Under the pieces are notes generated by a model. That model made no database searches. It saw only the letters and a list, made by a program, of their open reading frames with translations, and was not told the DNA's origin. DNA of 64,000 bases from Jonesia denitrificans DSM 20603 (lineage in GTDB: Bacteria > Actinomycetota > Actinomycetes > Actinomycetales > Cellulomonadaceae). The stretch is from assembly GCF_000024065.1 (NCBI RefSeq), contig NC_013174.1, positions 744,001-808,000 of the forward strand. The letters are read 5' to 3'. Below are positions 1-64,000 of the stretch, piece after piece (the stretch's first letter is position 1; each line of letters begins with the position of its first letter). Position numbers and translations under genes: made by a program.

Positions 1-59
1 CGGTTCAGCGGAAGAATCGCGCCAGGACCGACCGTCCACAAATGAGTAGGACCCGATTA
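1..59. other. left edge, no gene seen
   Basis: Short stretch downstream of purU. I see no coding signal, hairpin or RNA in it. Confidence 0.4.
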
Positions 60-920
60 TTAGCGGAAGACCACTGTTTTGTGGCCGTTCATGAGCACCC
101 GATGTTGGGCGTGCCATGCAACGGCTCGCGACAGGACTCGCCGTTCGACGTCTTGACCAAGAGCGATGAATTCCTCCACGCTCATCTCGTGGTCAACCCG
201 GTCAATGTCCTGCTCGATGATGGGGCCTTCATCAAGGTCAGCAGTGACGTAGTGCGAGGTGGCGCCAATGAGTTTGACTCCCCGGTCATGGGCACGGTGG
301 TAAGGGCGTGCTCCTTTGAAGGAGGGGAGGAAGGAGTGGTGAATGTTTATGACTCGACCTTCAAGAGCTCGACACAGAGTGTCTGACAGCACCTGCATGT
401 ACCGGGCGAGGACGACAAGTTCAGCACCAGTGGACTGGACAAGGGCAAGTAGTTCGGCTTCTGCTTGCGGTTTGGTGTCCGCGGTGACGGGGATGTGGTG
501 GAACGGAACCCCGTAGAAAGTGGCGAGGTCCGCGAGGTCATTGTGGTTACCGACAACGGCAACAACCTCTATGGGAAGGCGTGCAGCTCGTTGTTGGAAG
601 AGGAGGTCGTTGAGCGCGTGGGCGGCTTTGGACACCATGATGATGGTGGGGATCCGCCGCCCGACAGTGTCGAGGTTCCACGTCCACTCAAACTGTTCGG
701 CTAACGGTGTCAGTGTGGCCAATAGAGTGTCACGGGCAATGGTTGTTTCGCCTTGGACCCGCATGAAGAACAACCCCGTGTCAGGGTCTCCGAACTGTTT
801 GGATTCGGTGATGTTTCCCCCGTGGTCAGCAATGGCGCCAGCAACGGCGCGCACAATGCCAGGACGGTCAGGGCAGGACAGGGTCAGGACCCAGTGATCG
901 GATGCAGGCGTAGTGGTCAC
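60..920 (-). CDS. purU: formyltetrahydrofolate deformylase PurU
   Basis: Hydrolyses 10-formyl-tetrahydrofolate to formate and tetrahydrofolate in the cytoplasm, balancing one-carbon pools and supplying formate. An N-terminal ACT domain (about residues 10-85, SCPDRPGIVRAVAG) is followed by a formyltransferase-fold domain. The catalytic signature is visible as VINIHHSFLPSF and, further on, SHYVTADLDEGPII. I start at the GTG at 920, giving 286 residues, the usual PurU length. The open frame runs further upstream but that part has no family match and would overlap the divergent neighbour. A -10-like TACCCT lies 7 bases before the GTG, so the mRNA may be leaderless. Function fits the nearby glyA-folD pair. 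Confidence 0.92.
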   Translation of the reverse strand: MTTTPASDHWVLTLSCPDRPGIVRAVAGAIADHGGNITESKQFGDPDTGLFFMRVQGETTIARDTLLATLTPLAEQFEWTWNLDTVGRRIPTIIMVSKAAHALNDLLFQQRAARLPIEVVAVVGNHNDLADLATFYGVPFHHIPVTADTKPQAEAELLALVQSTGAELVVLARYMQVLSDTLCRALEGRVINIHHSFLPSFKGARPYHRAHDRGVKLIGATSHYVTADLDEGPIIEQDIDRVDHEMSVEEFIALGQDVERRVLSRAVAWHAQHRVLMNGHKTVVFR

Positions 921-989
921 ACGAACAAGGGTAGCGTCCTCAGCGTGGACAGTGCCGCATCTGACACCAAAGTCTGCGACGATAGGGGC

Positions 990-1472
990 ATGAGTGAGAA
1001 CGACATCACAATCGCCTTGGTCTCCACTGAGCATGCAGGGGAACTGCTCACCCTGCGTCGGGCTGCTTTTGTGACTGAAGCCCAAACATACGGTGACCCT
1101 AATATTCCACCGTTGACTCAAACTTTGGAAGAGTTGGTGGATGACCTGGAACGGGACGATGTGGTCACCCTGGGCGCGTGGGCTGGGCACCGGCTTGTGG
1201 GGTCAGTGCGGGTCGAACTCGAGGACGGTAAAGCGACACTAGGCCGGCTTGCTGTTGCTCCTGACATGCAGGGGCAAGGTATTGGAACCCAGATGATGTT
1301 CGCGGTTCTTCCTCACTTACCTGAGGAAACCACAGAGATTTGGGTGTTCACCGGGAAAGATTCAAAGCACAATTTGGCCATGTACCAAGCACAAGGTTAT
1401 GAACATCAGCACGATCAGGTGGCTGGTGACTTGACCTACGCTTACCTGCGCAAAATTTTGGGCGAACAGTAA
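990..1472 (+). CDS. GNAT family N-acetyltransferase
   Basis: A 160-residue acetyl-CoA dependent acyltransferase of unknown substrate. The GNAT core is seen as LGRLAVAPDMQGQGIGTQMM, the acetyl-CoA pyrophosphate loop, near residues 80-100, followed by the strand/helix region with NLAMYQAQGYE. I use the ATG at 990; the frame stays open further upstream but that part overlaps purU antisense and has no domain match. It is divergent from purU with 69 bp between. It converges on the ABC ATPase gene with a 6 bp gap; a small inverted repeat (1465-1480) spans both stop codons and could be a weak terminator. Confidence 0.8.
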   Translation: MSENDITIALVSTEHAGELLTLRRAAFVTEAQTYGDPNIPPLTQTLEELVDDLERDDVVTLGAWAGHRLVGSVRVELEDGKATLGRLAVAPDMQGQGIGTQMMFAVLPHLPEETTEIWVFTGKDSKHNLAMYQAQGYEHQHDQVAGDLTYAYLRKILGEQ

Positions 1473-1478
1473 CGACTG

Positions 1479-2294
1479 TTACTCGCGTGGTTCCGCGCGA
1501 TGAGGGTTCGCGGTGGGCAGGTCAAGGCGATCCGTGGCACCGGTAATGAGCGACACAATCTGTTCATAGGACACATCACGGGTGTGAAAGGTGCCAATAT
1601 TTCGCCCCAAACGCAACACCATGATCCGGTCTGCTACTGCTTGCACCTCCGCGAGGTTGTGCGACACGATGACCACGCCTAGCCCACGTTCCCTCAACGA
1701 TTCAATGAGGGTGAGCACCTCTGCGGACTGGGTGACAGACAACGCGGAGGTCGGCTCGTCCAAGAGAATCATTTGGGGGTTACCAAGCAGAGTGCGGGCG
1801 ATCGCCACCGATTGTTTTTGCCCCCCAGACAAATGAGCAACAGGTGTACGAATACTGGGCATCCGTGCTTTCAAACGACGAAGTAGGGTTGTTGCTTGCT
1901 GCTCCATCTCGTGTTCGTTGAGCAAACCACCACGAGTGACTTCCCGCCCCAGGAACAAGTTGTTGACAATCGTGAGGTTGTCAGTGAGGGCAAGATCTTG
2001 AAAAACTGTGGCGATACCCGCATGTTGTGCCGCACTGGGTGAGGGCAAAGTGATCGTTGTGCCCTGGTGGCTGATTGTGCCTCCGTCAGGTTGGTACACG
2101 CCAGCAAGGATTTTCACCAACGTGGATTTGCCTGACCCGTTATCACCCACGAGTGCAACCACTTCACCCGCGTGGATATCGAGGTCGACATGGGACAGTG
2201 CTTGCACCGCGTTGAAGTGCTTTGAGATGTCGCGCAACGAAAAGATCGGGTTCCCCCGGTCACGTGAGGCGGGACCGGATACAGCGTTGTTCAC
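1479..2294 (-). CDS. sugar-type ABC transporter ATP-binding protein, no partner genes
   Basis: 271-residue single-domain ATPase of the ribose/xylose/fructose (CUT2) group. Visible motifs are Walker A GDNGSGKST, signature LSGGQKQSVAIAR, Walker B MILLDEPTSAL and the switch histidine in VIVSHNL. CUT2 ATPases usually have two ABC domains; single-domain forms exist (FrcA type). The GTG start overlaps the stop of the upstream ROK gene by four bases with GGAGGA just before it, so the two are translationally coupled. No permease or binding-protein gene lies beside it: the next gene downstream is the convergent acetyltransferase. The membrane partner must be elsewhere, or the gene is a remnant. Substrate unknown. 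Confidence 0.85.
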   Translation of the reverse strand: MNNAVSGPASRDRGNPIFSLRDISKHFNAVQALSHVDLDIHAGEVVALVGDNGSGKSTLVKILAGVYQPDGGTISHQGTTITLPSPSAAQHAGIATVFQDLALTDNLTIVNNLFLGREVTRGGLLNEHEMEQQATTLLRRLKARMPSIRTPVAHLSGGQKQSVAIARTLLGNPQMILLDEPTSALSVTQSAEVLTLIESLRERGLGVVIVSHNLAEVQAVADRIMVLRLGRNIGTFHTRDVSYEQIVSLITGATDRLDLPTANPHRAEPRE

Positions 2295-3499
2295 TGGTCC
2301 TCCGTGGAGTGGGTTGTCGGTGAGGCAGGATAGCGATGGAACGCTTCACTGCGGTCTAACGCGTAGGTAATGGTGCCGATCATTTCGGCGTCTGCTCCCA
2401 AACTACCTGGCACAATCGTGATGCATTCAGCGGTACTGGGAAGCGAAAAACGTTCAATCGTTTCCCGCAGCGGATCAAGCAAAATGGAGCCGGTGTGGGC
2501 GAGGTCGCCGCCCACCACCACGCGCTCTGGGTTAAACACATTGCACAGGTTCGCAGCAGCTAACCCAATTGCACGACCTGCGTCTGCGATGGCGCGAATA
2601 CACCCGAGGTCACCGTCACGCGCGTACCGCATCATATCTTTGAGCGTCATCACACCGTGAGACACGCGCAGCGCTTCAAGTAGAACGTTTCCACCCGCAA
2701 CAGTTTCTAGGCAACCACGGTTACCGCATCGACAGATTTGGCCGTCGGGGTCAGTCGTTGTGTGACCGAACTCGCCAGCTGAACCGTTCGCCCCCCAAAA
2801 GAGCTCGCCGTTGATGATGAGCGCAGCGCCAATACGTTGGCCCACCTGGATATACAACGTGTGCTGGGCTCCTGCAGCAGCGCCCTGACGCAGTTCTCCT
2901 AAAGCGCCCATGTTCGAGGAGTTCGCCACATACACGGGTTTGCCGATGCGCTCACTCATGACGTGGGCGACAGCAACGTTGTCCCACCCACGCATGATTC
3001 CCGGCGAGGTGATGAGACCTGAAGAATGCTCAACAGGTGCGGGTAAAGCGACCGCAACCCCCTGCAGTTCCGCAGATTCTGCATCGAAGGTTTCCATCAT
3101 GTCCGCGATGAGTAAGGCGGCACGATCGAGCCCGGCATCAGCGCGGTGGTCTGCACCCAAAGGTAGTTGATGATCCGACAACAGCGACCCGGACGAGTCA
3201 GCTAGCGCGACCCGCATGTGGCGTAAACCAAACTGGACTGCACCCACTAAACCAGGTGTTCGAGCCAATGTGACGTGCTGTGCTCGCCGACCACTGCGGG
3301 TGCTGGGGGAGGTTTGCACAACCCCCAGAGTGGTGAGCTCCTTGACAATGTTCGACACGGTGGCAGCCGACAACCCGGTCGCACCGGCGAGCTCCACTTG
3401 GGTGAGCCCGCCGAATTGCTTGATCGCGTCGATGATCCGCGTCCGATTGGATTCGCGAAGCGACGACTGCGACCCTGGCGTCGGCGGCTTTGCATTCAC
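2291..3499 (-). CDS. ROK family transcriptional regulator
   Basis: 402-residue repressor-type ROK protein. The N-terminal winged helix-turn-helix (about residues 20-75, TQVELAGATGLSAATVSNIV) is followed by the ROK sugar-kinase-like domain with the zinc motif CRCGNRGCLE. Known relatives (NagC, XylR) bind DNA and respond to sugars. The gene precedes and overlaps the ABC ATPase gene, so it probably governs uptake of a sugar. The start is the GTG at 3499. A TAGAGT -10 element ends 7 bases before that GTG, so the transcript is likely leaderless. The effector cannot be told from sequence. Confidence 0.88.
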   Translation of the reverse strand: MNAKPPTPGSQSSLRESNRTRIIDAIKQFGGLTQVELAGATGLSAATVSNIVKELTTLGVVQTSPSTRSGRRAQHVTLARTPGLVGAVQFGLRHMRVALADSSGSLLSDHQLPLGADHRADAGLDRAALLIADMMETFDAESAELQGVAVALPAPVEHSSGLITSPGIMRGWDNVAVAHVMSERIGKPVYVANSSNMGALGELRQGAAAGAQHTLYIQVGQRIGAALIINGELFWGANGSAGEFGHTTTDPDGQICRCGNRGCLETVAGGNVLLEALRVSHGVMTLKDMMRYARDGDLGCIRAIADAGRAIGLAAANLCNVFNPERVVVGGDLAHTGSILLDPLRETIERFSLPSTAECITIVPGSLGADAEMIGTITYALDRSEAFHRYPASPTTHSTEDQ

Positions 3500-3506
3500 A
3501 AAGTGA

Positions 3507-3586
3507 ACTCTAGCGAACAGGTGCTCTCACCCGGTAGTGACCCGCCCTGAAAGGGGGTGCCTTGTGTGTGAGATCTCCGCTAGAGT
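3507..3586. promoter_or_regulatory. divergent promoters of the ROK gene and glyA
   Basis: An inverted repeat with arms CTCTAGCG (3508-3515) and CGCTAGAG (3578-3585) places a TAGAGT -10-like hexamer on each strand: 3512-3507 facing the ROK gene and 3581-3586 facing the riboswitch. The forward one would start RNA near 3592, at the first stem of the riboswitch. No clear -35 boxes are seen. Whether the repeat is also an operator is open. Confidence 0.45.
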
Positions 3587-3591
3587 AGGTG

Positions 3592-3702
3592 AGGTGTCAC
3601 AACTGGCGTATCCCTGACTGTGGGTCAGGTGTGGTGGGGAACCACCGGGGAGTGACACAGCAGCTTCGACCAAGGGTCGTCCGCCTGGGCCCGGTCACGA
3701 CA
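3592..3702 (+). promoter_or_regulatory. ZTP (pfl) riboswitch upstream of glyA
   Basis: Matches the ZTP/pfl aptamer in order. P1 is GTGTCAC (3594-3600) paired with GTGACAC (3652-3658). It is followed by ACTGGCG, a variable hairpin CCTGAC/GTCAGG (3613-3629), and a GTGGT/ACCAC stem leading into CCGGGGAGTGAC. The 3' element CCGCCTGGGC (3681-3690) sits in a stem GTCGT/ACGAC (3676-3701). The family senses ZTP/ZMP, which accumulates when 10-formyl-tetrahydrofolate runs short, and is known upstream of folate genes including glyA and folD. A CGCGGA/TCCGCG hairpin (3769-3783) right before the glyA ribosome binding site could be part of the expression platform. Confidence 0.88.
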
Positions 3703-3799
3703 CGGCATTGTCAGGACCGGAGCTGCCCGTTGCTCTCCTTTCGGTGCCGTGCACAGAAACCGAAGCATCGCGGAACTTCCGCGAGGAGATTGGAGAAGC

Positions 3800-5089
3800 A
3801 TGTCCGCCACCGGTGAGTCCATCATGGATCAAGGCCTAGCTCAGGTCGACCCCGAAATCGCAGCCGTTCTCGACGGTGAACTGACACGTCAGCGCGGTAC
3901 GTTGGAGATGATTGCGTCGGAGAACTTTGTTCCTCGAGCTGTCTTGCAAGCACAAGGGTCAGTGCTGACAAATAAGTACGCTGAAGGATACCCTGGTCGC
4001 CGTTACTACGGTGGCTGCGAACAAGTTGATGTGGCAGAAAACCTCGCCATTGAGCGGGTGAAGGCCTTGTTTGGCGCGGAACACGCTAACGTTCAACCCC
4101 ATGCTGGAGCTCAGGCAAACGCTGCGGTGTTGCATGCGCTGATTAATGCGGGCGACAAAATCATGGGTCTGAACCTTGCCCACGGTGGTCACCTCACCCA
4201 CGGAATGAAGATTAACTTTTCCGGGAAGCTGTATGAGGTTGCTGCTTACGGGGTGGAGGAAAGCACCTCTCTCATCGACATGGATAAGGTGCGAGACAAG
4301 GCCCTTGCAGAGCGACCAGATGTCATTATTGCTGGGTGGTCGGCTTACCCACGGCACCTCGACTTTGCTGCTTTCCGCTCGATAGCTGATGAAGTTGGTG
4401 CGAAATTGTGGACTGACATGGCGCACTTTGCCGGGTTAGTTGCGGCGGACTTGCACCCTAGCCCTGTTCCGCACTCCGATGTTGTGTCCTCCACTGTGCA
4501 CAAAACCATTGGTGGTCCGCGTTCTGGGTTTATTTTGTCCCGAGAGCAGTGGGCGAAGAAGATTGATTCTGCTGTCTTCCCCGGCCAGCAGGGTGGCCCG
4601 CTCATGCACGTCATTGCTGCGAAGGCTGTTGCCTTCAAAATTGCTGGTAGCGCTGACTTTGTGGAGCGCCAAGAACGTGTGCTCCGTGGGGCGAAAATCA
4701 TCGCTGAGCGGTTGACCGGTGCTGATGTTGCTGACGCTGGTGTGTCTGTTCTCACCGGCGGGACTGACGTTCACCTTGTTCTGGTTGACTTGCGTCACTC
4801 GGACCTCGATGGCCAGCAGGCTGAAGATCTCCTCCACTCTGTGGGAATCACCGTGAACCGGAACGCGGTGCCTTTTGATCCGCGCCCACCTCGCGTGACA
4901 TCAGGTTTACGTATTGGTACACCTGCTCTTGCTGCGCGCGGGTTTGGTGATGCTGAGTTTAGTGAGGTTGCGGACATTATTGCTCTCGCTTTGGCAGGTG
5001 GAGGCAAGGCGGACGTTGATGCGCTTCGTGCGCGTGTTGACCGACTTGCTGACAACTTCCCGTTGTACCCCGGTCTTGAACAGTACTGA
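3800..5089 (+). CDS. glyA: serine hydroxymethyltransferase
   Basis: PLP enzyme interconverting serine plus tetrahydrofolate with glycine plus 5,10-methylene-tetrahydrofolate. 429 residues, normal for the family. The PLP lysine is K235 in [11 protein letters not shown]; other family blocks are [15 protein letters not shown] and [11 protein letters not shown] near the N-terminus. The ATG at 3800 is preceded by GGAGAAG. An upstream in-frame ATG at 3749 falls within the riboswitch platform and adds no family sequence. First gene of a pair with folD, 12 bp downstream, both behind the ZTP riboswitch. Confidence 0.97.
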
Positions 5090-5101
5090 GAGGCGGAGCA
5101 G

Positions 5102-5995
5102 ATGACTGCCCAGATACTTGATGGGAAAGCGGCTGCTGCTCGGATGAAGACGCAGCTTGCGGAGCGGGTGGCCGTGCTTCGAACGAAGGGTGTCACGCCT
5201 GGGTTGGGCACTCTTCTTGTGGGAGATGACCCTGGTTCTACGTGGTACGTCGCTGGTAAGCATCGTGATTGTGCGGAAGTGGGGATCGCGTCCATTCGCG
5301 AGGATCTTCCCGCTGACGCGACACAGGATGACATCGTTGCGGCGATCACACGGCTGAATGAGGACCCAGCGTGCACCGGGTACATTGTTCAGTTGCCGTT
5401 GCCGCATGGGGTGGACACGAACGCTGTGTTGGAGCTGATCGATCCTGCGAAGGATGCTGATGGCCTGCACCCTATGAATCTGGGACGCCTGGTTCTGCGG
5501 GTGAATGAACCGGTGACCTCACCGCTGCCTTGCACACCTGCGGGCATTATTGCGTTGATTGAAAGCAATGGTGTGTCGCTTGAGGGGAAACATGTGGTGG
5601 TGGTTGGGCGCGGAACAACGGTGGGGCGCTCTATTGGTTTGTTGTTGACGCGTCGGGCGGTCAATGCAACTGTCACGTTGACTCACACCGGGACGAGGAA
5701 CCTTGCTGAGTTGCTGGCTCAGGCGGATGTCATTGTCGCGGCAGCCGGTGTGCCAGATATTGTCACGAAGGAACATGTGAAACCTGGGGCGATCCTCATC
5801 GATGTGGGGGTGTCACGCCGGGTGGATGAGGCTACAGGGAAGTCGATCGTGGTGGGTGATATTGCTGCCGATGCGCGTGATGTGGCTGCGTGGGTATCCC
5901 CGAACCCCGGTGGGGTGGGTCCGATGACTCGCGCGTTCTTGCTGGAAAATGTGGTGTCAACAGCGGAAAGACACGTGGCTTCCCAAGGCGTGTAG
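5102..5995 (+). CDS. folD: methylenetetrahydrofolate dehydrogenase / methenyltetrahydrofolate cyclohydrolase FolD
   Basis: Bifunctional NADP-dependent enzyme converting 5,10-methylene-THF to 10-formyl-THF. 297 residues. The catalytic Tyr/Lys region reads [10 protein letters not shown] (near residues 45-55), then [23 protein letters not shown], the dinucleotide loop [12 protein letters not shown] and the C-terminal signature NPGGVGPMT. It starts 12 bp after glyA with GAGGCGGAG as ribosome binding site, so glyA-folD is an operon. Product flow is serine to methylene-THF (GlyA) to formyl-THF (FolD), which PurU can then hydrolyse. Confidence 0.97.
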
Positions 5996-6034
5996 GCAGG
6001 TATGTTCTGTGGTTGCCTCAGGCGACCACGTGAA

Positions 6035-6070
6035 TTGTGGGGTGGGGTGCACAAGCACCCCACCCCACAA
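6035..6070. terminator. long perfect hairpin after folD
   Basis: 16 bp perfect stem (6035-6050 with 6055-6070) and a 4-base ACAA loop. There is no U-tract. A second hairpin CTCCCCGTC/GACGGGGAG follows at 6085-6112. Together they probably end the glyA-folD transcript. Confidence 0.65.
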
Positions 6071-6112
6071 CTGTATGGTGACTTCTCCCCGTCACCCGAG
6101 GGAGACGGGGAG

Positions 6113-6318
6113 GGGGAGAGCCCGTACATTGTGTGGTGAAGCGCTTGACGTTGGGGTGCATGGATGCACAAAACCCCGAGCGCAGTGAAAATTATCACGA
6201 ACTTCGCAAGAGGTTCATTTTCCGGTGAACGCAACGACGCGTGACCACCGTAAGTTCCACATCGACACCCCACACCCACCGGGGAACTGACAGCACACCG
6301 TGCAGGCAAAGGAACGCC
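6113..6318 (+). promoter_or_regulatory. promoter/leader region of the secreted nuclease gene
   Basis: About 200 bp without a supported gene. It contains an imperfect hairpin at 6141-6183 (arms GCGCT..GGGGT and ACCCC..AGCGC) and TTGACG at 6145-6150. I could not pair a convincing -10 with it. Confidence 0.3.
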
Positions 6319-9300
6319 ATGACATACACACCGCGCACGCGCCACACAGCAGCTCTCCTGCTGACCGGAGCGCTCATCGCGACTCCACTCAGTACGCTGT
6401 CCGCAACAGCAAACACCACCCCTACAATCACCCCCATCGCGCAGATCCAAGGAACAGGCGACGCGACACCACTCGCTGGACAACAAGTGACCACCCGTGG
6501 GGTCGTCACCGCGAGCTACCCCACCGGTGGGTTCCGCGGATTTATCATCCAAACACCAGGGACCGGCGACAACACAGACAACGCCTCACAAGCACTTTTC
6601 ATCTACGCCGCCTCCACAAACCTCCCCGCCGTCGGTGACTACGTCGAAGTGACCGGAACCGCCGGCGAATACAACGGACTCACCCAACTATCACAACCCT
6701 CAGTGACACCACTGGACGAGTCAGTTGACGCACCACTGCCCTACACCGGGCAGTGGCCGCGCACCGATGAAGAACGCGAACGTCTCGAATCCATGCTCTA
6801 CCAGCCGTCCGCGCCCTTCACCGTCACCAACACCTACTCCACCAACCAATACGGAGAACTCGGTCTCGCTTTCGGTGACACCCCCCTGCAACAGCCCACC
6901 GATGTGGCTCGCCCAGGGACAGATGACGCTGCAGGGGTCGAATCCGACAATGCTGCCCGCACAGTTGTCCTCGACGACGGCGCCACCACGAACTTCTTCT
7001 CCACAAAAACAGCCACACCCCCCTACATCTCCGTGACTGACCCAGTGCGAGTTGGGGCACCAGTCACCTTCGACGAACCCGTCGTCGTGGACTACCGCAA
7101 CGGCACCTGGAAACTTAACCCCACCAGTGCCATCACCCCTGGTGATGAACCCGTTACAGTCAAAAACACCCGCACCAACGCACCCACCAAAGAAACACTC
7201 GGTGACGCAGACATCACCCTGGCATCGTTCAACGTCCTTAACTACTTCACCACCACTGGTGAAGACTGGATCAACGCCGGACACACCTGCTCGTCCTACA
7301 CAGACAAAGACGGTCAAGCAATCACTACCCGCTCCTGCAGCGACAACGGCCCACGCGGAGCCTGGGACACCGAAAGCTTCACCCGGCAACAAAACAAAAT
7401 AGTCGCCGCGATTAACGCACTGGACGCCAGCGTCGTCGGACTGCTAGAAATCGAAAACTCCGCAGCCCTTGGCGAAGACACCGACGAAGCGACCACCACC
7501 CTCGTTGCTGCCCTCAACGCAGCCGCAGGCGAAAAACGATGGGCAGCAGTCGCATCGTCACAGCAACTTCCCCCAGCCAGCGAACAAGACGCCATCACCA
7601 ACGCGATCATCTACCAAGTTGACCACGTTGAACTACTGGGACAACCACAGGCACTAGGGGACAAATCAGGGGCCGGACAAGCCTTCTCCAACGCCCGTGA
7701 ACCCATCGGGCAAGCCTTCATCCCGGCCACAGACGGTGAACCCTTCTTCTACGTTGTGAACCACTTCAAATCAAAAGGATCAGCAGGTCCATTACCCGGT
7801 GACGACGACCAAGGTGATGGGCAAGGGTCCTCTAACGCATCACGAGTCGCCCAAGCAACCGCTCTCACCCAATGGGTACCCACCGCGCTCGACACCATCG
7901 CGAAGGAAACGGGTACCACCATCACCGATGTAGCGCTCGCTGGTGACTTCAACGCCTACACACGTGAAGACCCCATGACGGTCCTGTCCGATGCCGGGTA
8001 CACCAATGCGGCAGCAACCCACGCTCCCGACAAAGCCAGCTACTCCTATCAAGGGCTGTCCGGGTCGCTGGACCACATCCTTTACAACGACTCCTTCGCA
8101 GACCGGATCACGGGCGCAGACATCTGGAACATCAACGCCCCAGAGTCCATTGCTCTGGAATACTCCCGGTACAACTACCACGGCACCGTCTTCTACGAGA
8201 ACAACGCCTACCGTTCCTCGGACCACGACCCCGTCATCGTTGGGGTCACCGCAGGGTCAGGAACCACAACACCAGCAACAATTGACCTCAACATCTTGGA
8301 CATCAACGATTTCCACGGACGTATCGACGCCAACACGGTCGCCTTCGCAGGAACCATTGAAGAAGCCCGCAGTGAGCACCCTGACACCACAGTGTTCCTC
8401 TCCGCAGGAGACAACATTGGGGCCTCCCTGTTTGCCTCCTCAGTCGCAGACGACAAACCCACCCTCGATGTGCTCAACACCCTCGACCTTGCCGCATCAG
8501 CTGTCGGGAACCACGAATTTGACGTCTCCTTCGACCACCTCACCACCCAAATCAAGGAATGGTCACAGTTCCCCTACCTTGGGGCCAACGTCTACACCAA
8601 GGGCACAACCACCCCAGCACTGGATGAGTACACAGTCATCGACGTTGACGGAGTTGCCGTTGGGGTGATTGGCGCGGTCACCGAGGAAACTCCTTCCCTC
8701 GTGACCCCCGGTGGTATCGCAGACATCGAGTTCGGTGACCCAGTCGATGCAGTGAACCGAGTGGCCGAACAGCTCACTGACGGTGATGACACCAACGGTG
8801 AAGCTGACGTCATCGTCGCGCTCTACCACGAAGGAGCAAGTGCCGGAACACCTGACGGATCAACACTCGAGGAAGAAATCGACGCTGGGGGAGTGTTCGC
8901 TGACATTGCGACCCTCACCTCCGCAGAAGTTGATGCTATTTTCACAGGTCACACTCACAAACAGTACGCCTGGCTCGCAGACAACAACGGCACCGAACGC
9001 CCCATCATCCAAACAGGGTCCTACGGTGACCACATTGGCCAGGCAGTGTTGACGCTCGATACCACAACAAAAGAGGTTGTTGCGGCACGTGCCACCAATA
9101 TCGCACGCACCACAACCCCCGCATCGGAACTCATCGCCACCTACCCACGTGTGGCACAGGTGTCACAGATCGTTGACGATGCCCTCGCTCATGCACAAGA
9201 AGTCGGTGCGCGTCAGGTCGGGTCCATCACTGCTGACATCACCACGGCCTACCGCGACGGGGAATACGTGGACGGAATCTACACAGGTGGCTCTCGTGAC

Positions 9301-10839
9301 GACCGTTCCTCTGCGTCCACACTCGGCACACTGGTGGCGAACTCGTTGCGAGACACACTCCAGACCCCAGAACGCGGCGGAGCAGATTTTGGTGTCGTCA
9401 ACCCAGGTGGATTACGGGCAGACCTACTCTACGGTGATGACGGTGTTATCACCTACGCGCAAGCAAACGCCGTCCTCCCATTTGTCAACAACCTATGGAC
9501 AACATCGCTCACAGGTGCACAAGTCAAAACGCTCCTCGAACAACAATGGCAGCGCACAGCCTCAGGTGAAGTACCCAGTAGGCCCTACCTCCAGCTAGGA
9601 CTCTCCGACAATGTCACCTACACCTTCGATGCATCCCGTGACGAAGGAGACCGCATCACCTCAGTGAGTATCGACGGACAACCACTCGATACACAGCGCA
9701 CCTATGTTGTCGGAACATTCTCATTCCTCGCACAAGGAGGCGACAACTTCCACGTCCTCAAAGACGGAACGAACACAAAAGACTCCGGTCTGATCGACCG
9801 AGAAGCGTGGATTGCTTACCTCACCGCGAACAAGGACCTCGCCCCTGACTTCGCTCGACAAGGTGTCTCAGTGTCCCCACTACCCACCACGGTGACAACC
9901 GGTGACACACTGACCACCACAGTCAGCGACCTCAACCTCACCAGCTTGGGTTCTCCTGCCAACACACGACTGACCGTCGAATTCCTTGGTGGAGACCTCA
10001 ACGACACAGTGACAGCAGGCGAGGTGACGGTCGCACAAGAACAACGAGGAACCGCACAGGTGGCACTCGAGGTACCTGACAGTGCAGCAGGTGCAGGACA
10101 GGTGCGTTTCACGGCGCAACCATCTGGCACAACAGTGACCATTCCCATTGACGTGACCGCAGACTCCACACCCCCAGCAGCCGACTACACGACAACAACA
10201 TCGCTCGACACCGGCAAGAAACACTATGCGGGAGCACCCATCCGCATGTCCGTGACGGTGAAAGCCACACCTGCAACGAACGCCACCACCAACGGTGCGC
10301 AAGGCCGTGGCAAAGGATCACACCACGGAAAGAAAACCCCGAAAGTTACCGGCACAGTGGACATTGTCGCTGATGGTGAAACCATCGCCACCGGCCCGGT
10401 CAAGAATGGCCGTGCCCACCTCACCGTGACACTCCCAGCAGGTTCACACAGCCTCACAGCAGTGTTCACAGCCACAGATGACACCACATTCAGTGGTTCG
10501 ACTTCGCCCGAAACCAAGGTCACCATCGCGAAAAACACCAGCGATGTCCGCACCAAGGTCAAGCCCGGGAAAGTGACCACAGACAAACCAGCCCAGGTCG
10601 TCATCACAGTCACCGCGAAAAAGCAGGGTGCCGCCCCCACAGGTGACATCACCATCAAAGATGGCACCACAACGATCGCATCCGGCAAACTCACCCCAGG
10701 TAAAAAGTCCAGTTCAACCGTCACCGTTGAACTCACCGATTTGCCACGAGGAACATACAAGAAACTCGTTGCCCTCTACGACGGCGACACCAACACGAAG
10801 GGATCACAAGAGACCATTCGCACCATCATCGTGCGCTAA
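6319..10839 (+). CDS. secreted bifunctional endonuclease / 5'-nucleotidase (ExeM/NucH plus UshA type)
   Basis: Large exported protein of 1506 residues, probably scavenging phosphate and nucleosides from extracellular DNA and nucleotides. In order: a signal peptide (about 1-33, ending ATANT), an OB-like domain (GVVTASYPTGGFRGFIIQ), and an endonuclease/exonuclease/phosphatase domain (LASFNVLNYF, GLLEIEN, NHFKSKGS, AGDFNAY, SSDHDPV). Next come a calcineurin-type phosphoesterase (LDINDFHGRID, SAGDNIG, GNHEFD, GHTHKQ) and the 5'-nucleotidase C-terminal domain (VNPGGLRADL). The C-terminus has Ig-like beta domains separated by a short basic stretch (KGSHHGKK). No sortase motif or C-terminal anchor is seen, so it is likely released. 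The ATG at 6319 has AAGGAA before it; the upstream frame is not signal-like. Confidence 0.9.
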   Translation: MTYTPRTRHTAALLLTGALIATPLSTLSATANTTPTITPIAQIQGTGDATPLAGQQVTTRGVVTASYPTGGFRGFIIQTPGTGDNTDNASQALFIYAASTNLPAVGDYVEVTGTAGEYNGLTQLSQPSVTPLDESVDAPLPYTGQWPRTDEERERLESMLYQPSAPFTVTNTYSTNQYGELGLAFGDTPLQQPTDVARPGTDDAAGVESDNAARTVVLDDGATTNFFSTKTATPPYISVTDPVRVGAPVTFDEPVVVDYRNGTWKLNPTSAITPGDEPVTVKNTRTNAPTKETLGDADITLASFNVLNYFTTTGEDWINAGHTCSSYTDKDGQAITTRSCSDNGPRGAWDTESFTRQQNKIVAAINALDASVVGLLEIENSAALGEDTDEATTTLVAALNAAAGEKRWAAVASSQQLPPASEQDAITNAIIYQVDHVELLGQPQALGDKSGAGQAFSNAREPIGQAFIPATDGEPFFYVVNHFKSKGSAGPLPGDDDQGDGQGSSNASRVAQATALTQWVPTALDTIAKETGTTITDVALAGDFNAYTREDPMTVLSDAGYTNAAATHAPDKASYSYQGLSGSLDHILYNDSFADRITGADIWNINAPESIALEYSRYNYHGTVFYENNAYRSSDHDPVIVGVTAGSGTTTPATIDLNILDINDFHGRIDANTVAFAGTIEEARSEHPDTTVFLSAGDNIGASLFASSVADDKPTLDVLNTLDLAASAVGNHEFDVSFDHLTTQIKEWSQFPYLGANVYTKGTTTPALDEYTVIDVDGVAVGVIGAVTEETPSLVTPGGIADIEFGDPVDAVNRVAEQLTDGDDTNGEADVIVALYHEGASAGTPDGSTLEEEIDAGGVFADIATLTSAEVDAIFTGHTHKQYAWLADNNGTERPIIQTGSYGDHIGQAVLTLDTTTKEVVAARATNIARTTTPASELIATYPRVAQVSQIVDDALAHAQEVGARQVGSITADITTAYRDGEYVDGIYTGGSRDDRSSASTLGTLVANSLRDTLQTPERGGADFGVVNPGGLRADLLYGDDGVITYAQANAVLPFVNNLWTTSLTGAQVKTLLEQQWQRTASGEVPSRPYLQLGLSDNVTYTFDASRDEGDRITSVSIDGQPLDTQRTYVVGTFSFLAQGGDNFHVLKDGTNTKDSGLIDREAWIAYLTANKDLAPDFARQGVSVSPLPTTVTTGDTLTTTVSDLNLTSLGSPANTRLTVEFLGGDLNDTVTAGEVTVAQEQRGTAQVALEVPDSAAGAGQVRFTAQPSGTTVTIPIDVTADSTPPAADYTTTTSLDTGKKHYAGAPIRMSVTVKATPATNATTNGAQGRGKGSHHGKKTPKVTGTVDIVADGETIATGPVKNGRAHLTVTLPAGSHSLTAVFTATDDTTFSGSTSPETKVTIAKNTSDVRTKVKPGKVTTDKPAQVVITVTAKKQGAAPTGDITIKDGTTTIASGKLTPGKKSSSTVTVELTDLPRGTYKKLVALYDGDTNTKGSQETIRTIIVR

Positions 10840-10853
10840 CACACCACACACAA

Positions 10854-10896
10854 CAGGTGCCAGGTCGCAGCCTTCATCGGCAGCACCTGGCACCTG
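10854..10896. terminator. inverted repeat after the nuclease gene
   Basis: 12 bp perfect arms (10854-10865 and 10885-10896) without a U-tract. It lies between the nuclease gene and xthA. Confidence 0.5.
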
Positions 10897-10948
10897 CCAT
10901 GTGCTGGCCGTTTGCCCAGCCGCACTGGGCTACGACATGATGGGGGCC

Positions 10949-11764
10949 ATGCTCACCATCGCAACCGTCAACGTGAACGGCCTGCGCGCCGCCTGGCGCA
11001 AAGGAATGCCCGCCTGGATCGACGCCGCACAACCAGACATCATCCTCATGCAAGAAGTCCGTGCACCCGACGACATCGTCCACGGGTTCTTCTCCAACGG
11101 GTGGTCCCTCGTCCAACAAGCCTGCGACATCAAAGGACGAGCCGGAGTCGCCATCGCCACCCGACACGACATCATCGCCGCACGCATCGGTCTGGGACCA
11201 CAACAACCAGAAATCCCCGTCGACACCGGCCGCTGGGTTGAAGCCGACATCGCCCTCGAACACGGGCGCACACTGACCGTGGTGTCCGCCTACATTCACT
11301 CAGGGACCGCAGGCACCCCAAAAATGGACGAGAAATACTCCTACCTCAACAGGGTCACCACCCGCCTCGCCGAACTCAACACCCCCGACTCCCTTGCCCT
11401 GGTCGCCGGAGACATCAACATTGCCCACACGAACAACGACATCAAAAACTGGCGCGGAAACAAGAAAAGCGCAGGGTTTCTCCCAGAGGAACGTGCTTAC
11501 CTTGACCAATGGTTCGACGCCGGCTGGCACGACACCCACCGCGACCTCGTGGGCGAACAAGAAGGACCCTACACCTGGTGGTCAAACCGAGGCCAGGCAT
11601 TCGACAACGACTCAGGGTGGCGCATTGACTACCACCTCACCACACCAGAACTTTTCACCCACGCCTCATACCCACGCGTGGACCGCGCACCCTCCTACGA
11701 CACACGCTGGTCCGACCACGCCCCACTTGTTATTGACTACTCCCTGACACCGGCGTCACGGTAA
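10949..11764 (+). CDS. xthA: exodeoxyribonuclease III / AP endonuclease
   Basis: Base-excision repair nuclease of the ExoIII family, 271 residues, cytoplasmic. It begins at once with the family strand MLTIATVNVNGLRAAWRKG. IILMQEVRAP carries the metal-binding glutamate, and GDINIAHTNNDIKNW, GWRIDYHL and WSDHAPLVIDY complete the active site. I chose ATG 10949; ATGs at 10937 and 10940 are alternatives adding 3-4 residues. The last 35 bases overlap the convergent mrp gene. Confidence 0.93.
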   Translation: MLTIATVNVNGLRAAWRKGMPAWIDAAQPDIILMQEVRAPDDIVHGFFSNGWSLVQQACDIKGRAGVAIATRHDIIAARIGLGPQQPEIPVDTGRWVEADIALEHGRTLTVVSAYIHSGTAGTPKMDEKYSYLNRVTTRLAELNTPDSLALVAGDINIAHTNNDIKNWRGNKKSAGFLPEERAYLDQWFDAGWHDTHRDLVGEQEGPYTWWSNRGQAFDNDSGWRIDYHLTTPELFTHASYPRVDRAPSYDTRWSDHAPLVIDYSLTPASR

Positions 11765-12893
11765 GGCGCATCCCCGCCAACCCGCGCTCGCGGTGACCTA
11801 ACTGGGAGGCGATCTCGCGTAAGGTCACCGCAGCCGGGGATGTGGGGTGTGCGAGAACAACCGGGGTTCCCTCGTCTCCGTCTTCACGCAACGTCATATC
11901 AAGGGGGATCTGCCCGAGGAGGGGGACATCACGCCCGCTCACCGTGGTGAGCGATGCTGCGACCTGTTGCCCACCTCCCTGCCCAAACAGTGGCACCCGG
12001 GTGCCGTCTGGTTGTTCATACCACGACATGTTTTCAATAACCCCAGCAAGTGGTTGCCGAGTTTGCAAAGCGATGGAACCGGCCCTTTCCGCAACCTCAG
12101 AGGCCGCCAGTTGAGGCGTGGTGATGGTGAGGATCTCTGAGTGGGGGAGCAGCTGCGCCACCGATATAGCAATATCTCCGGTGCCGGGGGGAAGATCAAG
12201 GAGAAGAACGTCAAGGTCTCCCCAGTACACGTCAGTGAGGAACTGTTCGAGTGCCCGGTGGAGCATCGGGCCGCGCCACACCACAGGTTGTCCGGCTGGG
12301 ACAAACATGCCGATCGACACCACTTTGACCTCGTGTGCGATCGGGGGCAAAAGCATGGAACCCACCTTGGTGGGCACTGAACGAGCACCTAATAGGCGAG
12401 GGATGGAAAACCCGTAAATGTCTGCGTCAATCACTCCCACAGACAGCCCTTGAGCTGCCATTGCAGCCGCTAGGTTGGCGGTGACCGTTGACTTTCCCAC
12501 GCCGCCCTTCCCTGAAGCGATGGCGTAGATGCGGGTGAGGTTCCCTGGTTGGGTGAATGGAATGACTGGTGTTGCGGAGCCGCGGAGCTTGACTTTGAGG
12601 GCCTCGCGTTGGTCCGGGGTCATGGCCCCTAACTCCACGGTGACGCGTGCGACGCCGTCAATGCCTTGTGCGGCGACACTGACCCGTTCCTCGATGGCTG
12701 ACTTCATGGGACAACCCTCGGTAGTGAGATTGATCGCGATAACAACGTGTGCCCCGTTGTCATCGTCGGATGCAATCGACACAGATTTCACCATGTCAAG
12801 CTCAGTAATGGGCCGGCGGATCTCAGGATCGATCACCGTCGACATGGCCTCGTGAATGCGCGCTACTAGATCAGCGTGAGGAACGGTAGACAT
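11730..12893 (-). CDS. mrp: Mrp/NBP35-type P-loop ATPase, iron-sulfur carrier
   Basis: 387 residues. The N-terminal DUF59/MIP18-like domain (about 1-95, VIDPEIRRPITELDMV) is followed by the ParA/Mrp ATPase domain with the deviant Walker A GKGGVGKST, DADIYGFSIPRLLG and DLPPGTGD. Family members bind and transfer 4Fe-4S clusters. No CxxC pair is obvious in the C-terminal part here, which makes cluster binding less certain. The 3' end overlaps xthA by 35 bases. Confidence 0.92.
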   Translation of the reverse strand: MSTVPHADLVARIHEAMSTVIDPEIRRPITELDMVKSVSIASDDDNGAHVVIAINLTTEGCPMKSAIEERVSVAAQGIDGVARVTVELGAMTPDQREALKVKLRGSATPVIPFTQPGNLTRIYAIASGKGGVGKSTVTANLAAAMAAQGLSVGVIDADIYGFSIPRLLGARSVPTKVGSMLLPPIAHEVKVVSIGMFVPAGQPVVWRGPMLHRALEQFLTDVYWGDLDVLLLDLPPGTGDIAISVAQLLPHSEILTITTPQLAASEVAERAGSIALQTRQPLAGVIENMSWYEQPDGTRVPLFGQGGGQQVAASLTTVSGRDVPLLGQIPLDMTLREDGDEGTPVVLAHPTSPAAVTLREIASQLGHRERGLAGMRLTVTPVSGSSQ

Positions 12894-12913
12894 GTCCCCA
12901 GTGTAGTGCGCAG

Positions 12914-13459
12914 CTACACGCTGTCGGTGGGTGTATCGTCCTCGGGTTGCTCATCGTCACGATCAGCAACAGCGTCGTGGGCGGAGCGCTGCAATTCCTC
13001 GACGATGACTCGCAGTTCGGAGCGTACAAAGTCACGCGTGGCAACTTCCCCCATAGCGATGCGCAGGGATGCCATTTCACGAGCCAAGTACTCAGTGTCA
13101 GACAGGTTCCTTTCTGCGCGTTGCCGGTCTTGTTCTGCTGCGACGCGATCACGGTCTGCTTGTCGATTTTGGGCAAGCAAAATGAGTGGGGCTGAGTAAG
13201 ATGCCTGGATTGACAGCATAAGCGTCAGCGCAGTGAAACCGTTTGCTGCTTTGTCGAAGCGGAAGTCAATGGGACCCCACGAGTTCCAGATCAGCCATGC
13301 AGCACAGAACACGGTCATGTAAAACAAGAACTTGGGAGTGCCCATGAAACGGGCGATCGCTTCGGCGATGTGTCCGAAGGAGTCCTCATTGCCGCGTGTT
13401 TTTGGGCGTGTCCACCAGGGGCGGCGGGCCTCACGTGGCGTGTCGAGACGTTCAGCCAT
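12914..13459 (-). CDS. DUF1003 membrane protein
   Basis: 181-residue protein with two membrane helices (around FLFYMTVFCAAWLIW and FTALTLMLSIQASYSAPLILL), then a charged coiled-coil-like tail (QNRQADRDRVAAEQDRQRAE) and an acidic C-terminus. This is the DUF1003 layout; function unknown. The ATG at 13459 lies inside the end of the upstream CBS gene (8 base overlap) with GAGGGG nearby. The longer open frame upstream is a shadow of that gene. The two genes are coupled and conserved as neighbours in actinobacteria, as far as I recall. Confidence 0.85.
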   Translation of the reverse strand: MAERLDTPREARRPWWTRPKTRGNEDSFGHIAEAIARFMGTPKFLFYMTVFCAAWLIWNSWGPIDFRFDKAANGFTALTLMLSIQASYSAPLILLAQNRQADRDRVAAEQDRQRAERNLSDTEYLAREMASLRIAMGEVATRDFVRSELRVIVEELQRSAHDAVADRDDEQPEDDTPTDSV

Positions 13460-14747
13460 GGGGGGTCCCCTCCTTCTCGTCGCGCATGTCAGCAAGCGAT
13501 GTGTGTGGTTGTTCGCGCCAGTCATCGGGCAGCATGTGGTCGAGGATATCGTCGACGGACACGACTCCCAGGAGCCTGCGCTCAGAGTCGAGGACGGGTA
13601 GCGCCAGGGCGTTGTAGGCGGCGAAAAGTCGGGCGACGTGTCCGAGTCGGGCATCGGTGGTGACGTGTTCGATGTCCGTATCGAGGATGGCCCCAATAGG
13701 GGAGTGGGGGGGTTCTCGCAGGAGTCGCTGGAAGTGGGCAACTCCAAGGAACCGCCCGGTGGGCGTTTCTAGGGGTGGGCGGACAACAAATACTGTCGAT
13801 GCGAGGGCCGGGGGGAGGTCCTGTCTGCGGATGTGAGCGAGGGCCTGGGCGATGGGTGTTTCGGGGGCGAGGATGACGGGGTCGGTTGTCATCATCCCGC
13901 CGGCGGTGTTTTCGTCGTAGGCGAGGAGTCGGCGCACATCGCGTGCTTCCTCTGGTTCCATGGCTTCAAGGAGTTGGGCAGCTTGGTCGTCGGGGAGCTC
14001 ATGGAGGAGGTCGGCGGCGTCGTCAGGTTGCATGAGTTCAAGGACGTTGGCGGCACGTTCTGTGGGGAGAGCCGACAAGATCGCGACTTGGTCGTCTTCG
14101 GGGAGTTCCTCGAGCACGTCGGCGAGTCGGGGGTCGTCCAGTGCGGTTGCGACTTCGACGCGTCGTACGTCGCCAAGTTCGTGGAGTAGGTCCGCGAGGT
14201 CGGCGGGTTTTTTATCAGCGTGAGCGGCGAGGAGTGAGGCTGCGCCTTGTTCGGCGGTGGTGTATTCGAGACCTTGGACAGCGTCAATGTCGACGATGAG
14301 GGTTTCGCCCCGCCGACGGAGAAGACCAGTGGTTCGGCCATCAGTGCGACGGACGAAGACTCGAGTGATGTTCCAATCACCGGTCCGGGTGCGTTCGATG
14401 GCGACATCCTCGATGAGGGCGTTTCCCGAGCCGTCTTTGAGGGTGACGTTGCGGTCAAGGAGTTCACCGAGGATAAGGGTTTCGGTGGCTCGTTGTTCGA
14501 AGCGTCGCATGTTGAGGAGACCGGTGGAGATGACCTGACCGGAGTCAATGGTGGTGACTCGGGTCATGGGGAGGAATACTCGCCGTTTGCCGGGGACCTC
14601 AACAACGAGCCCGACCACGCGTGGGGCGCGGGTGAGGCGGAGGAGGACAACCACATCGCGCACCCGCCCTACTTGGTCACCCAGAGGGTCAAAGACGGGT
14701 GTGCCAGCGAGTTTTGCCACATAGATTTGGGTTCCAGTGCTGTTCAC
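13452..14747 (-). CDS. CBS-domain protein with PRC-barrel-like and MgtE N-terminal domains
   Basis: 431 residues, soluble. The N-terminal beta-rich region resembles two PRC-barrel repeats (VFDPLGDQVGRVRDVVV; VTLKDGSGNALIEDVAI). Next is an MgtE intracellular N-domain with the repeated DDPRLADVLEELPEDDQ / LMQPDDAADLLHELPDDQ helices, then two CBS motifs (MTTDPVILAPETPIAQAL; HVTTDARLGHVARLF). No transmembrane channel domain follows, so it is not itself an MgtE transporter. It may sense Mg2+ or adenylates and act on a partner such as the coupled DUF1003 membrane protein; that is inference. Confidence 0.85.
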   Translation of the reverse strand: MNSTGTQIYVAKLAGTPVFDPLGDQVGRVRDVVVLLRLTRAPRVVGLVVEVPGKRRVFLPMTRVTTIDSGQVISTGLLNMRRFEQRATETLILGELLDRNVTLKDGSGNALIEDVAIERTRTGDWNITRVFVRRTDGRTTGLLRRRGETLIVDIDAVQGLEYTTAEQGAASLLAAHADKKPADLADLLHELGDVRRVEVATALDDPRLADVLEELPEDDQVAILSALPTERAANVLELMQPDDAADLLHELPDDQAAQLLEAMEPEEARDVRRLLAYDENTAGGMMTTDPVILAPETPIAQALAHIRRQDLPPALASTVFVVRPPLETPTGRFLGVAHFQRLLREPPHSPIGAILDTDIEHVTTDARLGHVARLFAAYNALALPVLDSERRLLGVVSVDDILDHMLPDDWREQPHTSLADMRDEKEGTPHG

Positions 14748-14869
14748 GTCATTAGACTACGTGGCTTTTGAGTTCTTGACCGGGTGAGCACGCGGTGAGT
14801 GGACGGTGTCACATGGTCTCTGAGGAGGTTGTCGGGCAGATCCCAGGTTCCTGGGGGACAATAGAGCTT

Positions 14870-15700
14870 ATGAGTATGATGTCACCTGCCACTCCGCCGA
14901 AGGTCCCCACGATGCCTAGTGGTGAACCCATTGCAACGTATTCAACATACCTTGCCGCGCAAAAAGCTGTCGATTCCCTTTCTGATGAGGGTTTTGATGT
15001 GCGTAAGGTGACCATTGTTGGGCATGATCTGCACATGGTGGAGCGGGTGACAGGTCGGCTCACTTATCCACGTGTCGCTGCGGCAGGGTTTGCTTCTGGT
15101 GCATGGTTTGGTTTGTTTGTTGGGTTGCTGCTGTCGTTATTTAGCCCGGACGGTACCGGCCTCGCGATCTTTGCGGCCATCATGATTGGTGGAGCTTTTG
15201 GTCTGTTATTTTCGGTTCTGTCCTACGCGTTGACCGGCGGGAAGCGGGACTTTACCTCGCAGAGCCAGATCGTCGCAGCGCGGTATGTTCTCCTGTGCTC
15301 AGGGGAGATCTCGGGGCAAGCATTGCAACTGTTGCGGAGTAAAGGAAACGCCGGTGACCTGGGCGCTCTTTCGCCGACACCGCGTGCAAGCACCACACCA
15401 GCGGGGGACACATCTGGGCCACCGGTGACCCCCACGAACTCCCCCCAGGCGCCGGCTGTCCCCGTAGACACCCCAGAAGCAGCATCAGAACCTGCCAGCC
15501 CCCCACGCACCTACGGTGAGGCAATTGACGCTGCGAGACGCCAGCAAGCGGCCACTCAGCGCGCCCGTAGCGCATCGACAGCGCCCAGTGCTGACACGGT
15601 GAGTGACGATGTGACACCTGCAGAACACTCTGAGGCTGGCGAGCGCGGAACAGGCGATCCGGAAGTACAAGCACCGAACAACCCATTCCGCGCTCCGTGA
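14870..15700 (+). CDS. general stress protein 17M-like membrane protein
   Basis: 276 residues. The N-terminal domain (about 15-70, IATYSTYLAAQKAVDSLSDE then VRKVTIVGHDL) matches the general stress protein 17M family. It is followed by a glycine-rich helical hairpin in the membrane (ASGAWFGLFVGLLLSLF; IFAAIMIGGAFGLLFSVL) and a long, probably disordered Pro/Ala/Thr-rich C-terminus. The ATG at 14870 is the first that gives the family N-terminus. It converges on pepP with a 3 bp gap. Function is not established. Confidence 0.8.
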   Translation: MSMMSPATPPKVPTMPSGEPIATYSTYLAAQKAVDSLSDEGFDVRKVTIVGHDLHMVERVTGRLTYPRVAAAGFASGAWFGLFVGLLLSLFSPDGTGLAIFAAIMIGGAFGLLFSVLSYALTGGKRDFTSQSQIVAARYVLLCSGEISGQALQLLRSKGNAGDLGALSPTPRASTTPAGDTSGPPVTPTNSPQAPAVPVDTPEAASEPASPPRTYGEAIDAARRQQAATQRARSASTAPSADTVSDDVTPAEHSEAGERGTGDPEVQAPNNPFRAP

Positions 15701-15703
15701 TCG

Positions 15704-17263
15704 TTAGGCGTTACCTAGCAGGTCAGCCATCCACGCCTCGACATCGGCCACTGTCCGGGGGAGTGCTGCACTGAGATTGCGGTTCCCCTCAGCGGTGATG
15801 AGGACGTCATCTTCGATGCGCACCCCAATGCCACGGAATTCTGCAGGGACGGTCAGGTCGTCGGATTTAAAGTACAGGCCGGGTTCAATGGTGAACACCA
15901 TGCCTGGTTCCAGGACACCATCGAGGTACATGTCACGGCGCGCTTGGGCGCAGTCGTGCACATCCAGACCGAGGTGGTGACTTGTCCCGTGCACCATCCA
16001 CCGGCGGTGTTGTTGACCTTCCGGTGTGAGCGACTCTGATGCCGGGACCGGCAATATTCCCCATTCTTCCAAGCGTGTCGCAATCACCTGCATGGCTGCT
16101 GCGTGGACATCAGAGAATTTCGCGCCTGGTACTGCAGCCTCAAATGCTGCGTCAGCCGCATCGAGCACGGCCTGGTAAATACGACGCTGTACCTGTGTGA
16201 ATGTTCCGGAGACAGGCAACGTGCGAGTGATATCAGCGGTGTACAGTGAGTCCACCTCAACGCCTGCGTCAACAAGGACGAGGTCGCCCTCGCGCACCTG
16301 CCCGTCATTGGTGATCCAGTGCAATGTGGTGGCGTGATCGCCGCTCGCGGCGATCGTCTCATAACCAAGGCCGTTGCCTTCAAGGCGAGCATGGGCGCCA
16401 AAGACGGTTTCAATGACGCGCTCACCACGCCGGTGCTCAACGGCTCGAGGCAGCGCCTTGACCACATCGGCAAATCCAGCGATTGTTTCATCAACGGCCA
16501 GCTGCATTTGCTCGATTTCGTACTCATCTTTCACTAACCGCACTTCAGACAGCGCCTCGAGAAGTGCGTCATCGAGTTCTGTGGACTGCGCATGGTCCTG
16601 GTCAAGACCAGCTTGTTCCCGCAGCAACGTCACGAGCGCTTCCACCGCGGCATCCACGTCGCGCACCACACGTAACCGCACGTGGCTGACGCCCAGGTCT
16701 TTGGCTAACACGTCTGAAAGCGTGTCGATGTGTACTGCCCGTATCCCGCTTGCAGTGGTGACATCGTCCAACGTGGGGCGCGCTCCCACCCAAAATTCGC
16801 CGTACCGAGAATCGGCGTAGAACTCTTGTGAGTCTCGGCTTGCCAGTGGCCGGACAAACAGGAGTGCCTCGTGCCCGCTGGGGGTCCCCTGGTCGTCGAA
16901 TGTGGGGTCGAGCACCAAGACAGCATCGGGTTCCTCATCGGTACCGAACCCCGTGAGGTGGGCAAACCCACTGTGCGGACGGAACCGATAGTCCGTGTCA
17001 TTGGACCGAACCTTAAGCGAACCGGCGGGAATGACCAGACGCTCTCCGGGGAAGCGGTGGGAGACAGCTTCTCGCCGCGCAGCAGTGAAGGCGCTGACCG
17101 CCCGTGGTGTGATCCCTAAGTCGGCCCGCGGTGCCCAGCCTGATGTCATGAACTCAGCGAAGCGTTGCGACTGTGGTCGGTGGGACCTGTTATTCACGCG
17201 GTCAGAAATGTCTGTTGGTGTGTCGGCGGATCGCGCCGATGTGTGTTCCGTAGCCATACCCAC
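15704..17263 (-). CDS. pepP: Xaa-Pro aminopeptidase (M24B)
   Basis: 519-residue cytoplasmic metallopeptidase removing N-terminal residues ahead of proline. N-terminal aminopeptidase-P domain with FRPHSGFAHLTGF, then the pita-bread domain. Metal ligands are visible in order: two aspartates in LVDAGVEVDSLYTADITRT, histidine in HGTSHHLGLDVHDC, and glutamates in FTIEPGLYF and IRIEDDVLI. The start is either GTG 17263 or ATG 17257, two codons later. Divergent from the PHP gene. Confidence 0.93.
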   Translation of the reverse strand: MGMATEHTSARSADTPTDISDRVNNRSHRPQSQRFAEFMTSGWAPRADLGITPRAVSAFTAARREAVSHRFPGERLVIPAGSLKVRSNDTDYRFRPHSGFAHLTGFGTDEEPDAVLVLDPTFDDQGTPSGHEALLFVRPLASRDSQEFYADSRYGEFWVGARPTLDDVTTASGIRAVHIDTLSDVLAKDLGVSHVRLRVVRDVDAAVEALVTLLREQAGLDQDHAQSTELDDALLEALSEVRLVKDEYEIEQMQLAVDETIAGFADVVKALPRAVEHRRGERVIETVFGAHARLEGNGLGYETIAASGDHATTLHWITNDGQVREGDLVLVDAGVEVDSLYTADITRTLPVSGTFTQVQRRIYQAVLDAADAAFEAAVPGAKFSDVHAAAMQVIATRLEEWGILPVPASESLTPEGQQHRRWMVHGTSHHLGLDVHDCAQARRDMYLDGVLEPGMVFTIEPGLYFKSDDLTVPAEFRGIGVRIEDDVLITAEGNRNLSAALPRTVADVEAWMADLLGNA

Positions 17264-17283
17264 CAGTCTCTCACTGCCCGCCG

Positions 17284-17289
17284 TATAGT
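17284..17289 (+). promoter_or_regulatory. -10 element of the PHP gene
   Basis: TATAGT six bases before the GTG start, the spacing expected for a leaderless transcript. Confidence 0.45.
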
Positions 17290-17295
17290 GGGGAG

Positions 17296-18138
17296 GTGCG
17301 CATTGACCTTCACACCCACTCCCATGTTTCTGATGGCACGGACTCTCCGGAACAGGTCATGCGCGATGCGCACAGTGCCGGCTTGGATGTTGTGGCCCTC
17401 ACCGACCATGACTCCACGTTGGGGTGGGAAGCGGCTGCCCGACAGGCTCGTGATCTTGGCCTCATTTTCGTGCCTGGGTGTGAGATCTCTGCCAAGTACC
17501 ATGGCATTTCGGTGCACATTCTTGCTTACCTTCATGACCCCACACACGAGCGTATTCGTGCTCATGAGACGCGGGTTGTCACTGCGCGCCGAGACCGGGC
17601 GCGGCTCATGGTGGAGCGGCTTGCTGAGGACTTTCCCATTACGTGGGATGTGGTGCTAGACCAAACGCAACCAGGGACAACAGTGGGTCGACCTCACATT
17701 GCTGATGCGCTTGTTGCCGTGGGGGTGGTTCCTCACCGCAGTGCTGCGTTTGACACCCTTTTGACTACGTCTAGCCCTTATTACGTTCATCACTACGCCC
17801 CTGATGTCATTGAGGCTGTTGAGATGATCGCGCAGGCAGGTGGGGTGTCTGTGTTTGCTCACCCCGGTGCCAGCGCGCGTGGTGAAGTTGTTGGTGACCA
17901 TACGATCAACGGTATGATCGACGCCGGGCTTGACGGACTTGAAATCCACCACCGTGACAATCCGCCCCATCAACGCGAGCGACTCACCGAGATCGCACGT
18001 CGTCGCGGAGTCCTCATCACAGGGTCGAGCGACTATCACGGAGACGGTAAACCGAACCGTCTTGGCGAAAACACCACCACTCAGACGGTGTTTGCACAGA
18101 TAGAGGAGCGTGGCATGGGCGCAGTGGTCCGACCGTGA
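17296..18138 (+). CDS. PHP-domain phosphoesterase (TrpH/RNase AM-like)
   Basis: 280 residues; likely hydrolyses 3',5'-bisphosphorylated nucleotides or short RNA 5' ends, as PHP proteins of this subfamily do. Metal-binding motifs in order: DLHTHS at the N-terminus, LTDHDS, PGCEIS, VFAHPG and SSDYHG. The start is a GTG that opens directly with the PHP motif. The last four bases overlap the marC start, so the two are co-translated. Confidence 0.9.
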   Translation: MRIDLHTHSHVSDGTDSPEQVMRDAHSAGLDVVALTDHDSTLGWEAAARQARDLGLIFVPGCEISAKYHGISVHILAYLHDPTHERIRAHETRVVTARRDRARLMVERLAEDFPITWDVVLDQTQPGTTVGRPHIADALVAVGVVPHRSAAFDTLLTTSSPYYVHHYAPDVIEAVEMIAQAGGVSVFAHPGASARGEVVGDHTINGMIDAGLDGLEIHHRDNPPHQRERLTEIARRRGVLITGSSDYHGDGKPNRLGENTTTQTVFAQIEERGMGAVVRP

Positions 18139-18767
18139 ACGACATTATTGACATTCGCCTTCTCATTGAGGTGTATGTAACTCTCTTTGTCATCATGGAC
18201 CCTCCGGGGACGGTACCGATCTTCCTGGGGTTGACCGGGTCAATGACGGCGAAGCAGCGCGCAGGGGCAGCACGAACCGCAATTGCTGTTGCAGCCGGGG
18301 TGATCCTTGCTTTTGCGGCTTTTGGTCAGCAGTTATTGACCTACATGCACATTTCTCTTCCAGCGCTTCAGGCTTCTGGTGGATTGCTGTTGCTTCTCAT
18401 TGCGATGCAGTTGCTGACCGGGAAGATGGAAGAAGAAGCGGACAGTCCGTCGAACAAGAACGTCAACGTTGCCCTCGTGCCGTTGGGCACGCCGCTGTTG
18501 GCTGGGCCTGGCGCCATTGTCGCGTCGATGCTTTTTGTGCAGCGAGCTGATGCTTCGGCTGATTGGTTTGCGCTTGCCGTGGGATTTGCTGCGATCTGTC
18601 TGACGCTGTGGGTTTCGATGCGTTTCGCAGGTGTCATTCACCGCCTGCTTGGTGAGTCGGGCACTATTCTTGTGACCCGCATCGCTGGGTTGTTGCTTGC
18701 TGCGATCGCTGTTCAGCTGATTGCCGATGCGGTCATCGCTTTTGTCCGTGACGCGATGGGGACTTGA
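18135..18767 (+). CDS. MarC family integral membrane protein
   Basis: 210 residues with about six hydrophobic helices. Family features are the MDPPGTVPIFLGLT loop near residue 20 and VPLGTPLLAGPGAI in the middle. The MarC/UPF0056 family has no firm function, and an earlier link to antibiotic resistance was not upheld. It starts with GTG overlapping the PHP gene by four bases. Confidence 0.88.
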   Translation: MNDIIDIRLLIEVYVTLFVIMDPPGTVPIFLGLTGSMTAKQRAGAARTAIAVAAGVILAFAAFGQQLLTYMHISLPALQASGGLLLLLIAMQLLTGKMEEEADSPSNKNVNVALVPLGTPLLAGPGAIVASMLFVQRADASADWFALAVGFAAICLTLWVSMRFAGVIHRLLGESGTILVTRIAGLLLAAIAVQLIADAVIAFVRDAMGT

Positions 18768-18801
18768 TACCACCGCAGGTGGAAGGGGATGTTCTCTTCC
18801 C

Positions 18802-18838
18802 AAAACCGCTGGTCGTATGCGTCATGACCAGCGGTTTT
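18802..18838 (+). terminator. intrinsic terminator after marC
   Basis: Perfect 13 bp stem (18802-18814 with 18826-18838) ending in a TTTT run, followed by ATTCT. Confidence 0.85.
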
Positions 18839-18981
18839 ATTCTGTCCTGCCAGTAGTGTGGGGATCGGCGTCGGCAAGGAAGTCCATCAACCCCCTGTGT
18901 TGGGGAGTGCTCCCGGTGTCATCTTTCATCCAGTTGACACATAGTCCTAGTGACAGAGCATTCCACAAGAAAGCGGTCACC

Positions 18982-19599
18982 ATGGCACTTCGTCCCCGCA
19001 CACCTGCGCAGTTGGTTGCGCTCACTGCGCTCCTGGGGGCTGTGGTTGGTGTCACCGCATGGATGTTGATGACGCACACCGCCACGAAAGAAATCACGGT
19101 GAGTGCGGAATATCCCTCCTACGCGTCATTGGCTGACGCGCAGGAAGCCTCTGATGCGATTGTCGTTGCTCGTGTCCTGGATTCGCGTGTCGAACTCCTT
19201 GAGCCGCGGCAAGTGAAAAGTTCACGCGGCGGGGTGCGCGGGGTGGCGACATCGATTGATTCCGGTGCCCGTATCGTCGCCACTATGTACACAGTGGAAG
19301 TATCAACAGTGATCAATGGTGACACTGTGCGTGGTGGGGACACCATGACAGTGTCCCAAATCGGTGGGACGTACAAGGGAGTGACCTACATTGACCCGCA
19401 GGGGGTTGCGCTCTCGGAACTGGGCGAGTCGCTGGTTCTCCTCCTTGAGGACACTGGTGAGGGAATGTACACGCCCATCCACCCGGATATTGGTGTCTTT
19501 GAACAGCGCGCAGGGCTGCTGATTCCCGTGACCGATCGAGTTGCGCCTGAGTTTCGTGGCCTCACAGTCGACTACCTATCGTGGGCTGCGACTGAGTGA
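18982..19599 (+). CDS. membrane-anchored protein of unknown function
   Basis: 205 residues. I do not recognise the family. A single N-terminal hydrophobic helix (LVALTALLGAVVGVTAWMLM) puts the rest outside the cell. The extracellular part is a predicted beta-rich domain (DAIVVARVLDSRVELLEP; YTVEVSTVINGDTVRGGDTMTVSQIGG; LVLLLEDTGEGMYTP) without cysteines. ATG 18982 is chosen because it directly precedes the membrane segment; the frame upstream overlaps marC and its terminator. Monocistronic between a terminator and a convergent helicase gene. A TTGACA lies at 18934-18939 but I find no good -10 with it. Confidence 0.7.
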   Translation: MALRPRTPAQLVALTALLGAVVGVTAWMLMTHTATKEITVSAEYPSYASLADAQEASDAIVVARVLDSRVELLEPRQVKSSRGGVRGVATSIDSGARIVATMYTVEVSTVINGDTVRGGDTMTVSQIGGTYKGVTYIDPQGVALSELGESLVLLLEDTGEGMYTPIHPDIGVFEQRAGLLIPVTDRVAPEFRGLTVDYLSWAATE

Positions 19600-19647
19600 C
19601 ATTCCCTTCGAAGGTGTCGCAGTGGTGTGGTGGTCACAAAACCAATA

Positions 19648-21246
19648 TCAGCGTGATGACTCTGTGCCTTCACCCTGATCTGACCGGCGGCGACGACGTT
19701 GCCGTGGACGACGCTCGCGGGTTGGCTGCGCAGACGCCGCCTGATCCTGAGGCGGCGCGGTGCTCGATGTGCCAGCGTTAGTCGTCGGTGTTGACTGCGG
19801 TGCTTCGCCTGCTTGCTGCTGGGTGCGTGGTGCGACCCGGCGGCGGGTGCGTTGGCGGGCTGGTCGGTCCCGTTCGCCTCGTGACGCTGTGTCTGTACGG
19901 CGCTGTGACGATGCGGGGGTGGACGTCTTCTTTGGGGTACGACGGCCTGTTTCACCCACGTCTTCGAGTTCTTCTGCCTGAAGCCCTGCGCGGGTTTGGC
20001 GGTCCTTGGGCAGTCGGCCTTTTGTTCCTTCAGGAATGTTGAGGTCCGTGAACAGGTGTGGGGAGGACGAGTACGTTTCAACAGGTTCTGGGATGTTTAA
20101 CCCGAGCGCTTTGTTGATGAGTGTCCACGTGTGCAGATCCTCCCAGTCAACGAAGGTGACGGCGGTGCCTTTGTTTCCTGCCCGGCCTGTGCGCCCAGTA
20201 CGGTGAAGGTAGACCTTGTCGTCTTCAGGGACCTGATAGTTAATGACGTGGGTGACATTCTCGACGTCAATTCCTCGTGCTGCCACGTCTGTGGCCACGA
20301 GGACGTCAACTTTTCCGTTCCGAAACGCCCGGAGTGCCTGTTCGCGGGCTCCTTGCCCAAGGTCACCGTGCAACGCACCGGCAGCGAATCCTCGTTCAGT
20401 GAGTTCGTCGGCTACCTTTGCGGCGTTGCGTTTTGTTCGGGTGAAGATGACGGACAACCCGCGCCCTCGGGCTTGCAAAATACGGGCAATCATCTCGACC
20501 TTGTCGAGTGGGTGTGCGCGATATACCACTTGGGTGATGTTCTTCACCGTGGAGCCCAAATCTTCGGGGTCCTGGGCTCTGATGTGTGTGGGTTGGTTCA
20601 TGTACCGCCGCGCCATGGCGACTACAGCGCCTGGCATCGTTGCGGAGAACAGCATCATTTGGCGTACAGCAGGTGTTTGCGCGAGGATTTTCTCGACATC
20701 GGGGAGGAACCCTAGGTCAAGCATTTCGTCTGCTTCATCAAGGACGATCACCCCGGCACGAAGGAGGGTGAGGTGCTTTTGTTTCAGCATGTCAATCATG
20801 CGGCCTGGTGTTCCAACAACGACCTCAACACCCCGGTTAAGCGCCGCGATCTGCGGTTCGTATGCGCGCCCGCCATAGAGTTGGACGATCCGAACGGATC
20901 GGGTGGATGACGCCAACTCCAAGTCTTTTGCCACTTGTACGGCAAGTTCGCGGGTAGGGACGATGACAACAGCTTGTGGTTTGCCCGGGGCGGGGAGTTG
21001 GTCGAAGCCTTCCTCTCCGGGGGCGACAACGCGGTTGAGGAGAGGGAGCCCAAAACCAAGGGTTTTCCCGGTTCCTGTTTTCGCTTGCCCAATAATGTCG
21101 TGTCCAGACAATGCGACGGGCAGAGTCAACGATTGGATGGGAAACGGTGAGACAATTCCTGCTGACGCGAGCGCAGCAACGATGTCGCTACGCAGGGGGA
21201 AGTCTGCGAATGATGTGGTGAGTTCAGTATGAGAAGACGTGGTCAC
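19648..21246 (-). CDS. DEAD-box RNA helicase with an arginine-rich tail
   Basis: 532 residues. Motifs in order: Q motif FPIQSLTLPVAL, I AKTGTGKT, Ia PTRELAVQ, II VLDEADEM, III SATMP, V ATDVAARGID, VI HRTGRTGRAG. About the last 130 residues are low-complexity and very basic (RTRRRVAPRTQQQ; RERRPRQRRRRRS), probably an RNA-binding tail. This suggests a role in ribosome assembly or mRNA turnover. The GTG at 21246 has CGAGG five bases upstream; the few codons before it lack a ribosome binding site. Confidence 0.93.
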   Translation of the reverse strand: MTTSSHTELTTSFADFPLRSDIVAALASAGIVSPFPIQSLTLPVALSGHDIIGQAKTGTGKTLGFGLPLLNRVVAPGEEGFDQLPAPGKPQAVVIVPTRELAVQVAKDLELASSTRSVRIVQLYGGRAYEPQIAALNRGVEVVVGTPGRMIDMLKQKHLTLLRAGVIVLDEADEMLDLGFLPDVEKILAQTPAVRQMMLFSATMPGAVVAMARRYMNQPTHIRAQDPEDLGSTVKNITQVVYRAHPLDKVEMIARILQARGRGLSVIFTRTKRNAAKVADELTERGFAAGALHGDLGQGAREQALRAFRNGKVDVLVATDVAARGIDVENVTHVINYQVPEDDKVYLHRTGRTGRAGNKGTAVTFVDWEDLHTWTLINKALGLNIPEPVETYSSSPHLFTDLNIPEGTKGRLPKDRQTRAGLQAEELEDVGETGRRTPKKTSTPASSQRRTDTASRGERDRPARQRTRRRVAPRTQQQAGEAPQSTPTTNAGTSSTAPPQDQAASAQPTRERRPRQRRRRRSDQGEGTESSR

Positions 21247-21485
21247 TTTGCCTCGTGTCGTGCGTCGTGGGCGGTGCCACACAGCGTGTGTCCTCCCGTG
21301 AGTTGGGGAGCAACGTTCACGCCGGGCACAGCGCCGGTGGGGGGCAGCCGAACGTGGAAATATGCGTCACGTGGTGACGCGGAGAGTCCTATGTCGTGAC
21401 GAACGGGCAACCTCAGTACCCACCTAGTGTACCGCTCGAAGTCTTTCTTGGGCAGTAGCGCGCAAAACACCGGTATCCTTGCGGT
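21247..21485. other. divergent intergenic region
   Basis: About 240 bp between the helicase and ferritin-like genes. It should hold two promoters. I see no long hairpin, RNA gene or convincing small ORF. Confidence 0.35.
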
Positions 21486-22202
21486 GTGTCAGTTGATGGA
21501 ACACCCCACGAAACAACCGCTTCTGCTGAGGATGTGCGCGAGTTGCTGGGCCTCTTGGCCTACACCCAACTCACGGCGAGCCTACGGTACGCACACGATG
21601 CTGGTGCCACAGACGTCTTGTCGCGTCGATTGGCTTTTGCTGAACTCGCCGCGCAAGAACACGGCCGCCTCACCGTGTTGCGTGAGCACATCGACCAGAC
21701 AGGCGGTGACTCCTTGAATCTTTTGCGCCGATATCATGGCGTATTTGACGAGTATGAGTCGCGCACGCACGCGGATTCGTGGCACGAACGGATTTTGAAG
21801 GGGTATATCGGTCACAGTGTGGCGCTGGACTTTTGCCGGATCGCGGTCAGTACCGCTCCGGGTGTCACCCGAGAGCTTGTCACGACGCTGTTGGTGGATG
21901 ATCGTGCACAGGACCTGGCTCGTGACGTGCTGGAAGCAAAGATCACTGACGATCACACGTTTGCTTCGCGTCTTGCGCTGTGGGGGCGCCGAGTCGTTGG
22001 AGAGGCGTTGGGGCAAGTTCAGCAAGTAGTGTCGCGAGAACCTGCGCTGGCGAGGCTCTTGTCCGGTGGGGCCGCTGGTTCGGGGTTCACTCCTGACTCA
22101 ACGGCCCCCACAGATGAGGACAAACAACTCATGGCGTGGCTGTACGCCCAATTAACGGCTGAGCATTCTCGCCGGATGGATCGCCTGGGACTTGCTGCTT
22201 AG
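21486..22202 (+). CDS. ferritin-like fold protein (MiaE-like)
   Basis: 238 residues, all-helical, from the actinobacterial ferritin-like group related to tRNA hydroxylase MiaE. Helix motifs with candidate di-iron ligands are FAELAAQEHGRLTVL (about residues 55-70) and YHGVFDEYE (about 80-90), with a C-terminal YAQLTAEHSRRMDRL helix. It sits between a DEAD helicase and DUF3107, a neighbourhood I associate with actinobacteria. The start is GTG 21486. Whether iron is bound, and any substrate, is unproven. Confidence 0.72.
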   Translation: MSVDGTPHETTASAEDVRELLGLLAYTQLTASLRYAHDAGATDVLSRRLAFAELAAQEHGRLTVLREHIDQTGGDSLNLLRRYHGVFDEYESRTHADSWHERILKGYIGHSVALDFCRIAVSTAPGVTRELVTTLLVDDRAQDLARDVLEAKITDDHTFASRLALWGRRVVGEALGQVQQVVSREPALARLLSGGAAGSGFTPDSTAPTDEDKQLMAWLYAQLTAEHSRRMDRLGLAA

Positions 22203-22258
22203 TTCCTAGATCACGCGTCAGATCAGGCATGGTGGAGATACTCGGGGACATGTGGGTG

Positions 22259-22483
22259 TTAAAACTGTGCAAATCCCACGGGGCGTTTGTCCGACTCGCC
22301 AAACTCAACGTACGCAATGGACTTACCAGGAATAATGATGTGACGTCCTTTTGATGTGGTGAGAGCGAGGGGTTCACCCTTGTCAATGGCCGTGCTCACG
22401 TGTTGTGTCAGTGAGTCTGCGTCTGTGTCGGTCTCAAAAGTGACTTCGCGTGTCAGGTTGTGAATGCCAATAGTGACCTGCAT
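22259..22483 (-). CDS. DUF3107 family protein
   Basis: 74-residue actinobacterial small protein: MQVTIGIHNLTREVTFETDTD... with the conserved end FGESDKRPVGF. It is predicted to be a small beta-alpha domain; function unknown. It follows the TetR gene on the same strand and may share its transcript. Confidence 0.88.
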   Translation of the reverse strand: MQVTIGIHNLTREVTFETDTDADSLTQHVSTAIDKGEPLALTTSKGRHIIIPGKSIAYVEFGESDKRPVGFAQF

Positions 22484-22513
22484 GATGGCTCGCTTTCATC
22501 GTCGACAGTTGTT

Positions 22514-22545
22514 AGTGGGTGGCCTCCTGTTGATGCGCACCCACT
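22514..22545 (-). terminator. small inverted repeat between the TetR and DUF3107 genes
   Basis: Arms AGTGGGTG (22514-22521) and CACCCACT (22538-22545). No U-tract, so it may only attenuate. Confidence 0.3.
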
Positions 22546-22557
22546 GTCTTTGCCATC

Positions 22558-23304
22558 TTAAGTGGGTGCGATCGCCGCGACTGTCTGCGCGGAAGCCTTT
22601 CCCTCACGGCGTAACATTCCTGAGATGCCATACCAGGCGAAACGTGCAAGCAGGTCGATGTGCTCCTCCCGGTTGAGTGCGGCTGCTGTGTGATGCAGAA
22701 CATCGACTGCTGCGTGACGGGCCAACGCGGTCGCACACCGTGCGATGGTGACGGCTTCGTGGTCGCTGAGCTCTGTGATATGGGTGAGTCGAGTGGCAAC
22801 ACGGTGGGCGACAAGCTCTGACGGTTCCTGAATTTTTTCCCGGATATGGTCATCACGGGTGACGTCAGATTCGAAGAGAAGGGTGGCACTGCCCCCCGAC
22901 TGTTCCGCAAACTCAACATACGCACGCATGATGGCACGGACCGTTGCAAGCCCTATGGTGTTACTGGTGTCATGTGCGCCATCGTGGCGGTGATGGCGAA
23001 GATCAGGAGCCGCCGTGGGCGAGTTGAAGATGTCCGACTGGTCGAGAGCGTCGTCAACGGCACGTAACAGTGCGCATTTACGGTCATCAATCGTGGCAAG
23101 GTACAGGTCGCGCTTGGAAGGGAAATGGCGGTACAGTACGGGCTTACTGACCTGCGCAGCAACTGCGATCTCGTCCATCGTGATGTGGTGAAACCCGTGC
23201 GACGCGAACATAGCTTGGGCGCGCTCAAGGAGTTGTGCGCGGCGGTCCTGTTTTGTCATCCGCCTGCGTGGGGGCTGCGCAGGTAAGGAGCTCACAAGTC
23301 CCAC
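22558..23304 (-). CDS. TetR family transcriptional regulator
   Basis: About 248 residues. Helix-turn-helix near the N-terminus: ITMDEIAVAAQVSKPVLYRHFPSK, preceded by the basic segment TKQDRRAQLLERAQ. The C-terminal domain is typical of TetR effector-binding helices. The start is uncertain: GTG 23304 (AAGGA upstream), GTG 23295, or ATG 23259, which opens MTKQDRR. The upstream frame is not family sequence. It is divergent from adnA by about 115 bp, so it may regulate itself and possibly adnAB. Ligand unknown. Confidence 0.85.
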   Translation of the reverse strand: MGLVSSLPAQPPRRRMTKQDRRAQLLERAQAMFASHGFHHITMDEIAVAAQVSKPVLYRHFPSKRDLYLATIDDRKCALLRAVDDALDQSDIFNSPTAAPDLRHHRHDGAHDTSNTIGLATVRAIMRAYVEFAEQSGGSATLLFESDVTRDDHIREKIQEPSELVAHRVATRLTHITELSDHEAVTIARCATALARHAAVDVLHHTAAALNREEHIDLLARFAWYGISGMLRREGKASAQTVAAIAPT

Positions 23305-23314
23305 CCTAAAGTCC

Positions 23315-23326
23315 TTCCAGATGGAA
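23315..23326. promoter_or_regulatory. candidate TetR operator
   Basis: TTCCAGATGGAA, a 5 bp inverted repeat around GA, 11 bp upstream of the longest TetR start. It lies between a TTGTCT (-35-like, minus strand) and TTAGGG. Compatible with autoregulation but short enough to be chance. Confidence 0.3.
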
Positions 23327-23419
23327 AGACAACAGTTTTTATATGGTGGACATTCGGGAAGTCTCACGTGCCTGAGTACTCGTGTCTGTTGCAGCGATGT
23401 CAGAAGCGTGTGATTCCAT

Positions 23420-26400
23420 GTGGGAGTGGACACTCCCCTTGACCCTTCGCAGCGCGCATTTCTTGACGCCTACGAGAACACCAACAACAATCTCGTTCTC
23501 GTTGGAGCACCAGGCAGCGGGAAAACACACACCATGGTTGAACTTGTCCGACACGCAGTGCACCGTGGTGTTTCCACAGAGCGAGTACTTGTCCTCGCTG
23601 CCACCCGTCACCTCGCGTCAGTGCTGCGTACTCGAATCACACAAGTGATCGATGTGCCTGTCCGCGGAGCTATCGCCCGAACAGCACCAGCCCTTGCCTA
23701 TTCTCTCCTGTCAGCACACGCGGCTGCGCAATCACAACCGTTACCACGGCTGATTACTGGACCAGAACAAGACCACCTTTTAGCACAGATTCTCGCCGGT
23801 CACGCCCAAGGGCTTGTCCCGGCTCCAGCGTGGCCTCCCAGTGTTCCCCCTCAGACGTTGTCACTGCGCGGGTTTCGTGACGAACTGCGTGACCTGTTTA
23901 TGCGGGTCGCTGAGCATGGCTTGACCTCTGGCGAGCTCTTCGAATTAGGTCAACGCCATGAGCGGCCGGATTGGTGTGCGGCAGCACAGGTGCTCGCGGA
24001 ATATGACACCGTTGTGGAGTTGTCGAGTATGCAACCAGACGTAGGTCGGCGTGACGACCCCGCACGAATTGTGTCTTCAGCTGCGGACATCCTGTCACAC
24101 TGGGACACCGGTGGGCGTCCCACCTATGATCTTGTCATCGTTGACGATGCCCAAGAAATGACTGCTGCAACAGTGGCTCTTCTCCAGGTACTTCACCGTG
24201 ATGGGGCCAGAATAGTGATGGCAGGGGACCCGGATATGACCGTCCAAGGTTTTCGTGGTGCCTCTCCTCGCCACCTCAACCAAGCGACGTTCCCGCGCAC
24301 TGCCCCAGGTGGATTTGCCGCTGAGCGCTTGACCCTCTCCACTGTATGGCGTAGCCATCCCGCAGTACGCGAACGGGTCCGCGAGGTGACCTCAGCCATC
24401 GCATCGGCAGGAATTGTAGCTCACCGGCGCGCCACCTCACGACACGTTAACCGTGCACAGGACCCCCAAGCCTCACCGCCCGATGAGAAACCAACCACCG
24501 TTTCGCGGACTCAGCCCGGTGTTGAAGCACACCTTGCCCCCAGCATTCACGTTGAAACAAGTGCGATCGTCAACACACTTCGACACTGGCACATTGATGA
24601 AGCCATCGCATGGTCGTCCATGGCCGTGATAGCCCGGTCGACTGCTCATCTCCAGAGGATTCGCCGAGCCCTCGAACGAGCCCAGGTTCCCGTCACTGTC
24701 CTGGGAACAGACGTTGCTTTGCGTGATGAACCCGCGGTCCGTGGACTCTTGGATGTTCTTGCACTGGCCCGAGACGACACCATCGACCTCGACCTTGTCC
24801 TGCGAGTCCTTCAAGGAGTGTACGGGGGGTTGGATTCGCTCGGTATCCGTCAATTGCGCCGCCATCTACGGTCCGCAGAACTTCGTCAAGACGGCGCACG
24901 GACCTCCGATGAACTTCTCATTGACCTTATGGCAACTATCCGTGATCACGGACACCATGACATTCCTCCGCACCACGTTGCAGCGGCAGCAATTGGTCGT
25001 CTCACGGCGATGATCCAAGCAGCCTGCACTGTGATGCAGGGCCACACACACGATGCGCAAACAGCACTGTGGGCGGTGTGGGACGCGGCCCAAGTGGCCC
25101 CCACATGGCGGCACATCGCTCTGTCGGACTCCCCGGCATCGGGGCGCGCACATGATGACCTTGACGCAGTGATGGCACTCTTCCGGTCGGCGGAAACTCA
25201 TGTGGACCGCATGCCAGACCCGTCCGTCGAGTCATTTATTGCGTTTATCGAAGCGCAGGACCTTCCTGCCGATTCATTGGCAATTCGCAACCAATCAGAC
25301 CACGTCGTCTCCCTGCTCACCCCGCAAGCAGCAGCTGGCCGACAATGGCAACGAGTGATCATCACTGCACTCCAAGACGGAATCTGGCCAAACCTCACAC
25401 TGCGAGACTCCCTGTTAGGGTCGCTTCACCTGGTCGACATTCTCACTGGCCGGGCAAGTGAAGACGGCGGTCCCCGCGATTCAGCTGCTCGTACTGACAT
25501 CCTTCACGACGAGTTGCGGTCATTTGCTCTGTCCCTGTCGCGTGCACAAGAACACGTCATGCTGACGGCAGTTGATGACGATGAACAATCCCCATCCCCG
25601 TTCCTTCACCTGGCAGCACCACAACCGCGTCCTATCACGCTGGGAGACGAATCAGGTCCCCTCGACATGAGATCGGTGACAACCGCGGCTCGAGCTGCGC
25701 TCCATCAAGCGCTCCTGCGTGAGGACGCCGAGCAAGCCCACCAACTGGCATCTCTCTTGGCCGCAATGGAACCCCACACTCCCGCTTCTGACCCACACAC
25801 GTGGTACCAAGCACATCCAGTCAGCACAACACTCCCGCTGTTCCACGAGCTCACGACTCTTCCGTTGTCCCCCTCTCGCGTCGACGTCGCTCAGACATGC
25901 TCACTGCGCTGGGCGCTCGAAACATCAGGAGGCCAACCAGCCTCAGGGCTCTCCCAAAGCGTGGGCACACTCATCCACGACGTCGCTGCACATGCGCCAA
26001 TGGGGACGATCACGCAGTTCACACAACTCCTTGACGAACGCTGGGACCAACTGAACTTACCTCCCGGTTGGCCCGCCCAACGACTTCGAAGCCAAGCACA
26101 AACCATGGTAGGTAAACTCGCGCAATACACCTCCATGGTCCGTGATGACGTCGTTGAGGTTCTTGTCGAACACCCCTTCACCGTCGAGATCGCTGGTGCA
26201 CGGATCAGTGGCAGCATTGACCGGGTTGAAATCCTCCGCTCAGGAGACGCACGAATTGTTGACCTCAAAACCGGGCGTACTGCACCTACACAAGCTGACA
26301 CCCAGGTCAATCCGCAACTAGGGATCTATCAACTTGCGGTCCTCCATGGTGCAGTGCCAGGCGTCGAGCACACGCACGGTGCCGACCTGCTGTACATAGC

Positions 26401-26599
26401 TACCCCCACCAAGAAACCCACAACACGCCACCAACCACCGCTGACAGAGCCTGACAACAACTGGGTGACAACGCTCATTGAGGACACCGTGACGACCATG
26501 CGTTCCGCATCAATGACTGCGCACCGTAACCGGCTCTGTGATCAGTGTCCGGTACGCACTAGTTGTCCGCTGCACACTGACGGGAGGCACCTGTCATGA
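23420..26599 (+). CDS. adnA: AdnA-type helicase-nuclease subunit
   Basis: 1059 residues. With AdnB it forms the actinobacterial double-strand-break resecting motor-nuclease. The N-terminal UvrD-like domain has Walker A GAPGSGKT (near residue 35), but motif II reads VIVDDAQEM, with D where SF1 helicases have the catalytic E. Motif III AGDPDMTVQGFRG is kept. The C-terminal RecB-type nuclease shows GSIDRVEI and VDLKTGR. Four cysteines that could hold a 4Fe-4S cluster are seen as QTCSLRW and CDQCPVRTSC. Start GTG 23420. Its stop overlaps the adnB ATG (ATGA). Length and order match mycobacterial AdnA. Confidence 0.9.
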   Translation: MGVDTPLDPSQRAFLDAYENTNNNLVLVGAPGSGKTHTMVELVRHAVHRGVSTERVLVLAATRHLASVLRTRITQVIDVPVRGAIARTAPALAYSLLSAHAAAQSQPLPRLITGPEQDHLLAQILAGHAQGLVPAPAWPPSVPPQTLSLRGFRDELRDLFMRVAEHGLTSGELFELGQRHERPDWCAAAQVLAEYDTVVELSSMQPDVGRRDDPARIVSSAADILSHWDTGGRPTYDLVIVDDAQEMTAATVALLQVLHRDGARIVMAGDPDMTVQGFRGASPRHLNQATFPRTAPGGFAAERLTLSTVWRSHPAVRERVREVTSAIASAGIVAHRRATSRHVNRAQDPQASPPDEKPTTVSRTQPGVEAHLAPSIHVETSAIVNTLRHWHIDEAIAWSSMAVIARSTAHLQRIRRALERAQVPVTVLGTDVALRDEPAVRGLLDVLALARDDTIDLDLVLRVLQGVYGGLDSLGIRQLRRHLRSAELRQDGARTSDELLIDLMATIRDHGHHDIPPHHVAAAAIGRLTAMIQAACTVMQGHTHDAQTALWAVWDAAQVAPTWRHIALSDSPASGRAHDDLDAVMALFRSAETHVDRMPDPSVESFIAFIEAQDLPADSLAIRNQSDHVVSLLTPQAAAGRQWQRVIITALQDGIWPNLTLRDSLLGSLHLVDILTGRASEDGGPRDSAARTDILHDELRSFALSLSRAQEHVMLTAVDDDEQSPSPFLHLAAPQPRPITLGDESGPLDMRSVTTAARAALHQALLREDAEQAHQLASLLAAMEPHTPASDPHTWYQAHPVSTTLPLFHELTTLPLSPSRVDVAQTCSLRWALETSGGQPASGLSQSVGTLIHDVAAHAPMGTITQFTQLLDERWDQLNLPPGWPAQRLRSQAQTMVGKLAQYTSMVRDDVVEVLVEHPFTVEIAGARISGSIDRVEILRSGDARIVDLKTGRTAPTQADTQVNPQLGIYQLAVLHGAVPGVEHTHGADLLYIATPTKKPTTRHQPPLTEPDNNWVTTLIEDTVTTMRSASMTAHRNRLCDQCPVRTSCPLHTDGRHLS

Positions 26600-29500
26600 C
26601 ACGCTTACCTCTCAGCGCCCGAGATATTGCACAATTGCTGGATCTGCCTCACCCCACTGTGGAACAACAAGCAATCATTGAAGCTCCCCTTGAGTCCATG
26701 CTTGTGATTGCAGGGGCGGGGTCGGGGAAAACGGAAACCATGTCAGCCCGGGTTGTCTGGCTGATTGCCAATCAGATCATTGCTCCAGAACGAGTCCTCG
26801 GGTTGACGTTCACTCGTAAGGCGGCCGGAGAACTGACTGAACGCATCCGTGCCCGTCTGGCCCACCTTGACCGTGTCGCCCCTGGGCTTACTTCCCGGCG
26901 CATCGACACCAACAACGACAGACACACCACTGCTGACACCCCACCAGCATTGAGCGCCCTGGCGCGTCCCACGATCTCCACCTACAACTCCTATGCTGCC
27001 TCACTGGTCACCGAACACGGGTTACGCATCGGCAGGGAACCCGGCGCCCGCCTCCTGACCGAAGCGAGCATCTGGGCGATGGTGTCAGACATTGTTGACC
27101 ACTGGCAAGAAGACCTTGACACGGACTACGCCGTGTCAACAATGACCGATGCGGTGGTTACCCTCGCGGGAGAACTCGCCGATCATCTCCTCACAGTGCC
27201 CGAGGCCGCAACCCAACTCGATCACCTACTGGAGAGCCTCGCAGACCTCCCCTTAGCTGGGCGAAGCCTCGCCCCCTCCGTTGCCAAGCTTGGGAAGCAA
27301 CTCGCCACGAAACGGCGCCTACTCGACTTAGTCTCGGAGTATCACCGGGTCAAACGTCACTCAGAGTCCATGGATTTCTCAGACCAAGTGGTTCTGGCTG
27401 CTGAACTTGCTCGTGACCATCCGTTTGTCGCCGACACAGAACGACGACGTTTCGCTGTCGTATTACTTGACGAATACCAAGACACCTCGTACGCACAAAT
27501 CCAGCTCCTCACCGCACTCTTTGGTGATGGGCACCCGGTCACTGCAGTGGGGGACCCGAACCAATCAATCTATGGGTGGCGCGGAGCCAGCGCCTCAGGG
27601 CTCACCAGGTTCCCTCGCGACTTTCCCCGCCCCAACGGCACCCCTGCATCGATCGCTTCCCTGTCCACCTCGTGGCGCAACGATGCACAGATCCTGTCGG
27701 CGGCTCACCGGATCGCGCTGCCTCTTGCGAGCGCCTCCGCCCTGCCCCTACCCACGTTGTCTACTCGACCTGGTGCTGGGACAGGAAGCGTCACCGTGGG
27801 GTACTACCTGTCAGCACAAGACGAAGCACAAGGCATTGCCGATTTCTTCACTCGCCACTTCGTTCCAGGGATGACCACTGCTGCAGTGTTGTGTCGAGCA
27901 CGAAAACAGTTTCCCCTCCTTGAAGAAACTCTGCGGAACGCAGGCCTCCCCGTTGAAGTGGTGGGTTTGGGTGGGCTCCTGCACACCCCAGAAATCCGTG
28001 ACCTCGTCAGTATGCTTGAGGTAGTCCACGACCCATCCAGAGGAGATTCCCTGATGCGGTTACTGACTGGACCACGCTTCCACCTGGGGGCACACGACAT
28101 CCACACCCTCGGTGTGTGGGCACGCGAACTGAGTTCCCGGGCTCACGGTTACAGCGGCCCCCCGCGCGGAGCATTACGTGAAGCAGCTGACGAACGATCC
28201 ATCGTGGACGCACTCGCACAACTGCCCCCACGCTCGTGGCAGGGGCACCATGGCGAAACATTCAGCGAAGCAGGGTATGAGCGGCTGACTCAACTCTCCG
28301 CACTGATCGATGCACTGCGCCAGCAAACCTATCTGGCATTGCCCGAGTTTGTGGACGCAACCGAGCGAGCATTGGGGCTTGACGTTGAGGTGGCGCTACG
28401 GGCAGCGCATCGACACGCGGAAACAGGGACCACGGATCCGTCGGACCCGTGGGGTCGCGCGCACCTTGACGCTTTCCGTTCCGTGGTGACAGATTTTGTT
28501 CACCAAGCGGTGCACCCCACATTGGGTGCACTACTCGCATGGCTTGACGATGCCCGTGACCGAGAACGTGGACTGGACCGGCCAACAGGACACCTCGACC
28601 CGCACGCGATTCACCTCATTACGGTGCACGCAGCAAAAGGGTTGGAATGGGACCTTGTGGCTGTCCCAGCGCTCAGCGACGGTGTTTTCCCCTCCACCGC
28701 GACGACCACGCCGCGAGGCCCCACAGATTCTGGGTGGACCAGTCACCTGGGTGCGTTGCCATTTTCCCTTCGGGGAGATGCCCCTGATCTTCCCCATCTC
28801 TCCCTCGCTGATGCTGACCATGATGCGGAAATTGCGCGTCGACTCACCGAGTTCACGGCGCAGTGCGGGCACTACCAGGTTGCTGAAGAACGACGTCTTG
28901 CCTATGTGGCGTACACCCGTGCGCGCACTGCACTGCTCGTCACAGGTGCCTGGTGGCGCACCGGGAAAACCGCGACCCCACCCTCACCATTCCTCACCGA
29001 ACTCCTTGACATTGACGGGGTTCAGATTGCAGACCTCGTGACCGAACCAGGAGACGACAACCCGCACCCACCTGACGGTGACACAGCAGTATGGCCACAA
29101 TCGCTGGTTGACGACATCACCAAGCGTGCTGCTGACCTTGTCATGAGTACACGCCACAACGGCAGACCGATACTTGACCACATCGGCCCGGTACAGGTCC
29201 ACGGAGTTGACCTCGCGCAGCGAGCGCGACAGGTCTTGAACGTCCAGCAGCGCCCGCGAGGCTCATCAGTGATATTCCCCGACCACGTCAGCGTCTCCGG
29301 GTTGGTGGAACTTTCCGCCGACCGCGAAGGTTTCCTCACCCAATACCAGCGCCCCATTCCTCGCCAACCGTCGCCGCAATCACGACGGGGAACAACCTTC
29401 CACCTCTGGGTGGAACAGTTTTATGGGCACACCCCGCTGTTCGACATGGATGACCTCGATAACACCAGCGACAGCGACGACCATGGTACGGACCGCACAC

Positions 29501-29907
29501 TTGACGAACTGAAAGCGACATTTGAACAGTCACGGTGGGCACGGCTCACACCCAAGGAACTCGAAGCAGACATCGACGTTGTCATAGCTGGAGTGGTTAT
29601 TCGAGCTCGAATAGACGCTGTCTTTGATGACCCTGACCGCCCTGGCGGTGTCATCGTCGTGGACTGGAAAACAGGGCGTGCCCCCACAACCGATGCCGAC
29701 CAGCGTCACCGTAACGTACAACTGGCGGTCTACCGTCTTGCGTGGGCAACATGGTCAGGGTGTGACATCAACGATGTGACAGCAGCGTTCTACTACGTGG
29801 CGCAGGACCTCACAGTGATCCCAGACCAACTTCCAGAAAGAGAGGAACTCGAACGTCTTGTGCGTCATGCCGGAAACATCCAGGGTGTTGGCCCCCAGGA
29901 TCACTGA
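26596..29907 (+). CDS. adnB: AdnB-type helicase-nuclease subunit
   Basis: 1103 residues, the partner of AdnA. All SF1A motifs are intact: I GAGSGKTET (near residue 40), Ia TFTRKAAGE, II LLDEYQDTS, III VGDPNQSIYGWRG, IV STSWRN, V VHAAKGLEWD, VI VAYTRAR. The C-terminal nuclease has TTFHLWVEQF, RARIDAVFDD, VVDWKTGR and QLAVYRLAW. It lacks the cysteine pattern seen in AdnA. GGGAGG precedes the ATG inside the adnA end. The stop overlaps the convergent phosphotransferase gene by 7 bases. Confidence 0.92.
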   Translation: MTRLPLSARDIAQLLDLPHPTVEQQAIIEAPLESMLVIAGAGSGKTETMSARVVWLIANQIIAPERVLGLTFTRKAAGELTERIRARLAHLDRVAPGLTSRRIDTNNDRHTTADTPPALSALARPTISTYNSYAASLVTEHGLRIGREPGARLLTEASIWAMVSDIVDHWQEDLDTDYAVSTMTDAVVTLAGELADHLLTVPEAATQLDHLLESLADLPLAGRSLAPSVAKLGKQLATKRRLLDLVSEYHRVKRHSESMDFSDQVVLAAELARDHPFVADTERRRFAVVLLDEYQDTSYAQIQLLTALFGDGHPVTAVGDPNQSIYGWRGASASGLTRFPRDFPRPNGTPASIASLSTSWRNDAQILSAAHRIALPLASASALPLPTLSTRPGAGTGSVTVGYYLSAQDEAQGIADFFTRHFVPGMTTAAVLCRARKQFPLLEETLRNAGLPVEVVGLGGLLHTPEIRDLVSMLEVVHDPSRGDSLMRLLTGPRFHLGAHDIHTLGVWARELSSRAHGYSGPPRGALREAADERSIVDALAQLPPRSWQGHHGETFSEAGYERLTQLSALIDALRQQTYLALPEFVDATERALGLDVEVALRAAHRHAETGTTDPSDPWGRAHLDAFRSVVTDFVHQAVHPTLGALLAWLDDARDRERGLDRPTGHLDPHAIHLITVHAAKGLEWDLVAVPALSDGVFPSTATTTPRGPTDSGWTSHLGALPFSLRGDAPDLPHLSLADADHDAEIARRLTEFTAQCGHYQVAEERRLAYVAYTRARTALLVTGAWWRTGKTATPPSPFLTELLDIDGVQIADLVTEPGDDNPHPPDGDTAVWPQSLVDDITKRAADLVMSTRHNGRPILDHIGPVQVHGVDLAQRARQVLNVQQRPRGSSVIFPDHVSVSGLVELSADREGFLTQYQRPIPRQPSPQSRRGTTFHLWVEQFYGHTPLFDMDDLDNTSDSDDHGTDRTLDELKATFEQSRWARLTPKELEADIDVVIAGVVIRARIDAVFDDPDRPGGVIVVDWKTGRAPTTDADQRHRNVQLAVYRLAWATWSGCDINDVTAAFYYVAQDLTVIPDQLPEREELERLVRHAGNIQGVGPQDH

Positions 29908-31268
29908 GAGGTGTTCTTCGGTGAGTCGGCACTCCTGGGTGAGGAAGACACCTGCCGAAAAGCAACAGTTGGAGTATCTGCATAAGGTTGGGGAGGCCGA
30001 CGGTGCGAGTAGTCGGGGATGACAAGGTCCGTTAACGTCGCCCACGGGTCGTCGACGGTCTGCGCATTGTCGCCACCCTCCTCATCGCTGTCGCCTGTTG
30101 CCGACACCGGCCGTAGGCGCGGAATTCCACCCGTTTCCGCGATCGCACCAGTAGGAAGACGACCGGCAGCACTCCGATCCACCCTGGGTAACGAGCCAGT
30201 GTCACCAACGACGCGCTCGCGGCCTGCAGGCCGAGTCACAGATGCCTGAGACACATCAAACTCATCACTGCCCTCAAGCGCATCAACAAGATCAGCGATC
30301 ATGACCCGTGCATCATCAACGACCTCAGAATTGTGAGTACGCACCCCGTGGAGCAACCATTGTGCGAGCGCAAATTCACTGGCAAACGTTGCCCGATCAA
30401 GGAGGTGGCGGTCAGCGCTTTCTGTCACACGCATGTGATACGCCTCAACGATTGATTCCACACAATCTGCAGGGGCACCAGCCACAAGCCACGCGAGATC
30501 TTCTGCGGGATCACCGCCTTGAACTGCATCCCAATCAACAATCCCCGACACTTGCCCATGCGCCATGATGATGGAATCTGCTGACAACTGACTATGGGTA
30601 ATAACAGGTCGGAATCGCCACAACGCAACGTTCTCGAGTGCTGACTCCCACCTACGCAACAGTGGTGCCGGGATAGCGCCGGTCCCCGCAGCTTCGTCTA
30701 ACTCTGCAAGCCGGCGCTCGCGATGTTGCTGAGCCGAATACACCGGGAGACCGCAGGCTTCAACAAGTGTCAGCGGGAGCGAATGGAGTGCGGCAATTGC
30801 TCGTCCCAATGAAGCAGCGGCACCAGGGCCTGGTCGCATGGCTTCGAGACGTAATTGGTTGCCGGTCACTCTTGGGTACACGATTGCCCGTCCGCCTCCA
30901 ATGAGCGGGGCAGATCCAGCAACACGTGGGACAACAAATGGTAGCTCTCCGGAATCAACGGCCGGTTCTAGCCGTTGGAGGAAAGCGACCTCAGCTTCAA
31001 GAGTTGCCCCTGCCGCCGCGGTGCGAGGCAGACGGACAACCCATTGACGTGATTCGGAGTCCACAGCAACGGCTGCTTGATACCCGTCGGCACTGCGGAT
31101 AGGGAACGCATGCCACACATCGAGACCTGGAAGCGCCACGGTTGCCAGCGCTGCAAGGGCAAGCGGGGACTTCCATGCGAGAGGTGCAGGTGTGCCTGCG
31201 TGCTCGTTTCCCGGGGCATGGGGTGCCGGTGAGGGGGTCGCGTCCGATGGTGAGGGTGAAGGATGCAC
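29901..31268 (-). CDS. APH-like phosphotransferase-fold protein with altered catalytic loop
   Basis: 455 residues. The aminoglycoside-phosphotransferase/kinase fold spans about 30-330. The catalytic-loop position reads THSQLSADSI instead of HGDLxxxN, so the catalytic aspartate is replaced by glutamine. The metal-binding GIVDWDAVQGGDPAEDLAW is kept. A low-complexity acidic/proline tail follows. Start GTG 31268, with AGGGG just upstream; the frame further out looks non-coding. Genes of this kind lie near adnAB in other actinobacteria by my recollection. It could be a pseudokinase or use another residue. I would not call it a drug-resistance enzyme. Confidence 0.7.
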   Translation of the reverse strand: MHPSPSPSDATPSPAPHAPGNEHAGTPAPLAWKSPLALAALATVALPGLDVWHAFPIRSADGYQAAVAVDSESRQWVVRLPRTAAAGATLEAEVAFLQRLEPAVDSGELPFVVPRVAGSAPLIGGGRAIVYPRVTGNQLRLEAMRPGPGAAASLGRAIAALHSLPLTLVEACGLPVYSAQQHRERRLAELDEAAGTGAIPAPLLRRWESALENVALWRFRPVITHSQLSADSIIMAHGQVSGIVDWDAVQGGDPAEDLAWLVAGAPADCVESIVEAYHMRVTESADRHLLDRATFASEFALAQWLLHGVRTHNSEVVDDARVMIADLVDALEGSDEFDVSQASVTRPAGRERVVGDTGSLPRVDRSAAGRLPTGAIAETGGIPRLRPVSATGDSDEEGGDNAQTVDDPWATLTDLVIPDYSHRRPPQPYADTPTVAFRQVSSSPRSADSPKNTSQ

Positions 31269-31341
31269 ACCCCTAGGGTAGCCGCATGAGTGTGGACGAC
31301 GGCGGACGAACACCGGTGTGGTGTCGCCCGCCGCTGTCAGC

Positions 31342-31617
31342 TCAGGAGGACAGTTGCTCCAGTTTGTCTTTGACCTGCGCAAGACTTGGATTGGTCATCG
31401 CGGTGCCATCAGCGAACACGAGGGTTGGGACAGTCTGGTTTCCACCATTGACAGATTCGACGTAGTCGGCTGTGCCAGGGGTTTCTTCGATATTGATTTC
31501 CGTGTAAGGGATGTTGGCGGAGTTGAGTTGGGTTGTGAGGCGGCGGCAGTAGCCGCACCATGAGGTGGAGTACATCACAACCGAACCTGGGGATGCGGGG
31601 AACGGTGAGGCGCTCAT
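31342..31617 (-). CDS. mrx1: mycoredoxin
   Basis: 91-residue glutaredoxin-fold protein with active site C21-G-Y-C24 (STSWCGYCRRL) and the cis-proline region QTVPTLVFADG. Mycoredoxins reduce mycothiol-protein mixed disulfides in actinobacteria. The ATG at 31617 is preceded by AGGAAAGGAG; the longer open frame upstream is not family sequence. Divergent from uvrD2, as in mycobacteria, where mrx1 neighbours uvrD2. Confidence 0.92.
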   Translation of the reverse strand: MSASPFPASPGSVVMYSTSWCGYCRRLTTQLNSANIPYTEINIEETPGTADYVESVNGGNQTVPTLVFADGTAMTNPSLAQVKDKLEQLSS

Positions 31618-31740
31618 CGTTACTCCTTTCCTAAGAGGCACGTGTGTTGGGCAACTTACCATGTGTCGTGCAGTGGAGCAGAAATCGCCCGGGTGTGGAT
31701 GGGGCAGGTGTGGTACCTCCAACCTGACACAATGGTGAAG

Positions 31741-33780
31741 ATGACTGCGCCACACCTGCCCACTGCTGACGAAATTCTTGATGCGCTTGACCCTGACCAG
31801 CGCGCGGTTGCGACCACGCTTTCTGGCCCGGTGTGTGTGCTCGCAGGTGCTGGGACTGGGAAGACTCGGGCAATTACTCACCGGATCGCGTATGGGGTAC
31901 GGACCGGCCACTACGCTCCAACTTCTGTGCTTGCAGTGACGTTTACTGCGCGTGCCGCAGGTGAAATGCGTGCGCGTCTTGCCCAATTGGGGGTCGTGGG
32001 TGTGCAGGCGAGAACGTTTCACGCCGCCGCGCTGAAGCAGCTGTCGTATTTTTGGCCACGTGTTGTGGGCGGAGCGCCACCAACAATTGTGGAACACAAA
32101 GCACGTCTGGTGGCGTTAGCGGCAACTCGCGTGGGTGTGGAAGTGGATCGAGTGGCAGTCCGTGACTTAGCGAGCGAGATTGAGTGGGCGAAAGTGACGA
32201 TGCTCGCCCCACAGGACTATGTGACAGCTGCTCAGGCTACAGGCCGTGCGGCACCAGCCGGGAGTGATTTTCGAGATGTCGCCCGACTGCTTGACGCATA
32301 TGAGGAGGTCAAAGAGCTCGCGGGCGTGATCGACTTTGAGGATGTGTTGTTGCTTCTGGGAGGCATGTTGCATGACCGACCTGATGTGGCCCGTCAGGTG
32401 CGTGATCAGTATCGCCGGTTTGTGGTGGATGAGTACCAGGACGTGTCTCCATTGCAGCAGTTTGTTTTGGATCAGTGGTTGGGGCAGCGCCGCGAGGTGT
32501 GTGTTGTGGGGGACCCTAGCCAGACGATCTACTCGTTCACGGGGGCAACGCCGCATCATCTGTTGAACTTTGGGGCCCGGTATCACGATGCGACAACGAT
32601 TCGTCTGGTGCGTGACTATCGGTCCTCGCCGCAAATTGTGCATGTGGCAAATACCCTCCTTGCATCAGCCACTGACCGAGATAAAGTCCCGGTTTTAGAG
32701 TTGGTATCTCAACGAGAACCTGGCCCTGAGGTGGGCTTTGAGGTGTATGAGGATGATGTGGCTGAGGCGCAGGGAGTGGCGCGTCATGTGAAGGAACTGG
32801 TTGATGCAGGTGCCGCGGCCAGTGATGTTGCTGTGTTAGTGCGGACCAACGCACAACTTGAGCAGTATGAAGAAGCGTTGTCTGCGGTGGGTTTGTCCAC
32901 GCAGGTTCGTGGGGGTGAACGTTTCTTCTCCAGAAAAGATGTCCGTTCAGCTGTTGTTCTCTTGCAAGGGGCGGCGAAGGCAGGAACAGGCGATGATGCG
33001 ATCAGTGTCATTGATGATTGCGTCCGCAGTGTGGGATGGAGTAATGACCCGCCACAGACACGTGGGGCAGTTCGGGACCGCTGGGAGGCGCTTGATGCGT
33101 TGCGACGCCTTTGCCATGAGCTTGTTTCACAGGGCAATGACCTCGCGCAGGTGGTCGCAGAAATCCAGGAACGAGCGCGTCACCATCATGCGCCCACAGT
33201 GGACTCTGTGACTCTTGCGTCTCTTCATGCTGCGAAAGGGCTTGAGTGGCCAATAGTTCACCTCGCAGGAATGAGTGAGGGGTTGATGCCGATCTCGTTG
33301 GCTGCGACACCAACTGCGATCGCTGAAGAACGGCGATTGTTGTATGTCGGGATGACTCGCGCTCAGGAGTTGTTGACCTTGTCGTATTCTCAGTCACGGT
33401 CCGGAACGAGCCGGTCAGTGCGTCAGGTCTCGCGGTTCCTCGCCCCATTGTGGCCTGGAGGGGCTCCAGCGTCCCGTTCTCGCACACAACGAGCTGTCCC
33501 ACGCGATGGTTTCGATTCGTTCGGACGGGCGGGCGCTCAGGAAATGGATCGTGCGGTGTTTGAGGCGTTGAAGGCATGGCGCACACAGGTTGCAACCCGT
33601 CATGATATGGCAGACCATGCCGTCTTATCGACCAGCGTGATGCGGGCACTCGCGACAGCTCGGCCCGGGAATCGCGACGCTCTGGTTGCAGTTCGTGGCA
33701 TGGGGCAGCAAAGGGTTGTGATGTGGGGAGAGGAGATCCTTGAGGTCATCCAAAAGTATGGTTCGCACACAACTTCATAA
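31741..33780 (+). CDS. uvrD2: ATP-dependent DNA helicase UvrD2
   Basis: 679 residues, SF1A 3'-5' helicase in DNA repair. Motifs: I AGAGTGKTRA (near residue 35), Ia TFTARAAGEM, II VVDEYQDVS, III VGDPSQTIYSFTG, IV RDYRSS, V SLHAAKGLEW, VI VGMTRAQ. The C-terminal HRDC domain reads VMRALATARPGNRDALVAVRGMGQQRV, the trait that separates UvrD2 from UvrD1/PcrA. ATG 31741 is preferred; ATG 31732, three codons upstream, has no ribosome binding site. The stop lies at the AT-rich edge of the whiB7 promoter. Confidence 0.93.
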   Translation: MTAPHLPTADEILDALDPDQRAVATTLSGPVCVLAGAGTGKTRAITHRIAYGVRTGHYAPTSVLAVTFTARAAGEMRARLAQLGVVGVQARTFHAAALKQLSYFWPRVVGGAPPTIVEHKARLVALAATRVGVEVDRVAVRDLASEIEWAKVTMLAPQDYVTAAQATGRAAPAGSDFRDVARLLDAYEEVKELAGVIDFEDVLLLLGGMLHDRPDVARQVRDQYRRFVVDEYQDVSPLQQFVLDQWLGQRREVCVVGDPSQTIYSFTGATPHHLLNFGARYHDATTIRLVRDYRSSPQIVHVANTLLASATDRDKVPVLELVSQREPGPEVGFEVYEDDVAEAQGVARHVKELVDAGAAASDVAVLVRTNAQLEQYEEALSAVGLSTQVRGGERFFSRKDVRSAVVLLQGAAKAGTGDDAISVIDDCVRSVGWSNDPPQTRGAVRDRWEALDALRRLCHELVSQGNDLAQVVAEIQERARHHHAPTVDSVTLASLHAAKGLEWPIVHLAGMSEGLMPISLAATPTAIAEERRLLYVGMTRAQELLTLSYSQSRSGTSRSVRQVSRFLAPLWPGGAPASRSRTQRAVPRDGFDSFGRAGAQEMDRAVFEALKAWRTQVATRHDMADHAVLSTSVMRALATARPGNRDALVAVRGMGQQRVVMWGEEILEVIQKYGSHTTS

Positions 33781-33828
33781 AAAAAGTTCAATAATCAGTT
33801 GCCCTTGTATGCACGGGCACCATAGTGT
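33779..33828 (+). promoter_or_regulatory. whiB7 promoter with AT-rich upstream element
   Basis: -35 TTGCCC (33799-33804), 18 bp spacer, -10 TAGTGT (33823-33828). A run of A and T bases (about 33779-33794) lies right upstream of the -35. WhiB7 is known to activate promoters by contacting an AT-rich stretch next to the -35 through its AT-hook, so this promoter is probably autoregulated. Confidence 0.7.
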
Positions 33829-33898
33829 TGTTTCTGTCAGTGAAAACGCGGCTTTGCACTTGTGTGCTTGCCCTGTCTTAGGAGGAGGTGGAACGACG

Positions 33899-34039
33899 AT
33901 GAAGAACATGAACCTTGCGGCTCGTGGACTACCGCTTTACGTGAATCGACTTCGTTCTACCACCGGGCTCCCTGAACGTGCAGGGCGTCCACTGGGCGAT
34001 CAGCCCATACCTCCGCGGACTCACTTGACACTCCAATGA
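33899..34039 (+). CDS. 46-residue leader peptide upstream of whiB7
   Basis: Small ORF starting MKNMNLAARGLPLYVNRLRS with a strong ribosome binding site (GGAGGAGG, 33881-33888) and ending TGA at 34039. It lies 71 bp after the whiB7 -10 and 52 bp before an intrinsic terminator. Leader ORFs upstream of whiB7/wblC are known in mycobacteria and streptomycetes, where stalled translation induces the downstream gene. The peptide itself probably has no role beyond being translated; that is inference. Confidence 0.7.
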   Translation: MKNMNLAARGLPLYVNRLRSTTGLPERAGRPLGDQPIPPRTHLTLQ

Positions 34040-34091
34040 TGTGTTGACGTCCACCTAGGATGATCCTCCTCATTGTCTGAGGATGTGACCG

Positions 34092-34123
34092 CCGCGGAGA
34101 TCCAACTGGGATCCGCGGTTTTT
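34092..34123 (+). terminator. intrinsic terminator (attenuator) in the whiB7 leader
   Basis: CCGCGGA (34092-34098) pairs with TCCGCGG (34112-34118) and is followed by TTTTT. It stands inside the leader, about 90 bp before the whiB7 start, so it should stop transcription unless prevented. An ATCCTC/GAGGAT repeat just upstream (within about 34063-34086) could take part in an alternative fold. Confidence 0.8.
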
Positions 34124-34158
34124 GTGTATTGGCACAAACTTCACCATCACGATGGCTG

Positions 34159-34209
34159 ATATCCGCGTATCCCGCACCTTCATGAGATTTGGGATACACA
34201 GGAGGATAT
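34159..34209 (+). promoter_or_regulatory. hairpin over the whiB7 ribosome binding site
   Basis: Two nested helices: ATATCC (34159-34164) with GGATAT (34204-34209), and GTATCCC (34167-34173) with GGGATAC (34191-34197). The outer helix takes up part of the GGAGG ribosome binding site (34201-34205), directly before the GTG start. Confidence 0.5.
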
Positions 34210-34210
34210 T

Positions 34211-34600
34211 GTGCGATCAGCAGCGATGCTTGACGCAATGGCCAGCGAGACGACAACGCTGGCGTCGCCCACAACTGAGTTGACGAACTCGTCTGCTCGT
34301 ACGTCGGCGACTGCGACAAAACCCCTCAGCACCACGGAAAAGGGTGCGTTTCGTGACCTTGTTCAAACCCTCATTCCGTGCCGGAATGAAGATCCTGAAC
34401 TGTGGTTCGCAGAGCACACCCCGCTTATTGACCAGGCAAAAGAACTATGCCAGCAGTGTCCGCTCATGAGCGAATGTTTGCAAAGTGCGCTGGACCGTCA
34501 GGAGCCATGGGGAGTATGGGGCGGACAGTCTCTCGTTGATGGGCGGATTGTTGCCCGCAAGAGAGGACGGGGACGTCCTCGTAAAGACGAGGCGGCATGA
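34211..34600 (+). CDS. whiB7: WhiB7 redox-responsive transcriptional activator
   Basis: 129 residues. WhiB-type 4Fe-4S ligands C57, C80, C83, C89 (LIPCRN; LCQQCPLMSEC), the GVWGG turn at 101-105, and a C-terminal AT-hook KRGRGRPRK (117-125) that singles out WhiB7/WblC. The protein binds the principal sigma factor and switches on intrinsic antibiotic resistance genes. The GTG start has GGAGG 5 bases upstream. An unusually long, Thr/Ser-rich N-terminal segment (about 50 residues) precedes the cluster domain. It follows uvrD2, as in mycobacteria. Regulated by the leader described above. Confidence 0.93.
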   Translation: MRSAAMLDAMASETTTLASPTTELTNSSARTSATATKPLSTTEKGAFRDLVQTLIPCRNEDPELWFAEHTPLIDQAKELCQQCPLMSECLQSALDRQEPWGVWGGQSLVDGRIVARKRGRGRPRKDEAA

Positions 34601-34636
34601 GATGAACCGCCCAGTCAATGTACGCGTCGATAAGCA

Positions 34637-34676
34637 CACGGCGCCGGCCGTTATCGCCGGCGCCGTGTCGCCTTTT
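34637..34676. terminator. bidirectional terminator after whiB7
   Basis: 12 bp GC-rich stem (34637-34648 with 34656-34667), loop CGTTATC, followed by TCGCC and TTTT. It serves whiB7 and possibly the opposing gene. Confidence 0.8.
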
Positions 34677-34694
34677 CTGGGCACCTCAGTGTGA

Positions 34695-35705
34695 TCACTG
34701 TCGTATCCCACTCGCCAGTGTGGGCGAAGAATGAGTCTTGAAGTAGTCACACGGGTGACAAGATCCCCATTTATGACGTTGTGGTAACACTGCGCCGTTG
34801 GACACTGTCATCACGTGAGTGCTTGTGTGTGGTTGTTCACCACCGAGGAAAGAGGCAATCTCGTGTCCGGCAATTGCCGCAGCCACTGCACGAGAGGTGT
34901 GCGAATACGGTGGGTCATCTGTATCTGCGACTGGAGCAGAGCGAGAATGTGTCGGTGTGTTCTGCAGAGACGCTGTACAGCAGTCCACACACGCTGTGGA
35001 GCCAGGAATGACAAAAGGGCCGATACGAATGCGTGTTGCTTCCTCCACAACAAAAAGATGTGGAACATGCTCAACGCTGAGCATGGCGGAGGCTAAACGA
35101 TCATGATCCTCACCCCGTGCCTTGATGACGACGACATCGATCGGAGAATCTGCTCGTCGAATGGTGACCGGGTAACGTGTGGTCAGGTAAGAAATGGCAC
35201 CCTCACGTCGGCTACGACCGCGTTCAAATACTCCTGAGAGGATCCCGGAGGGCTGCGGAGCGCCGACATCGTCGATCACGAGATGGCGGACACCCAACCC
35301 CACCGCATGTGTGATGAGAGCCACCGTTGTTGGTGACAGGCCGCGCACCGCAACAACTGCCCGGGAACGGCGATCCAGGATGATGCGTGATTCTTCGACA
35401 CCGTACCCCTGTGCTTGTAATGCCGCCTCTTCCCACCTCATGTGTGCGGGAGCTGGGCGCGCCGCGGGCGCGGGTGTGACCGGGGCGTGGACAAGAAAGC
35501 CCGCATCAGTGAGGAGCTTTTGCGTCCTTGTTGCACGGGCAGGGACAGTCAACGGGATAGATGTTGACAAACTGCGAAGCCAGCGTTCGGTCTCAAGATC
35601 AACATCGGTTAGACAGAGTTGTTCGTCCCTGTTGCCAAATACCACAACTGTTCCGTGTGAGGGAAACGTCAAGCACGCACCATCTCGTAGTTCCATACCG
35701 TCCAC
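34695..35705 (-). CDS. ThiF/E1-like, TOMM leader-binding-like protein
   Basis: 336 residues. It resembles the N-terminal half of azole-forming cyclodehydratases and ThiF-like proteins of actinobacteria. A small wing-like region (about 20-75) is followed by a Rossmann-like part (about 100-190). The glycine-rich ATP loop of E1 enzymes is not preserved (VAVRGLSPTT). Cysteines CVDCC (about residue 237) and CHPCDYF near the C-terminus could hold zinc. No YcaO partner or precursor peptide gene is nearby, so a peptide-modifying role is unproven. Confidence 0.6.
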   Translation of the reverse strand: MDGMELRDGACLTFPSHGTVVVFGNRDEQLCLTDVDLETERWLRSLSTSIPLTVPARATRTQKLLTDAGFLVHAPVTPAPAARPAPAHMRWEEAALQAQGYGVEESRIILDRRSRAVVAVRGLSPTTVALITHAVGLGVRHLVIDDVGAPQPSGILSGVFERGRSRREGAISYLTTRYPVTIRRADSPIDVVVIKARGEDHDRLASAMLSVEHVPHLFVVEEATRIRIGPFVIPGSTACVDCCTASLQNTPTHSRSAPVADTDDPPYSHTSRAVAAAIAGHEIASFLGGEQPHTSTHVMTVSNGAVLPQRHKWGSCHPCDYFKTHSSPTLASGIRQ

Positions 35706-35837
35706 TGTGGGTCATGAATATCGTGATAGTGAGTTTTCCACAGGGGCCATTGGGTGCACGGGGCAGTGTCCGGCGATGGCGGCGCAGTGAGCGTTGCGTT
35801 CACCACATGAGGGGGTGTCGTTCGCTACAGTGGGTTC

Positions 35838-36458
35838 ATGTCAGACCGGGTCGCGCGGCAGCCCGCCACCACGGCGGGCAGTGAGGCGAGCAATCATCCC
35901 GAGGAGCAGCAGGCAGAAACCCGGCGAGTTGAGGTGCGCAGGTCTCGGCGCCGCCGAAGTACTGTTAGTGCTTACCGTGAGGGGGACACAACGATCGTGT
36001 CCATCCCTGCCCGCTTCACCGTACGCCAAGAGCGGGAATGGGTGAACACCATGATGACGCGTCTTGATGACAAGGAAGCCAGAAGACGGCCCAGTGACGA
36101 TGAACTCATGGCTCGTGCCCAGGAATTATCTCAACGCTACCTCGGGGGGAAAGCAGTTCCGTCGTCGGTGCGGTGGTCTAACCAGCAAGAACGTCGGTGG
36201 GGATCCTGTTCCATGCCTGAGGCTGCGATCAGGATTTCGTACCGTGTCCGAGGGCTTCCCGAGTGGGTCATTGATTACGTCCTCCTCCACGAGCTCGCCC
36301 ACATTCTTGTGTTCGATCATAGTGAGGCGTTCTGGGATCTGTTGCGAAACTACCCCAAAACCCAACGGGCGCGCGGTTTCCTTGATGGTCTAGCATTCGC
36401 CGAAGATACCGCACGGACGTCAGGAGAGCACGCAGGTCACGAGTCGTCACCCTCGTGA
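35838..36458 (+). CDS. YgjP/SprT-like M48 metallopeptidase
   Basis: 206 residues. Zinc site HELAHILVFDHSEAFWDLL (about residues 150-168), with the family block RRWGSCSMPEAAIRIS before it. The N-terminal 60 residues are basic and low-complexity. Targets unknown. Its last 22 bases overlap the convergent DUF2342 gene. Confidence 0.85.
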   Translation: MSDRVARQPATTAGSEASNHPEEQQAETRRVEVRRSRRRRSTVSAYREGDTTIVSIPARFTVRQEREWVNTMMTRLDDKEARRRPSDDELMARAQELSQRYLGGKAVPSSVRWSNQQERRWGSCSMPEAAIRISYRVRGLPEWVIDYVLLHELAHILVFDHSEAFWDLLRNYPKTQRARGFLDGLAFAEDTARTSGEHAGHESSPS

Positions 36459-37897
36459 TCCGCAGAATCGAGAATTTCTGCTAATGCCCGGTCAAAGTCG
36501 CTGTCCTGTTTCGGTTCGCGGCGGCGGCGCACATAACCACGCGGATCATCAAGATCAAGGGGACTCGGCAAGAGGTCAGGGTGTTCCCATACACGTTCCC
36601 GTTCTTCTTGCCCTTCCTCGGTTGTGAGGATCTGCCAGAGTTCCGCAGCGTTGCGTGATCGGCGTGGCCGTAACTCGAGACCGATGAGGGCTGCAAAGGT
36701 TTGTTCAGCAGGGCCGCCTGCTGCTCGCCTCCTCCTGATCATTTCGCTGAGGGCCACCGTTGCAGGAAGGTGGGCAAGAGCCGCTGACGTCACCACATGG
36801 TCTACCCATCCTTCGATGAGTGCGAGGGTTGTCTCAAGCCGTGCAAGGGTATCTTTTTGCTCATCTGTTGACTGGATGGAAAACACCCCTGAACCGAGAG
36901 CTTCTTGCATGGCGTTCGTGTCGCTGGGATCGATGTCCCGCATCGATCCTTCCAGCGCATCCATATCAATGGTGATACCACGGGCATAAGCATGAATGAG
37001 CCCGTATACGTGCGACTGGAGCCACGGAACGTGGGCAAAAAGTCGTGCGTGAGCGGCCTCCCGCAATGCGAGGAACAGGCGGACTTCGTCCTCGGGGACC
37101 TCAAGCCCCTGTGCGAACTGCTCAACATTGGTGGGAAGAAGCGCGGTCACGGGTGTGGGCGTGAGTGGCACTCCGATGTCCGTGGTTCCAAACACTTCCC
37201 GCGACAAGGTGCCTGCAGCAGTGCCGACCTGCATCCCAAACACGGCGGCACCGATCTGGTGCATGAGCTTCTCAGGGGTCAACCCGTCTGCCCCAAGCAT
37301 CCCGGTAAACGGGGAGGGCATGCCAGGAACACCGGAGATCTGGAATGACACGGAATCCGCCTGAGAGGACAGATCATCAGGGAGTGAATCTTTGAGAATC
37401 TTTGCTAGAGCATCGGCAACAGATTGTGCGATGGGAGCCGCCAGTGATTGCCATGCGGGTAGCGTCAACTCGACCCACTGGGAGCGGTCTAGTGCGCGAA
37501 CCGTCGCCGCACTGGGAGGGAACTGCGTTGCGGAGTCGAGCCAAAGTTCCGCGACCTTCATGGCATCGTTGACCGACTTCTCTTGGCTGGAAACCACCGA
37601 TGGGTCACCCTGCGCTCGGGCAGCCTGCCGGGCAACGTCGTGCGCCACATCAGGGTTGACGGCTTCACCTGACGCGTTAGCAAACATCTGAGTGACTTGG
37701 TTCAGCAGGGGGCCAAGCACCTGCGGGTCTGAAGGCAAATCCGGACCAGCGAACGAGGTGGGGTCGATGCCCCGCGCCTTCATGTCGCGGATGACCTCAT
37801 CTGCTTGACTGCCTAACATGGAGCGCAACATGTCTTCCCAGGGTGAAGACCCTCCATCGTCCGGCGTGCCAGGCGTATCGGGGGAGTTGTTGGTCAT
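36437..37897 (-). CDS. zinc-dependent metalloprotease-like protein (DUF2342)
   Basis: 486 residues, actinobacterial family. The zincin-like signature is seen as LREAAHARLFAHVPWL near residue 265, with no classic HExxH, as is usual here. An N-terminal low-complexity region (about 1-60) precedes it. The upstream part ISGVPGMPSPFTGMLG is a family block. Function is not known. Confidence 0.82.
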   Translation of the reverse strand: MTNNSPDTPGTPDDGGSSPWEDMLRSMLGSQADEVIRDMKARGIDPTSFAGPDLPSDPQVLGPLLNQVTQMFANASGEAVNPDVAHDVARQAARAQGDPSVVSSQEKSVNDAMKVAELWLDSATQFPPSAATVRALDRSQWVELTLPAWQSLAAPIAQSVADALAKILKDSLPDDLSSQADSVSFQISGVPGMPSPFTGMLGADGLTPEKLMHQIGAAVFGMQVGTAAGTLSREVFGTTDIGVPLTPTPVTALLPTNVEQFAQGLEVPEDEVRLFLALREAAHARLFAHVPWLQSHVYGLIHAYARGITIDMDALEGSMRDIDPSDTNAMQEALGSGVFSIQSTDEQKDTLARLETTLALIEGWVDHVVTSAALAHLPATVALSEMIRRRRAAGGPAEQTFAALIGLELRPRRSRNAAELWQILTTEEGQEERERVWEHPDLLPSPLDLDDPRGYVRRRREPKQDSDFDRALAEILDSADHEGDDS

Positions 37898-37979
37898 AAG
37901 ATCTCCAAAGAAGCAGGGAAGGATTCAGTGTCTACACTTGAGCGTAGCGACTTTTATTTGACCGTGGGGGACAGATGTC

Positions 37980-39080
37980 GTGCCTGACCAATTCGTTCAC
38001 TCACAGCGCACGTCGGATCCAAATTCGCATCCGATGATCATAGTTGTGGGAGAAAACCCTCTCGCTCGAGCGGTCTGTGACTATCTCGGGGCAATAAGCG
38101 TACCGGATTCGCTCATGTCAGCTCACCGCTTTTCCGGGGCAGATGTGGTGGTCGTCGCGGGGTACGAAGCAAACTTCGCGCAGCGGCAACGAATGGACCC
38201 ACAGGCGCGGGCACACCGTATCCATGACCGCGCCTTTCGAACCGTCTACGACGCAGCGGCGTGTGGAGTAGAACGGATTATCGTGCTGTCATCAGCAATG
38301 ATGTACGGAACGACACTCCACACCACGCGTCAGCTACCGGCGTCTCGCCCTGACCACCTGTCCTGGTATGACGACTCAAGTCCTGCTGCACCCCCGCTCA
38401 CGGGGTTCGCGTCTGATGTTGCACTCTTTGAAGAGTCATTTGCGCAGGCTGTTGCCCAACTTCCAACGGGTATTGCACGGCCAGCTGTCACGGTGCTCCG
38501 AGCCGCTGCGATTGTGGGTGGCGAGGTGGACACACTTGTTTCTCGTCACTTTGAAGCACCTCGGTTGCTGGTGATTCGTGGGGTAGAGCGCCGCTGGCAG
38601 TTGTGTCATGTGGAGGACCTCGCAAGCGCGGTGCGTGAGTGTGTAGTGAACCGGGTTGACGGGGTTGTCACTGTGGGGGCCGTGCGATTGGAGAATGGTC
38701 AATGGGTTCCTGATGAACAGGATTCTGACGTTGTTGCTGCACGTGCGGGCACGCGTGTGATTGCGATGTCTGAGTCGGCGGCGTTCGCTATGGCACAACA
38801 GCTTCATCGAGTGGGTATTCTTCCTGCGCCCTCTTCTGATTTGTCGTTTGCGGTGTTTCCGTGGGTCGTTTTTCCTCGCAGGCTCCTCGAACTGGGGTGG
38901 CGGCCTCGGTACAGTTCGCTGGAGTGTATCGATGTGCTTGCTCAGGCCACGAAAGGGCGTGTTGGTGTTGGCGGACGGCGGTTTGGTGGTCGCGATGCGG
39001 CGGCCGCGGGTGCGGCCGGTGCTGCCGTTGCTGCGCTGGCAACCGCAGCTGTGTGGAAGCAGGCGAGGGCGCATCGGTAG
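37980..39080 (+). CDS. NAD-dependent epimerase/dehydratase-like protein
   Basis: 366 residues. N-terminal Rossmann start MIIVVGENPLARAVCDYLG, ERIIVLSSAMMYG, and a C-terminal substrate-like domain. The YxxxK catalytic pair of SDR enzymes is not visible (GFASDVALFEES stands about where it should be), so it may not be an active dehydrogenase. An alanine/glycine-rich hydrophobic stretch (AAAAGAAGAAVAALATAAVW) near the C-terminus could insert in the membrane. GTG start at 37980 with GGGGACA upstream. Confidence 0.75.
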   Translation: MPDQFVHSQRTSDPNSHPMIIVVGENPLARAVCDYLGAISVPDSLMSAHRFSGADVVVVAGYEANFAQRQRMDPQARAHRIHDRAFRTVYDAAACGVERIIVLSSAMMYGTTLHTTRQLPASRPDHLSWYDDSSPAAPPLTGFASDVALFEESFAQAVAQLPTGIARPAVTVLRAAAIVGGEVDTLVSRHFEAPRLLVIRGVERRWQLCHVEDLASAVRECVVNRVDGVVTVGAVRLENGQWVPDEQDSDVVAARAGTRVIAMSESAAFAMAQQLHRVGILPAPSSDLSFAVFPWVVFPRRLLELGWRPRYSSLECIDVLAQATKGRVGVGGRRFGGRDAAAAGAAGAAVAALATAAVWKQARAHR

Positions 39081-39182
39081 GTGTCGCGGGGTTGCTGGGG
39101 AGAGACGGTCAGGTTGTCTGTGCTGAGGGCATACCAAGGGATTGTTCAGGGAAATATCAGTTGGGTGGGGTAGAAACATGGG

Positions 39183-40259
39183 GTGACTGACTCCCAGCCT
39201 GATGTACCACGTTCTTCGCGCCGCCATCTGACCTTTGCGGTGTCGACACTCCTGACTGCTCTGTTACTTGCAGCATTGATGTGGGTGCCTGCGCCGTACG
39301 TTGTGCGTACTCCTGGTCCCACGAAGGATGTGCTTTCGGAGGTCAACTCCCAACCTCTCATCACGATCTCTGATGAGGAGAGTTACGACCCCTCAGGTCA
39401 GCTGCTTCTCACCACGGTGGGGGTTCAGGGCGGGCCGGCAGCAAACGTGTCGTTTGCGCAAGTGCTCATGGGCTGGCTGGATTCCGATCGCGCAGTGTAC
39501 CCGGTAGAAACGGTGTACCCACCGGAATCAACACAGGAAGAGATCGAGACGGTGAACAACGCGCTGATGGTCACGTCGCAAGAAAACGCAACCTACGCTG
39601 CGCTGACTGAGCTGGACTACACGGTGCCGATGACGTTGACGGTTCAAGAGGTCCTTGATGAATCGCAAGCACATGATGTTGTGCGCAGCGGTGACGTGCT
39701 TGTGTCACTTAATGGGCAAGCAATTGACACGTATGCGACGCTTGTTAGTCAGTTGGATGCGGTGACACCCGGAGAGGCAGTGACCTTAGAGGTGATGCGG
39801 GAGGGGGAACTCGCGGAAGTGAGTGTCACGACTATCGGGTCGCAAGACTCCTCAGGTGCGCGTCTTGGGTTGACGATCGACATTGGGTTCGATTTTCCGT
39901 TTGATGTCGGGATCGCCATTGACAACATTGGCGGACCAAGCGCAGGAATGATTTTTGCCCTGGGGATCATGGACATGCTCACTGAAGCCGACGAACTTGA
40001 CGGTGCTGTGGTCGCTGGTACAGGCACGATCGACACCGAAGGCAATGTGGGGCCCATTGGGGGCATCCGGCAAAAACTTCATGGCGCCAAACGCGACGGG
40101 GCTGAATGGTTCCTTGCTCCTGCGTCGAACTGCGACGAGGTTGTGGGACACACCCCAGAAGGACTTGATGTCATTGCGGTGGAAACCCTGAGCGACGCTT
40201 GGACCGCTGTTCAAGCAATCGGGAGTGGTGACACCGACGATCTTGCCCGGTGCAGCTAA
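39183..40259 (+). CDS. membrane-anchored PDZ-Lon (S16) protease, YlbL-like
   Basis: 358 residues. One N-terminal membrane helix (FAVSTLLTALLLAALMWV), an extracellular PDZ-like domain (GDVLVSLNGQAIDTYATLV, about 175-225), then a Lon-type proteolytic domain. The Ser/Lys dyad is visible as GGPSAGM and GIRQKLHGA. GTG start 39183. Substrates unknown; in Bacillus the homologue processes membrane-associated checkpoint proteins. Confidence 0.88.
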   Translation: MTDSQPDVPRSSRRHLTFAVSTLLTALLLAALMWVPAPYVVRTPGPTKDVLSEVNSQPLITISDEESYDPSGQLLLTTVGVQGGPAANVSFAQVLMGWLDSDRAVYPVETVYPPESTQEEIETVNNALMVTSQENATYAALTELDYTVPMTLTVQEVLDESQAHDVVRSGDVLVSLNGQAIDTYATLVSQLDAVTPGEAVTLEVMREGELAEVSVTTIGSQDSSGARLGLTIDIGFDFPFDVGIAIDNIGGPSAGMIFALGIMDMLTEADELDGAVVAGTGTIDTEGNVGPIGGIRQKLHGAKRDGAEWFLAPASNCDEVVGHTPEGLDVIAVETLSDAWTAVQAIGSGDTDDLARCS

Positions 40260-40335
40260 CGTTCGCTCTGACTTTCACGCAGGACGGACGGTGCGTCCAT
40301 CAACGGTAGTCCCTACGCTCATGAGGGTTTCTTGA

Positions 40336-40917
40336 TCAGTATGTGTCTGAGCTGTCCTCAGCAAGAGTGGTGCGTACAGCCTCAATGAGGCTGGGCACAA
40401 GAGTGGGGCCGTGTGCAACGTCCAAGTCGTCGTCGTTATCGCGGGTGCGAATCGCACACCATGATGACCCACGTCGAAGGACGCCCACAGCAATACGAAC
40501 ATCCTGACGCTCCGGATGGGTGGAGACGTAGGCAAGCGCGGCAGTGGGATCGTCAGGGATCCCATCTTCAGCACTAGGCGGCAAAATGACACGTTCGGTG
40601 ACGACCGCACAACCAGCAACAGTGGCTGGCCACACGATCGAGCCAAGAAGCTCCTCCAGCGAATCCACGGCTGGGAGGTTCTCCTGCTCAACCGAGGTCA
40701 AATGGTGCGGATCGTGTAACGCAGCTTCCACCGTAGCTGCAGGAAGCTGATCAGCCACGGCCGGATCAGCAGCGAGCGCATCGCGAGTGGTGATCAACGC
40801 AAAGACGCGGATATCACCATCCCACCCGGCTCGAGACACATGGCGCTCAATTTCAGAGACAGCGTCAGCAAGAGCAGCGACATGGGCTGGCAGGTCAGAA
40901 GCAACAGGTCGTGACAT
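40336..40917 (-). CDS. PPA1309 family protein
   Basis: 193 residues, actinobacteria-specific. Family blocks include ALADAVSEIERHVSRAGWDG and the acidic centre. No known activity. Divergent from UPF0182, the arrangement usual for this family. Confidence 0.8.
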   Translation of the reverse strand: MSRPVASDLPAHVAALADAVSEIERHVSRAGWDGDIRVFALITTRDALAADPAVADQLPAATVEAALHDPHHLTSVEQENLPAVDSLEELLGSIVWPATVAGCAVVTERVILPPSAEDGIPDDPTAALAYVSTHPERQDVRIAVGVLRRGSSWCAIRTRDNDDDLDVAHGPTLVPSLIEAVRTTLAEDSSDTY

Positions 40918-40985
40918 ACCTTAAGCATGGCATGGTCGCTGTAGCTCCACGACTCAACCCACCTGACAACTGTGAAAGAACTGTG

Positions 40986-41011
40986 GGAACCTTAAGGAAG
41001 CGTCAGGCGTT
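40986..41011 (+). promoter_or_regulatory. candidate ECF sigma factor promoter of the UPF0182 gene
   Basis: GGAAC (40986-40990), 17 bp spacer, CGTT (41008-41011), the pattern used by SigE/SigR-type sigma factors in actinobacteria. It is 60 bp before the GTG start. Confidence 0.45.
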
Positions 41012-41070
41012 TACCAGTCGACGATACCCATCCCAGTGATCGACACACCATCGAAGAGCGAGGAAAAACA

Positions 41071-44000
41071 GTGGCCTTTGCCGCGCAACCACGCCCAGCA
41101 CGACCCACCCAAGGCAGGAAAATAAGCCCCCTAGCCGTGACGATTGCCACCGCCGGTATCGTCATTGCGTTGGTGTTCCTTGCCGCCCAATACTGGACTG
41201 AAGTGCTCTGGTTCCAAGCCATCGGGTTCCAGGACGTTTTATTCACCGAATGGGGAACCCGTATTGCGTTGTTCTTCATTGGGTTGACGGCCATGTCGGT
41301 GCCGGTGTGGCTCTCCATGTTCTTGGCCCACCGTAACCGGCCCATTTATGCGCCCTCAACTCCAGAACAAGCAACGCTTGACCAATACCGCGAAGCGATT
41401 GAGCCACTGCGCAAAATTGTCATGATTGGGGCGCCGCTAGCAATTGGATTCTTTGCTGGTCTTGCCTTTCAGGCTCAATGGGACACCATTCAGTTGTGGT
41501 TCAACGCCAGCGACTTTGGGATTGCGGACCCTCAGTTCCAGATGGACTATTCCTTCTTCGTGTTCACACTGCCAGTGCTCCGTTTCCTGGCGAACTTCCT
41601 CATGGCGATCCTCATTATCAGCGGAGTGGGTGCGGCGCTCACTCACTACCTTTACGGTGGGTTCACTCTGGGTACGGACGGGCGATCATCATCTGCAACA
41701 CGAACTGCGCGCATTCAGTTGTCTCTGATTGCTGCAGGAATTGTTCTGGTCATGGCAGTCAACTACTGGTTTGACCGTTACAGTTTGCTTCTGCAGTCAG
41801 GTGACCGGTTCGATGGGGCCGGATACACCGACATTAATGCGGTCATCCCCGCAAAGGCCATCATGGCAGGTGTCGCTGTATTTGTGGCCCTGATGTTTAT
41901 CGCGACCGCTGTGCGTGGAAACTGGCGGTTACCAGCTGTAGGTGTGGGGCTCATGATTGTGTCCGCTGTCGCCATTGGCACCATTTACCCTGCCATTGTG
42001 GAACGCTTCCAAGTGGGACCCAACGCACAACAACTTGAATCGCCCTACATTCAGCGCAACATTGACACGACACGCTACGCATTTGGGCTTGATGACATTG
42101 AGGTCACTCCCTATGACGCGAAGCAAGTCGCCGAAACAAATGCGCTTCGGGAAGACGCGGAAACAACCGCATCAATCCGTTTACTTGACCCTACAATTGT
42201 CAGCCCTTCGTTCCGCCAACTTCAGCAACAACGTGGGTATTACGCATTTTCTGAAAACCTCTCCGTTGACCGCTACACCGTTGATGGTGAAAGCCGTGAC
42301 ACAGTGATCGCTGTTCGCGAACTCGACCTTGATGGGTTGAGCAACAATCAACGGAACTGGGTTAATGACCACACCGTGTACACACACGGGTATGGTGTGG
42401 TGGCCGCCTACGGTAACCAGATCGGTAATGATGGCCGTCCAGCCTTCTTCGAAGGTGCGATCCCTCCTGAGGGTGCCCTGACTGACATGAGCGGGGAAGG
42501 TGGCTACGAACCTCGTATCTACTTCAGCCCCCAAGCACCGTCATACTCCATTGTGGGTAACAGCGAAGACGCACAACCACGCGAACTTGACTACCCCACA
42601 GATGACGGCACTGGACAGGTGAACTACACCTTCCCTACCCAAGACATCACCGTGGGGCCCTCAGTGGGGAATTTCTGGAACAAACTGTTGTACGCGATCC
42701 GGTTCCAGGCCGAACAAATTGTGTTCTCCGACCTCGTCAATGAACACTCCCAGATTGTCTATGACCGTGACCCCGCCGATCGCGTTGAGAAGGTGGCACC
42801 ATTTATCACCCTCGACAACCGGGTGTACCCAGCAGTTGTTGATGGAAAAGTTGTGTGGATCCTCGATGGGTACACCACCAGCAACAACCTTCCCTACTCC
42901 ACCTCCGCATCACTAGACGAAGCAACAGCCACCGCGGTCGGCGGGGGAGTGCAAGCTCTGATGCCACAAGAGGTCAACTACATTCGCAACTCGGTGAAGG
43001 TCACTGTGGATGCTTACACGGGTGACGTCACTATCTATGCCTGGGATAACGAGGACCCCATTCTCAAGGCATGGCAGAACGTCTTCCCCGATGCGATCAC
43101 CCCCACGGAAGAAATTTCTGCGGAACTCATGAGCCACATCCGTTATCCAGAGGACATGTTCAAGGTGCAACGCACTTTGCTGACCCGGTACCACGTGGAC
43201 ACTGCTGAAGAGTTCTTCTCTGGTCAGGACTTCTGGCGCGTCCCCGACGACCCGTCCGCACCACAAAACGTTCAGGGCTTGCGGCCGACGCAGCCTCCCT
43301 ACTACCAGACGCTCCAAATGCCACGCCAGGATGGGTCGGCGTTCTCGTTATCCACACCGTTCATTGCCGGTGGTACAAACGACCGAAACGTGTTGACAGG
43401 GTACTTGGCCGTGAACGCGGAGGCGGGTGAAACACCCGGGCAACCGGCAGAAGACTACGGGAAACTGAGGCTACTCGAGCTTCCGCGAGGCTCAATTGTG
43501 CCTGGTCCAGGCCAGGTGCAGAACAACTTCTCGTCCGACTCTGGGATTGCTCAGCAGCTGACCTTGTTGAAAAACAACCAAACCGATGTGGTCAACGGAA
43601 ACCTGCTGACCCTGCCCGTCGGTGGTGGGTTGCTCTACGTGCAACCGGTGTATGTCCAAGCGTCCTCTGGTACCCAATTCCCACTACTGCGCAAGGTTCT
43701 TGTCGCGTTTGGTGACCGCGTGGAAATCGCGGACACCCTTGATGAAGCACTTGACGCAGTGTTCGGTGGTGAATCAGGGGCAACAGCTGGTGATGCTGAG
43801 GTCGCAGAAGACGACATTGAGATCGATGATTCTGCGGTGCCCGAACCGGGAGACACACCGCCAGGTGACTCGGCAACAGAAGAACCAGATGCGCCGCAAA
43901 CAACAGAACCGGCTGACCCAACTCAGGAACCCAGTGACTCACCGAGCACACCCGGTTCCGCGGATGCGCGGGCTGACTTGGATGCGGCACTCCAAGACGC

Positions 44001-44127
44001 ACGCCAGGCCATGGAAGATTCCCAAAAGGCGCTCACAGATGGTGACTTCACCGCCTATGGTGAAGCCCAAGCGCGCCTCCAACAGGCCGTTGAACGGGCA
44101 CTCGCTGCTGAGGAAGCACTTCAGTAG
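41071..44127 (+). CDS. UPF0182 large membrane protein
   Basis: 1018 residues. About seven N-terminal membrane helices (to about residue 310) are followed by a large extracellular region containing blocks such as YIQRNIDTTRYAFGL, FSENLSVDRY and DLVNEHSQIVYDRDP. A Pro/Glu/Thr-rich segment (about 905-965) and a C-terminal helical region (DAALQDARQAMEDSQKAL) follow. The latter resembles the conserved end of the family. GTG start after GAGGAAAAACA. Widespread in actinobacteria, function unknown. It may answer to envelope stress if the ECF-like promoter is real. Confidence 0.92.
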   Translation: MAFAAQPRPARPTQGRKISPLAVTIATAGIVIALVFLAAQYWTEVLWFQAIGFQDVLFTEWGTRIALFFIGLTAMSVPVWLSMFLAHRNRPIYAPSTPEQATLDQYREAIEPLRKIVMIGAPLAIGFFAGLAFQAQWDTIQLWFNASDFGIADPQFQMDYSFFVFTLPVLRFLANFLMAILIISGVGAALTHYLYGGFTLGTDGRSSSATRTARIQLSLIAAGIVLVMAVNYWFDRYSLLLQSGDRFDGAGYTDINAVIPAKAIMAGVAVFVALMFIATAVRGNWRLPAVGVGLMIVSAVAIGTIYPAIVERFQVGPNAQQLESPYIQRNIDTTRYAFGLDDIEVTPYDAKQVAETNALREDAETTASIRLLDPTIVSPSFRQLQQQRGYYAFSENLSVDRYTVDGESRDTVIAVRELDLDGLSNNQRNWVNDHTVYTHGYGVVAAYGNQIGNDGRPAFFEGAIPPEGALTDMSGEGGYEPRIYFSPQAPSYSIVGNSEDAQPRELDYPTDDGTGQVNYTFPTQDITVGPSVGNFWNKLLYAIRFQAEQIVFSDLVNEHSQIVYDRDPADRVEKVAPFITLDNRVYPAVVDGKVVWILDGYTTSNNLPYSTSASLDEATATAVGGGVQALMPQEVNYIRNSVKVTVDAYTGDVTIYAWDNEDPILKAWQNVFPDAITPTEEISAELMSHIRYPEDMFKVQRTLLTRYHVDTAEEFFSGQDFWRVPDDPSAPQNVQGLRPTQPPYYQTLQMPRQDGSAFSLSTPFIAGGTNDRNVLTGYLAVNAEAGETPGQPAEDYGKLRLLELPRGSIVPGPGQVQNNFSSDSGIAQQLTLLKNNQTDVVNGNLLTLPVGGGLLYVQPVYVQASSGTQFPLLRKVLVAFGDRVEIADTLDEALDAVFGGESGATAGDAEVAEDDIEIDDSAVPEPGDTPPGDSATEEPDAPQTTEPADPTQEPSDSPSTPGSADARADLDAALQDARQAMEDSQKALTDGDFTAYGEAQARLQQAVERALAAEEALQ

Positions 44128-44147
44128 CCATCAGTGACATGACGTCA

Positions 44148-44188
44148 CACAACGGGGGCCAGCACGAGAGGTGCTGGCCCCCGTTGTG
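44148..44188 (+). terminator. intrinsic terminator after UPF0182
   Basis: 18 bp perfect stem (44148-44165 with 44171-44188) with loop GAGAG, then TTTG. Confidence 0.85.
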
Positions 44189-44312
44189 TTTGTCACCCAC
44201 AGTCCGCATCTTGAGGACGACAGTCATCCCACGACCACCGCCAACACCACGTAGACTTGCCTGTGACTGAGCCGACTTGGCCATAGAAACAAAGAGAACG
44301 GGAACGTACCAC

Positions 44313-45299
44313 ATGACCGCGCCCAACACCCTTGACCATGGGTCACTGGACTCACTGCCCACCGTCATCCTGACGCACGGGGGCAGTGGATCTCGCGTCG
44401 AAATCACTCAACGCGGAGCGACCGTGTTGTCGTGGAAGGCGCCGTGGCGCCGTGGCCTTGGAGATTTTATGGAGGGGTTTGTCTCCGAAGAGGATTTCAA
44501 TGGGCAATCCGGAATGCGTAACGGTCTGCTTTTTCCGGTTCAGAACCGCCTTCGCGATGCCCGCTACAGCTGGGACGGGAAAACGTACAGTGTTCCCATG
44601 CAATGCCCATCAGATCCAGAACCGATCCACGGGTTTGTGCGGCTCCACGATTGGACACTGATTGCTACTGACCTCGATCACGAGGACCGGGTGTCGGTTG
44701 TGTTTGCTTTCTCGATCCGCCCGGGCGACCATGACTGGTACCCTTTCTCTTTGGATCTGACAGTTCGCTATGAACTGACCGCCGACTCACTGAATGTGGA
44801 GTTCCGGTGCATGAATATTGGTGACACCGACGCTCCAGTGAACTTTGGCTGGCACCCGTACTACCGGATCCCAGGGCACGAAACTTTTGACGATCTTGCC
44901 TTGCGTATTCCAACCCGTGCGCAAGTCAACACTGACGATGCGCTGATTCCGCTTCCCGGTGACGCCGCCTATGATGTCCGGGCCAGCGACGTTATCCATG
45001 AAACGCTCGCAGATGTCCACTATGACACTGCATTCACGGCGTTGGTCAGAGATGAGGACGGAATCATCCGCACGCGCCTGACTGAAGGAATCGACGGTCC
45101 TGGTTTGGCCTTGTGGCAGGAACGCGGTGGCGTGTTGGTGTACACCGAGGGGAACTACCCTCGGTACCGCGGGTCAGTTGCAATTGAACCGGTCGAGTCC
45201 CTCACTGACGCGTTTAACCGTCCAGATAGGCAAACAGAGGTCCGTCTTGAGGCAGGAACCGAACGTGTGTTCCGTTTTGGTGCTTCGGTCGTCCAGTAG
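44313..45299 (+). CDS. aldose 1-epimerase family protein
   Basis: 328 residues of the galactose-mutarotase fold. Catalytic histidine region NFGWHPYYRIPG (about 175-185), earlier HGFVRLHDW, and late VYTEGNYPRYRGSVAIEPVE. It interconverts anomers of a sugar or a phosphorylated sugar. ATG 44313 follows GGGAACG; an earlier in-frame ATG at 44277 lacks a ribosome binding site. Monocistronic between two terminators. Confidence 0.85.
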   Translation: MTAPNTLDHGSLDSLPTVILTHGGSGSRVEITQRGATVLSWKAPWRRGLGDFMEGFVSEEDFNGQSGMRNGLLFPVQNRLRDARYSWDGKTYSVPMQCPSDPEPIHGFVRLHDWTLIATDLDHEDRVSVVFAFSIRPGDHDWYPFSLDLTVRYELTADSLNVEFRCMNIGDTDAPVNFGWHPYYRIPGHETFDDLALRIPTRAQVNTDDALIPLPGDAAYDVRASDVIHETLADVHYDTAFTALVRDEDGIIRTRLTEGIDGPGLALWQERGGVLVYTEGNYPRYRGSVAIEPVESLTDAFNRPDRQTEVRLEAGTERVFRFGASVVQ

Positions 45300-45312
45300 T
45301 TAAGCGTCACCA

Positions 45313-45356
45313 GCAGGGTGGTGTGCTTCACAGAGGTAAGGATCACACCGCCCTGC
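45313..45356 (+). terminator. hairpin after the aldose epimerase gene
   Basis: 13 bp stem (45313-45325 with 45344-45356) with one G-T pair. No U-tract. Confidence 0.55.
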
Positions 45357-45360
45357 ACGG

Positions 45361-45398
45361 GTTATCGTTTGATAACGCCACGTGAACGTGCGTATAGT
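45361..45398 (+). promoter_or_regulatory. promoter of the initiator tRNA genes
   Basis: TTGATA (45369-45374), 18 bp spacer, TATAGT (45393-45398), 11 bp before the first tRNA base. The -35 sits in a GTTATC-GTTT-GATAAC inverted repeat (45361-45376). Confidence 0.7.
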
Positions 45399-45409
45399 GG
45401 TCAAGCCGA

Positions 45410-45483
45410 CGCGGGGTGGAGCAGCTCGGTAGCTCGCCGGGCTCATAACCCGGAGGTCGCAGGTTCAAATCCTGTCCCCGCTA
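45410..45483 (+). tRNA. initiator tRNA-fMet (CAU), copy 1
   Basis: Cloverleaf with anticodon CAU (45444-45446). Initiator marks are three G-C pairs at the base of the anticodon stem (GGG/CCC) and an unpaired first base (C1 against U72). The D-loop is AGCTCGGTAGCT and the T-loop GGTTCAAATCC. The 3' end is followed by CTAC with no encoded CCA. Confidence 0.95.
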
Positions 45484-45544
45484 CTACAGGGAATCGTGTC
45501 TGCAGGTTCCCTCACGGGTGAAAGTCCGTGCACGAGCAGACCGT
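45484..45544 (+). other. structured spacer between the two tRNAs
   Basis: 61 bases holding three inverted repeats: AGGGAA/TTCCCT (45488-45512), CACGG/CCGTG around GTGAAAGT (from 45513), and GTCTGC/GCAGAC (45498-45541). These overlap in part, so they cannot all form at once. They may be processing signals for the tRNA precursor. Confidence 0.4.
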
Positions 45545-45621
45545 CGCGGGGTGGAGCAGCTCGGTAGCTCGCCGGGCTCATAACCCGGAGGTCGCAGGTT
45601 CAAATCCTGTCCCCGCTACCA
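45545..45621 (+). tRNA. initiator tRNA-fMet (CAU), copy 2
   Basis: Identical in the tRNA body to copy 1, 135 bp downstream, but with CCA encoded (45619-45621). Probably co-transcribed with copy 1, as no separate promoter is seen. Confidence 0.95.
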
Positions 45622-45624
45622 ATT

Positions 45625-45657
45625 CACAGGGCCGAGAGATTTTCTCTCGGCCCTGTG
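45625..45657 (+). terminator. terminator of the tRNA pair
   Basis: 14 bp perfect stem (45625-45638 with 45644-45657) and loop ATTTT, followed by TGTTTCC. Confidence 0.8.
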
Positions 45658-45749
45658 TGTTTCCCCTGCGGTTCCCCACTGTGTGGGATCTGGGGGGCGC
45701 GGGACGTATGGCCCAGGGCTACACGCGAGGCCAGGTTTACGTTGACACT

Positions 45750-46067
45750 ATGAACGATTCAAAAGTTCTTGAACTGTCAGTGGATGTGGTGGACCAGTTG
45801 GCAGCGCTTGCTGACTCCGTTCGTCTTGCCATCGTGCAACAACTCGCAACGTACGGGACACAGTGCGTGTGTGATCTCAACACCCACGCACAAGTCTCCC
45901 CAACAAAGTTGAGTTACCACCTCAAAATACTCAAAGATGCCGGGCTCATCCGGGGCACCCGTCGCGGGCGTTGGATTGACTACGCACTGGTTCCCGGCGC
46001 TTTTGATGAGATGGCTGGCATCCTTCATCAACTTGGGCGCGCCACTGAGAAGGCGGCCCTGTCATGA
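45750..46067 (+). CDS. ArsR-family metalloregulator
   Basis: 105 residues; winged helix with recognition helix SPTKLSYHLKILKDAGLI and the metal-site motif C39-V-C41-D at the start of helix 3, as in As(III)/Sb(III) sensors. ATG 45750 is chosen: the open frame before it runs through the tRNA gene. A TACGTT -10-like element ends 6 bases before the ATG, so the mRNA may be leaderless. It overlaps the permease gene by four bases, the usual repressor-plus-transporter operon. Confidence 0.87.
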   Translation: MNDSKVLELSVDVVDQLAALADSVRLAIVQQLATYGTQCVCDLNTHAQVSPTKLSYHLKILKDAGLIRGTRRGRWIDYALVPGAFDEMAGILHQLGRATEKAALS

Positions 46068-47125
46068 CACCCCCACGCGCTCTTACCAGCAACAAAGAAT
46101 GGGTCCTGAAAGCTCACGTACTAGGCTTCCTCGTTGCTGTTGTTGGTCTCTTCGCGCTCAATGAATGGGCGTGGGATGCACTCTTTGCCGCGATTCCAGG
46201 CGTGGCCATGGATCATGGGTGGGGTGCAGCCCTTCACTTTTTCCTCTATGACACAACAAAGATCATGCTCCTGCTTGTGGGCATTATTTTCCTTGTCGGG
46301 CTACTGCGCGCATCAATCAATACTGATAAAGTGCGCGATTGGCTAGCGGGAAAAGGCCTTGTTGTTGGGCTCCTCCTTGCCATTGTGTTTGGCGTGATCA
46401 CCCCTTTTTGTTCCTGCTCGTCCATCCCTTTGTTCATAGGATTTGTGGCAGCAGGTATCCCGCTATCGATAACTCTGACCTTTCTCATCGCCTCACCACT
46501 GGTCTCCGAAGTAGCAGCGCTACTCATTGCCACCCATTTTGGGTGGCAGATCGCTGGAGCGTACGTGCTGTCCGGTGTTGTCATCGCCTTTGTGATCGGC
46601 CTCGTTCTTTCACGGTTTTCCCTTGATCAGTACCTTGAACCCATCATCACGCGGACTACCACACCTTTAGTACCTCCATCTTCTGCGCATCAACCACTGG
46701 CGTTGACATGGCAGTCCCGTGTGGACGTTGCCACGGATGACGTTCGTGACATTGTGGGGAAAGTGTGGCCGTGGATCCTCGTGGGAGTGGGAGTCGGTGC
46801 CGCTATTCACGGCTGGGTCCCAGCCAGCTTCTTCTCTTCGGTCGCTGGCAGTGACAATCTCCTGGCGGTTCCAGCAGTGTCTCTTGCTGCAGTCCCGCTC
46901 TACGCGAACGGTGGCGCCGTCATCCCGATTGCCGAGGCCATGTGGGCGAAAGGTCTTCCGGTCGGGACAATGCTCGCATTCATCATGAGCGCAATCGCGC
47001 TATCCATCCCCGAGGCCATCATGCTGCGGCGCACCATGAAACCTCAACTTCTTGTCATCTTCTTTGGATCAGCCACGGTAGGGATTATGACTGCCGGATA
47101 CCTGTTCAATTTCTTGTTTGCCTGA
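46064..47125 (+). CDS. DUF318/ArsP-type permease
   Basis: 353 residues with about eight to ten membrane helices. The signature GVITPFCSCSSIPLFIGF (about residues 107-124) carries the paired cysteines of this family, some members of which export trivalent organoarsenicals (ArsP). A cytoplasmic loop lies in the middle (about 200-230). It is cotranscribed with an ArsR regulator and a thioredoxin-like gene. Substrate unproven; a metal or metalloid is likely. Confidence 0.85.
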   Translation: MTPPRALTSNKEWVLKAHVLGFLVAVVGLFALNEWAWDALFAAIPGVAMDHGWGAALHFFLYDTTKIMLLLVGIIFLVGLLRASINTDKVRDWLAGKGLVVGLLLAIVFGVITPFCSCSSIPLFIGFVAAGIPLSITLTFLIASPLVSEVAALLIATHFGWQIAGAYVLSGVVIAFVIGLVLSRFSLDQYLEPIITRTTTPLVPPSSAHQPLALTWQSRVDVATDDVRDIVGKVWPWILVGVGVGAAIHGWVPASFFSSVAGSDNLLAVPAVSLAAVPLYANGGAVIPIAEAMWAKGLPVGTMLAFIMSAIALSIPEAIMLRRTMKPQLLVIFFGSATVGIMTAGYLFNFLFA

Positions 47126-47165
47126 TCACCCACCAGGCGTCCACCCACTCACAAAGGAAACGCTC

Positions 47166-47414
47166 ATGAGCACCCACATCACCGTCTTTGGCCCCGGATG
47201 CGCCAACTGTGTCCGTCTCGACAAGGAAGTCCACAAGGCCCTAGCAGCCACAGGCATCAACGGAACCGTCACTAATGTGACTGACTATGCAGACATTGCA
47301 GCCGCAGGTGTCACCGCCACGCCAGGTCTCATGATCAACGGTGAACTCCTCGTCACTGGGCGTGTCCCCAAAGCACAGGAGATAGGGGAGCTTCTTACCC
47401 GGTACAGTGGGTAG
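47166..47414 (+). CDS. thioredoxin-like redox-active disulfide protein
   Basis: 82 residues of the small archaeal-type glutaredoxin/thioredoxin family: GPGCANCVRL with C12 and C15, and the cis-proline region VTATPGLMINGELL. ATG 47166 follows AAAGGAAACGCTC. Third gene of the ArsR-permease cassette, 40 bp downstream. It may reduce the metalloid or a permease disulfide; that is inference. Confidence 0.87.
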   Translation: MSTHITVFGPGCANCVRLDKEVHKALAATGINGTVTNVTDYADIAAAGVTATPGLMINGELLVTGRVPKAQEIGELLTRYSG

Positions 47415-47501
47415 TACTCGCAGCCGCGCGCGAGCACAGCCACACCACCAAAACACTACTCGCTGGTTCACCAGCGGGTAACTCGCGCGCAAGGAGACAC
47501 A

Positions 47502-48443
47502 ATGCACCTGCCCTATATTGCCGGAATGACCTGGGGTTGGACTGGGGTTCGCGGAACCTGGACCGGAGACGCTGCTAAGCACTCCATGACTCTCATGGCG
47601 CAGCGACTCCACGTGAACTGGACTGCCATCACGTTCGCTGCCCACCAAGACACCGCATGGTCGACCACGATCCACTACGAGGACGAACCTACCGTCACTG
47701 ACGACGAGATCCGCACGGCGATCTCCCAAGCGCACAACCTTGGACTTCAGGTGTGCCTCAAACCCGTTGTCAACGTCAGTGACGGAACCTGGCGGGCGCA
47801 CATCAACTTCTTCGACCACGATGTTCCTTGTGAACCCACATGGGGCCAGTGGTTCGACAGTTACACCCGTTTCATCGTGCACTATGCGCGTATCGCTGAA
47901 GACATGAACGTTGCCATGTTCTGCATCGGATGCGAAATGGTGAACACGGATCGTCGAGCAAACCAATGGCGTGACGTGATCCACGCAGTACGTCAGGTGT
48001 ATTCAGGCTTGATCACCTACAACTGTGACAAATACCAGGAAGACAACGTGACGTGGTGGGACGCAGTAGATGTGATCTCCTCCTCAGGCTATTACCCGCA
48101 CGGAACCTGGGACACCGAACTTGACCGCATCGAAAACGTTGTCAGACGGGAAAACAAACCCTTCTTCTTTATGGAAGCCGGTTGTCCATCACGCGAAGGG
48201 TCACAGCACCTGCCCAACGACTGGAACCTCGTTGGCGAGCCCAGCGGGGCAGCACAAGCCCAATGGTATGACGACGCATTCCACGCGTGTGACACCCGCC
48301 CCTGGGTCCGTGGTTTTATGTTGTGGGACTGGCCTGCCCACCTGTACCACCCAGATGAGGCCGCCACCAACGATGATTACTGTCTGTATGAGAAACCAGC
48401 AGAACGTACCGTCCGGAAATACTACGACGCGCATCGGCAATAA
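47502..48443 (+). CDS. GH113-like beta-mannanase, cytoplasmic
   Basis: 313 residues, a TIM-barrel glycosidase resembling family GH113 endo-1,4-beta-mannanases. Candidate acid/base glutamate in MFCIGCEMVN (about 148) and nucleophile in FFFMEAGCPS (about 226). No signal peptide or CBM, unlike the other glycosidases here, so it should act on imported oligosaccharides. Start ATG after AAGGAGACAC. It points towards the GH74 gene, sharing a terminator. The family call is moderate; other clan GH-A families are possible. Confidence 0.65.
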   Translation: MHLPYIAGMTWGWTGVRGTWTGDAAKHSMTLMAQRLHVNWTAITFAAHQDTAWSTTIHYEDEPTVTDDEIRTAISQAHNLGLQVCLKPVVNVSDGTWRAHINFFDHDVPCEPTWGQWFDSYTRFIVHYARIAEDMNVAMFCIGCEMVNTDRRANQWRDVIHAVRQVYSGLITYNCDKYQEDNVTWWDAVDVISSSGYYPHGTWDTELDRIENVVRRENKPFFFMEAGCPSREGSQHLPNDWNLVGEPSGAAQAQWYDDAFHACDTRPWVRGFMLWDWPAHLYHPDEAATNDDYCLYEKPAERTVRKYYDAHRQ

Positions 48444-48487
48444 TCCCCACCTGCCACAGCAACACTCCGGAAAACACCGGCATAACA

Positions 48488-48531
48488 AAGGCGTGCCCCT
48501 CGACCAACTGGATAATCGAGGGGCACGCCTT
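48488..48531. terminator. bidirectional terminator between the GH113 and GH74 genes
   Basis: 16 bp perfect stem (48488-48503 with 48516-48531), flanked by short T or A runs, between convergent genes. Confidence 0.8.
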
Positions 48532-48566
48532 TCTGCGGCCCGAGGTGCCTTAGGCCCCGTGGCACC

Positions 48567-51371
48567 TCACGAAGATGATGCGCAAGCCGTCCCATTCAGT
48601 GTGAAACTGCTTGGTGCTGGGTTTGAACCGCTGTGCGTTCCGTTAAACCCAAACTGAACGCTTTGACCTGGGTTGATCGTTGCGTTCCAGGCAGCGTTTG
48701 TCACGGTCACCTGAGAACCTGAGGAACTCACGTCTGCCGACCACATGTTCGTGATCGTTTGTCCCTCGCTGAACGCGAAGGCCAAAGACCACCCCTGAAT
48801 AGGGGAGTCAGACACGTTCTTCACCGAGACTGATGCTGTGAAACCACTGTTCCAGTCGTTGCTGGAGTAGGTGACCTGGCAACTTGCTGGCCCTGTGCCA
48901 GGATCAGTGGGCTCAGGGTCCGGGTCGGTTGGTTCGGGGTCAGGATCAGTGGGTTCTGGATCCGGGTCGGTTGGTTCGGGGTCAGGATCAGTGGGTTCTG
49001 GATCTGGGTCGGTCGGTTCTTCGCCCCCGCCTGAGCCATCACCTGGCGTGTAGTTGTCCACGTCACCAACAATGATGCCGCGACCGTTAGTTCCGATGTA
49101 CACCCGACCGACAACGTCTGGGTCACCGGTGATGGAAGCTCCCGTCCAGTACCACTGGTTTTGGTCATCGTTGATGCGGTGCCAGGTGGCACCTTCATCG
49201 TCAGAACGGAAGATCCCGCGCTCGCCACCAATCTTTGACGAGGTGTAAATGATGGGGTAATCGCCGGTCGTTTCCGGTTTTCCAAAACCGATTGAGTCAC
49301 CTTCGTCGACCCCGGTGAGCTGTGACCAGGTCACACCGCCATCGGTTGACCGCCACATTCCGTAGGTTTCGCCGGTGGTTCCGCCAGCCAACCATACGTG
49401 TCCTTCGTGACCTGGTACTGCACGGAAGCGCACATTTCCTTCTGTGGGAAGACCAGTGAAAGCCGATGCGGTAAAGGACTGACCTGCATTCGTTGAGTAG
49501 TAGAACTTCCCTTGCGCGTAGGCGTAGAACTTTTTGGGATCTTCCCGGTCGGAGGCAACTTGCGCTCCCTCAGGTAGGCCAGTGAGGTCACTCCACGTTG
49601 ATCCCAACGTGGTTGAGCGACGTGCTGGACCGCCCTCTGGTGCCCACACGATTGCTGATGCGTCAGCGCTGATGGCAACAGTTCCTGGACCTGTGACATC
49701 GCCGGGCTTGTTGCCCGCAAACCACGAGGATCCGCCTGAGGTGGACACGCCAATCCATGACTCTGTTTCACTGGAAATTGATTTTCCGGCACGCACCACT
49801 GTGTCTGGTTTGTCTTCGGCGAAGTCGATTGATGACACGGTGTCATGGTGCGGTTGGGAGTAGTGGAAACTGTCAGGAACGGTGGAGATGTCTGTGTGAG
49901 CGAATCCGCCAATGTCACCAAGTGCTGAGTACAGTTCGACGTTCCCTGGAGGAGCAGCAAGATCTTGGACAGAGGTCTCTTCGATCCCTTGTGCTTTCAC
50001 ACTGATATCAACTGTGCCACCGGTGTCCCAGTCGGTGAGGTTGGTCCCTCCGTAGATACCGCCACCAGTGCCGTAGTAGAACCGGTCTGAGTTGTGCGGG
50101 TCAATCTCGAATGATTGGGTCATCCACCCGAGTTTCGGGTTGGACTCTGGTGGCTGGACGGTGCGACCAAAATCAAGCCAGGGCGCGCCAGAGTAGTCAT
50201 GCGTGAAACGTGCAAGACGGTTGGGGTATCCGTCGAATTCCCAGATGGGTGACCAGGTTTCTCCCCGGTCCGTGGACCGGTAGATGAACATGTCAGGCCA
50301 CCATGAGATTTGTGAGTTCACCATGATGGTGTCGGGGTCATTGCGGTCAATGGTGAGCCCTGAATAACCAAAAGCAGCATCTTCGCTGGAGGAGGGGATC
50401 GGGCTGATTTGGGTCCATTCGCCGCTGGTTACGTCGAGCCGCCAGACGTCACCTTTGGAGCCGTCGTATGGGCCACCGGTGTCAGAGGTCGCAATGTAGA
50501 GTTGTTGGCCTTCGTGGTCAAGTACGCCTTTTTGGGCGAGGTAACCGGTTGGCTGTCCTGGGATGCGCTCCCAGGTGCTGCCGCCATCTGTTGTCCGGTA
50601 GACGGTGTTGTCTTTGTCAGCGACACCCACGTAGATCGTTTGGGTGGTTTGCCCTGCGTTGGCGGAGGTGGGGTCGAACGTGACCCACACAACTCCCTGG
50701 TTGTCAGCGGTGTAGTCGTAGCTGGGGTCCTGAACGTAGTTCCCTGCGTTGGGAAACTCAGTGACTTTGTTCCAGGTCTCTCCGTAGTCTGTTGATTTCC
50801 ACAATCCATTGCCTGACTCGGTTCCCAGGTAAAGGATTTTGTTGTTGTTGGGGTCGATGGCGAGCCGTTCGCCCATGCCGCGACCAGGCATGTTGCCGCC
50901 GATCTTGAATGGCAACATGGTTTTTTCCCAGGTGTTGCCTCGATCGGTCGACCGAAGAATAGCGCCGTTTTGTGGGTCCCAATCTGTTGTGTAGGTTCCG
51001 GCCGCAAGGTAGACACGGTCGGGGTCCACAGGGTCGGTGGCGAGTGAAAGAATGCCCGAGTGGCTCCACTGGTCCCAGCCGAGGTCATCATTGAGTGGTT
51101 TCCACCGTCCGCTTTCTTCGTCAAGACGGTAGGCGCCACCGATGTCTGTGCGGGCATAGACGAGGCCTGGCTCGCTCTGGTTGAAGATGATGCCTGGGAC
51201 GAATCCGCCCCCAACGATCTCTACGTTGGACCATGAATATCCGGATGGGGAGTCCCCGTTGCTGTAGGCGGCTGGTGCTGTTGCGAGTGGACTTGCTGTT
51301 GCTGCAAGTCCGACGCCGCTGACAGCGAGTGTCGCTGTTGTTGCGGTCGCCATGAGTGTTCTCAGTCGCAT
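48567..51371 (-). CDS. secreted GH74 xyloglucanase with CBM2
   Basis: 934 residues. Signal peptide (about 1-37), then a GH74 double beta-propeller (about 40-740) rich in Asp-boxes such as STDRGNTWEK, STDYGETWNK, TTDGGSTWER and STDRGETWSP. A PTDPDPE-repeat linker and a C-terminal CBM2 follow, with paired cysteines (SCQVTY ... LNGTAC). It cleaves the xyloglucan backbone outside the cell, the CBM2 holding it to cellulose. ATG 51371 has AAGGAG eight bases upstream; the GTG three codons earlier abuts that site and is unlikely. Preceded by a promoter with an operator-like palindrome. Confidence 0.93.
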   Translation of the reverse strand: MRLRTLMATATTATLAVSGVGLAATASPLATAPAAYSNGDSPSGYSWSNVEIVGGGFVPGIIFNQSEPGLVYARTDIGGAYRLDEESGRWKPLNDDLGWDQWSHSGILSLATDPVDPDRVYLAAGTYTTDWDPQNGAILRSTDRGNTWEKTMLPFKIGGNMPGRGMGERLAIDPNNNKILYLGTESGNGLWKSTDYGETWNKVTEFPNAGNYVQDPSYDYTADNQGVVWVTFDPTSANAGQTTQTIYVGVADKDNTVYRTTDGGSTWERIPGQPTGYLAQKGVLDHEGQQLYIATSDTGGPYDGSKGDVWRLDVTSGEWTQISPIPSSSEDAAFGYSGLTIDRNDPDTIMVNSQISWWPDMFIYRSTDRGETWSPIWEFDGYPNRLARFTHDYSGAPWLDFGRTVQPPESNPKLGWMTQSFEIDPHNSDRFYYGTGGGIYGGTNLTDWDTGGTVDISVKAQGIEETSVQDLAAPPGNVELYSALGDIGGFAHTDISTVPDSFHYSQPHHDTVSSIDFAEDKPDTVVRAGKSISSETESWIGVSTSGGSSWFAGNKPGDVTGPGTVAISADASAIVWAPEGGPARRSTTLGSTWSDLTGLPEGAQVASDREDPKKFYAYAQGKFYYSTNAGQSFTASAFTGLPTEGNVRFRAVPGHEGHVWLAGGTTGETYGMWRSTDGGVTWSQLTGVDEGDSIGFGKPETTGDYPIIYTSSKIGGERGIFRSDDEGATWHRINDDQNQWYWTGASITGDPDVVGRVYIGTNGRGIIVGDVDNYTPGDGSGGGEEPTDPDPEPTDPDPEPTDPDPEPTDPDPEPTDPDPEPTDPGTGPASCQVTYSSNDWNSGFTASVSVKNVSDSPIQGWSLAFAFSEGQTITNMWSADVSSSGSQVTVTNAAWNATINPGQSVQFGFNGTHSGSNPAPSSFTLNGTACASSS
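48919..49002. repeat. perfect 42 bp tandem repeat in the GH74 linker
   Basis: Two identical 42 bp units (48919-48960, 48961-49002) with partial units on both sides, coding PTDPDPE repeats. A site for slippage and linker-length change. Confidence 0.9.
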
Positions 51372-51451
51372 CCGCGTCACTCCTTCGTGTTTGAGCGGTT
51401 CACCTGATGAACGACGCGTCTTGCCGCTGGCTTACGCGCACGTTGCGCCCG

Positions 51452-51498
51452 ACTTTAGCGAAGCGCTTCGATGAGGCCAACCAGGTGAATCGTTTAAG
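51452..51498 (-). promoter_or_regulatory. promoter, operator and upstream box of the GH74 gene
   Basis: Minus strand: -35 TTGGCC (51480-51475), 17 bp spacer, -10 TAAAGT (51457-51452). The spacer holds the perfect palindrome CGAAGCGCTTCG (51459-51470), whose AGCGCT core matches LacI-family CebR/CelR boxes. A box CTTAAACGATTC (51498-51487) lies 6 bp upstream of the -35. Repressor binding at the palindrome would block the promoter. Confidence 0.6.
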
Positions 51499-51550
51499 AT
51501 CTGCTGCTTTGCGTGGGCATGTGTCCACAGGGCCAGGGGGTGCGTAACCT

Positions 51551-51585
51551 GTGGGGGTGGCAAGCATGTTGCTTGCCACCCCCAC
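51551..51585 (-). terminator. terminator after xyn10A
   Basis: 15 bp perfect stem (51551-51565 with 51571-51585), loop ATGTT. Confidence 0.75.
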
Positions 51586-51604
51586 ACGTCATGTTGGGTG
51601 CCGA

Positions 51605-53059
51605 TTATGGGCAGTGTTGTCCGTTGATCGTGAAGTTCGACAATGCTGTGCTGCCGTTTCCGTTCTTTGCGACGTTGAAGTTGAAACTAACGGATTGTCC
51701 GGGGGCGATCGTTCGGTTCCACGTCCCTGGTGTGACGGTCAGGCGTTGTCCGTTTTGACTATAGGTCCCCGACCAGCCAGTAGAGAGTTTTTGCCCTTGC
51801 GGCAAGGTGGTGGCGAAAGTCCAGTCGGTGATGGGAGTCGTTCCCTTGTTGGCTACGACAATGTCCATGGTGTAGCCGCTGCCCCAGTTCGCACCAACCT
51901 TGGCACTGATCCCGCATGTCAAGCCGGGTGTGCCACCATTGTCCCCACCTGAGGCGCTCTTCGCGCCCATGGCTTGAGCAACCGATGCGAGAGCTGGTTT
52001 TGTTGTGTAGTTCTCGTTCCACGGAAGGGAGGCGTTCCAGCCTGGTGAGACCTGTGGGATCCATGAGTATTTGTCGGTGATTCCCCAGATGGTGACACCG
52101 GTGCACCGTGAGATGCCAAAGCAGTTTTCCACAACTTGCCCGTATTCGCGCGCTTGGGTGTTGAGGTCCTGTTGAGAAGCTGGAAGCTTGATGCGAATGT
52201 CGAGTTCGGTGATCCGGACGTCCACACCAAGATCAGCAAACCGCTGGAGGTTCTGCTTGTTGGTTGCAGGCAGTTCGCCAACAATCAAGTGGGTTTGGAA
52301 CCCGACACAGTCGATGGGGACTCCGCGGGACTTGAAGTCTTTGACCATGCGGTAGATGGCGTCAGATTTGGCGTTGATGCCGTCCGTTGAGTAGTCGTTG
52401 TAGCACAATTTCGCGTTCGGGTCTGCTGCGCGTGCCGTGCGGAACGCCTCTTCAATCCAGTAGTCCCCCATGACCTTCTGGAGTTCGGATTGGCGGCGGG
52501 TGCCGTTCCATTCGAAGGCTTCGTTGACCACGTCCCACGCCTCAATTTGGCCTTTGTAGCGCCCTGCGACTGCTTTGATGTGGTCGTTCATTGCACGTCG
52601 CATGTCATCGCGCGAGGTGATTTGCTTTGCCCAGTTTGGCATCTGTGAGTGCCATACCAGAGCGTGCCCGTACACTTTCTGGTTGTTTGCCTTGGCGAAC
52701 GACATGATCTCGTCGGCGCCATTGAAGGTGAATTGTCCACGTCGTGGTTCGGTTGCGTCCCACTTCATGTTGTTTTCGGCGGTGACCATGGAAAATTCGC
52801 GCTGAGCAATGGCCTTGTACTGGCTGTCTTGCGCTGCGATGTGTGGTGCGTAAGCGAAACCAAAGGTTTTTCCTTTGCGGGCGGCTGCGTCCCGAAGAGG
52901 CTCGTAGTCGTGGCCGATTCCTTTGGTGGCAGTGGTGATTGTTGGGCTGGTGGGCAACTCGGCATTGAGTGGGCTTGCCTGGGTGGGTGCGGCCAGTGCT
53001 GTGGTAGCCAGAACACTCAACGCCGCGATGAGTGTTGCTGCTGTTCGACGTGTCTTCAC
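51605..53059 (-). CDS. secreted GH10 endo-xylanase with CBM2-like module (first of two)
   Basis: 484 residues: signal peptide (about 1-31), GH10 barrel (about 45-365) with acid/base glutamate in WDVVNEAFE and nucleophile in RITELDIR. A short Gly-rich linker and a divergent C-terminal CBM2 (CGISAKVGANWGSGY ... INGQHCP) follow. It cuts beta-1,4-xylan. I start at GTG 53059 (GAGGGAG upstream). GTG 53116 is in frame with a good GGAGG, but the predicted transcription start near 53123 would cut that site off. Confidence 0.92.
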   Translation of the reverse strand: MKTRRTAATLIAALSVLATTALAAPTQASPLNAELPTSPTITTATKGIGHDYEPLRDAAARKGKTFGFAYAPHIAAQDSQYKAIAQREFSMVTAENNMKWDATEPRRGQFTFNGADEIMSFAKANNQKVYGHALVWHSQMPNWAKQITSRDDMRRAMNDHIKAVAGRYKGQIEAWDVVNEAFEWNGTRRQSELQKVMGDYWIEEAFRTARAADPNAKLCYNDYSTDGINAKSDAIYRMVKDFKSRGVPIDCVGFQTHLIVGELPATNKQNLQRFADLGVDVRITELDIRIKLPASQQDLNTQAREYGQVVENCFGISRCTGVTIWGITDKYSWIPQVSPGWNASLPWNENYTTKPALASVAQAMGAKSASGGDNGGTPGLTCGISAKVGANWGSGYTMDIVVANKGTTPITDWTFATTLPQGQKLSTGWSGTYSQNGQRLTVTPGTWNRTIAPGQSVSFNFNVAKNGNGSTALSNFTINGQHCP

Positions 53060-53129
53060 AAGTCTCCCTCGTTGTGTAGTCGAGCACGATGGGGGTGGAT
53101 GTGTGTATCGGTTCACATCGTGCCTCCTC

Positions 53130-53174
53130 AGTATTGATAACGAACTGATAACGGGCAACGGGGAGTGGTTTATG
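53130..53174 (-). promoter_or_regulatory. promoter and upstream box of xyn10A
   Basis: Minus strand: -35 TTGCCC (53158-53153), 17 bp spacer, -10 AATACT (53135-53130). The spacer contains most of a CGTTATCA direct repeat (53153-53146 and 53142-53135), 11 bp apart. A box CATAAACCACTC (53174-53163) lies 4 bp upstream of the -35, like that of the GH74 gene. Confidence 0.5.
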
Positions 53175-53214
53175 GGGAGAACAAGCCACAAAAGCCGCGT
53201 GTGGGGCGCACAGC

Positions 53215-53250
53215 GCGCGGCCCGGGCAGGTCACCCCACCCGGGCCGCGC
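53215..53250 (-). terminator. terminator after xyn10B
   Basis: 12 bp GC-only stem (53215-53226 with 53239-53250) with a 12-base loop that can pair further. Confidence 0.7.
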
Positions 53251-53268
53251 ATCAGTAGTCACAGCGTG

Positions 53269-54735
53269 CTAGTTGCAGGCCGCTCCGTTCAGCGTGAAGC
53301 CACTCAAGGAGCCAAGAGACCCTTGGAAGTTGGCATTAAACCCGATGCTCACACTTGCCCCGGGAGCCAGGGTCGAGTTCCACGCCACGTTCCGAGCCGA
53401 CAGGGTCGACCCAGACTGCGTGTACACCGCATTCCACCCCTGAGCCAACGAGTGCCCTGCTGGAAGCGCTGCTGTCAGTTCCCACCCATTAATCGCCTGG
53501 GAACTGGTGTTCTTAATGGTCACCGTCGCCGTGTAGCCTGAGTTCCACGAGTTCACACTGGCAGTGACCTCGCAAGCGCCCGGTGTGGGATCAGTAGGCG
53601 GGTCGGTGGGGTCAGTTGGAGGATCAGTAGGATCAGTGGGTGGGTCTGTGGGGTCAGGCGTCGATCCACCAGTTGTTGCCCCCATCACCTGGGCAAGTTC
53701 CGCAAGGGCAGGCTTGACTGAGTAGTCGCTGTTCCACGGAAGAGCAGCGCCCTCGCCCGAGAACACATCAGGGATCCAGGAGTACTGGTCAGAGATACCC
53801 CAAATTGTCACACCATTACAGCCATCAACAGCCCAGCAAGCCTCAAACACTTTCTTGTAGTCCTGAGCTTGCTGTGCGATGTTTTGTTGGCTCGCAGGCG
53901 TGTTCATGCGAATGTCGAGCTCGGTGATGCGAACCTCCACACCCAGGTCCACAAATCGTTGGATGTTCTGCTGGTAAGTGGAAGGAACCTGCCCCACGAT
54001 CAGGTGGGACTGAAGACCAACACAGTCGATGGGAACACCACGTGCCTTGAAGTCACGGACCAGGTTGTAGATGGCTGTGGACTTGGAATTGATGGCGTCA
54101 GTGGAATAGTCATTGATGCAGAGCTTCGCGTTCGGGTCCGCGCTGCGTGCCTCGCGGAACGCCTCCTCAATGTACCCATCACCCAGGACGCGTTGGAACA
54201 CCGACTGACGTCGAGTGCCGTTGTCTTCAAATGCTTCGTTGACAACATCCCAGTACGCAATGTCCCCCTTGTACCGTCCAGCCACCGCGTTGATGTGATC
54301 TTTCATGACGGTGCTCAGCCGGGTTGGGTCCGAAATGTTGCTCGCCCACCCTGGCAATTGCGAATGCCACACGAGTGTGTGCCCGTACACTTCTTGGTTA
54401 TTCGCTTGGGCGAAGTCGACGACGGCGTCAGCTCCACTCCAGTTGAATTGGCCTTCGGAGGGCTGTACTGATTCCCACTTCATGGTGTTTTCTGCGGTCA
54501 CCATCGAGAATTCGCGTTCTGCGATGGCGCGATAGTTCGCGTCCTGTTGGGCAAGGTGAGGCGCGTATGCGAAACCGAAGTAGCGGCCGGAACGTTCAGC
54601 GGCGTCACGGAGTGGCTCGTAGTCGTGCCCCACACCTGCAGGTGCGGTGGTGAGAGGAATTGCTTGGGCGATAGCCCCAGGAACCACAAGAGCTGTGGTC
54701 AGGGCCAGCGCGCCCAGTAGAGTGCGCTTGTTCAT
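53269..54735 (-). CDS. secreted GH10 endo-xylanase with CBM2 (second of two)
   Basis: 488 residues: signal peptide (about 1-24), GH10 barrel with WDVVNEAFE and RITELDIR, a PTDPPTDP linker (about 370-390) and a CBM2. The barrel is very similar to that of the neighbouring xylanase, so the pair arose by tandem duplication. Linker and CBM differ. ATG 54735 has GGGAGA upstream. It starts 8 bp after the GH5 gene ends, hence a GH5-GH10 operon. Confidence 0.94.
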   Translation of the reverse strand: MNKRTLLGALALTTALVVPGAIAQAIPLTTAPAGVGHDYEPLRDAAERSGRYFGFAYAPHLAQQDANYRAIAEREFSMVTAENTMKWESVQPSEGQFNWSGADAVVDFAQANNQEVYGHTLVWHSQLPGWASNISDPTRLSTVMKDHINAVAGRYKGDIAYWDVVNEAFEDNGTRRQSVFQRVLGDGYIEEAFREARSADPNAKLCINDYSTDAINSKSTAIYNLVRDFKARGVPIDCVGLQSHLIVGQVPSTYQQNIQRFVDLGVEVRITELDIRMNTPASQQNIAQQAQDYKKVFEACWAVDGCNGVTIWGISDQYSWIPDVFSGEGAALPWNSDYSVKPALAELAQVMGATTGGSTPDPTDPPTDPTDPPTDPTDPPTDPTPGACEVTASVNSWNSGYTATVTIKNTSSQAINGWELTAALPAGHSLAQGWNAVYTQSGSTLSARNVAWNSTLAPGASVSIGFNANFQGSLGSLSGFTLNGAACN

Positions 54736-54743
54736 TGTTCTCC

Positions 54744-56486
54744 CTAGTTGATGTGGCACGAGGTGCCGTTGATGGTCATTGCATTCGGAACGGGGTTACT
54801 GCCGGAATGTGTCCCGGAGAAACCGATCTCAACAGATCCTCCTGGCGGGATAATGCCGTTCCATGCAGCGTTTGTCAGGGTTACTGACGACCCACTGCTC
54901 GTTGCGTTGGCAGACCACACATTGGTGATGGTTTGCCCCGCAGAGAAATCGAATGCCAATTCCCACGACTGTATGGGGGCATCCGATGTATTGGTGATGG
55001 TGAGGTTGGCGGTGAATCCAGATGCCCAATCATTTGTTGTGTAGGCAACCGTGCACGAACCGCCCGGTGACGGTTCGTCGGTCGGCTCATCGGTGGGATC
55101 AGGATCAGGGTCGGGTGTGGGGTCATCTGTTGGTTCGTCGGTCGGCTCATCGGTGGGATCAGGATCAGGGTCGGACGGTGAATCACCCGAGACGTCACTG
55201 AGGCTGATGCCCGTCGTGGAATTCGCCCCACCCAGGGGAACATCATGATCCAACGACACGAACTTACCGTTGTGGGACCACAAGGCAGGTTCCAGTAAGT
55301 CATACTTGGCTTCATCCCAGCTTGCCCAGTCGTACCCAAGTAATCCGCCTGTGTCACCGGAGTTGGGGTTCAGTACCCAGAATGTGTGGTGAAGTCGTTC
55401 ATCAACGATGAGGTCGCGGATAGCGTTCATCCACTTTTCGTTGGGTCCACCATCTAAGAAACCACCCCATTCACCAATGAGTAGCGGTGCAATGTTGTCC
55501 TGGTGGATGTACAGCCAGTTTGGCCCCCACACCTCGTCTTCTAAGGATTGACGATCCCAGTCATCCTCGAACCATGGTTGAGACGCAACAAGTGGCCCGT
55601 AATCGTGTGGTGAATACACGAGTTGGGCTTGGTGCTCGCCAAGGTCAACAGGGTGCTCTTTGACACCGCGAAGGTTGCCACCCCACCAGTAGTTGTCGTA
55701 GTCGTTCACGCCAGTTGAGGTCCAGTCGACTCCGTCTTTGGGGTAGATTTGGATCCCTTCCACGAGGATGAGCATGTTGGGGTTGTGGGTGAGAATCCGG
55801 TCAGCGGCCTGTTCCGCAAAAAACTTGAAGTTGTCGTGGTCTGTTGACGAATCCCACTTCGCGCGCTCGGCATCACCTTGCGAACCGTGAGGTTCGTTTT
55901 TCAGATCGGCGCCAATGATGGTGTCGTTGTTTTTGTACGTCTCTGCGACCCACTCCCACGCATTCAGAGCATCACCGGTCGTGATGTCACCTTTGTACCA
56001 CATGTTGTACACGTGACCGGAGTTATCTGCCTCAGCAGAGTGCACATCGATAATGACTTTCAGCCCGTACTTTTCGCACAAGTCGAGCCAATGGTTGAAG
56101 ATCTCAAGATTGTTCATCCCGGCGAGATCAGGGTTCGCGAACTCGTTGATGTTGGGGTTCTCCAATGGCGTTCCAGCACGCCATTCCAAGAGGAGTTCGG
56201 TGGAGACAGGAACACGGATGACATTCATACCGCGTTCTGCGACTTGGCGGGTTAGGGTCTCCAAGTTGGCGGACCAAAGACCGTGAAATACCCGTTCGGA
56301 GGCGTTAAATCCAAACCAGTTGACACCGGTGAGCCAGACCGGGTTGCCGGTGGAGTCAACGATCTGGTTGCCTGAAGTAGACAGCCAATCTTCCGTACTG
56401 GGGGCAGATTGGGCTGCGGGTGCACCCGTGGCAGCGAGTGCAGCTCCTAAAGCAAAAGCAAGGAAAGTTGTGCGCCGTGTTCTCAC
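54744..56486 (-). CDS. secreted GH5 endoglucanase with CBM2
   Basis: 580 residues. Signal peptide (about 1-28), GH5 barrel (about 30-435) with acid/base glutamate in GADLKNEPHG and nucleophile in LIGEWGGFLDGG. A DPTDEPTDEPT linker (about 440-480) and CBM2 (CTVAYTTNDWASGFTA ... INGTSC) follow. It cleaves internal cellulose bonds. The start is only 60 bp after the GH6 gene, a gap filled mostly by a stem-loop. It may therefore be transcribed partly from upstream. Confidence 0.94.
   Translation of the reverse strand: MRTRRTTFLAFALGAALAATGAPAAQSAPSTEDWLSTSGNQIVDSTGNPVWLTGVNWFGFNASERVFHGLWSANLETLTRQVAERGMNVIRVPVSTELLLEWRAGTPLENPNINEFANPDLAGMNNLEIFNHWLDLCEKYGLKVIIDVHSAEADNSGHVYNMWYKGDITTGDALNAWEWVAETYKNNDTIIGADLKNEPHGSQGDAERAKWDSSTDHDNFKFFAEQAADRILTHNPNMLILVEGIQIYPKDGVDWTSTGVNDYDNYWWGGNLRGVKEHPVDLGEHQAQLVYSPHDYGPLVASQPWFEDDWDRQSLEDEVWGPNWLYIHQDNIAPLLIGEWGGFLDGGPNEKWMNAIRDLIVDERLHHTFWVLNPNSGDTGGLLGYDWASWDEAKYDLLEPALWSHNGKFVSLDHDVPLGGANSTTGISLSDVSGDSPSDPDPDPTDEPTDEPTDDPTPDPDPDPTDEPTDEPSPGGSCTVAYTTNDWASGFTANLTITNTSDAPIQSWELAFDFSAGQTITNVWSANATSSGSSVTLTNAAWNGIIPPGGSVEIGFSGTHSGSNPVPNAMTINGTSCHIN
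55072..55174. repeat. 43 bp perfect direct repeat in the GH5 linker
   Basis: Identical 43 bp copies at 55072-55114 and 55132-55174 (60 bp period) coding the Pro/Asp/Glu/Thr linker. Confidence 0.9.
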
Positions 56487-56508
56487 TGTTGAGTCCTTAC
56501 ACGAGGAT

Positions 56509-56536
56509 GCTGGGCCCGCCGTACGGCGGGCCCAGC
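56509..56536 (-). terminator. 28 bp perfect palindrome between the GH6 and GH5 genes
   Basis: GCTGGGCCCGCCGT and its exact complement with no loop, 11 bp after the GH6 stop and 22 bp before the GH5 start. No U-tract. It may be a terminator, or a stabilising stem that sets relative amounts within one operon. Confidence 0.6.
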
Positions 56537-56546
56537 GGGGGAGAGG

Positions 56547-58418
56547 TTAGGAACAGGTTGCGCCGTTCAGTGTGAAGCTGGTGGGTGCGGGGTTGTTCCC
56601 GTTGTGGGTTCCGTTGAAGCCGAACTCCACGGTTTGTCCTGCGTTAATGGTGGGGTTCCAGGCAGCGTTGGTGATGGTTGCTGTGGAACCTGTTGATGTG
56701 TTGGTTGCGGACCACAGGTTGGTGATCTGTTGACCGGCAGGGAAGGTGAACGCCAGGCTCCAGCCGTTAATGGGTTGGGTGGAGGTGTTCGTGATCTTCA
56801 CTGTTGCGGTGAAACCACTGTTCCAGTCGTTGGTGGTGTAAGTGACATCGCATGTGCCACCTTCACCTGGGTCGGTTGGGTCAGTGGGTTCTGGGTCCGG
56901 ATCGGTAGGATCGGTGGGTTCTGGGTCCGGGTCGGTTGGGTCAGGGTCCGGATCGGTAGGATCGGTGGGCTCTGGGTCCGGGTCCGTTGGCTCAGGATCA
57001 GGATCCACACCATCGGGGTCGATCACTGGGTAGGCGTTCGCAACGAGTTCTTGGAACTGCTCGGAGAACCACTTTCCGGACACAGGTGCGTTCGGCAAAG
57101 CGCCAGTGAGAAGTCCGTTGAGCTTAGGCGAGTTGAATGTGGGGTCGCACATCCGGTCGAAGCCTTTGCCCTCATCGTTGGGGATTTCGGAGGAGGAACC
57201 ATCTGATTCACCCGGTGGTTTCACCCACACGTAAGCGTCAAGGTGTGAGTTGGGGAAGTCAGTGGGGGCAGCTTGTGGGCGTTCCCCAATTCCTGCTCCT
57301 GCAGCGTTGCACCATGCGCCACGGTGGGTGCGTTGGTCCACTCGAGACTGGTCAACATAGGTGTTGAGGTCGGAGGAGGTGCTTGCCGCGGTGGGCCGGT
57401 CTGGGCCACCCCACCCGTTGCGGGAGGTATCAACGAGCATTCCGATGTCGGAGGGGAAACCCGCGGCGACGAGGCGACGGTACAGGTCAGCTGTCCAGTC
57501 TGCTTCGTCAAATGCGGTGTTCCACTCGTAGTAGTCCGAGGAACGGATGGGTTGTCCACCGACCTGCTTGCTTGGGTCGGGAAGGAACGGTTCGTTCAAC
57601 GGTGTGGTGTTCGCTGTGTTGGTGACGAACCCGTGGATGGAATCGAAGCCCTTGTTGGTCATTTGGGCAACTTCAGTAAAGGTTTGTACAGACCCTGTGG
57701 CGTTGTCTTCCCAACCGAGCCACCCGGAGTGGGCTGCATCCACGTAGTTGTACACCCCTTGGATGTCTGAAAGTTCAGACAGAGCGTAAGCGACACCCTC
57801 TTTGTAGTAAGGCTCCGCTTCCACACACTTGGGGTCGTGCATGTTGGTGGTGAGGTTCGGCAGTGAGTCAGGCTCGATCGTTGTGACGATCCGCAGGTCA
57901 CGGTATTTGGGCTCAGCGAGGATCTCGGTGATCGCGTCGATGTACTCTTCTTTGTACTTGCGAAGCCCCTCTGCCGTGGCTGGCAACTCTCCGTTGGAGG
58001 CGAGCGCGTAGCAGTCACGTCCTGGGAGGTTGTAGATCACGAGTTGCAAGACAATCGGGTCATTGCCTTGTTTTTGTTCTAACGCCTCATCGAGGTGGAA
58101 GCGAAGGCCCGGGCCGTCCACATTCCCTTCGATTGCTGAGGTACGGTCCATCCACACTGCTGTCGGTTCATCAGCAATTGCACGCATCTTCGCGGCGAGG
58201 GTTGGGTCTGATGACTGGACGGAGTCTGCTTCTTCGTTGACGTTGTCGCTCCAGTACGGGTTGACGTACCAGTCAGCTCCAACAAATGGGTTGTCGACGT
58301 TAGTTTCGGCGGCAACGGCTGGGGTGGTGAAAGCGGTCACTGCGAGTGGGGCCGCTAGCACCATTCCTGCGGTTGCGGCTGCGATATTCTTTCGCAGCGT
58401 CGTCATGCGAGGTGTCAC
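56547..58418 (-). CDS. secreted GH6 cellobiohydrolase with CBM2
   Basis: 623 residues. Signal peptide (about 1-37, ending AVAA), GH6 domain (about 45-475) with family signatures VTTIEPDSLPN and DAAHSGWLGW, and RGAWCN near the active site. A long PTDPDPEPTDPT linker and a CBM2 follow. Loop content and length resemble exo-acting actinobacterial GH6 enzymes rather than short endoglucanases. GTG 58418 has GGAGG 5 bases upstream; ATG 58406 is the alternative. Confidence 0.93.
   Translation of the reverse strand: MTPRMTTLRKNIAAATAGMVLAAPLAVTAFTTPAVAAETNVDNPFVGADWYVNPYWSDNVNEEADSVQSSDPTLAAKMRAIADEPTAVWMDRTSAIEGNVDGPGLRFHLDEALEQKQGNDPIVLQLVIYNLPGRDCYALASNGELPATAEGLRKYKEEYIDAITEILAEPKYRDLRIVTTIEPDSLPNLTTNMHDPKCVEAEPYYKEGVAYALSELSDIQGVYNYVDAAHSGWLGWEDNATGSVQTFTEVAQMTNKGFDSIHGFVTNTANTTPLNEPFLPDPSKQVGGQPIRSSDYYEWNTAFDEADWTADLYRRLVAAGFPSDIGMLVDTSRNGWGGPDRPTAASTSSDLNTYVDQSRVDQRTHRGAWCNAAGAGIGERPQAAPTDFPNSHLDAYVWVKPPGESDGSSSEIPNDEGKGFDRMCDPTFNSPKLNGLLTGALPNAPVSGKWFSEQFQELVANAYPVIDPDGVDPDPEPTDPDPEPTDPTDPDPDPTDPDPEPTDPTDPDPEPTDPTDPGEGGTCDVTYTTNDWNSGFTATVKITNTSTQPINGWSLAFTFPAGQQITNLWSATNTSTGSTATITNAAWNPTINAGQTVEFGFNGTHNGNNPAPTSFTLNGATCS
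56872..57005. repeat. imperfect tandem repeats in the GH6 linker
   Basis: Repeated 15-36 bp units coding PTDPDPEPTDPT. Same class as the GH74 linker. Confidence 0.75.
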
Positions 58419-58441
58419 GCAATCCTCCATGGTCAGGCTTG

Positions 58442-58535
58442 CCGGCACCCTCATTGGTGCCGGTGTGGCGAAGTCCGCCACATCCAGTACCCAACAACAC
58501 TCAGTGTGTGACCGAGAACACCTGAAAGGTTTAAG
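58442..58535 (-). promoter_or_regulatory. upstream region of the GH6 gene
   Basis: Holds a box CTTAAACCTTTC (58535-58524) like those of xgh74 and xyn10A, at about the same distance (106 bp) from the start, and an odd palindrome ACACTCAGTGT (58497-58507). A hairpin CCGGCACC/GGTGCCGG (58442-58463) follows in the leader. The -35 and -10 are weak. The box overlaps the lacI stop codon. Confidence 0.4.
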
Positions 58536-59595
58536 TATCAGAATTCCTTGGTGGAGCTATTGTTCCGCGCACAGACACTGGAGGTAGCGGGACGGTGATG
58601 TTACTGCTGCTCCCAGCGGACAAGAGGTCCATCAATGCGTGGCCTACATGTTCACCCAGTGCGGTGAAGGGTACGTCGATGCTTGTGAGCGATGGGGTCG
58701 CTAGTGTTGCTTGGGCTGAGGAACCAAGACAGATGAGCGAGAGATCCCAGGGGACATTGAGTGAGAGGCGGCGTGCGACATCCAAGGTGATGAGTGCAGT
58801 GTCATCTGTGTCTGTGACCAGTGCGGTGGGGCGTTGAGTCCCGGTGAGTAGGGCTCGAGCCGCAGCTGCTGAATCCTCAGGTGTCCGTGTGACGTGGGTG
58901 AGGAGACGTGCTCCGTGGCGAGCTGCGCTCACGCGTGCTGCTTGAGTCGTACGACTGACCGTGTCCCGGGTGGGGTCGCTGTGAAGAAAACCTACAGTGC
59001 GGTGACCGAGGTCGCACAAAAGGTCAACGGCTTGGCCTATGGCATGTGGTTCATCAACCCATACTGAGATGTGAGGAGAAGAGATTTGTGGATGCCCAAC
59101 AACGACAGCAGGGATATGCTCACGGGAGACGACGGCTAGGCGAGGATCATCGTGGATCACATCGCGCACAATGACTGCGTCGAACCGGCGTTCCAGCCAA
59201 CCGGTGTGATACATCGTGGCTGCCTGTTCTTCATCTGCAACTACTTTGAGCCATAGGGAGTGCTCATGTTTTTCCAGGGTGTGTTGGAGCCCAGCAAGGA
59301 AGTCCATGAAGTGCCCTGATCGGCTGGTGGAGCTTTCGCTGTGAATCAAGGCGAGTGCGATGGATCGTTCTGAGGTGCGCAGCGATCGCGCGGCGGCGGA
59401 TGGTCGCCATCCGTACTCATCGGCAATGCGTAACACGCGGTCACGGGTTGCCGGGGAGACACCGGGACGGCCATTGAGGGCATACGATACGACAGCGATT
59501 GACACACCAGCGGCTCGGGCTACATCCGTGATGGTTGGACGTTTGCGCGTTTGTGGCTTAGATTCGGGTGAAGTTTCGGGTGAGTTAGGTCTCAT
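58531..59595 (-). CDS. LacI family transcriptional regulator
   Basis: 354 residues. N-terminal helix-turn-helix with hinge (TITDVARAAGVSIAVVSYALNGRPGVSPATRDRVLRI, here given in parts: TITDVARAAGVS and SYALNGRPG), then a periplasmic-binding-protein-like sensor domain. It lies directly upstream of the GH6 gene on the same strand, so it probably represses the glycosidase genes and is released by a cello- or xylo-oligosaccharide. ATG 59595 is chosen; the long open frame upstream is antisense to the sensor gene. Confidence 0.9.
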   Translation of the reverse strand: MRPNSPETSPESKPQTRKRPTITDVARAAGVSIAVVSYALNGRPGVSPATRDRVLRIADEYGWRPSAAARSLRTSERSIALALIHSESSTSRSGHFMDFLAGLQHTLEKHEHSLWLKVVADEEQAATMYHTGWLERRFDAVIVRDVIHDDPRLAVVSREHIPAVVVGHPQISSPHISVWVDEPHAIGQAVDLLCDLGHRTVGFLHSDPTRDTVSRTTQAARVSAARHGARLLTHVTRTPEDSAAAARALLTGTQRPTALVTDTDDTALITLDVARRLSLNVPWDLSLICLGSSAQATLATPSLTSIDVPFTALGEHVGHALMDLLSAGSSSNITVPLPPVSVRGTIAPPRNSDT

Positions 59596-59679
59596 CACGG
59601 AACAAGCATGCGGGATTTGATCGCTCAATGCACATTCTGGGCGTGGGGTGGTCAACCCGCAGGTATCAAGGGGGAGAAA

Positions 59680-61938
59680 ATGGCAAGTGATATTGGCGCA
59701 TGTGGGGGACATGACCAAACAGCGACGTTTGGTGTGTATTCTCCAGTAGTTGGTGGATTCTATTTCGGGAAGACTCTCGCTGGGATCGCCCGCGTCCTTC
59801 GCGGGGCGGGCCACAACGTTGTGGCCGTGCAAACTTTTGCAGCTGATCTCGATCGAGGGCGATTTCCGGAGTCCGCAACAATAGACACGATCCCAGGCAG
59901 TGACACCTTTGACGGTTTCATTGTGGTCACTTCTGCACTGGATGCAACTGCATTGCGTGGGTTGTACGACACGGGGAAACCTGTCGTACTTGTTGGGGCA
60001 GCGCGCCAAGAGTTGCCAATCCCCACCGCAACTCCGGACAACGTGGGGGCGGTACGATCTGCGGTCGATCACCTGGTCAGTCACGGACACCGAGAAATCG
60101 GTTTTGTTGGAAACCTCCACCAGTTCGATGTGCGCGAACGGTATGCGGCATACCGTGAAGCGTTACGTAGTCATGGCATCACAGTCGATGATGCGTGGGT
60201 GTTTAAGGCACATGACAACCAAGAAACCGCTGGTGTGGTTGCCGGTCAGCATTTTATCCAGCGTGGACAGCCGACCACTGCCACTCTTGCGGCCACGGAC
60301 CGCAACGCGGTGGGGTTTGTGAAAGCATTACGTCAGGCGGGGTTGAGGCTACCCACGGAACACGCCGTTATCGGGTTTGACCGATCTGAATCGGGCGCGC
60401 GCCTTCGCCCACGGCTCACCACCATTGATCCGCACCATGACCGGGTGGGGGAGTTGGCTGCTCACCTGCTGTTGAAGCAGTTTGTTGGTGAGAGCGTGAC
60501 GGCTCGTGAGCATATTTCCGATGCGACTCTCATTACCCGGGAGTCGTGTGGGTGCGTGGAGGTGTTACCTGACCGAAGTACTGTGAGTCAGGACGCGGGG
60601 GAGTATTCGTCAGCTTCCGCCGACCTAGCACTCACTGCTCGGCATGTTTTTGCTGGTCCAGCGCACACAACGGGTGCGAACGCGTTGCATGTGGGCACAT
60701 GGACATCGGCGATGATGGAGATCATTACCGCAGCGACAACACGCGCTGTGATCCCAAATACAGCAGTATTAACGCGTGTCGCAGACGCAACGACAGCGTT
60801 AAATCCGCAACCAGAGGCACTCGAGGCGCTTTTGACGGTGCTCCGAGCAACGGAAGTCGAAGCGCGGTCGACGCTTGATGTGACATGTCGAGCACAACAA
60901 AACGCACTGACGGCAACAATGACCCGGCTGACTGCAGCTCTCACAAAGGGGTGTACCCGGGCACTGTTGAACCGTTCTGGCGCACTCGAACAGATGCTCG
61001 CCCACCAGTATGAAATTGATATTGCGTTGATGCGCTTTCATGTCTCAGATCCGCGAACCCTGAGCTGGTTACCGACCACGTTCCGTGGCGGCGCGGTTCT
61101 TGCGTTGTGGGAACGTGACGCACATGGGACCTCCACGGGGAAACTGGTTATTGCTGGTACCCGCGATGTGGGTTCCACTGGTGCTCGCCTGCTAGGTGAA
61201 TCGATGGCCGCAGCCGCGTTCCCCCCTAGCGTGGTGACCAAGACGGTGGGGAACTCTAAATCAGACATTCTTTTTGTTGTTCCCGTCACTTTTGCGGGGA
61301 GCGACTGGGGGTATCTCGCGGTGTCAGGATTGGCGGACACTCGGGCAACCAGCGCCCGTGACCGCTTCAATCATTGGGCGGCGATGTTGGCGGTTGCGCT
61401 GGATCACGAGCAAGCGCATCGGCAGTTAAGTGACGAAGCGGAATCCCTGCAACTGATGCTTGCCCGAAAAACGGAGGCAACAAGTCAACTCCTGGAAGCT
61501 GAAGAGCGATACGCCATTGCGGCAGCAGTCAACCAGGATGGGATGTGGGACTGGGATGTGATCACTGGGAAGGTGTACTACTCACCAAGTTGGCGCCAAA
61601 CAATGGGGTTGGCTGAAGGGGAAACGGCCTCGTCATTGGACACATGGACATCACGGGTCCACCCTGAAGATCGCCCCGCCATGCAGATGGCGATCGCTCA
61701 ACAACTTGCTGGACTAGATGAACCGTTCCATCTGTCACAGCGGGTCCGAGACGCTTCAGGGTGCTACCGGCACGTCGTGGTGCGAGGGTTAACGCTCGTC
61801 AATGATGCTGGTGTCCCCGCCCGTATTATCGGGGCGTTGACCGTTGTGCATCCCACCTTTGACGACGAGAACCGGAATGGGGGAGTCGAGCAGGACACGT
61901 TGGGTCGTGGAACCCAAAATGAATTTGCCGATCGGTGA
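59680..61938 (+). CDS. LacI-fold sensor with PAS domain, apparently lacking its output module
   Basis: 752 residues. An N-terminal sugar-binding LacI/PBP-like domain without helix-turn-helix (about 15-290, VYSPVVGGFYFGKTLAGI; IGFDRSESGARLRPRLTTIDPHHDRVGE) is followed by a helical/GAF-like middle (about 330-595) and a PAS domain (about 610-727, DGMWDWDVITGKVYYSPSW, VHPEDRP). Proteins of this build normally continue into GGDEF and often EAL domains; here the frame ends 25 residues after PAS, inside the opposing uspA gene. ATG 59680 has GGGGGAG upstream. Divergent from lacI (84 bp). It may bind the same sugars. Confidence 0.75.
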   Translation: MASDIGACGGHDQTATFGVYSPVVGGFYFGKTLAGIARVLRGAGHNVVAVQTFAADLDRGRFPESATIDTIPGSDTFDGFIVVTSALDATALRGLYDTGKPVVLVGAARQELPIPTATPDNVGAVRSAVDHLVSHGHREIGFVGNLHQFDVRERYAAYREALRSHGITVDDAWVFKAHDNQETAGVVAGQHFIQRGQPTTATLAATDRNAVGFVKALRQAGLRLPTEHAVIGFDRSESGARLRPRLTTIDPHHDRVGELAAHLLLKQFVGESVTAREHISDATLITRESCGCVEVLPDRSTVSQDAGEYSSASADLALTARHVFAGPAHTTGANALHVGTWTSAMMEIITAATTRAVIPNTAVLTRVADATTALNPQPEALEALLTVLRATEVEARSTLDVTCRAQQNALTATMTRLTAALTKGCTRALLNRSGALEQMLAHQYEIDIALMRFHVSDPRTLSWLPTTFRGGAVLALWERDAHGTSTGKLVIAGTRDVGSTGARLLGESMAAAAFPPSVVTKTVGNSKSDILFVVPVTFAGSDWGYLAVSGLADTRATSARDRFNHWAAMLAVALDHEQAHRQLSDEAESLQLMLARKTEATSQLLEAEERYAIAAAVNQDGMWDWDVITGKVYYSPSWRQTMGLAEGETASSLDTWTSRVHPEDRPAMQMAIAQQLAGLDEPFHLSQRVRDASGCYRHVVVRGLTLVNDAGVPARIIGALTVVHPTFDDENRNGGVEQDTLGRGTQNEFADR

Positions 61939-62220
61939 TCGTTTCTTGGACCCAATGACAATCATGGACGCGTCGATCCGTTCGGCGTGATCCAAGATGG
62001 CGTCAGCGACGTCCAGGGAGTCGGAACGGAATGCCACGTCAACGCCCGTCTTTGCTTGTGAGATCAGATTGGCCAGGTGAGAAGGCAGGGGCGCGTCATC
62101 GGGGGCTGGGGTGAGGACGAGGACCACAACGGTGTCCTGCCGGCGTTGTGCTTCGGAAACGGCAGCGAAAAACGCAGCTTCCCCTTGGGTGGTGTCGTTG
62201 TACGCAACCAGGACTGGCAC
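61789..62220 (-). CDS. universal stress protein
   Basis: 143 residues, one USP domain ending at about residue 120 (MIVIGSKKRSPIGKFILGSTTQ is the ATP loop region; PIPVLVV the last strand). The last 23 residues (GGMHNGQRPDNTGGD...) go beyond the domain and are read antisense to the PAS coding region of the opposing gene, overlapping it by 150 bases. It starts 18 bp after the hydrolase gene, hence an operon. Confidence 0.82.
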   Translation of the reverse strand: MPVLVAYNDTTQGEAAFFAAVSEAQRRQDTVVVLVLTPAPDDAPLPSHLANLISQAKTGVDVAFRSDSLDVADAILDHAERIDASMIVIGSKKRSPIGKFILGSTTQRVLLDSPIPVLVVKGGMHNGQRPDNTGGDTSIIDER

Positions 62221-62238
62221 GGACGCTCCTTCGTGTTG

Positions 62239-63996
62239 TTACCCCGCGTCAAGGACGAGGTCTCGTAAATGGTCAAGGTCTTGGTCAGACCACTGGTCAG
62301 CAGCGGTGATAGCGGCCCACGCATCGACGTATTCACCATGGTACTGGTGCCCGTGACCGGTGGGGACGTCACCAGACAATGCCATGTCGACGGTGACTTG
62401 CCAGAATGTGACAGCAGGTAGCCACACCATGTCGACGCGGCGGTCGACCCCGGCTGGTTCGGACAGCCAAGGGGGCGGACTCCACAGCAGATCTGGTGAC
62501 CACCACACAACAGCATCGGAGGCGTGTTGCAGATACACGATGCGTGGGTTTGACCAGTCCTGGCCAAGATCCCACAGGCTGTGTGAGGAGCGAGGCGTGG
62601 AGGAAAACCTCACGGTACGACCATCGTCAATGATGGGGGTGATCATGGGGGAGGGTGGGTCGCGATGTTCGGTCAGGACCTCCCAGGTTGTGGTGAAACT
62701 GGGGGTGCCGACAAAGAGGGCGCCATCTGCACGTTGAGTCATATCTTGGATGCCGGAGAAGGCTCCTTGCATTCCGTAGGATCCCAGCGAGAGACCGGCA
62801 ATGTATAGTGCCGGCCGCGTGTCTTCGGGTTGCGCACTCCAAGCAGAGTAGACAGCCTCAAACAGGGCGCGCCCGGCAGCTGGTGGCGTGTCCCGGTCGG
62901 ACACGAAGGACACCCAACTGGGCAGGTAGGAATATTGCATTGACGCGATGGCGGTGTCACCACCGTGAAGATATTCGAAGGTGTCAGCCATGGCTGGTTG
63001 AACCCAGCCGGTGCCGGTCGATGTGACAACAAGCAGCGCAGAGCGGTCCCAAGCGTTGGTGCGGTCAAGTTCTGCAACCACATCAGCGGCAGTGTCCTCG
63101 AGATGTCGAGCGTCATCCAGGCCCGCATACACGCGAATGGGGTCGTGGACTTGTGCACGGTCAAAGGCGTCTACCTGGTCGGCTAATACCATGAGGTCCT
63201 CACGTGTTGGACCAGAGGCGACGAACGCACGTCCTTGGCGCCCGAGGCCATCCCATGAGTTGAGCGAGGAGGGTGACCCTGAACGCTCAGGCGAGGTCGG
63301 TTGTGTCAGTCCAGCAGGAATTTCTGTGTCCACGCTGGAATATAGGTCGTTCATGGCGCGCAGAGAGAATGAGACAACAGTGCCATTTAAAACAAAAATT
63401 GTCCCGATAGCCACGATGATAGTGGAAGCGAGAACTGCGGCACGCCGGGGGATCCAGCGCGATAGTAGACGCGCAACCCACCGGGCCAGTCTTCGTAAAC
63501 CTCGAGCTGTATACAGGAGGGCAAGGGAAAGAGTCAGCGCGATAAGCAGTTGCGCGGTGACGTGTTCTGGGCCATCTGCGCTCATGCCAAACAAGCGCCT
63601 CAACTCAGTTTGCCAATGAGCCCCCAACGCCATAAACACCGGGACAAGAACGATTGCAGCGAGCGTGAGGACACGCCATAACAGGATGGAGGTGGAGTGC
63701 CGCCACGCGTGACGGAACCCTAGCCAGCGCATGAACCACCCCACGGTTGCGCCAATTGCGTACCCAGCCATGATGGACAGCCCTGAAGTCATGCCTTGGA
63801 AGTACCAGGGTCGCGGGATCAACGAAGGTGCTAACGAAGCGCAAAAGAACGCCAACGCCAAGACGAGACCGGTTGCAGACAGGGTGTTGCGGAATCGGAT
63901 GAAGAATGTCGTGATGCGGCGTCGCCATGGGACCGAGGGAGTCCGCGCCGAAACAGGCTCGTCCGCTGGTGGCGCATCGGGGGTCATGTTTGTCAC
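62239..63996 (-). CDS. alpha/beta-hydrolase membrane protein (Abhydrolase_9 type)
   Basis: 585 residues. About four to five N-terminal membrane helices (about 30-210, LVLALAFFCASLAPSLIPRP first), then an alpha/beta-hydrolase domain with nucleophile elbow IAGLSLGSYGMQ (about residue 400). The membrane plus catalytic arrangement matches the actinobacterial Abhydrolase_9 family. Activity unknown, perhaps an esterase facing the membrane. The ATG lies four bases from the window edge; ATG 63987 is an alternative. Upstream control is not visible. Confidence 0.85.
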   Translation of the reverse strand: MTNMTPDAPPADEPVSARTPSVPWRRRITTFFIRFRNTLSATGLVLALAFFCASLAPSLIPRPWYFQGMTSGLSIMAGYAIGATVGWFMRWLGFRHAWRHSTSILLWRVLTLAAIVLVPVFMALGAHWQTELRRLFGMSADGPEHVTAQLLIALTLSLALLYTARGLRRLARWVARLLSRWIPRRAAVLASTIIVAIGTIFVLNGTVVSFSLRAMNDLYSSVDTEIPAGLTQPTSPERSGSPSSLNSWDGLGRQGRAFVASGPTREDLMVLADQVDAFDRAQVHDPIRVYAGLDDARHLEDTAADVVAELDRTNAWDRSALLVVTSTGTGWVQPAMADTFEYLHGGDTAIASMQYSYLPSWVSFVSDRDTPPAAGRALFEAVYSAWSAQPEDTRPALYIAGLSLGSYGMQGAFSGIQDMTQRADGALFVGTPSFTTTWEVLTEHRDPPSPMITPIIDDGRTVRFSSTPRSSHSLWDLGQDWSNPRIVYLQHASDAVVWWSPDLLWSPPPWLSEPAGVDRRVDMVWLPAVTFWQVTVDMALSGDVPTGHGHQYHGEYVDAWAAITAADQWSDQDLDHLRDLVLDAG

Positions 63997-64000
63997 TGTA

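Follow-up and report, generated by a model that had tools for sequence, protein, structure and literature searches.

A long convergent overlap between a sugar-sensor gene and a universal stress protein gene in Jonesia as the probable scar of an ancestral deletion

The junction between a sensor gene (59680-61938, + strand) and a universal stress protein gene (usp; 61789-62220, - strand) in Jonesia denitrificans DSM 20603 is most likely a scar that became fixed in the Jonesia lineage after one ancestral deletion, or a few in succession, with passive tails on both genes and a sensor that would exert its output by binding, a reading to which we give a probability of about 0.8. Positions refer to the window, that is, the whole stretch of 64,000 nucleotides that was analysed. 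The two genes converge, their 3' parts overlapping by 150 bp in phase 123:321, with the stop codon of the sensor frame at 61936-61938 and that of the USP frame at 61789-61791. The original prediction placed the ends of the PAS and USP domains together at about 61860, and the Pfam matches indeed end within a few codons of this position. The PAS_3 match (E 6.6e-13) ends at residue 743 (approximately 61836), the last PAS strand in the AlphaFold model (residues 737-746) ends at 61845, and the Usp match ends at residue 121, homologues elsewhere ending at residue 122-127. The domains meet at approximately 61846-61857, where, according to the relatives and the substitutions, sensor homology stops, USP homology starts and the selected frame switches (at about 61852). 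From here each frame continues antisense inside the other gene, for 27 codons in the sensor (TFDDENRNGGVEQDTLGRGTQNEFADR and the stop, 61855-61938, + strand, read from the complement of usp) and for 20 codons in usp (MHNGQRPDNTGGDTSIIDER, 61789-61851, - strand), close to the 25 or so codons that had been noted for each. For stop-free runs of that phase on the antisense strand of the sensor the median is close to 20 codons and the maximum 161, and the lengths of the two tails are ordinary for the phase, as chance gives. What is non-random is that the folds abut and that both native ends are lost, not how long the tails are.

Both frames are genuine genes that share their 3' ends, with domain matches on either side (PF13377/PF08447 in the sensor, PF00582 in usp) and low dN/dS. 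The sensor consists of a LacI-type sugar-binding domain, a helical and GAF-like region, a coiled coil and a PAS domain, as read from Pfam, the structural model and the alignment with the sister species. Its start is likely the ATG at 59680, which is preceded by GGGGGAG, rather than the ATG at 59608 to which the open frame extends back, given the good ribosome-binding site and the matching start in the sister species. The ligand-binding domain (Peripla_BP_3, residues 40-316 of the 776-aa frame, 59725-60555, + strand) has no helix-turn-helix (HTH). It is followed by the helical and alpha/beta region (residues 336-580, 60613-61347, + strand), which has no Pfam match and is called GAF-like from the order of its elements in the AlphaFold model, judged by eye. 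The PAS domain spans residues 644-746 (61537-61845, + strand; PAS_3 match at 656-743). The product of usp (143 aa) belongs to the universal stress protein family with 79.2 bits against a curated cut-off of 24 (PF00582, E 5.9e-22), and homologue matches and the substitution pattern place its conserved core at residues 1-123 (61852-62220, - strand). The gene immediately upstream of usp, in the same orientation, is of the Abhydrolase_9 family (62239-63996, - strand; PF10081). Between the two Jonesia species dN/dS was 0.06 in the PAS domain of the sensor and 0.12 in the USP core; in the sensor outside PAS, where synonymous sites are saturated, pN was 0.14-0.17. The sensor core is under strong purifying selection. 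A weak hairpin with a T-rich tail lies at 61929-61941, exactly on the sensor stop codon; in the sister species the T run at the sensor stop is longer and the stem poorer. As an intrinsic terminator at the overlap this single weak candidate was rejected, as the count for the region, five against 4.2 expected, is what chance gives.

The relatives tell what is missing at the junction. Direct orthologues were defined across the family by an identity of 42% or more, paralogues being approximately 33% identical, and most of the orthologues extend 147-186 aa past PAS. A short class, which stops 13-52 residues after PAS, includes Jonesia, one Sanguibacter genome (G234), four Oerskovia, Promicromonospora, a further genus (g15) and genome G027. 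A tree of the sensor part up to PAS requires at least five changes between the long and short classes, and by this sequence comparison related genera lost a degenerate GGDEF domain on at least five occasions. In the long orthologues this domain has decayed, although Pfam still matches it in some (43.7 and 52.1 bits). The GGDEF motif and the DLDxFK metal site are kept in none of the 44 orthologue C-terminal domains and in every true paralogue (the row P_L095 in this count is a frame-broken orthologue, not a paralogue). No EAL domain was found among the direct orthologues sampled, and the Pfam search gave no GGDEF or EAL match in the J. denitrificans sensor. The paralogues extend by a further 440 residues or so, in which GGDEF and EAL are both intact, and actinobacterial homologues with GGDEF/EAL after PAS, anticipated by the original prediction, do exist in this sense, but among direct orthologues there is a degenerate GGDEF at most. 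The claim that a deletion removed a GGDEF/EAL part from this sensor does not hold, as the architecture behind it is that of the paralogues. Judged from the sequences, the domain lost by Jonesia was already dead, no enzyme was removed, and EAL is not part of the subfamily as sampled. A sensor without enzymatic output is probably right, but the output was gone before the deletion. On the USP side the outgroup proteins end in LVIKAAD*, IRATR*, IKAQR*, IKAKH* or IKAGE*, with the stop following the core by 2-5 codons. Jonesia lacks both native ends, its two cores being joined, and the outgroups keep the missing sequence on both sides. In two genomes the sensor orthologue is split into two overlapping frames, namely G162 (L095:2247-5653) and Cellulosimicrobium funkei U11 (L134:3585-6399), by a frameshift in either the gene or the draft sequence. 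At the end of contig L096 (approximately 5255-5317) the sensor frame turns into CLLYTSDAADDK, which we take to be a translated Illumina adapter, the draft contig probably being contaminated.

It is likely that in the ancestor the sensor still ended in a degenerate GGDEF domain and lay tail to tail with usp. A deletion would have removed this domain, the spacer and both native ends, so that near 61852-61857 the final codon of PAS came to adjoin the final codon of the USP core. With neither stop left, ribosomes on each gene would continue antisense through the other one until they met the first stop that happened to lie in frame, giving the tails of 27 and 20 codons. The sensor would retain a working ligand-binding and PAS core. 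We infer one deletion rather than several steps, the two being indistinguishable because the locus as it stood just before the deletion has not survived. The original proposal was a deletion that brought two 3' ends together, and the missing native ends and joined cores agree with it when compared with the outgroups, but the event is as old as the genus and not specific to the strain. A stepwise origin, in which the degenerate GGDEF was truncated earlier, the genes drifted into contact, both stops were lost and the frames ran on, is possible but doubtful. Convergent overlaps are documented to arise by loss of stop codons (PMC2174442), domain loss at the end of PAS recurs (Oerskovia, Promicromonospora, g15, G027), and G234 has the form of an intermediate, with a sensor shortened approximately 12 codons after PAS, an intact usp stop and a 4-bp overlap of the CTAG type. 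However, Jonesia has no spacer or linker, the USP core codons lie within about 12 bases of the end of PAS and both native ends are gone, which requires a deletion that cut into both of them at least once.

The Sanguibacter loci bear on a further alternative, namely that the junctions of Jonesia and G234 go back to the same event, inherited or moved between lineages and then trimmed further. The sensor and usp are convergent in all three Sanguibacter genomes compared. Two of them (G230 and G233) have a full-length sensor and a block of 7-9 kb with molybdenum-cofactor genes and modABC before usp (L103:4970-12015 and L104:5103-13701), the functions of which were read from the gene sequences rather than from a family search. 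MoaC of the block is 80% identical between these two genomes and about 50% identical to MoaC elsewhere in other Sanguibacter, which suggests, at the level of sequence, that the block was inserted (or is a replacement) rather than being an ancestral spacer. The weak resemblance of the G234 tail to the end of a HemD-like gene of the block was considered as a fusion and rejected, the tail aligning better with the linker after PAS. A clade of Jonesia and G234 is compatible with the sensor tree (p-AU 0.59, with slightly better likelihood), where the branch of the Jonesia sensor is long. In contrast, the rpoB tree rejects this clade (p-AU 2.7e-8) and groups Jonesia with the genomes G013 and G016. 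The junctions also differ, as in G234 the first part of the linker and an intact usp stop are still present. G013 and G016, which represent the genera nearest to Jonesia in the rpoB tree, have no sensor and have usp and the abhydrolase gene in the same order as Jonesia. A shared event seems improbable to us, and the two shortenings look independent because rpoB places Jonesia with G013 and G016 and not with G234.

Comparison with a close relative had been put forward in the original prediction, and a second Jonesia species (G001) does carry the same junction, with the sensor stop at the identical codon and a sensor 78% identical over the protein. The junction predates the split of the two species because the arrangement is shared. 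An assembly or sequencing artefact, for which nothing speaks beyond the odd arrangement, is hardly conceivable: the genome of the type strain is closed in a single contig of 2,749,646 bp (PMC3035236), the second species was sequenced independently, and its identical junction excludes an assembly error. The sister overlap is 102 bp, so the overlap is found in more than one genome, and the usp stop of the sister comes 16 codons earlier, after GGLNEG, by one change from a glutamine codon of J. denitrificans that is silent in the sensor frame. Among the 16 differences between the species at 61789-61851, 12 fall at position 3 and 4 at position 1 of the sensor codons, and at 61852-61935 the 14 differences fall at position 3 (10) or position 1 (4) of the USP codons. 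Selection acts on the sensor frame as far as about 61852 and on the USP frame after that point, because the third-position bias switches there (Fisher p 0.026 on the small counts of 30 changes in the overlap, and 0.007 if the stretch of PAS before it is included). Of the 12 USP-silent changes in the sensor tail, two are silent in the sensor and ten alter its residue, the chance expectation being 5:60 (60 of 65 non-stop changes). The mean pLDDT of the AlphaFold sensor model is 79.3, and residues 750-776, with pLDDT below 50, are modelled as disordered. That the antisense tails are functional extensions under selection is very improbable. Conservation of the sensor tail together with its stop is 63% in the sister, but selection on usp explains this, as the changes lie at third positions of USP codons and are silent there; nothing outside the genus corresponds to the sensor tail, and the sister lacks the USP tail. 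A homologue that stops at this same position and has a conserved tail had been named beforehand as evidence against a deletion, and the sister is such a homologue, but its tail is conserved as a consequence of selection acting on usp. Both tails are passive, unselected passengers, as seen from the frame switch, the disorder of the sensor tail and the loss of the USP tail in the sister.

The deletion reading leaves the sensor itself to be explained. The folds closest to its ligand-binding domain are CcpA, the LacI ancestor and CelR with cellobiose (5ysz, 23% identity), and the best 50 PDB matches to the sensor model all concern the sugar-binding domain. It is not a LacI/GalR transcription factor, the HTH being missing from it and present in its divergent neighbour. 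This neighbour, a LacI-family regulator with HTH and sugar-binding domain (58531-59595, - strand; PF00356, PF13377), is divergent to the sensor at every locus read, and a GH6 cellulase gene lies beyond it wherever the contig reaches. The order of GH6 cellulase, LacI regulator and sensor (56547-61938 in the window) is conserved in Cellulomonas, Sanguibacter, Oerskovia, Promicromonospora and others. For the GH5 and GH6 cellulases of J. denitrificans the tags Jden_0734 and Jden_0735 are listed (PMC3377646), which by gene order would belong to the gene at 54744-56486 and to the one on the - strand at 56547-58481, respectively. CelR fold likeness together with the cellulase neighbourhood would make cellobiose a candidate ligand, and no CelR-type operator (TGGGANCGNTCCCA, two mismatches or fewer) was found near the divergent promoter, the total for the window being below chance. 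Searches with PF00990 (GGDEF) and PF00563 (EAL) gave no match in either whole Jonesia genome (G000 and G001) and were positive in control genomes as well as in G234 and G013. As judged from the GGDEF and EAL domains, synthesis of c-di-GMP and its EAL-type breakdown appear to have been lost in the genus. The sensor probably acts by binding other proteins, which is the most likely action because GGDEF catalysis was already lost in the orthologues and neither GGDEF nor EAL is detectable in Jonesia. The binding would be sugar dependent, plausibly to the divergent LacI regulator of the cellulase genes, and a protein-binding role in cellulase regulation would be the simplest reading. More tentatively, and with somewhat less than even odds, the sensor may be a LacI-like sugar receptor descended from a c-di-GMP enzyme and now an output-less partner of the cellulase regulator, having lost catalysis first and shed the dead domain in at least five lineages, and kept under selection in a genus without detectable c-di-GMP enzymes.

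The junction is a clean and datable example of how deletions make long convergent overlaps with misleading conservation. The sensor family illustrates a signalling receptor that outlives its enzymatic domain, which is relevant to cellulose-degrading actinobacteria, where the sensing of sugar for cellulases is still partly open. The cellulase neighbourhood and the lack of detectable GGDEF and EAL domains in Jonesia are more interesting than the junction, which is real but largely ordinary, a well-documented case of a type already known. In the survey of convergent overlaps that documents stop-codon loss (PMC2174442), 123:321 is one of three ordinary phases and accounts for 33% of the convergent overlaps longer than 4 bp, the modal length being 4 bp. 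The Jonesia pair resembles the pairs made by stop-codon loss in its tail-to-tail arrangement, its phase and the run-on to the first chance stop, whereas its overlap of 150 bp is far longer than the mode, both native ends are lost and the folded domains abut with next to nothing separating them. As in deletion-born gene fusions (PMC12803068), a deletion would have joined gene fragments and the new coding sequence has persisted, but the Jonesia genes are opposite in orientation, resulting in antisense tails only and not in a two-part chimaeric protein. With the GGDEF-EAL paralogues that carry LacI-type and PAS domains (1130-1240 aa) the sensor shares the order of periplasmic-binding-type (PBP) domain, middle region and PAS at about 33% identity; the paralogues keep GGDEF and EAL intact, in contrast to the degenerate GGDEF, or none, of the sensor orthologues. 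A lost GGDEF motif in a protein that is kept is also known from CdgI of Escherichia coli and FimX (PMC5635695, PMC8846402), which act by binding and retain the dead domain, whereas in Jonesia it has been shed and no protein with GGDEF or EAL is detectable. In the aml cluster of Actinoplanes (PMC6828939) a sugar-hydrolase gene, a LacI regulator and a c-di-GMP-type protein likewise adjoin, although the hydrolase there is a maltase and not a cellulase, the GGDEF-EAL protein is membrane-anchored and no truncation is reported.
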